This document shows positions 1 through 21,976 of a DNA stretch of 21,976 bases, one piece after another (the first letter of the stretch is position 1; each line of letters begins with the position of its first letter). The stretch is taken from positions 1 to 21,976 of the IMG/VR virus record IMGVR_UViG_3300044995_000405; one strand, 5' to 3'. The notes under the pieces are model-generated. The model did no database searches, had not been told where the DNA came from, and was given only the letters and a program-made list of their open reading frames with translations. The DNA comes from a virus. A program made the translations under genes and the position numbers.

Positions 1-1
1 T

Positions 2-502
2 TGGGGTAGAGTATTGACCAACAGCACGCGAGGCAGTGCCTCGACAGCGAGCGCGCACAGGGCAAGGATGAAACTCCTCGGATGGTGGCATGATAGGCTC
101 ACGCGCGTGCAGATTGATCGCACGGACGGCATCGAGGCGATTCGGTATTGGGACACGCCCGAGACGTTCTTTTACATAGACCCGCCGTACGTGTGGAGCG
201 CCAGAAAGAGCGGCGCGTATAAATGCGAAGTGGACGACGAATACCACCAGCAGCTGACCGCGGCGCTCCTCGAGGTGCGTGGGATGGTCATGCTGTCCGG
301 CTACGCGAATGACATCTACGCGCAGCTGGAGCACATGGGGTGGCGACGATACGAGCTGAGGACGACGTGCTCCGCGGCAGCGCGCACGCGCGTGAGCGGA
401 ATACTTGGTCATGGTTCGGCGAAATCCAGGGTGCCGCGCACTGAATGCATCTGGATCAACTACGAACCGCCAGCGACCGCGGCTCGTACTGTCAAATCGT
501 AA
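2..502 (+). CDS. DNA adenine methylase (D12 class), C-terminal part
   Basis: The reading frame is open from the window edge, so the start lies upstream and only about 166 codons are visible; a TTG at 14 is probably not the true start. The catalytic DPPY motif (in FFYIDPPYV) is present. It is followed by the pattern usual in phage N6-adenine methyltransferases: a helix (YHQQLTAALLEVRG), the strand VMLSGY, and a C-terminal ECIWINYEP. By family knowledge it transfers a methyl group from S-adenosylmethionine to adenine in DNA, giving protection from host restriction or marking phage DNA. The AdoMet-binding N-terminal motif is outside the window. Its 3' end overlaps the end of the oppositely oriented terminase by 11 bp, with no room for a terminator between them. 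Confidence 0.9.
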   Translation, partial: WGRVLTNSTRGSASTASAHRARMKLLGWWHDRLTRVQIDRTDGIEAIRYWDTPETFFYIDPPYVWSARKSGAYKCEVDDEYHQQLTAALLEVRGMVMLSGYANDIYAQLEHMGWRRYELRTTCSAAARTRVSGILGHGSAKSRVPRTECIWINYEPPATAARTVKS

Positions 503-1880
503 TCCCGCAGTCCTCACCGCGCCGGGCACCGTAATACGCGAGCATCATCGCGGACACGCTGTCGGGCAGATGCCCGCGGCCGAAGAGATCATCCCACCTC
601 GCACCACGATGCTCGCCAACGAGTGATGTGATGCGCGGCATGACCACATCGCCGCGCTCAAGACCGCGGATGTAATCCGAGATAAGCCGCGTGCGCGTCT
701 TTTCGGAAAACACCACACCCGTCGAAGGCACGCCAAGCGCGCCGTGTACTACATCGCCGATGCCGGTGCGGTCGTGGTAGACGTGTGCGCGGTAGCGGCG
801 CGAAAGCTCCTCCGCGCGCTGGACCTGCTCAAGCCACGCGATCCGGCGCATACGATGGTACGCGACCACCCGGTACGGCTTCCGATCGCATCTGAGTACG
901 ACCATCACCGTGGCGTGCTCGCTTCGCGCCCAGTCCACACCGACGACGTAATATCCGCGTTCGTGGTACTCTTCGCACACCACCAAGCGGCCGCGGTCGT
1001 CGAGCTCGCGCCCGGGCAACAGCACGCGCTCCCACACGCCCGGGTCGATCGCCGCGTTTTCCGGCACGATCTCGCCAAGCTCGTATTCGATCCGCCAGAC
1101 GTGCTCGGGCACAGTGGCGCGCATGCGATCGAGTGCTGCGCGATCGAGCCAGCCGTGCGGTGCTACCACCTCGCGCCAGCAGTACTCGTAGACGCGCCAG
1201 CCCTGGTCGCGTGCGCGATCCAGCATGTATCGCATGCCGCCTTCGGCGTACTGCATCGTGGAGACCGCGAGCACGCCGCTTCGCACGCGACCTCGATCCA
1301 TGGGCTGGCCTAGCGCCGCGTCGATTAGCTCGCGCTCGATCTCGTCCACCTCATCGAGGATGAGCCGCTGCGGGTGTGGTCCGCGCACCGAGCGCGACGA
1401 AGCGGCAAGTGCGCGGATGGTGGCGCCGTTGGCAAGCGCCGTCTTTCGTCGCGTCGGCTCGCCCACGATCACGCGCCGCAAAATCTCCGACCGCTCCCAC
1501 ATCGCGCGCATGTGCTCGTGCACGCGCTCCGATTGCTCGGCAGATCCGCCGAGGATGGTCACGTCCGCACCGAGTGCTGCCGCAGATACGATCCCCAGAG
1601 CAGCGGCCATGTAGGTCTTTCCCGCGCCACGCGAAGCGCGCACGATGATGACCGGGTGCGCTGCGGTGAAGGCCTCGTGCGCGATCCTTAGCGGGCTCGT
1701 GTGATCATGCTCGCATATCGCATCAGCGAGCCGCACGCCGAGTACATCAGCGAGAAGGCGCGCGAAATCGGCGCGGCTGCTTGCGCGGTAACGCCGGTCA
1801 GTGTTTCGCGTCGTGGTCTTCGTGATCGAGGACGACGGTGAAGAGCTGCGCTCGGTCCTCGGTGCTTGCTCGGGCTGCAT
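492..1880 (-). CDS. terL: Terminase large subunit (TerL)
   Basis: This 462-residue protein is the ATP-driven motor and nuclease that packages phage DNA through the portal. The Walker A motif is at about residues 84-89 (RGAGKT) and the Walker B at 173-178 (LILDEV), with catalytic D176 and E177. The C-terminal RNase H-like nuclease carries the expected acidic residues D316 (VGVDWA), D370/D376 (HDRTGIGD) and D440 (LPDS). The ATG at 1880 is preceded by GAGGAG at proper spacing. This start places the first 27 codons inside the 3' end of the upstream gene in another frame, which may explain the odd Ser/Thr/Arg-rich N-terminus. It lies on the strand opposite to portal and head genes, which is unusual. 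The functional call is firm; the exact start is less so. Confidence 0.93.
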   Translation of the reverse strand: MQPEQAPRTERSSSPSSSITKTTTRNTDRRYRASSRADFARLLADVLGVRLADAICEHDHTSPLRIAHEAFTAAHPVIIVRASRGAGKTYMAAALGIVSAAALGADVTILGGSAEQSERVHEHMRAMWERSEILRRVIVGEPTRRKTALANGATIRALAASSRSVRGPHPQRLILDEVDEIERELIDAALGQPMDRGRVRSGVLAVSTMQYAEGGMRYMLDRARDQGWRVYEYCWREVVAPHGWLDRAALDRMRATVPEHVWRIEYELGEIVPENAAIDPGVWERVLLPGRELDDRGRLVVCEEYHERGYYVVGVDWARSEHATVMVVLRCDRKPYRVVAYHRMRRIAWLEQVQRAEELSRRYRAHVYHDRTGIGDVVHGALGVPSTGVVFSEKTRTRLISDYIRGLERGDVVMPRITSLVGEHRGARWDDLFGRGHLPDSVSAMMLAYYGARRGEDCGITI

Positions 1881-2208
1881 GCTCTCGCTCCTCGATCTGG
1901 TGGAGTCGCTCGATGAGCGCGATTAGTGCGCGTGTCGAGTCCTCGCACAGGCGATGCGCAAGCTCGATGCGATGGTGCTCGTGGCGGACCTTGATCGCGA
2001 GCGCGCGGCGAAGATGCAGTGCGCGGCCACGCACGCGCTTGATTTTCTCGGGCTCCGCTAGCAGAGCCGCTTCCACATCCGCGGCCATGCGCTCCGCATC
2101 GCTTTTCGCCAGCATCCGCCGCATTGCACGCGTTGCGCGGTCGATGTCTGCGATTCGGCGCCAGATCGCGGCCTGCAGGCGCTCTTTTTCGCTCAGCATG
2201 TCAAGCAT
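1798..2208 (-). CDS. Helical protein upstream of terminase; possible small terminase subunit
   Basis: I do not recognise this 136-residue protein by motif. It is rich in Arg, Glu, Ala and Leu and reads as nearly all alpha-helix with coiled-coil character, notably near the start and in ALIALIERLHQIEEREHAARA. Its place directly before terL is where small terminase subunits (DNA-recognition proteins) usually sit, so that role is a context-based guess; no clear helix-turn-helix is visible. The ATG at 2208 is chosen, with GAGG about 10 nt upstream; a TTG at 2235 would add nine residues. A second ATG lies three codons in, and the heptamer CTTGACA lies between the two. The gene overlaps terL by 83 bp. 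Confidence 0.6.
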   Translation of the reverse strand: MLDMLSEKERLQAAIWRRIADIDRATRAMRRMLAKSDAERMAADVEAALLAEPEKIKRVRGRALHLRRALAIKVRHEHHRIELAHRLCEDSTRALIALIERLHQIEEREHAARASTEDRAQLFTVVLDHEDHDAKH

Positions 2209-2251
2209 GATACGCGGAGCCTCGCCAAGTGGCAAGACTCCGTGGGAGAGT

Positions 2252-2312
2252 GGGTGGGCCGGGGTGCGCTACAATGGGCGTGTCGTGCGCGGTCGGACAA
2301 GCCGGCCCACCC
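2252..2312. repeat. Perfect 11-bp inverted repeat around a -10-like box
   Basis: GGGTGGGCCGG at 2252-2262 is exactly complementary in reverse to CCGGCCCACCC at 2302-2312, with a 39-nt spacer. The spacer contains TACAAT at 2270-2275. The arms could be paired operator half-sites or the stem of a long hairpin in a leader transcript. The right arm ends 4 nt before the Shine-Dalgarno of the first rightward gene. Confidence 0.7.
2270..2275 (+). promoter_or_regulatory. Possible -10 box for the head operon
   Basis: TACAAT differs from the sigma-70 TATAAT consensus at one base and stands out in this GC-rich DNA. It lies 55 nt before the first rightward start codon. The expected -35 position (around 2247-2252) has no TTGACA-like match, so an activator or non-canonical sigma factor would be needed. 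This is a weak call. Confidence 0.3.
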
Positions 2313-2330
2313 GTCGAAAGGAGGATAGTG

Positions 2331-2474
2331 ATGGGATTATGCTGGTGCCACATTTGCGTGCGGATGTCAAGTATCGCACCGCGATGCTTGCGAACTCGCG
2401 CGCCGTGTGCATACTGTGGCAAGCATGGGTCTACTCGATCGCTGGCGGGAGGTGAGAGCGCAGCGCAGGCGTGA
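2331..2474 (+). CDS. Small Cys-rich zinc-knuckle-like protein
   Basis: This gene of 47 codons has one of the best ribosome-binding sites in the window (AAAGGAGG, 6 nt before ATG). The protein has six cysteines at residues 4, 6, 9, 19, 26 and 29, including two CxxC pairs (CHIC and CAYCGKH), plus His7 and His32. That spacing suggests a small zinc-binding fold, but the metal is inferred. It is the first gene of the rightward operon. Its last 50 bp overlap the portal start in a different frame, so portal translation is probably coupled to it. Its function is unknown; tiny Cys-rich proteins near terminase and portal genes are known in other phages. Confidence 0.65.
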   Translation: MGLCWCHICVRMSSIAPRCLRTRAPCAYCGKHGSTRSLAGGESAAQA

Positions 2475-3666
2475 GTCAAGTCGCCAGCGTGAGCCGCAAG
2501 TGATCTCGGTCGCGTTCGGTGGCAATCGCTTTCTCGCACCGATCTTCGCGGTCAATCGCCTCGACTTGATCGCGCAGCACCCGCTCGTGATCGCTTGCCT
2601 CGACGCGATCGGCGCGCTTGCTGGTGCAGCTCGCCCGATGATGCGACTGCGGGGTGTGCCGCAGGATCAGCACCCGCTGCTTGCGCTTCTCTGGCGGCCC
2701 ATGCCGCAGATGGACTGGGCGCAGTGGGTGCGGGTGCTGGTGGCGCAGTGGTGGCTCACGGGCCGCATCGCATGCGAGCGTGGCCGCGATCAGGCGGGCA
2801 TCCTGCGCCAGCTCATCCCGCTTCCCGCGGGACGTATCGCAGAGCGATATGATCAGACAACCGGGGACTTCGCGGGCATCACGATCACGCGCGTCGACGG
2901 ACGCGAAGTAGTGCTCGCCGCGGAAGACGTGCTCTGGGCAATCAACCGCAGGCCGGATGATCCGTCGCGTCCTTGGTCGCGTGCAGATGCGCTGGAGACA
3001 GTGATCCGCATGGACACTTCACTCATGCAGTACATCGCCGACGTCACCGCGCAGGGAATGATCCGCGGGGCGCTTGTGACGAAAGAGGAGACCACGCCCG
3101 AGAAGCGCGAGAGCATTCGCGAGCGGTGGGATCTCGCCTTCGGTGCCGGCGCTATGAGCAAGGCGACCACTCCCATCATCGACGGCACACGCGCGGAATA
3201 CGTGCGAATCGGTGTTGCGCCCAGCGAGGTTGATCCGGGCGCGCTACTCGCGCACGTAGAGTCTCGCATCTGCGGCGTGCTCGGCGTGCCGCCGATTGTC
3301 GTGTCGGCGAAAATCGGTCTCGATCGCTCGACGTACGCGAACTACCGCGAGGCGCGGCTCAGGATGTGGTCCGACACCGTGGTGCCGTGGCTCACCCAGC
3401 TCGCGCAGGTGATCGAGGCGCAGCTCGCGCCGGAGTTCAACCTCCGCGCGGAAGATGTAGAGATCACATACGACTTTGACGCAGTGCCGGGTCTCGACGA
3501 GTCTCGCGAATCGCAATGGCAGCGCGCGGTCCAGGGCTGGCGTGAACAACTGTTAACCCGCAACGAGGCGCGTGCTCTCCTGGGCTACGCGCGCGATGAA
3601 CAAGGGGAGGTGTATCGTGGCTCGATCAACGACATCACTGAGCCTGCTGCTATTACTAGCGAGTAG
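2425..3666 (+). CDS. Portal protein (HK97 family)
   Basis: This 413-residue protein forms the dodecameric ring at one capsid vertex through which DNA is packaged and the tail attaches. The N-terminus MGLLDRWRE, the early segment HPLVIACLDAIGALAG, the central DVLWAIN-type strand and the C-terminal region with GVLGVPPIVV, STYANYREA and LLTRNEARALLG are typical of the HK97-type portal family. ATG 2425 was chosen over the upstream GTG at 2407 because its N-terminus matches the family. Neither has a good Shine-Dalgarno, and translation is likely coupled to the overlapping Cys-rich gene. The C-terminal 17 codons overlap the next gene. Confidence 0.93.
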   Translation: MGLLDRWREVRAQRRRESSRQREPQVISVAFGGNRFLAPIFAVNRLDLIAQHPLVIACLDAIGALAGAARPMMRLRGVPQDQHPLLALLWRPMPQMDWAQWVRVLVAQWWLTGRIACERGRDQAGILRQLIPLPAGRIAERYDQTTGDFAGITITRVDGREVVLAAEDVLWAINRRPDDPSRPWSRADALETVIRMDTSLMQYIADVTAQGMIRGALVTKEETTPEKRESIRERWDLAFGAGAMSKATTPIIDGTRAEYVRIGVAPSEVDPGALLAHVESRICGVLGVPPIVVSAKIGLDRSTYANYREARLRMWSDTVVPWLTQLAQVIEAQLAPEFNLRAEDVEITYDFDAVPGLDESRESQWQRAVQGWREQLLTRNEARALLGYARDEQGEVYRGSINDITEPAAITSE

Positions 3667-3997
3667 CGCTGCGCTTGCGCGGCCGTTCGACGCGGAGATC
3701 GATCACGTCTACGACGTGCGCGAGTCGTACGCGGTCGTCTACGACGGGCGCACGATCACATCGGCGCAGGCGAGCTGCTCGCTTGTGCGTGAGCGCACGC
3801 AGGACTCTGCACCGTCGGCGATGATCGTCGCAGGCCCGCAAATCACCGCACCGCAGGTCGTGGGCATTACGATCGAGCCCGGGCAGCAGCGCTTGGGCAA
3901 CGTGTACTGGTGCCGCGTGCGCGGCGTCGACTCCGCGGGCAACACACCCACGGCTGAGATTCTCCTGCGCGTCGTGCGCCCGGAGCCGCGACGATGA
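3617..3997 (+). CDS. Exported small beta-rich protein within the head module
   Basis: The GTG start has GGGGAGG 6 nt upstream and lies inside the portal gene (50-bp overlap). The first 21 residues form a textbook Sec signal peptide: Arg3, a hydrophobic run LSLLLLLASSAA, and an ALA cleavage site before RPFD. The mature part (about 105 residues) is rich in beta-strand and has two cysteines, one before SLVRER and one in the YWCRVRG strand. Its shape (ITSA.C..., then GNVYWCRVRGVDSAGN....ILLRVV) resembles the small Ig-like adaptor proteins that phages encode in the head and tail region. A signal peptide on such a protein is unexpected. It could be a virion adaptor that has gained export, or a periplasmic protein acting on the host. 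Function not assigned. Confidence 0.7.
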   Translation: MARSTTSLSLLLLLASSAALARPFDAEIDHVYDVRESYAVVYDGRTITSAQASCSLVRERTQDSAPSAMIVAGPQITAPQVVGITIEPGQQRLGNVYWCRVRGVDSAGNTPTAEILLRVVRPEPRR

Positions 3998-4332
3998 GGG
4001 AAGTGATTACACCGCGACGAGGCGAGGGGCCCGAGTACTCGCATATCGAGCTTTACCGCGCGGCACCGGGAGAGCTCGTGTTCGTCGTGCGCGTCGAGGG
4101 GGATGCGCTCGCCGACATCACATCCGCCGAGATGCGCATCTATCCGCACATCGGCTCACCGCCGGTGGCAACGCTCGCTGCCGCGATCTACGGCGATCCG
4201 CCAGAGGTGCGCATCAGCAACTTCGCGCCACTCGCTGGCCTTCAGCGCGGCGCGTACTGGTACACACTCATCGTCAACACGACCGAGTACGGCCCGGATG
4301 TCGTGCTGCACGGGCCGCTGCTTCTTCGCTGA
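3994..4332 (+). CDS. Small beta-sandwich phage protein (BppU-N-like)
   Basis: The ATG overlaps the preceding stop (ATGA), pointing to coupled translation. The 112-residue product alternates short beta-strands and ends with a W/Y-rich GAYWYTLIVNT strand, a turn, and HGPLLLR. This resembles the small Ig-like domains found at the N-terminus of baseplate or fibre proteins (BppU-type) and encoded as single-domain proteins in many siphoviruses. The similarity is by pattern only. No signal peptide is present, unlike its upstream neighbour, so it is probably cytoplasmic and part of the virion. It could also be a head-decoration or tail-fibre adaptor. Confidence 0.6.
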   Translation: MREVITPRRGEGPEYSHIELYRAAPGELVFVVRVEGDALADITSAEMRIYPHIGSPPVATLAAAIYGDPPEVRISNFAPLAGLQRGAYWYTLIVNTTEYGPDVVLHGPLLLR

Positions 4333-5105
4333 TGGACACGCGCCGCATCCAGCAGCGCTACATGGAGGAGCTTGAAAAGGCGTTACTCAAGTCGCTGTCG
4401 CGGACCGCACAGCGCACGGCTCGCATGTCAGAGTTCCGCGGACTTGTGACTGCGATCGCCGGCGGAGACATCGAGCGCGCGCGCGAGCTCATGGACGCGC
4501 TACCGCTCGACCGAGATGTGACCCACACGCTTCGGCGTATACTTGCGCAGGCCGCGAAAGCCGGGATCACGACCGCGCGCATGGAGATCCGCCGCGGTCC
4601 GACGATCGATGCCGAGCCGATCATCCGCGACGCAGAGGAGCGCGGCGCAAAGCTGATCGTGCAAATACGCCGCGAGCTTCGCGAGCAGATCCGCGACATC
4701 ATCGCGGAGGGGATAGACTACGGGCTCCCTGCGACGGACATCGCGGCTGAGATCGCATCACCGATTCCGCTCGCCCCGCGCCAGCGCGCCGCTGTGCGTC
4801 GATTCGCGGAGAGTGGTGCGTCGGCGAAACAGATCGCGCGCTACATGGACGAACTTCGCTGGGCGCGTGCGCTGATGATCGCGCGCACCGAGGTGTCGGG
4901 CGCAATACATCGCGCGCGCCTCGATCTCGCCAAGCGCGCGGAGCGCGACCTGATGTGGTCGACAGCCGATGACGAACTTGCCTGCGAGATTTGCGAGCCA
5001 CTCGATCGCACGACTGTAAGTCCAGGCGAAGAATTCGCCCCAGACATCACATCACCACCGGCTCACCCGAACTGCCGCTGCACTACGATTCTCGTGGAGC
5101 CCTAG
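4332..5105 (+). CDS. Minor head protein, SPP1 gp7/Mu gpF-like
   Basis: This 257-residue protein starts in the TGATG overlap with the previous stop. The C-terminal part carries the family signature: an ARTEVSGAIHRAR helix, then MWSTADDELACEICEPLD, and finally PPAHPNCRC. The Cys pair CEIC and the HPNCRC end are the conserved features of phage head-morphogenesis proteins of the Mu gpF family. The N-terminal 150 residues are long amphipathic helices. Members bind the portal and are carried inside the capsid in low copy, helping head assembly and sometimes DNA ejection. The position between portal and protease fits. No toxin or ADP-ribosyltransferase extension, seen in some relatives, is present. 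Confidence 0.85.
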   Translation: MDTRRIQQRYMEELEKALLKSLSRTAQRTARMSEFRGLVTAIAGGDIERARELMDALPLDRDVTHTLRRILAQAAKAGITTARMEIRRGPTIDAEPIIRDAEERGAKLIVQIRRELREQIRDIIAEGIDYGLPATDIAAEIASPIPLAPRQRAAVRRFAESGASAKQIARYMDELRWARALMIARTEVSGAIHRARLDLAKRAERDLMWSTADDELACEICEPLDRTTVSPGEEFAPDITSPPAHPNCRCTTILVEP

Positions 5106-5111
5106 CGAATC

Positions 5112-5699
5112 TTGACAAGCGCACACTCTTCGTTCACCATCGCCGCCAAGATGCCGATCGTGGAAGGTATCGCACTCCGATACGACACGCCGATGACCCC
5201 GGGAGAAAGCGGGCTTGTCGTCGCTGTGGCTCCCGATGCGATGGTTTACGCCGACCTCGCGAAAGTGAAGCTGCTTCGCGATCACGAGACACTCATCGGG
5301 CAAATCCGCGACCTGGTGAGTGGGCCCGAGGCGCTCGCGTTTCGCGCGGAGATCGCGGACTCGCAGGACGGCCGCGACGCGTACGCGCTTGTCAAGTCGG
5401 GCGCACTTGTCGAGGCGAGCGTCGGATTTGCTCCGCTCGACGCGGAGCTTCGCCAAGGGATGTTTCTCTACGTGCGCCGCGCGCAGCTTGTGGAGATCTC
5501 TCTCGTCCCATGGGGTGCGAGTCCGGGCACGGCAGTCCGTGCGGCAGAAGGTGAACAAGCGTTAGGAATTGAGATTCCGCAGAAAATCGCGGCGTCGCAG
5601 CGAAGACGCCGCGCAATCGCAATTGCACAGGCAGTCATACTGCATGGAGGGTGGACAAATGCAGGACATCTTAGGACGGCTAGAAGCACTGCGCGCTGA
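5112..5699 (+). CDS. Prohead protease (HK97 family, S78-like)
   Basis: This protease cleaves the N-terminal delta domain of the capsid protein during head maturation. Visible family features are KLLRDHET with catalytic His58, GALVEASVGF with catalytic Ser103, and QLVEISLVPWGASPGT. Start: TTG 5112 lies 6 nt after the previous stop, has no Shine-Dalgarno and overlaps a CTTGACA heptamer. The next ATG (5151) would remove the first beta-strand, so TTG is kept with moderate trust. The last 45 residues are basic and probably an unstructured tail. The gene overlaps the capsid start by 41 bp. Confidence 0.88.
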   Translation: MTSAHSSFTIAAKMPIVEGIALRYDTPMTPGESGLVVAVAPDAMVYADLAKVKLLRDHETLIGQIRDLVSGPEALAFRAEIADSQDGRDAYALVKSGALVEASVGFAPLDAELRQGMFLYVRRAQLVEISLVPWGASPGTAVRAAEGEQALGIEIPQKIAASQRRRRAIAIAQAVILHGGWTNAGHLRTARSTAR

Positions 5700-6852
5700 G
5701 CTTGACCAAAAGCATGGCGAAGCCTGGCCGAGCGAGGCAATCGAAGCCTACGAGCGCGCAACCGCAGAAGTGCAGGCGCAGATCGAAGCATACCGAAAGC
5801 GCGCCGAGCAGCTCGAGCGCGAGCGCGAACTGCGAGCGCAAGCGGAGCAGCTGATGCGCGTCGAATCAAAGGCCGCGCGAGTGATGCCTGTCAAGGCCGA
5901 CGGCATCGACGAGATGCGGGCGTTGCGCGCATTCCTCGCAAACGGCACCGCCTCGCCTGAGGCGCTCCGCTACGTGCAAGCGGCAGCGCCGGGGGTCACG
6001 GGCGAAGGCTTTTTGGTGAGCCCGCAAGTCTCGCCGACGATCGCGACCGCAACACGGCCGTCCGCTGTGATGCGGCAGTACGTGTCGGTGCAGACCACAG
6101 GCAGTGACTCCTACATCGCACCGTTCGTTGTTCCCGACGTTGACGAGCCCAGCAAGGACGTCAAGGTCAAGTCGACGAAGGGCAGCGAGTACATTCCGGG
6201 TGCAACAATCGACGCGGTGCAGCAGTTGATCGAGCGAGCGAAGATCACGCTGCACACGTGGACCTCGAACGATGTCCTCGTGCACCCGCATGTGATCGCG
6301 GATTCGCAAAGCGACATCGAAGGCACGGTGTTGCGACTCCTCGCGGACACGTGGGGCGTCAAGGAAGACCGCGCGATCATCAAGGGCACAGGCAATGGCG
6401 AGCCGCTCGGCGTGCTCTCCGACGCCGCGGTCACCGTGGTGAACTCCGGCACCAACGGTCAAGTCACATACAACGGCCTCGTCGATGTGATGTCGGCAAT
6501 CAAAAGCGCGTACGCCTCGCGTGGCATCTGGGTGATGCACCGGCTCGCGAAAGCGCAGCTCTTGAAGCTCGCGGACTCGCAAGGCCGTCCGCTGTTCACG
6601 CCGGGCGAGCAGGTGACCACGCTCTTCGGTCGGCCAATCATCGAACTTGACCATGTCGAGGCGCCCGCGAATGGCGCGAAAAGCATCATCTTCGGCGACT
6701 TCTCGCAGTACATCCTGGTTGACCGTCAAGACCGGCAAATTCAGCGCTACACGGAGATTCGGCGGCCGTTCATCGCGGTAAACATGATGGGCCGAATTGG
6801 CGGCTTGCCGTTCTTCAGCGAAGCGTTCGCGGTTCTGCGACTTAGTGCGTAA
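5659..6852 (+). CDS. Major capsid protein (HK97 fold) with N-terminal delta domain
   Basis: ATG 5659 has GGAGGG 7 nt upstream; the frame is open 90 bp further upstream, but that part is the out-of-frame end of the protease gene. The 397-residue protein begins with about 75 residues of charged coiled coil (the scaffold-like delta domain cleaved by the protease). Family hallmarks follow: GEGFLVSPQVSPTI (N-arm), a long spine region, WVMHRLAKAQLLKLADSQGRPLF, TLFGRPIIE, a FGDFSQYILVDR strand (P-loop region), and IGGLPFFSEAFAVLRLS at the C-terminus. It forms the icosahedral shell. Confidence 0.95.
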   Translation: MQDILGRLEALRAELDQKHGEAWPSEAIEAYERATAEVQAQIEAYRKRAEQLERERELRAQAEQLMRVESKAARVMPVKADGIDEMRALRAFLANGTASPEALRYVQAAAPGVTGEGFLVSPQVSPTIATATRPSAVMRQYVSVQTTGSDSYIAPFVVPDVDEPSKDVKVKSTKGSEYIPGATIDAVQQLIERAKITLHTWTSNDVLVHPHVIADSQSDIEGTVLRLLADTWGVKEDRAIIKGTGNGEPLGVLSDAAVTVVNSGTNGQVTYNGLVDVMSAIKSAYASRGIWVMHRLAKAQLLKLADSQGRPLFTPGEQVTTLFGRPIIELDHVEAPANGAKSIIFGDFSQYILVDRQDRQIQRYTEIRRPFIAVNMMGRIGGLPFFSEAFAVLRLSA

Positions 6853-6863
6853 GGAGGTTGAGA

Positions 6864-7247
6864 ATGGTTCCGGTGAGCAGAGAACATGATGTCAAGATCG
6901 CACTGGCGCCGCAAGCAGTGACGTCCGCGACCGTACTCACGGGCGCTGCGATCGACACGAATGGACCATTCGTGACATTCGCGCTCGCGGCGAACTTGAC
7001 AGCGGGCACGGCGGCGCTCTCCGCCGTCGAGGCGAGCGACGATGGCAGCACGTGGACCGCGGTGGATCCGGCACTGATTCACGGCACGCTGCCCGCGGCT
7101 GCATCCGGCGGGACCGCGAAGGTCGGCGTGCATGCTGCGGCAGGGCTCAAGCTGCGCTGCAAGGTGCAAACGACCGGCGGAACTGTCGCGGGGACAGTCG
7201 CCGCGGTGGCGATTGTAGGGCCGGTGCCCAAGAGCGCGCAAGCGTAG
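6864..7247 (+). CDS. Capsid-adjacent small beta protein, possible decoration protein
   Basis: ATG 6864 has a full AAGGAGG 6 nt upstream; a TTG at 6858 lies too close to that site. The 127-residue product is rich in Ala, Gly, Thr and Val and reads as a beta-sandwich: TVLTGAAIDTNGPFVTFALAANLTAG, then SAVEASDDGSTWTAVD, then LKLRCKV and GTVAAVAIVGP. Proteins of this shape commonly sit right after the capsid gene in siphoviruses. A decoration or head-stabilising role is inferred from position and fold only. One cysteine. No signal peptide. Confidence 0.6.
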   Translation: MVPVSREHDVKIALAPQAVTSATVLTGAAIDTNGPFVTFALAANLTAGTAALSAVEASDDGSTWTAVDPALIHGTLPAAASGGTAKVGVHAAAGLKLRCKVQTTGGTVAGTVAAVAIVGPVPKSAQA

Positions 7248-7250
7248 GCG

Positions 7251-7802
7251 ATGCTCGTGACGGAAGCGGACGTCCTCGGTGCACTCGGCGAAAACTCCGG
7301 CATCTCGCTCGATCTCGCGAGAGAGGCGGCGCTAGTGGCGGAGTCGCTGATCGCGGCGGAGTTATACCAGCCGATCGTGGCCAAGCAGTTCACCGAGGAG
7401 CGCGTGTTGAAGTTCGCGGCGTACGACATCGCACTCCTGCATGAGCCGATTCGCTCGGTGGTGACGGTCGCGGTGTCGTACGACAGCGGCTTTTCGTGGA
7501 CCACGATGCCCGCGTCGGAGATCATGATCACGCCGTGGCGTGGCGCAATCCAGCGGCGCTCGCAGGTGACGGGGCTTTCGATTCCGTTCGACCCCGGGCG
7601 GTACGTGATCACGTACACGGCCGGACTCTTCGCCGACGAAGCGAGCGTGCCGGAGGCGCTCAGGGCGCTTGCGCTCGACGTGGCGCTCTCGATCGTTTCA
7701 GCCGCGCAGAAGCGCATGCAGGATCCGAGTGTGCGGCTCGTCGACCCGGATTACTGGGCGCGCGTAAAGGGAGCGCTCAAGCAATGGCAGGTCTCCGCGT
7801 AA
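7251..7802 (+). CDS. Head-tail connector protein (gp6-like adaptor)
   Basis: This 183-residue protein begins 3 nt after the previous stop. It has the usual connector layout: an N-terminal helical segment (TEADVLGALG ... REAALVAESLIAAEL), a beta region (VKSV-like EPIRSVVTVAVSYDSG, then GRYVITYTAG) and C-terminal helices with EALRALALDVALSIVSAAQKR. Such proteins form the ring under the portal that seals the filled head and receives the tail. The order capsid, connector, gp10-like, terminator is standard for HK97-like phages. Confidence 0.75.
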   Translation: MLVTEADVLGALGENSGISLDLAREAALVAESLIAAELYQPIVAKQFTEERVLKFAAYDIALLHEPIRSVVTVAVSYDSGFSWTTMPASEIMITPWRGAIQRRSQVTGLSIPFDPGRYVITYTAGLFADEASVPEALRALALDVALSIVSAAQKRMQDPSVRLVDPDYWARVKGALKQWQVSA

Positions 7803-8398
7803 GACTTGACAAAGGCACTCTCGCGCGCGCGATTGACGCGGTGCGCAAATTCGTTCCGTCGCGCAAAGATGCACTGCTCGCTGGCATGCGCCGCGTCGGT
7901 GAATCCGCGGTGAAAGAGATCGTGACGCGATATCGAAGCGGCCCGGGCAGCGCCGATGCGACTCGACGACGCACCGGACGGCTTGCTGCATCGTACGCGT
8001 ATGATCTCGCCGAGACGCAAGCGGGAGCAACGCTTGGCGTGGGCATCGTCGCAGGCGCGCGGGCGCTCGTCTACGCGGGTGTGCATGAGGGGATGGACAG
8101 CGCTGGGCGGTCGCGCGCCTCGACGACCATTCGTCCGCGCCGCGGGAAATACCTCGCGATTCCACTCGAGGCCGCGACCACACCGGCGGGAGTGCCGCGA
8201 CGGAGATCACCGCGCGATTACGACGATCTCTTTCGCATCGGTGACGCGCTTTTTCAGAGGCGCGGAAAGCGCATCGTGCCGATGTACGCACTTGTGCGGC
8301 AAGTGACGATCCGCGCGCGACCCGCAATCCGCAAGGTGCAGCCGAATGTGGTCAAAGGGATCGAGGAGGCGTTCCGCGATGCGTACGGCCGCGCATAA
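7784..8398 (+). CDS. Neck/tail-joining protein (HK97 gp10-like)
   Basis: The start ATG 7784 has GGGAG about 10 nt upstream and overlaps the connector gene by 19 bp. The frame continues far upstream inside the connector gene, but that part is its shadow. The 204-residue basic protein has family-like blocks: an N-terminal helix, TGRLAASYAY, YAGVHEGMD, TIRPRRGKYLAIPLEA, SPRDYDDLF and IVPMYALVRQVTIRARP. By position and pattern it corresponds to HK97 gp10-like neck proteins that join tail to head. A CTTGACA heptamer lies 21 nt into the gene. Confidence 0.72.
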   Translation: MAGLRVRLDKGTLARAIDAVRKFVPSRKDALLAGMRRVGESAVKEIVTRYRSGPGSADATRRRTGRLAASYAYDLAETQAGATLGVGIVAGARALVYAGVHEGMDSAGRSRASTTIRPRRGKYLAIPLEAATTPAGVPRRRSPRDYDDLFRIGDALFQRRGKRIVPMYALVRQVTIRARPAIRKVQPNVVKGIEEAFRDAYGRA

Positions 8399-8777
8399 CT
8401 ACTTGACACTCGCACTCGCTGCGATTCGGTCCGCCGGCATTGTGCGAGTCGCTGAGATCGGGCGCGGCTCTCTCGATCGTGGCAAGGCGCTCGTCTATCT
8501 CGATGAGATCGAGCGCGCAGGTATGACGCCCGTGCAGCAGGTGACCGCGCAGATCACGGTCGAGTGGCTCGTGATGCCGTGGAACGAGATCGCATTTCAT
8601 GAACAAACGTTCGTTCTTGACCAAGCCATGCGCAAAGAGATTCCCGACGCGCTGCCGATGGGCGCAAATGTCGCGCTTCTCGACGGGGGCGGGCTCGTGA
8701 CGGCGCGGTACCTGGTGCGCTACCCGCTGCAGCTCGCCGTCGCGGATGGGAGCGCAGAGACGCTCCGCATGCAGTAG
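8379..8777 (+). CDS. Tail terminator-like protein
   Basis: ATG 8379 lies 9 nt after GAGGAGG and overlaps the previous gene by 20 bp. The 132-residue product has the size, position (between neck protein and tail tube) and alternating helix-strand make-up of tail terminator proteins (lambda gpU or SPP1 gp17 type), which cap the tail tube and dock to the neck. Segments include a helix HNYLTLALAAIRSAG, the strand pair QQVTAQITVEWLVMPW, and YLVRYPLQLAV. No diagnostic motif is available, so the call depends mainly on gene order. Confidence 0.6.
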   Translation: MRTAAHNYLTLALAAIRSAGIVRVAEIGRGSLDRGKALVYLDEIERAGMTPVQQVTAQITVEWLVMPWNEIAFHEQTFVLDQAMRKEIPDALPMGANVALLDGGGLVTARYLVRYPLQLAVADGSAETLRMQ

Positions 8778-8787
8778 GAGGTAGACC

Positions 8788-10035
8788 ATGCCGATCGCAG
8801 ATGTTGTTCAGTCAACACGACTTCTCGCGAAGACACAGACAGTGTACCGTACATTCGCCGCTGGCACCGCCGGCGTGGATGATGTGCCGTTAACTGAGGC
8901 CAACATCCAACCCAACCCGCAGCAGATCCGTGTGCGTTACGTGCGTGGATCGCTTTCGCCTGCAATGCAGGGCACGGGCGGCCAGGCATTCGATATCAAT
9001 CTTGCGGGGCCGCTCTTCGGATCAGGCGTCGCAGGCTCGATCGCGGCCAACGGTGTGCGCGGAATCGATGCGCTGCTCATCGCTGCGGGCTTCGAGCGAG
9101 TGACGAGCGCGACGGACGTGGCTTATTTCCCGGTCGCGCTGCAGCGGCTGTTCGTGCCCGCGGGTAGCCCCACATTCGGCCCGGCGTCGCTTCGCGCTGA
9201 CGTCCAGAATCAAAGACTTGACATCAAAGACGTTGCTGGTTCGTTCGATGTAGAGATTGCACCGCAGCAGATCGCGACATGGCGATTCCGTGGCCAGGGC
9301 GTCTACGAAAACGCGGTCAACGACACGACTCCACTCAACGGCTACACCGGCGGCAATGTTCAACCGATCATGCCACTTGGTTTGACCGTGCGGCTCGTGC
9401 GGTATGCACAGCAGGTCAATCTCGTCTCGGCAACGGCGGGCTCCACCACACAATTCACCGCAGACGCGACGATCAGCGGATTTGGTGTTGGATCATGGGT
9501 GGCGATCAGTGGCTTGACAGGCAACTGGCAGCGGGCCAACGGCCTCTGGCAAGTCACAGCCACGAGCGGCACGACTTTCACAATTGGCCTCAACTCGACG
9601 GGCTTCGGATCACTCACCGGTCAAGGCATTGCGGGCGGTTCGAACGCACAGCTCCTCTCGCTCATGGGCTTTCGCTTCTCGTCGGGCACGCAAGTGCAGC
9701 TCGTCGAGGACATGATCGCATCGACGGGTCTGTTGTTCCCGTACATCACCGGCCGCGAGATCACGATGGAGCTCGAGATTCTCGCGGACCGCGATCAATC
9801 GGGCGCGGTGGCCTGGACGCCAGCGATCCAGACGCAGGATGTGATGGCTGGCAGTGAATTCGGGTGCCGAGTCGAGCTTGGCAGTGGCACGGGCCGCAAA
9901 TGGCAATTCGATGTGCCGCTCGGTCAAGTCGTGCGTGCGCAATGGGGCGAGCGCAACGGCGTGCGCACATACTCGATGCAGCTGTTCGCGCAGAGTCAAG
10001 GCAACGAAGGCGAGGCGGTTATTCGCGTCGTGTAA
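8788..10035 (+). CDS. Major tail tube protein with inserted FCCH-like domain
   Basis: AGGAGG precedes ATG 8788 by 5 nt. This 415-residue protein lies where the tail tube gene is expected and has the beta-rich build of one (YFPVALQRLFVPAG..., LDIKDVAGSFDVEIAP, ITMELEILADRDQSGAVAW, VPLGQVVRAQWGERNGVRTYSMQLFAQS). Between about residues 210 and 290 it carries an extra module: QVNLVSATAGSTTQFTA, then GSWVAISGLTGNWQRANGLWQV, then TSGTTFTIGLNSTGFGSLTG. That pattern matches the small barrel often annotated in phage proteins as an E1 ubiquitin-activating FCCH-like domain. It probably projects from the tube surface. The family is about 400 residues only because of this insertion; simple tube proteins are shorter. 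Confidence 0.8.
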   Translation: MPIADVVQSTRLLAKTQTVYRTFAAGTAGVDDVPLTEANIQPNPQQIRVRYVRGSLSPAMQGTGGQAFDINLAGPLFGSGVAGSIAANGVRGIDALLIAAGFERVTSATDVAYFPVALQRLFVPAGSPTFGPASLRADVQNQRLDIKDVAGSFDVEIAPQQIATWRFRGQGVYENAVNDTTPLNGYTGGNVQPIMPLGLTVRLVRYAQQVNLVSATAGSTTQFTADATISGFGVGSWVAISGLTGNWQRANGLWQVTATSGTTFTIGLNSTGFGSLTGQGIAGGSNAQLLSLMGFRFSSGTQVQLVEDMIASTGLLFPYITGREITMELEILADRDQSGAVAWTPAIQTQDVMAGSEFGCRVELGSGTGRKWQFDVPLGQVVRAQWGERNGVRTYSMQLFAQSQGNEGEAVIRVV

Positions 10036-10054
10036 TGCTTCAAGGAGGCTTGAC

Positions 10055-10288
10055 ATGGATGGAATTCTGCAAGCGTTGATTCCCGCGATCGCGGCGCTCG
10101 TGACCGAAGGTGTAAAGCGTCTCGCGCCCGGGCTGCCGAAATGGCTCATCCCGATTTTCGCAAGCGTGCTCGGTGCCGCAGCGCAAGCATTGGCGAGCGG
10201 CGCGGTCACGGAAACATCTGCGATGACGGGCCTTGCCGCAGTGGGGCTGCGTGAGATCGTGGACCAGGCACGCAAAGCTGCGCGATGA
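10055..10288 (+). CDS. Small two-helix membrane protein, holin-like
   Basis: A perfect AAGGAGG lies 6 nt before ATG 10055, and the heptamer CTTGACA (10049-10055) ends on the A of the start codon. The 77-residue product has two hydrophobic stretches, about residues 4-20 (ILQALIPAIAALVTEGV) and 29-49 (KWLIPIFASVLGAAAQALASG), joined by KRLAPGLP. The C-terminus is charged and amphipathic. This is the look of small phage holins, which form lesions in the inner membrane to time lysis. The position, between tail tube and tail chaperones, is far from the endolysin, so a membrane role in tail assembly or injection is an alternative. Confidence 0.6.
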   Translation: MDGILQALIPAIAALVTEGVKRLAPGLPKWLIPIFASVLGAAAQALASGAVTETSAMTGLAAVGLREIVDQARKAAR

Positions 10289-10467
10289 CATTCGCAGAGC
10301 TATCGGGCGGGCTCGAGCCCGATCCGCAAGGTGAGATCGAAGGTGTGGAGACGTATCGCATCACGATTGGTGGCACAACGTTCGTTGCCTATGCGGTGCC
10401 GCCTCCGTGGTGCGTGGTGTGGGTCAGCGAGTCGCAAGCCGATTCCGAGGAGGATCCAGAAGAGTGA
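10285..10467 (+). CDS. Small acidic protein of unknown function
   Basis: This 60-residue protein starts in an ATGA overlap with the gene before and ends in a GTGA overlap with the gene after, which supports it being translated. It has a beta-like centre (ETYRITIGGTTFVAYAV, PPPWCVVWV) and an acidic tail (DSEEDPEE). I do not recognise a family. Its location directly before the tail chaperones suggests a role in tail assembly or just coupling of translation. The GAGGAGGA near its 3' end serves as Shine-Dalgarno of the next gene. Confidence 0.55.
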   Translation: MTFAELSGGLEPDPQGEIEGVETYRITIGGTTFVAYAVPPPWCVVWVSESQADSEEDPEE

Positions 10468-10889
10468 AGATCACGATCAAGCCGCGCTACGACGATGCGG
10501 CAGAAAAGTGGGTGCAGTGCGAGCACAACGGTGCGCGCTTCGAGTTGCTCGTGCGCAGGCTCCCACACTACGCGCGCACAGCGATCGAGCTTGCGCTCGC
10601 CAACAGCCCGGATCGCACGCGCGAGCTGCTTCGTATCTGGTCGCATGGCCTTCGCGATCCTGTGATGCGGCAGTCGATCCCGCCCGTGATCTCAGCGATC
10701 CGCGGCCTCAGCAGACAGGAGTTCGAGCGCGCCTTCGAGTGCGCGATCGAGGGCGCGGTAGGCGACGATCTCCCGCAATCGCCGGAGCTCATCGAATACG
10801 CGCTCGCCTGCTGCCCGCAAGCGATCAATGCGGCGGCGGAGGCTCTCCGCGAACTCGACGAGGAGTACGCCAAAAAAAACAGCGGCTGA
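10464..10889 (+). CDS. Tail assembly chaperone (gpG-like)
   Basis: The start is GTG 10464 (GTGA overlap; GAGGAGGA 9 nt upstream). The 141-residue protein begins with the strand VKITIKPRYD and continues as helices. It sits between tail tube and tape measure, where G-type chaperones that coat the tape measure protein are encoded. It ends EYAKKNSG just after a run of eight A bases containing a slippery heptamer. The frame shifted by -1 stays open to the tape measure start, the usual G/G-T arrangement. Confidence 0.8.
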   Translation: MKITIKPRYDDAAEKWVQCEHNGARFELLVRRLPHYARTAIELALANSPDRTRELLRIWSHGLRDPVMRQSIPPVISAIRGLSRQEFERAFECAIEGAVGDDLPQSPELIEYALACCPQAINAAAEALRELDEEYAKKNSG

Positions 10890-11296
10890 CCCGTCGCATC
10901 GCGACGTTCCTCGAACTCTCCTCTCGCCACACAATCCCGCGCACATGTGATGAGTGCGAGCGCTGGCGCCAAGGTGGCGCTTGGCGCGAGTATGATCCCT
11001 GCGCGGAGCGCTGCATGCGCGAGCGGTGGGACGAGACAGACTTCGCGCTCGCCGCGCTGGCTTTGCGTACATGTATCGGGAAGCGATACCCGCGCGAAGG
11101 TGGGGGCACGATGGATGTGTGGCGCGTCTCTCCGTCGCGGCTCGCCCTCGAGCTTCGCGTCGCCACACCCGATGTTTGCGTGCTCCGCACGCGCTGGACT
11201 GATGGCGAGATCGTCGAGCTCGTGCAGATGATCGCGGAGCAGCGCATGCTGGGGCTACCGGATCTCAAGCATCTCGCGGAGGATTTCGATGCCTGA
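10464..11296 (+). CDS. Tail assembly chaperone G-T fusion by -1 frameshift
   Basis: This is the join of 10464-10880 with 10880-11296 in the -1 frame, giving about 277 residues. The T extension starts QRLTRRIATFLELSSRHTI and runs 138 codons, ending in the tape measure start. In lambda the G-T product is made at a few percent of G and recruits tail tube subunits to the chaperone-coated tape measure. The T part has no start codon with a good Shine-Dalgarno at its 5' end, which supports the frameshift route. It contains four cysteines in the spacing CxxC-x14-CxxxC plus one further Cys, a possible metal site. The gene ends overlapping the tape measure ATG by 8 bp. Confidence 0.82.
10860..10906 (+). 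promoter_or_regulatory. Programmed -1 ribosomal frameshift signal
   Basis: Three parts are visible. The slippery heptamer A_AAA_AAC is at 10874-10880 in the correct zero-frame phase. An SD-like GAGGAG lies at 10860-10865, 8 nt upstream. A hairpin lies downstream: CGTCGC (10892-10897), loop ATC, GCGACG (10901-10906), starting 11 nt after the heptamer. The zero frame stops at 10887-10889, and the -1 frame is open for 138 codons. The layout matches frameshift cassettes such as dnaX and lambda G-T. Confidence 0.85.
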
Positions 11297-14200
11297 TTTG
11301 TCGGACATCAGGCAGCGATTCGTCGTCGATAACAGCGGTGCTGTGCGCGCGCTCGACGAGACAGCGCAGCGTCTGGAGAGCGTCGGCCAAAGCGCAGATC
11401 GGGCAAGCGGCGGCTTCTCGCGGCTCGAGCGCGCTACCATCGTCGCCGCGCAGGCGCTGACACTCGCAACATCTGCGTGGCGCGCGATCAGTAATGCGAT
11501 CTCCGCGACGATCGGCGCGGCCGCAGAGCAAGAGCGGCAGGACATGCGTCTTGCCGCGACACTGCGTGCGCTTGGGCAATACTCGCGCGACTACTTCGAT
11601 GAGCTCAGCGCGCTCGCGAATAACATCCAGCGCACCACAGTGCTCACCGACGACCAAGCGCTCGCCCTCCAGCGCGTGCTCATCATGTTCGGGGCGCAAC
11701 GGCGCGATGTGCCGCTTCTCACGCGTGTGGTGCTCGACCTCGCATCGGCATACGATACGACCGCGGAGTCGATGGCGGAGATCATCGGTGCTGCACTGCA
11801 AGGACGCGTGCAGCTTGCCGCGCGAACTCTGCGTCTCGCAGTGGAGGAAGGCGCAAGCGCGCAGCAAGTGTGGGCCGCGATCATCGAGCGCTGGCGGCGC
11901 GTGGCAGGGCTTGCGGAGGCGGATGCGCGCACGTTTGCCGGATCGGTCACACAACTGCGCAACGCCGTCGGCGAAGTCGTTGAGCGCTTTGGCGATGTCT
12001 TCGTGCGCTCGGAAGCGCTGCGCCAAGTAATGCAGTCGATGACCGGGCGACTCCTCGAGTTCGCGGAGCGCGTAACGGAGGTCGTACAGAAAAATCGCGT
12101 TGCGATAGATCGCGCTTTCGCGTCGCTCGGTCGCGATGCGATCGCATCGCTCGATGCGCTGCTCGCTGATCTGCCTGCGACCTTCGACCGCATCGCCAGC
12201 GCGGCAGTGAATGCAGCGCAGCAGATCGCATCCGCGTGGAGTGCGCTTCGCTCGATCATCGACGATGTGCGTACGCTGCTCGATGCGATCAAGGGCGCAG
12301 CCGTCGGCGCGGCCGCCGTGAGCCTGGCGCCATTCCTCGGCGTTAGCGTTGGTACTGCAGCCGTTATCGGCGCCGCGGCAAACGTTGCGCGCGGAAAAAT
12401 CGCGCGCGCGCTTGGCGACGCAGAGACCGCGGCAGAGCAAGGACAGGTAGTGAGCGCTCTTAGGCCGATCACGTCAGCCGACCTCGAGCGCCAGCGCCTC
12501 GCGCAAGACTTCGCGCGGCCAAAGCCAGAGCAAGACCAGACTGCGCGAGCGATCGAAGATGCAGCGCGACTCGCCGAGATACGCATCCCAGAGCTCAAGA
12601 AGATCAAGGACGAGCAGCGCGAAGCGGACCGGGTGATCACGGGACTTCTCGAAGGGGAGCGACTGCGCATCGAGGCACTGCAGGTAGTCGCCCGCGCGAA
12701 GATCGAGCGCGCGAAGATGGTCCTGGACCAAGCGCGCCAGGTCGGCGATCCCGAAGAGGAGGCGCGCGCACGCGAGCAAGTTGAGCGCGCAATCGAAAGC
12801 GTTGTCGCAGCCGAGCGCGCGGCGCTGCAGGCGGAGCGCGACCGTGCGGCGGAGCTTTACACGATCGGCCGTCTGATACCGGGTGTTTTTGACGCCGATC
12901 AGCTCGACGCGTTTCTCGCGCGCATGGAGCTCATGGACACCAAGCTCGCGCTGCTCCCACAGCGCACGGAGGAGCTTCGCCGCTCGCTGCTCGAGGTGCG
13001 CGCGGCTGCCTTCGACGTGTTCGACGCCCTCTCGCAAAACGTCGCGCGCGCAGCGCAGCAGGCCATTGCAGGCGGTGCGCGAGCAGACGTTGGCGATGTG
13101 ATCCGCGGCACGATCACGCTCACGCTGAGCGACATCGTAGGTGAATCGCTGCGCGGAGTGTTTGATCAGCTCAAGCGCGCACCGAGTGCGATCTTGCGCC
13201 TCGGCGGATCGCTTGCGGCGGGCATCACATCTGGGCTCCTCGGCTTCGGCCTCCAGGGGGCGCTTGCGGGACGCGATCCGCTTTTGCTCGCGGCTGCGAG
13301 CGCATTGCTCGGTGGCGGCGCGATACTCGGAGGGACAGCGGCGACGGTCACCGGGGCAAGCGCGCTTGCGTCGGCCCTTGGCATCTCCACGTCGACACTC
13401 GGCGCGGCCGCTGGTGGCCTCGGTATTATCGCGCTTGCAGCGCGGCCCTTCTTGCTCGGCCGCGGCGAAGGGACACTGCGGTTGACTGGTGAGCCGACGA
13501 GCACGGCACTCGGAACGCTCGCTGGCGGCGCATCTGGTGCGGGACTCGGACTCCTCGCTGGCGGGCCGATCGGCGCGATTGTAGGCGGTGCGATCGGTGC
13601 GATTTTCGGCGGCGTGATGGGAGCATTCGGGCTCGGGCGGCGCACGCAGGAAGATATCGTGCTGCGAGGGATCGAGCAGATCATGCAGCGCGCCGGTCTT
13701 CCGCGGCGTGTGGTCTTCGCCACCGAGGCAGGCGAGATTCGCGAAGGTGTGCGGCTTGCGGACACCGTGATCGGGCGCGATCTCGATCGGCTTCTCGGCA
13801 TGCGAGACCGCGGCAACCTCGGCGCAGTTCTCGCCGCGATCGAGCGCCGCACGCCGCAAGAGCGCGCACAAGTGCGAGAGGCTGCGCGCCCCGCGGAGAT
13901 CATCGGTCGCGCGCTCGGGCTTGCCGACCCGCAGGCGCTGGCGAATACGATCGCGAATCTCGCGCTCGCACTCGGCCGCGGATCCAATGAGGCAGTCGAG
14001 TGGCTGAAGCGCGTCAAAGACGCTGCTGGCGTCGATTTCGTTGGAGCATTTCGCGCGGTGCATGATGCGTTCGAAAGCGGCAAGATCGGCGCCGACGATC
14101 TTCGCGGCGAGCTTGACCTTTTGACGACGCTGTTCCGCGACGAGCTCGGCCCGGGCATCGACGTCGCAGCGATTGCGATGGCGCGCCTCGACGAGGCCAC

Positions 14201-15023
14201 GCGCTCGCTCGATCTGGAGGGAACTATCCGCGAAGTGAACGCGCTTTCGGCGGCAGCGAAAAGCGCGCAAACGTCGATCGCAAGCGCTGTCGCTCAGCTT
14301 GTCAAGTCCGCTGCTGAGGCGCGCACTGCTGATCAAGCGCGGAGCGCGCTCGCGCAGTTCTTCGCGGCGATCGGCGATCAGCTTGTCGAGGTCGCGACGG
14401 CGAAGTTGCTCATTCCGCTGAGCTCACAGATCGACGCGGTTGTCGAAGCGGCGATGCAAGGGCGCGACGTAGCGCCGCTGCTCTCCGACATCTTCGGCTC
14501 GATCGCAGACGCGCTGCCCGGGCTTCGCGGCATCGTCGATCTCTTCCGCGGGCCACAGCTCGCTCAGGCATTTCGCTCGCGGGCAGATGAGATTCGCTCG
14601 ATCATCGAGCAGATCGAGGCACGGCAAGATCGGCTGCGCATCCCAGAGCTGCGCGGGGACCTCTCTCGCGCGCTCGCTCAGCTTATGGGCGCTGATGCTG
14701 ATACGATCGAGCAGCGAAGCGATGATGTGGTGCGTATCGCGCAGCGACTCCTCGCCGTCGCGCAAGCATTTGCGCCAGGGAGTGTGATGCGGCTCCAGTT
14801 GGAGGCCGATGCGCGCCGCGCGCTCGAGCTCGCGGAGCAGCGTTTGCGTGATACGGCCGACGCCGAGGAACGGCGCATGGAGGCTTTGGTGCGCAACACC
14901 AGCGCGATCGAGCGGCTCACCGATGCGATCGAGCGCGCGCAGCAACCAACCACGGCGCTTGCTTCGGTGAGCGATCAGCAACCGCAGCGCGTGGGACGTA
15001 TGATGACAGGGCGGCGCGTATGA
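11289..15023 (+). CDS. Tape measure protein
   Basis: GGAGG (11278-11282) lies 6 nt before ATG. At 1244 residues this is the second longest protein in the window and follows the G/G-T chaperones, as tape measures do. It has an N-terminal helical part with a hydrophobic stretch near residues 50-78, a second near 337-369, and a charged coiled coil at about 421-524. A long Gly/Ala hydrophobic zone follows at about 634-784 with repeated GGxIGAIxGG-type helices, then C-terminal coiled coils. It sets tail length and probably helps DNA pass the host membrane. Using the common rule of about 1.5 angstrom per residue, the tail would be roughly 185 nm. No lysozyme or peptidase motif was recognised. Confidence 0.92.
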   Translation: MPDLSDIRQRFVVDNSGAVRALDETAQRLESVGQSADRASGGFSRLERATIVAAQALTLATSAWRAISNAISATIGAAAEQERQDMRLAATLRALGQYSRDYFDELSALANNIQRTTVLTDDQALALQRVLIMFGAQRRDVPLLTRVVLDLASAYDTTAESMAEIIGAALQGRVQLAARTLRLAVEEGASAQQVWAAIIERWRRVAGLAEADARTFAGSVTQLRNAVGEVVERFGDVFVRSEALRQVMQSMTGRLLEFAERVTEVVQKNRVAIDRAFASLGRDAIASLDALLADLPATFDRIASAAVNAAQQIASAWSALRSIIDDVRTLLDAIKGAAVGAAAVSLAPFLGVSVGTAAVIGAAANVARGKIARALGDAETAAEQGQVVSALRPITSADLERQRLAQDFARPKPEQDQTARAIEDAARLAEIRIPELKKIKDEQREADRVITGLLEGERLRIEALQVVARAKIERAKMVLDQARQVGDPEEEARAREQVERAIESVVAAERAALQAERDRAAELYTIGRLIPGVFDADQLDAFLARMELMDTKLALLPQRTEELRRSLLEVRAAAFDVFDALSQNVARAAQQAIAGGARADVGDVIRGTITLTLSDIVGESLRGVFDQLKRAPSAILRLGGSLAAGITSGLLGFGLQGALAGRDPLLLAAASALLGGGAILGGTAATVTGASALASALGISTSTLGAAAGGLGIIALAARPFLLGRGEGTLRLTGEPTSTALGTLAGGASGAGLGLLAGGPIGAIVGGAIGAIFGGVMGAFGLGRRTQEDIVLRGIEQIMQRAGLPRRVVFATEAGEIREGVRLADTVIGRDLDRLLGMRDRGNLGAVLAAIERRTPQERAQVREAARPAEIIGRALGLADPQALANTIANLALALGRGSNEAVEWLKRVKDAAGVDFVGAFRAVHDAFESGKIGADDLRGELDLLTTLFRDELGPGIDVAAIAMARLDEATRSLDLEGTIREVNALSAAAKSAQTSIASAVAQLVKSAAEARTADQARSALAQFFAAIGDQLVEVATAKLLIPLSSQIDAVVEAAMQGRDVAPLLSDIFGSIADALPGLRGIVDLFRGPQLAQAFRSRADEIRSIIEQIEARQDRLRIPELRGDLSRALAQLMGADADTIEQRSDDVVRIAQRLLAVAQAFAPGSVMRLQLEADARRALELAEQRLRDTADAEERRMEALVRNTSAIERLTDAIERAQQPTTALASVSDQQPQRVGRMMTGRRV

Positions 15024-15757
15024 TCTTCGGATGGAATCTTCTCCGACCGGCCACGGCGACACTGGTTTCCGGCACATCGACCATGCCCGGCTACGATCCG
15101 ATGGACGTCTGGGATGTAGATCGACCGATGAACGGCTGGCGCGCCACCGATGCGGTCTCAGGGAGAGGCGTTGTCTACGACTTCGGGTCGAACTTGACAA
15201 TCCGCCTGATCGCCATCATCGGCGCGAACCTCGGCGTGGAAGTGGGAATTTCCACGGACAACGTCAACTACTCGATCACGAACTTGAATCCGGGCTTCGA
15301 TGCGCGAAGCCCGTTCATCGCGCGCGCGCTTGTAGATCGCGGGCAAGCTCCGTCGGCGTTCCGCTATCTGCGCCTGCGGTCGCTTGCCGGATCGCCGAGT
15401 GATGGTACGTCAAGTTTTTGGATTGGCGCAGTTGCGTGCGCGCAGGCGCGCTTGCAAACGTTCTCCGGCGAACAATTGCGCTACCGCATCGACACGCCAC
15501 GCGCCGGCACGCTGCGCCCGCGGTTCGTGGCGAACCCCGGCGTCGAGATCGAACTATTCGGCGGGCGCGTCATCGGCTCGATGCTGCAGACGATCTCCAC
15601 GCTGATTGCCGCGGCGCGCGAGCAGCCGATCATTGTCTATGACGAGACCACCACGAGCGGCGTGTACATCGTGCGCATGGTGGAGCCGCCGGTGATCACC
15701 GAGCGCGCGTCGAGTGTCGCCGAGGTGACGGCGATGCGACTACGTGAGGTGCGCTGA
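15020..15757 (+). CDS. Distal-tail-like minor tail protein
   Basis: This 245-residue protein starts in an ATGA overlap with the tape measure gene. The first 140 residues read as a galactose-binding-like (discoidin-type) beta-sandwich: NLLRPATATLVSGTS, DRPMNGWRATDA, VVYDFGSNLTIRLIAIIGANLG and FRYLRLRSLAG. The rest resembles a tail-tip beta domain (GVEIELFGGRVIGSMLQTISTLIAAAREQPIIVYDE). The position between tape measure and tail tip protein is that of distal tail proteins. The domain call is by pattern and not certain. A CTTGACA heptamer encodes the LT of SNLTI. Confidence 0.65.
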   Translation: MIFGWNLLRPATATLVSGTSTMPGYDPMDVWDVDRPMNGWRATDAVSGRGVVYDFGSNLTIRLIAIIGANLGVEVGISTDNVNYSITNLNPGFDARSPFIARALVDRGQAPSAFRYLRLRSLAGSPSDGTSSFWIGAVACAQARLQTFSGEQLRYRIDTPRAGTLRPRFVANPGVEIELFGGRVIGSMLQTISTLIAAAREQPIIVYDETTTSGVYIVRMVEPPVITERASSVAEVTAMRLREVR

Positions 15758-18700
15758 TGGCGCTTGACACGGCGACAACTTACGCTCAGTCGAGCGCGGC
15801 TTTACCGTTGCTGAGCAACGCCGGAAGCGCGTACACGGTAAGCGTATGGCTACGCCCGCATGATCCGACGCAGTCAGGCACGGTGATCGATGTCGGCGAT
15901 GGCACCACGAGCCTTTGGCGCGTGCGCTATACGCCTGACGCGATCACATTCATCACGGTTGGCGGCACGTACTCGACCGCACTCCCGCAGCCCGCGCGCG
16001 TACGAAGCGACGGCTCGTGGATAGTGATCACCGTCGGCTCGTCAGGCGCGCTTATCTGCGCCGATGGCCGCATCATCGCGCGCGATCTTAACATCTATTC
16101 GCTCGGCGCATTCGGCACGGCCTTGCTCGCGATCGGTGGGCGCGTCGGCGGCGCCGATCGATGGTACGGGCTCGTCGGCGAGGTCGCGACGTGGAAGCGC
16201 GGCTTTACCGACGCTGATGCCATCGAGCTATCGCGCGGTAGATCGGCTTTTGACTTCGGACATAATCGAGACGCATATTTCCCACTGCGCCTCACATCGC
16301 CTGAGCTTGGCGGCTGGTACGATCTCGTTGCCAGCCGCATCATCACTGGCGGCGATGCTGTGATCTCGGGGCACCCAGCCGTTGCACGCGCGCGCTCGCA
16401 TCTGCGCGCGGGCGAGCCAGTGATCTATGCGCGCGTCTCGCCACAGGATGGTGACGGGCACATGGCGGTGACGCGCGATATCGATCTCGCGACGTACGCC
16501 GGGCTCGCGCCCGTATCGCATGGCGATGTGCGCATCCTCGGCGTGACCGATGTGATCACATCGCTCTCGCAGGGACACTACGGTGTCGAGATCACTGAGC
16601 CCGTCACCCTCGAGCTCGATTCGTCGTCGATCACAACGCCCCGGGATGTTCTCCTCGCGCAGCGGCCGAACTTCTGGCTCCGCGGGCATGAGATCGATGC
16701 AGATGTGATCGTCGACAGCGCATCGCGGCACTCGCTCACGCAGGGCAGCGTCTACGCCACCGTGCAGCGCGACACCATCCATGCATCCGAGGGCGAACAG
16801 CATGTGATGGACTTCTCGGGCACGACGGGCAGCTACCTCGCCGTGCTCGATGCGCCAAGATCATTTTCGCTGACGCCGCCGTGGACAGTGATCGCGTGGT
16901 GTTATCCGCGCGCGACCTCGCAGCAGTATCTCATCAATGCTGGCTCGTGGGCGCTGATTTACGGCTACGCCGGCCAGCAAGTTGAGTTTTTCGCAAGCGG
17001 CTATTCGGGCAGTGATCCACGAACCGGGTCGCAGATCTCCGCATCACTGAATCAGTGGGCGATGATCGCATACACGTACGACGGGACGAACTGGCGTTCG
17101 TACAAAAATGGCGCGCCGGTGCTCGCGACAACTCGCACGTTCGGCCTCGCAGCCGCAGCGAGCACGGCCTACATCGGCGCAGCAAGCGCGACGCTCAATC
17201 CGCTCAACGGCCGCCTTGCCGAGATCGCAATCATTCCGCGCGCGCTGTCGGGAGCGGAGATCGCGCAGCTCTGGCGCGCATCGCGTGGCGCGTTTGGTCG
17301 ACGCCCGCGCGGTTACCTGGGCGCTGGTGTGCAGCTCTACTATGCCGATTCGATGGGCGCGCATCGGCGCCTTGTCCGCGGCTATGTCACGTCAGCCTCG
17401 GAGACCGAAGAGGCGGTAGTCCTCACCGTATCCGACGCCGCGCGCGAGGAACTCTCCCAGCCGGTACCTCGTGATACGATAGATGGTCGCGTCTTTGGCG
17501 CGGCTCGCGATGCTGGTGCACCGATCCAGGTCCCCTTCGGCGAGGCCATCGTGCAGGCGTACCACATCGGGAGTGTGGAGGATGTCAACCCTGGCGAGGA
17601 TTACGCTGTCGGCGTGTGGCGCGGCTCGAACGACGCGCCGCACATTGCCGGCGTGTGGTGGGACTCTGCACCGGATCAGCCGGGCTTCGAGCGCGCTCAA
17701 GCGTGGATCGACGTACCGGTGACCGCGATCAACGTCAGCACGAAAACTGTGACCGCTTCGGGGAATTTGACCACATTCGCGACCGCGGGCAAGATTGTGC
17801 GTCTGGCGCGTGTCAGCGCTCAGGGCTGGCAGATCGCGCGCATCATCTCTGCCACATACGATGCCGGCACCGATACGACCGCGATCGTGCTCACGCAGAT
17901 CGTGTCCTGGGGCACGATTCCATCGGGCTGCATCGCAGAGATCGATCCCGTGCCAGAGAGCGGCTCGCAGCCAGTCGGCACGATCCAATCACTCGGCAAT
18001 GACGCCGCGGTGATGTGGGTCCAGCAAACCCCGCAGCCGCGCGTGGTGCTCATCTCGCCCGGGCGCAACTTCTCGAGTGGTCAGCTCGTTGGCGGCATTC
18101 GCATTCTGCGAGTCGGATCGCCGATGCAGATCGCCGCCGGCGAAGTCACAATCCGGCTCGGTGACTACCTCGCGCCGTCCGATTCCGCGCAGATCGTCAC
18201 GCTGAGGATGCCGATCGAATACCAAGGCGCGGTGCTCGCGCGCGTGATGCGCCAGTATGGCGCGCTGTGGGACGAAGCGCTCACACTCGCGCTCGATGAG
18301 ATCGCGCAGCCGCTTCGCGCGAAGAGTCAATCTCAGCAGTGGGAGATCGTGGGCGGTGCGCTCGGTGGGCGGCGCGCGATTGAATCCTGCCAGCGCGTGG
18401 TCGAGGATCTGCTTCGCCAGGTCTGCGGTGTGCTGCGCGACGCTGGCGACGTATATGTCGCTCACGAGGCCATGCATGAGGCGATGCTCGTCGCAGCTCC
18501 ACCGCGCGGTGAGGTGCGCATGCGCGAGATTGCCGCGGCTGATCGCATGATCCCCACACGTATCGTGGCACGATGGGGCCAGCAGTACCGCGCGCGTGCG
18601 CAACGCGACTGGCAGATCCTCGTGCAGACCGACGATTACCCGGGCGTGGCGGCCATCGGCTCCGGGCAGATCGTTGAGACGATCGTGTTGCCATATGCCG

Positions 18701-19965
18701 GCCACCAGAAAGCAGTGGATGCCGCGCTGGAGCGCCATCTTGCGCATCGGCAGGCGGATGCCGAGCGGCTTCGACTCGTCGTCGATCTCGGCGAGGCGCT
18801 CACCGTGCGGCCGCAGATGATCATCCGACGCGATGCGTCACGCTACCTCGGACCGCCGCTTGTCGCACGTCAAGTGCGGTATGATCTCCGGCGGCTCGAG
18901 GCGGAGATCGAGGCAGTGCCGTACTCGTCGACCATGCAGGGCGCACCGCGCGGCACGTACGCGAGCGTCTTCCCGCAGCTCCAGATCCCCGAAGAGATCG
19001 GCGCGCAGCGCGCGACCGCGACCGCGAATCTCGCGCGAAACTCCAACTTCGCGATGCCGTATTCATCCGCCCTGCCCGGCTGGTATCACCCGAGCGTCTC
19101 CGTGGCCGTGCGCCGCGATTACGGCGCGGTCGGCGGATACGTGGCAACACTCACGCCGTCGAGCGCGCCAGCCACCTTCGGCCCGGGCATTAGCGATGCG
19201 GAGGGCGGCGGCGCTCCCGGCTTTCTGCCGGTGACGGCGCGCGCGGAGTGGTCGCTGCTTCTCGCGATGTACGCGGATGACGTGCGGTACATCGAGCCGC
19301 GCGTCGTGTGGTACGACTCGGCAGGAAACATTCTCGGCTCCGCGACGGGTGATCTGCTCGAATGGCGCACGAGCGGCGAGGTCAACGGGCTCGGGTATCC
19401 GCGCTGGTACACAATCGCGCGCACGCGCAACCGCCAAGCGGCTTTCGCCTTCCTGTACCTCCGCTTCACGAAGGCGAACGTGAGCGTGCAGGTGGATGCG
19501 ATCTACATCGGGCGCGTTGATGGGCGGCGACCTTCGATACCGCCGTGGTCGCCGTCACGTCGTGATGCGATAGGTATCGGATCAGAGAGTGCTGCAGCGA
19601 CGGGTGTGGCGCTTCGTACGATCACGACCGAGATTACCATCGCCGGCGGTGCAACGAGCGGTCAAGCAGCGGCATTCATCCCCGCTGGCTGCGCGCTCTT
19701 CGACATCGGTGCGATGGTGTTGCAGGCCGGCGGCGCGGGCCCAACGTGGTCGCTCGGAACAGCAGCAAATACGACGCGGTTCGCCAGCGGCAAAGCGCTC
19801 ACCGTCGGTGTCAAGTCAAGTGCAATCGCTGAACTGGGCACGCCGTTCGGCGTCGGCGAGCGCTACCAAGTCGCAACTACTGTGCAGATCACGCTGTCTG
19901 CCAGCGTGGCGGGGCAGAGCAAGTGGAGGGTCTATGCTACCATCGGAACCGGTGCCGTACAGTGA
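15757..19965 (+). CDS. Large tail tip protein with two LamG-like domains
   Basis: The ATG lies in a TGATG overlap with the previous stop. This 1402-residue protein appears to combine tail hub and receptor-binding parts. About residues 24-165 and 347-515 look like LamG/concanavalin-type lectin folds (YTVSVWLRPHD ... WYGLVGEVATWKRGFTDADAIEL; WTVIAWCYPRA ... LNGRLAEIAIIPRALSGAEIAQL). The middle (about 520-1060) resembles siphoviral tail-tip proteins (GYVTSASETEEAVVLTVSDAAREEL; VPFGEAIVQAYHIG). About 1093-1255 looks like a carbohydrate-binding module (NLARNSNFAM ... VQVDAIYIGRVDG). The last 110 residues are a beta domain common at phage fibre ends (AAAFIPAGCALFDIGAMVLQAGG). It probably recognises sugars on the host surface. 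Domain borders are approximate. Confidence 0.8.
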   Translation: MALDTATTYAQSSAALPLLSNAGSAYTVSVWLRPHDPTQSGTVIDVGDGTTSLWRVRYTPDAITFITVGGTYSTALPQPARVRSDGSWIVITVGSSGALICADGRIIARDLNIYSLGAFGTALLAIGGRVGGADRWYGLVGEVATWKRGFTDADAIELSRGRSAFDFGHNRDAYFPLRLTSPELGGWYDLVASRIITGGDAVISGHPAVARARSHLRAGEPVIYARVSPQDGDGHMAVTRDIDLATYAGLAPVSHGDVRILGVTDVITSLSQGHYGVEITEPVTLELDSSSITTPRDVLLAQRPNFWLRGHEIDADVIVDSASRHSLTQGSVYATVQRDTIHASEGEQHVMDFSGTTGSYLAVLDAPRSFSLTPPWTVIAWCYPRATSQQYLINAGSWALIYGYAGQQVEFFASGYSGSDPRTGSQISASLNQWAMIAYTYDGTNWRSYKNGAPVLATTRTFGLAAAASTAYIGAASATLNPLNGRLAEIAIIPRALSGAEIAQLWRASRGAFGRRPRGYLGAGVQLYYADSMGAHRRLVRGYVTSASETEEAVVLTVSDAAREELSQPVPRDTIDGRVFGAARDAGAPIQVPFGEAIVQAYHIGSVEDVNPGEDYAVGVWRGSNDAPHIAGVWWDSAPDQPGFERAQAWIDVPVTAINVSTKTVTASGNLTTFATAGKIVRLARVSAQGWQIARIISATYDAGTDTTAIVLTQIVSWGTIPSGCIAEIDPVPESGSQPVGTIQSLGNDAAVMWVQQTPQPRVVLISPGRNFSSGQLVGGIRILRVGSPMQIAAGEVTIRLGDYLAPSDSAQIVTLRMPIEYQGAVLARVMRQYGALWDEALTLALDEIAQPLRAKSQSQQWEIVGGALGGRRAIESCQRVVEDLLRQVCGVLRDAGDVYVAHEAMHEAMLVAAPPRGEVRMREIAAADRMIPTRIVARWGQQYRARAQRDWQILVQTDDYPGVAAIGSGQIVETIVLPYAGHQKAVDAALERHLAHRQADAERLRLVVDLGEALTVRPQMIIRRDASRYLGPPLVARQVRYDLRRLEAEIEAVPYSSTMQGAPRGTYASVFPQLQIPEEIGAQRATATANLARNSNFAMPYSSALPGWYHPSVSVAVRRDYGAVGGYVATLTPSSAPATFGPGISDAEGGGAPGFLPVTARAEWSLLLAMYADDVRYIEPRVVWYDSAGNILGSATGDLLEWRTSGEVNGLGYPRWYTIARTRNRQAAFAFLYLRFTKANVSVQVDAIYIGRVDGRRPSIPPWSPSRRDAIGIGSESAAATGVALRTITTEITIAGGATSGQAAAFIPAGCALFDIGAMVLQAGGAGPTWSLGTAANTTRFASGKALTVGVKSSAIAELGTPFGVGERYQVATTVQITLSASVAGQSKWRVYATIGTGAVQ

Positions 19966-20173
19966 ACACGCGTTAACGGATCGCATCGAACTCGAGCGCC
20001 GCATCGCCGCGTTGGAGCGGGATGTGATTCGGATGTGCCATCAAGTCGAAGAGCTCACGCATCGCTTGGACACACTCATGAATCGCATGCTCATGCTCTT
20101 CGTGGCAGCCTTGACATCTCTTGCGGTCAACGTGGTCTCAGCGATCGTGATCACGCAGATCGTCGGCAAGTGA
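19934..20173 (+). CDS. XhlA-like lysis-associated membrane protein
   Basis: GGAGGG lies just before ATG 19934; the gene overlaps the end of the tip protein by 32 bp. The 79-residue product has a heptad-patterned helix (about residues 16-47, ELERRIAALERDVIRMCHQV...HRLDTL) followed by one membrane segment (about 52-76, MLFVAALTSLAVNVVSAIVITQI). This coiled-coil-then-membrane layout is that of haemolysin XhlA-type proteins, which cooperate with a holin and endolysin in lysis. The endolysin gene follows 7 nt later, which supports a lysis role. It could itself be the holin. Confidence 0.72.
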   Translation: MLPSEPVPYSEHALTDRIELERRIAALERDVIRMCHQVEELTHRLDTLMNRMLMLFVAALTSLAVNVVSAIVITQIVGK

Positions 20174-20180
20174 GGCAGCG

Positions 20181-20837
20181 ATGATCATCGGAAAGCGCGG
20201 CGATCAAGCTGAGTGGATTCGCGGGCTGCAGCGCGCGCTGAATCGCGTCGGCGCGCGGTTGCGAACGGATGGCATCTTAGGCCCGCGCACGCTCGCGGCA
20301 GCAAGCGAGATCGTGGGGCGCGAGCTCGCATCGCTCGATGAGGAGTCGCTCGCGAAAATACTCAGCGGCGCGAATCTCCTGCGCCATGAGCTCCGCTCGC
20401 TTCTTGTGGCTGTGGCGCGCGCACATATCGGAGTGCGAGAGGAGGGACGCAATCGCGGCCGCATGATCGACGCGTACATCCGCGCCACAGGCCTCGATCC
20501 GGAGGGTGAGCATCCATGGTGCGCCGCATTCTGCGTCTATTGTCTCCAGCAAGTGCGTCGCATCACAGGCTGCCCGCGGACGTGGATTCGATCGGCGCGG
20601 GTAATCGACCACGTCCAGTTTGCCCGGTCGTGCAAGCAGCTCACGTCGAGCGATGTGGAGGGCTTGCTCGTTGCGCGGATGAAGCCGAGTCACATGGGCA
20701 TCTACATCGGTGGTGGTCGCACCGTCGAAGGCAACACGGACCCCAGCGGCTCGCGCGAAGGTGACGGAGTGTATCTGCGCTCGCGCGGAATCGAATGGTG
20801 GACCGTGCGATGGGACCCTTTTCACGAGGAGGTTTAG
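20181..20837 (+). CDS. Endolysin: peptidoglycan-binding plus CHAP-like domain
   Basis: The 218-residue protein degrades peptidoglycan at the end of infection. Residues about 7-46 form a PG_binding_1 repeat (WIRGLQRALNRVG, LRTDGILGPRTLAA). Residues about 75-210 form a CHAP/NlpC-P60-like catalytic domain with HPWCAAFCVYC (nucleophile Cys114), HMGIYIGGG (His171) and VEGN (Glu183/Asn185). The order of binding domain first, catalytic domain second is typical for phages of Gram-negative hosts. There is no signal peptide or membrane anchor, so release depends on the holin. GAGG precedes the ATG by 6 nt. Confidence 0.88.
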   Translation: MIIGKRGDQAEWIRGLQRALNRVGARLRTDGILGPRTLAAASEIVGRELASLDEESLAKILSGANLLRHELRSLLVAVARAHIGVREEGRNRGRMIDAYIRATGLDPEGEHPWCAAFCVYCLQQVRRITGCPRTWIRSARVIDHVQFARSCKQLTSSDVEGLLVARMKPSHMGIYIGGGRTVEGNTDPSGSREGDGVYLRSRGIEWWTVRWDPFHEEV

Positions 20838-20838
20838 C

Positions 20839-21819
20839 ATGAGGCACTCTATCGCAGTGGTTTTGCTCGCGTGCGCCTCGGCGGCGCATGCGAAGTGGGA
20901 CGCTCTCTTCGGGCCGCAGGCATCAGTCGATCTCCCGGGCGCCGTGGCGGACCTCGGATGTGCTGGCTCGTCGGCTCTTGTCGCGATTTCCGGCGATGCG
21001 CTCCGACCGTCGCGCATTCTCTCCGTCTCACCTGGCGGTGCGATCGCCGAGATCTATCGCGATGCGAGTGTTCGCGCGACGGGCGTTGGTGCTGGCCATG
21101 CGTGGCTTGGCGCACCGAAGCACGGGCTCTTCGCGCTCTCGGCACTCGGCGGCGATGCAATCGCCACAAGCATGGGCTGCGATGCGCGCTCGATCGCGCA
21201 AGCCGAAGATGGCGCGCTCATCGTCGGCTGCATGAACAACGCCGGCATCGCGCGCGAGCTGGTATTCACCGTTCGCGCAGGAGACAAACGAACGCTCATT
21301 CGCACCGGCGCCTGCTCTCCTAACGCACCGACCGGATATTACGTCAGCGCCGTCGCAACGCGCGGAGATCGCATCTACTGGTATGACACTCTCTGCCAGA
21401 TGACGCGCGGCATGCGTGACGAATCCGACGTGGCCGTGGTCGCGGGAACTGGACGTGCTGGCGCTCCAGGCGATTACGTCGGCCGCGATGCGGCAACCGT
21501 GGCGATGCAGTGCTTCGATCTCGTGGTCGATGGCGATGATCTCCTCTGTGCCGCGCGCGATCTCGGCGATCTCGTGCGCATCTCGCTCCCGACGCGGCGG
21601 ATTGCCGCGCAAGAGCCGCTCCCGGTCTCGCAGCCTCGGTTTCCGCGCTACGCGCGCTGCGCTGGCGTGGAGTACTTCGCCGATGGCACGGCGCTCTTTG
21701 TGCGCGGAGTGCCACCAGCGGCCACGCCGACGCCGAGTGCGATCGCGACCGCATCGGTGACGCCAGCGACCCGGGCATGTGATTTAGCGCGCGCGCTCGT
21801 GGAGGAAGTGTGTCGCTAA
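20839..21819 (+). CDS. Exported NHL-like beta-propeller protein
   Basis: ATG 20839 has GAGGAGG 6 nt upstream and follows the endolysin stop by one base. Residues 1-18 are a clear signal peptide (MRHSIAVVLLACASAAHA, then KW). The mature 308 residues repeat propeller-like blades (ALVAISGD..., HAWLGAPKHGLFAL..., DGALIVGCMNN..., DRIYWYDTLCQ). One segment, about 200-248, fits the NHL pattern: VAGTGRAGAPGDYVGRDAATVAMQCFDLVVDGDDLLCAARDLGD in form. Ten cysteines in the mature part suggest disulphides in the periplasm or outside the cell. A Pro/Thr/Ala linker (about 292-312) precedes a short tail with two cysteines. A role in superinfection exclusion, lysis of the outer envelope or host surface change is possible but not shown. 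Confidence 0.75.
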   Translation: MRHSIAVVLLACASAAHAKWDALFGPQASVDLPGAVADLGCAGSSALVAISGDALRPSRILSVSPGGAIAEIYRDASVRATGVGAGHAWLGAPKHGLFALSALGGDAIATSMGCDARSIAQAEDGALIVGCMNNAGIARELVFTVRAGDKRTLIRTGACSPNAPTGYYVSAVATRGDRIYWYDTLCQMTRGMRDESDVAVVAGTGRAGAPGDYVGRDAATVAMQCFDLVVDGDDLLCAARDLGDLVRISLPTRRIAAQEPLPVSQPRFPRYARCAGVEYFADGTALFVRGVPPAATPTPSAIATASVTPATRACDLARALVEEVCR

Positions 21820-21976
21820 TCATCGCGCTGCTCGCGCTCCTCATCGCCGCGCCGGCTCATGCGGTGATCAGCGGCTATGCCTTTTTTTGCAACGCCACAT
21901 CCTCGACGAACAACAACATCATCTCATGCACATCCACGGTCACAATCCCCGCAGGCTCTCGCATCGTGCTCGCCTC
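21810..21976 (+). CDS. Exported protein of unknown function, cut by window end
   Basis: GTG 21810 has GGAGG 4 nt upstream and overlaps the previous gene by 10 bp. The frame is open to the last base, giving 55 visible codons. The product begins with a signal peptide of about 18 residues (SLIIALLALLIAAPAHA, then VISGY). The start of the mature part is Thr/Ser/Asn-rich with two cysteines (FFCNATSS... and ISCTSTVTIPAG), suggesting a disulphide-bonded beta protein. No family is recognised. It appears co-translated with the exported propeller protein, so the two may act together outside the cytoplasm. Confidence 0.6.
   Translation, partial: MSLIIALLALLIAAPAHAVISGYAFFCNATSSTNNNIISCTSTVTIPAGSRIVLA

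Follow-up and report, generated by a model that had tools for sequence, protein, structure and literature searches.

The tail parts of a virus are, as a rule, produced and assembled within the cell. Some phages also export proteins to the host envelope, and those of the T5 Llp type, which are lipoproteins, mask receptors or exclude superinfecting phages. Single exported phage surface proteins are already known, lambda Lom among them (PMC12309495). The locus analysed here carries two adjacent genes for apparently exported proteins, directly behind the endolysin, and these seem to be the beginning of something larger. No account was found of a late, mobile cassette in which several genes, shared by unrelated phages, encode secreted propellers, lectins, fibre-like proteins and stalks.

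The record and its late region

The window—the whole stretch of DNA that was analysed, 21,976 bases—is the entire public virus record IMGVR_UViG_3300044995_000405, which is complete at that length and classed as linear. Its source is an uncultured siphovirus, of which the record holds only a fragment. The late region comprises terminase, portal, a Mu-F-like protein, an HK97-type capsid, tape measure and tail proteins, followed by a small coiled-coil/transmembrane (TM) protein, the endolysin and the exported genes. Its distal part is organized as follows:

11289–15023, plus strand: tape measure protein (38% identity to that of the relatives)
15757–19965, plus strand: large tail protein with a Laminin_G_3 domain, 33% identity to the relatives' 1264-aa protein
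19934–20173, plus strand: small protein with a coiled coil and a C-terminal TM segment (topology from sequence), weakly XhlA-like and perhaps a lysis accessory (phrog_1193 hemolysin, E 0.19)
20181–20837, plus strand: endolysin, peptidoglycan-binding plus NlpC/P60/CHAP-type (PHROG endolysin families, E 2e-9; PG_binding_3)
20826–20832, plus strand: Shine-Dalgarno GAGGAGG, within the end of the endolysin gene, with a 6-nt spacer to ATG 20839

A join between phage and host DNA at the exported genes had been named as something that would refute the original reading. None was found: synteny with other phages extends through the endolysin, and a chimeric contig was rejected on that ground.

The two exported genes

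The features of the exported genes are:

20839–21819, plus strand: exported protein of 326 aa, with signal peptide, beta-rich core predicted to be propeller-like, Pro/Thr linker and two-Cys tail (from the sequence, and from the place and architecture of relatives)
20839–20892, plus strand: its signal peptide, MRHSIAVVLLACASAAHA, with cleavage before KW (heuristic, from sequence; a mature start xW is common to the relatives, as QW or AW)
About 21703–21774, plus strand: Pro/Thr/Ala/Ser linker (from sequence; the linker of relative L064 is disordered in its model)
21775–21816, plus strand: two-Cys tail, ACDLARALVEEVCR (by alignment; the equivalent Cys-flanked helix is residues 339–352 of the L064 model)
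21810–21976, plus strand: second exported gene, GTG start, the N-terminus of a 239-aa cassette family by homology

The first gene begins at ATG 20839, one nucleotide past the endolysin stop. Its mature chain contains 10 Cys, and its C-terminus reads CDLARALVEEVC. The second begins at GTG 21810, overlapping the stop of the first, with GGAGG at 21801–21805; its signal peptide, VSLIIALLALLIAAPAHA, is 18 aa long, and the gene is truncated at 21976, where the public record ends, so the window shows the cassette's first gene and a fragment of its second. The mature N-terminus of this fragment is homologous to the 239-aa family (E 5e-4 within one record; 1–6/5000 shuffles). Signal peptides, here and below, were called with a home-made heuristic that combines simple hydrophobicity with an A-x-A rule, rather than with SignalP. 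In coordinates, order and features, then, the original prediction of signal-peptide genes with Shine-Dalgarno sequences right after the endolysin is correct.

The 326-aa protein has no match in Pfam (checked up to E 10), NCBIfam or PDB sequences, and single-sequence searches of viral contigs, genome contigs, phages and plasmids returned no relatives of it. Neither exported gene in the window matches a tail-fibre family. A lipoprotein reading of the 326-aa protein was considered and rejected: the Cys lies too early, and relative L003 has Gly there. As judged from the sequence, the protein possesses neither a lipoprotein signal of usual length nor a C-terminal TM segment, and the earlier view that the two genes are not a recognised spanin pair holds, there being no usual lipobox and no homology.

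Relatives keep a cassette at the same place

Four relatives of the window were found, three via the endolysin (L002, L003 and L004) and one via the tail protein (L058). All are collinear with it, at 38% identity in the tape measure, 33% in the tail protein and 46% in the endolysin; their terminases, where present, are 57–58% identical to the window's. In each of the four a signal-peptide cassette directly follows the endolysin. In its first ORF, of 442 aa, an Hjc-like nuclease domain (Pfam E 7e-5) precedes a signal-peptide-like segment, internal to the ORF, and a propeller, which is followed by a Pro/Thr linker and a Cys tail. Where the contigs are longer, the cassette goes on to encode a Cys protein of 163 aa, a fibre-like protein of 1012 aa, a protein of 239 aa, and one of Pro/Thr repeats whose N-terminus is hydrophobic. 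Among the endolysin relatives examined, the more distant ones carry no cassette.

The first ORF of these relatives is itself unusual. At L002:10651-11979, L003:10579-11907, L004:2745-4073 and L058:14731-16059, the Hjc-like nuclease is fused in frame to the exported propeller with no intervening stop, and with no obvious ATG, GTG or TTG start that would leave the signal peptide at full length; purifying selection acts on both halves. One of the contigs, IMGVR_UViG_3300036768_000756 (68 kb; L056 and L058), consists of two tandem, related 34-kb phage copies about 86% identical, which may be a real dimer or an assembly artefact.

By place, signal peptide, linker and Cys tail, the 326-aa protein fits the cassette propeller family (L064/L002 type). 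Its core, when compared with the relatives' propellers, gives an hhalign probability of 2%, and HMM and Smith–Waterman (SW) scores within those of shuffles; the hhalign P-value of 0.02 comes from the N-terminus, partly from the signal peptide. The 326-aa protein is linked to the propeller family by place, domain order, mature start xW and Cys tail, and no sequence homology of its core to the relatives' propellers was detected.

The fold of the propeller is likewise read from a relative. The L064 model (pLDDT 66, from five sequences) contains some 20 strands and a C-terminal helix flanked by cysteines, and its linker is disordered. Propellers were the top matches to it in Foldseek and VIA-align, and NHL structures head the VIA list with Z-scores of 14–15, the best being the extracellular domain of PknD (1rwi; Z 15.0, 238 residues, rmsd 4.5, 10% identity). 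An NHL-like fold is therefore predicted for the relative's propeller. The AF2 model of the 326-aa protein itself (pLDDT 36) is unusable, and the protein matches an NHL consensus weakly (33/3000 shuffles). Of its original description, the Cys-richness, the Pro/Thr linker and the two-Cys tail stand; the NHL-like propeller is unconfirmed on the 326-aa protein itself, with no match in Pfam, NCBIfam or PDB sequences, and has indirect support from the syntenic relatives and this weak consensus match.

Purifying selection and transfer between phages

A phage of 91.5 kb, which has no terminase matching that of the window, carries the L064 propeller. Its tape measure is 3907 aa long, and by eye we recognised genes resembling RecA and a clamp, from which we class the phage as a lytic type. 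After its tail and lysis genes come ten consecutive genes, nine of them positive for a signal peptide compared with nine of 89 elsewhere in the phage (Fisher 2.6e-7, with heuristic calls). The L064 propeller is 33% identical to that of L002 (E 6e-49), and is without the nuclease part. The same phage encodes, at L064:1552-5376, an exported protein of 1274 aa that has two Laminin_G_3 domains and, in a long region of Pro/Thr repeats, the recurring segment GGGQEVQFT.

L064 and L002 have in common one substantial stretch of DNA, a 4.5-kb block that runs from the 163-aa gene as far as the beginning of the Pro/Thr gene, with 81.5% nucleotide identity. GC3 in the 1012-aa gene of L002 is 0.53, against about 0.76–0.79 in the genes for tape measure, tail protein and endolysin. 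The GC of the block resembles that of the donor kind, and the block seems to have been acquired: the sequences point to one recent transfer, from an L064-like donor to the L002 lineage. The L002 propeller lies outside the transferred block and has native GC. All carriers of the 1012-aa gene that we found come from one metagenome, 3300036768, and a further scan yielded none beyond those already known.

Across relatives, dN/dS is about 0.04–0.15 for the nuclease part, the propeller, the linker and tail, and the 163-, 1012- and 239-aa genes; the endolysin and tail genes fall in the same range. All tested cassette genes are under purifying selection, and so are working genes. Because the relatives keep the exported genes at the same place, and because the tested genes have such low ratios, the arrangement is more than chance. 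In some environmental bacteria, exported proteins that are rich in Cys and have a Pro/Thr linker are common, and it could be argued that ordinary host proteins were carried here by chance, or that the contig is chimeric, but this is very improbable given a place kept in several phages, purifying selection, and no cellular relative among the genome contigs and 47 genomes of one phylum that were searched.

Signal peptides on virion-like genes

Signal peptides are not confined to the propellers. The 1012-aa protein, which has many cysteines and fibre-type motifs (recognised by eye), contains an Fn3-like part with matches among the baseplate and tail genes of other phages. A 34-kb phage contig whose terminase is 41% identical carries, directly after its large tail protein gene, a gene that begins with a signal-peptide-like segment; the 406-aa product matches tail-fibre families in PHROG (E 5e-7 to 7e-5). 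The window has a case of its own in the head module:

3617–3997, plus strand: Ig-like protein with two core Cys, lying between the portal and the next head gene; GTG start; begins VARSTTSLSLLLLLASSAALA

Orthologues in four relatives (L080, L081, L091 and L094) keep both the signal peptide and the two core cysteines. With signal peptides on the 1012-aa, 406-aa and Ig-like genes alike, export of virion-type beta proteins seems to be a recurring habit of the lineage. Homology to a known virion protein had been named originally as evidence that would count against a new system; the cassette neighbours in relatives are indeed tail-fibre-like, and the 326-aa protein itself gave no such match.

In that 34-kb contig, JAGQHR010000001.1 (L087/L090; 34165 b), signal-peptide genes occur in both the capsid and the tail regions. 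It is binned into a Candidatus Eisenbacteria MAG, but as a phage contig of its own, which makes the binning weak evidence of host. A search of 47 genomes of that phylum, run without a positive control, gave no match to the propeller family.

What the cassette might do

Our preferred reading, which we hold to be about evenly poised between right and wrong, is that the two window genes start a late-expressed cassette of Sec-exported, disulfide-stabilised proteins of adhesin or fibre type, located at the tail/lysis end of the late operon. The fibre-like resemblance concerns the neighbouring cassette members in relatives, not the two window genes. The cassette proteins would be produced along with those for lysis, leave the cytoplasm through Sec, and fold and form disulfides in the periplasm. 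Once outside the cytoplasm they might act as surface-binding modules—propeller head, Pro/Thr stalk and Cys foot—with fibre- and lectin-like partners. Their most likely role would be to attach, late in infection, to structures on the host surface, where they would mask the receptors of the dying cell and of its debris and so spare the progeny. The main alternative within the same picture is that they attach to virions at lysis. We rank masking or exclusion at the host surface somewhat higher, because the literature we searched describes no tailed phage that fits its fibres outside the cytoplasm. The original prediction of exported proteins in a late position is supported, and the two genes turn out to be part of a larger set in relatives.

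If the proteins are instead parts of the virion, they would mature outside the cytoplasm: exported fibre and propeller proteins would fold in the periplasm with disulfides, and attach to particles at lysis. The signal peptides on genes that resemble virion accessories (the tail-fibre match after the tail gene, the 1012-aa Fn3 protein and the Ig-like gene that adjoins the portal) speak for this, as does the sharing of the cassette by unrelated phages of one metagenome, which is often seen with receptor-binding genes. We nonetheless consider it unlikely, for it has no precedent in the open-access literature searched, and the window lineage already possesses a large tail protein, without a signal peptide and with a LamG domain, that can serve receptor binding. 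The general form of the idea, that some tailed phages of uncultured bacteria fit Sec-exported, periplasm-folded fibres and Ig-like decorations onto their particles only at lysis, is rather unlikely too; open-access papers yielded no description of signal peptides on the tail fibres of tailed phages, nor of an assembly route in which such fibres fold in the periplasm.

Disruption of the outer envelope, with the cassette standing in place of spanins, would suit genes directly 3′ of the endolysin in a phage with no recognised spanin pair. It is improbable. The cassette offers no pair of lipoprotein and TM protein, the distant endolysin relatives examined do without it, and ten genes, encoding proteins as large as 1274 aa with features of lectins, propellers and fibres, far exceed the needs of lysis.

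We give similarly little credence to lysogenic-conversion cargo, or a moron, expressed from a prophage and altering the host surface, which the original prediction had entertained. Lambda Lom is a known example of an exported phage surface protein (PMC12309495), and the cassette is mobile between phages. Separated from the endolysin by a 1-nt gap, and from each other by an overlap, the genes leave no intergenic space for a promoter or terminator of their own, however; no integrase was seen in family scans, themselves incomplete, of the small relative; and the 91.5-kb carrier, of lytic type, has its cassette after the lysis genes.

Comparison with known systems

Each known system resembles the cassette in part. 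To NHL beta-propellers such as PknD (1rwi) the likeness is one of predicted fold, in the relative's propeller, which has no NHL family match and adds a signal peptide, a Pro/Thr linker and a Cys tail. To phage tail fibres and receptor-binding proteins, it lies in the Fn3-like part and motifs of the 1012-aa protein, and in the PHROG tail-fibre match of the 406-aa protein. Both of these proteins carry Sec signal peptides, however, and the 1012-aa protein has many cysteines, for which fibres assembled in the cytoplasm have no need. Were such fibre-like members to reach virions, it would mean that the periplasm can serve tailed phages as a folding compartment.

If the cassette proteins stay on the cell, instead, they would form an elaborate receptor-masking or exclusion system. 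Like the proteins of the T5 Llp type they are phage proteins exported to the envelope, by prediction, but they are several and large, without the usual lipobox and without relation in sequence. Lambda Lom, too, is the product of a tail-region phage gene with a signal peptide, and resides in the host envelope (PMC12309495). Lom, however, is a single beta-barrel protein of the outer membrane, expressed in lysogeny, whereas the cassette is coupled to the endolysin and consists of several genes, which encode Cys-rich propeller, fibre-like and stalk proteins.
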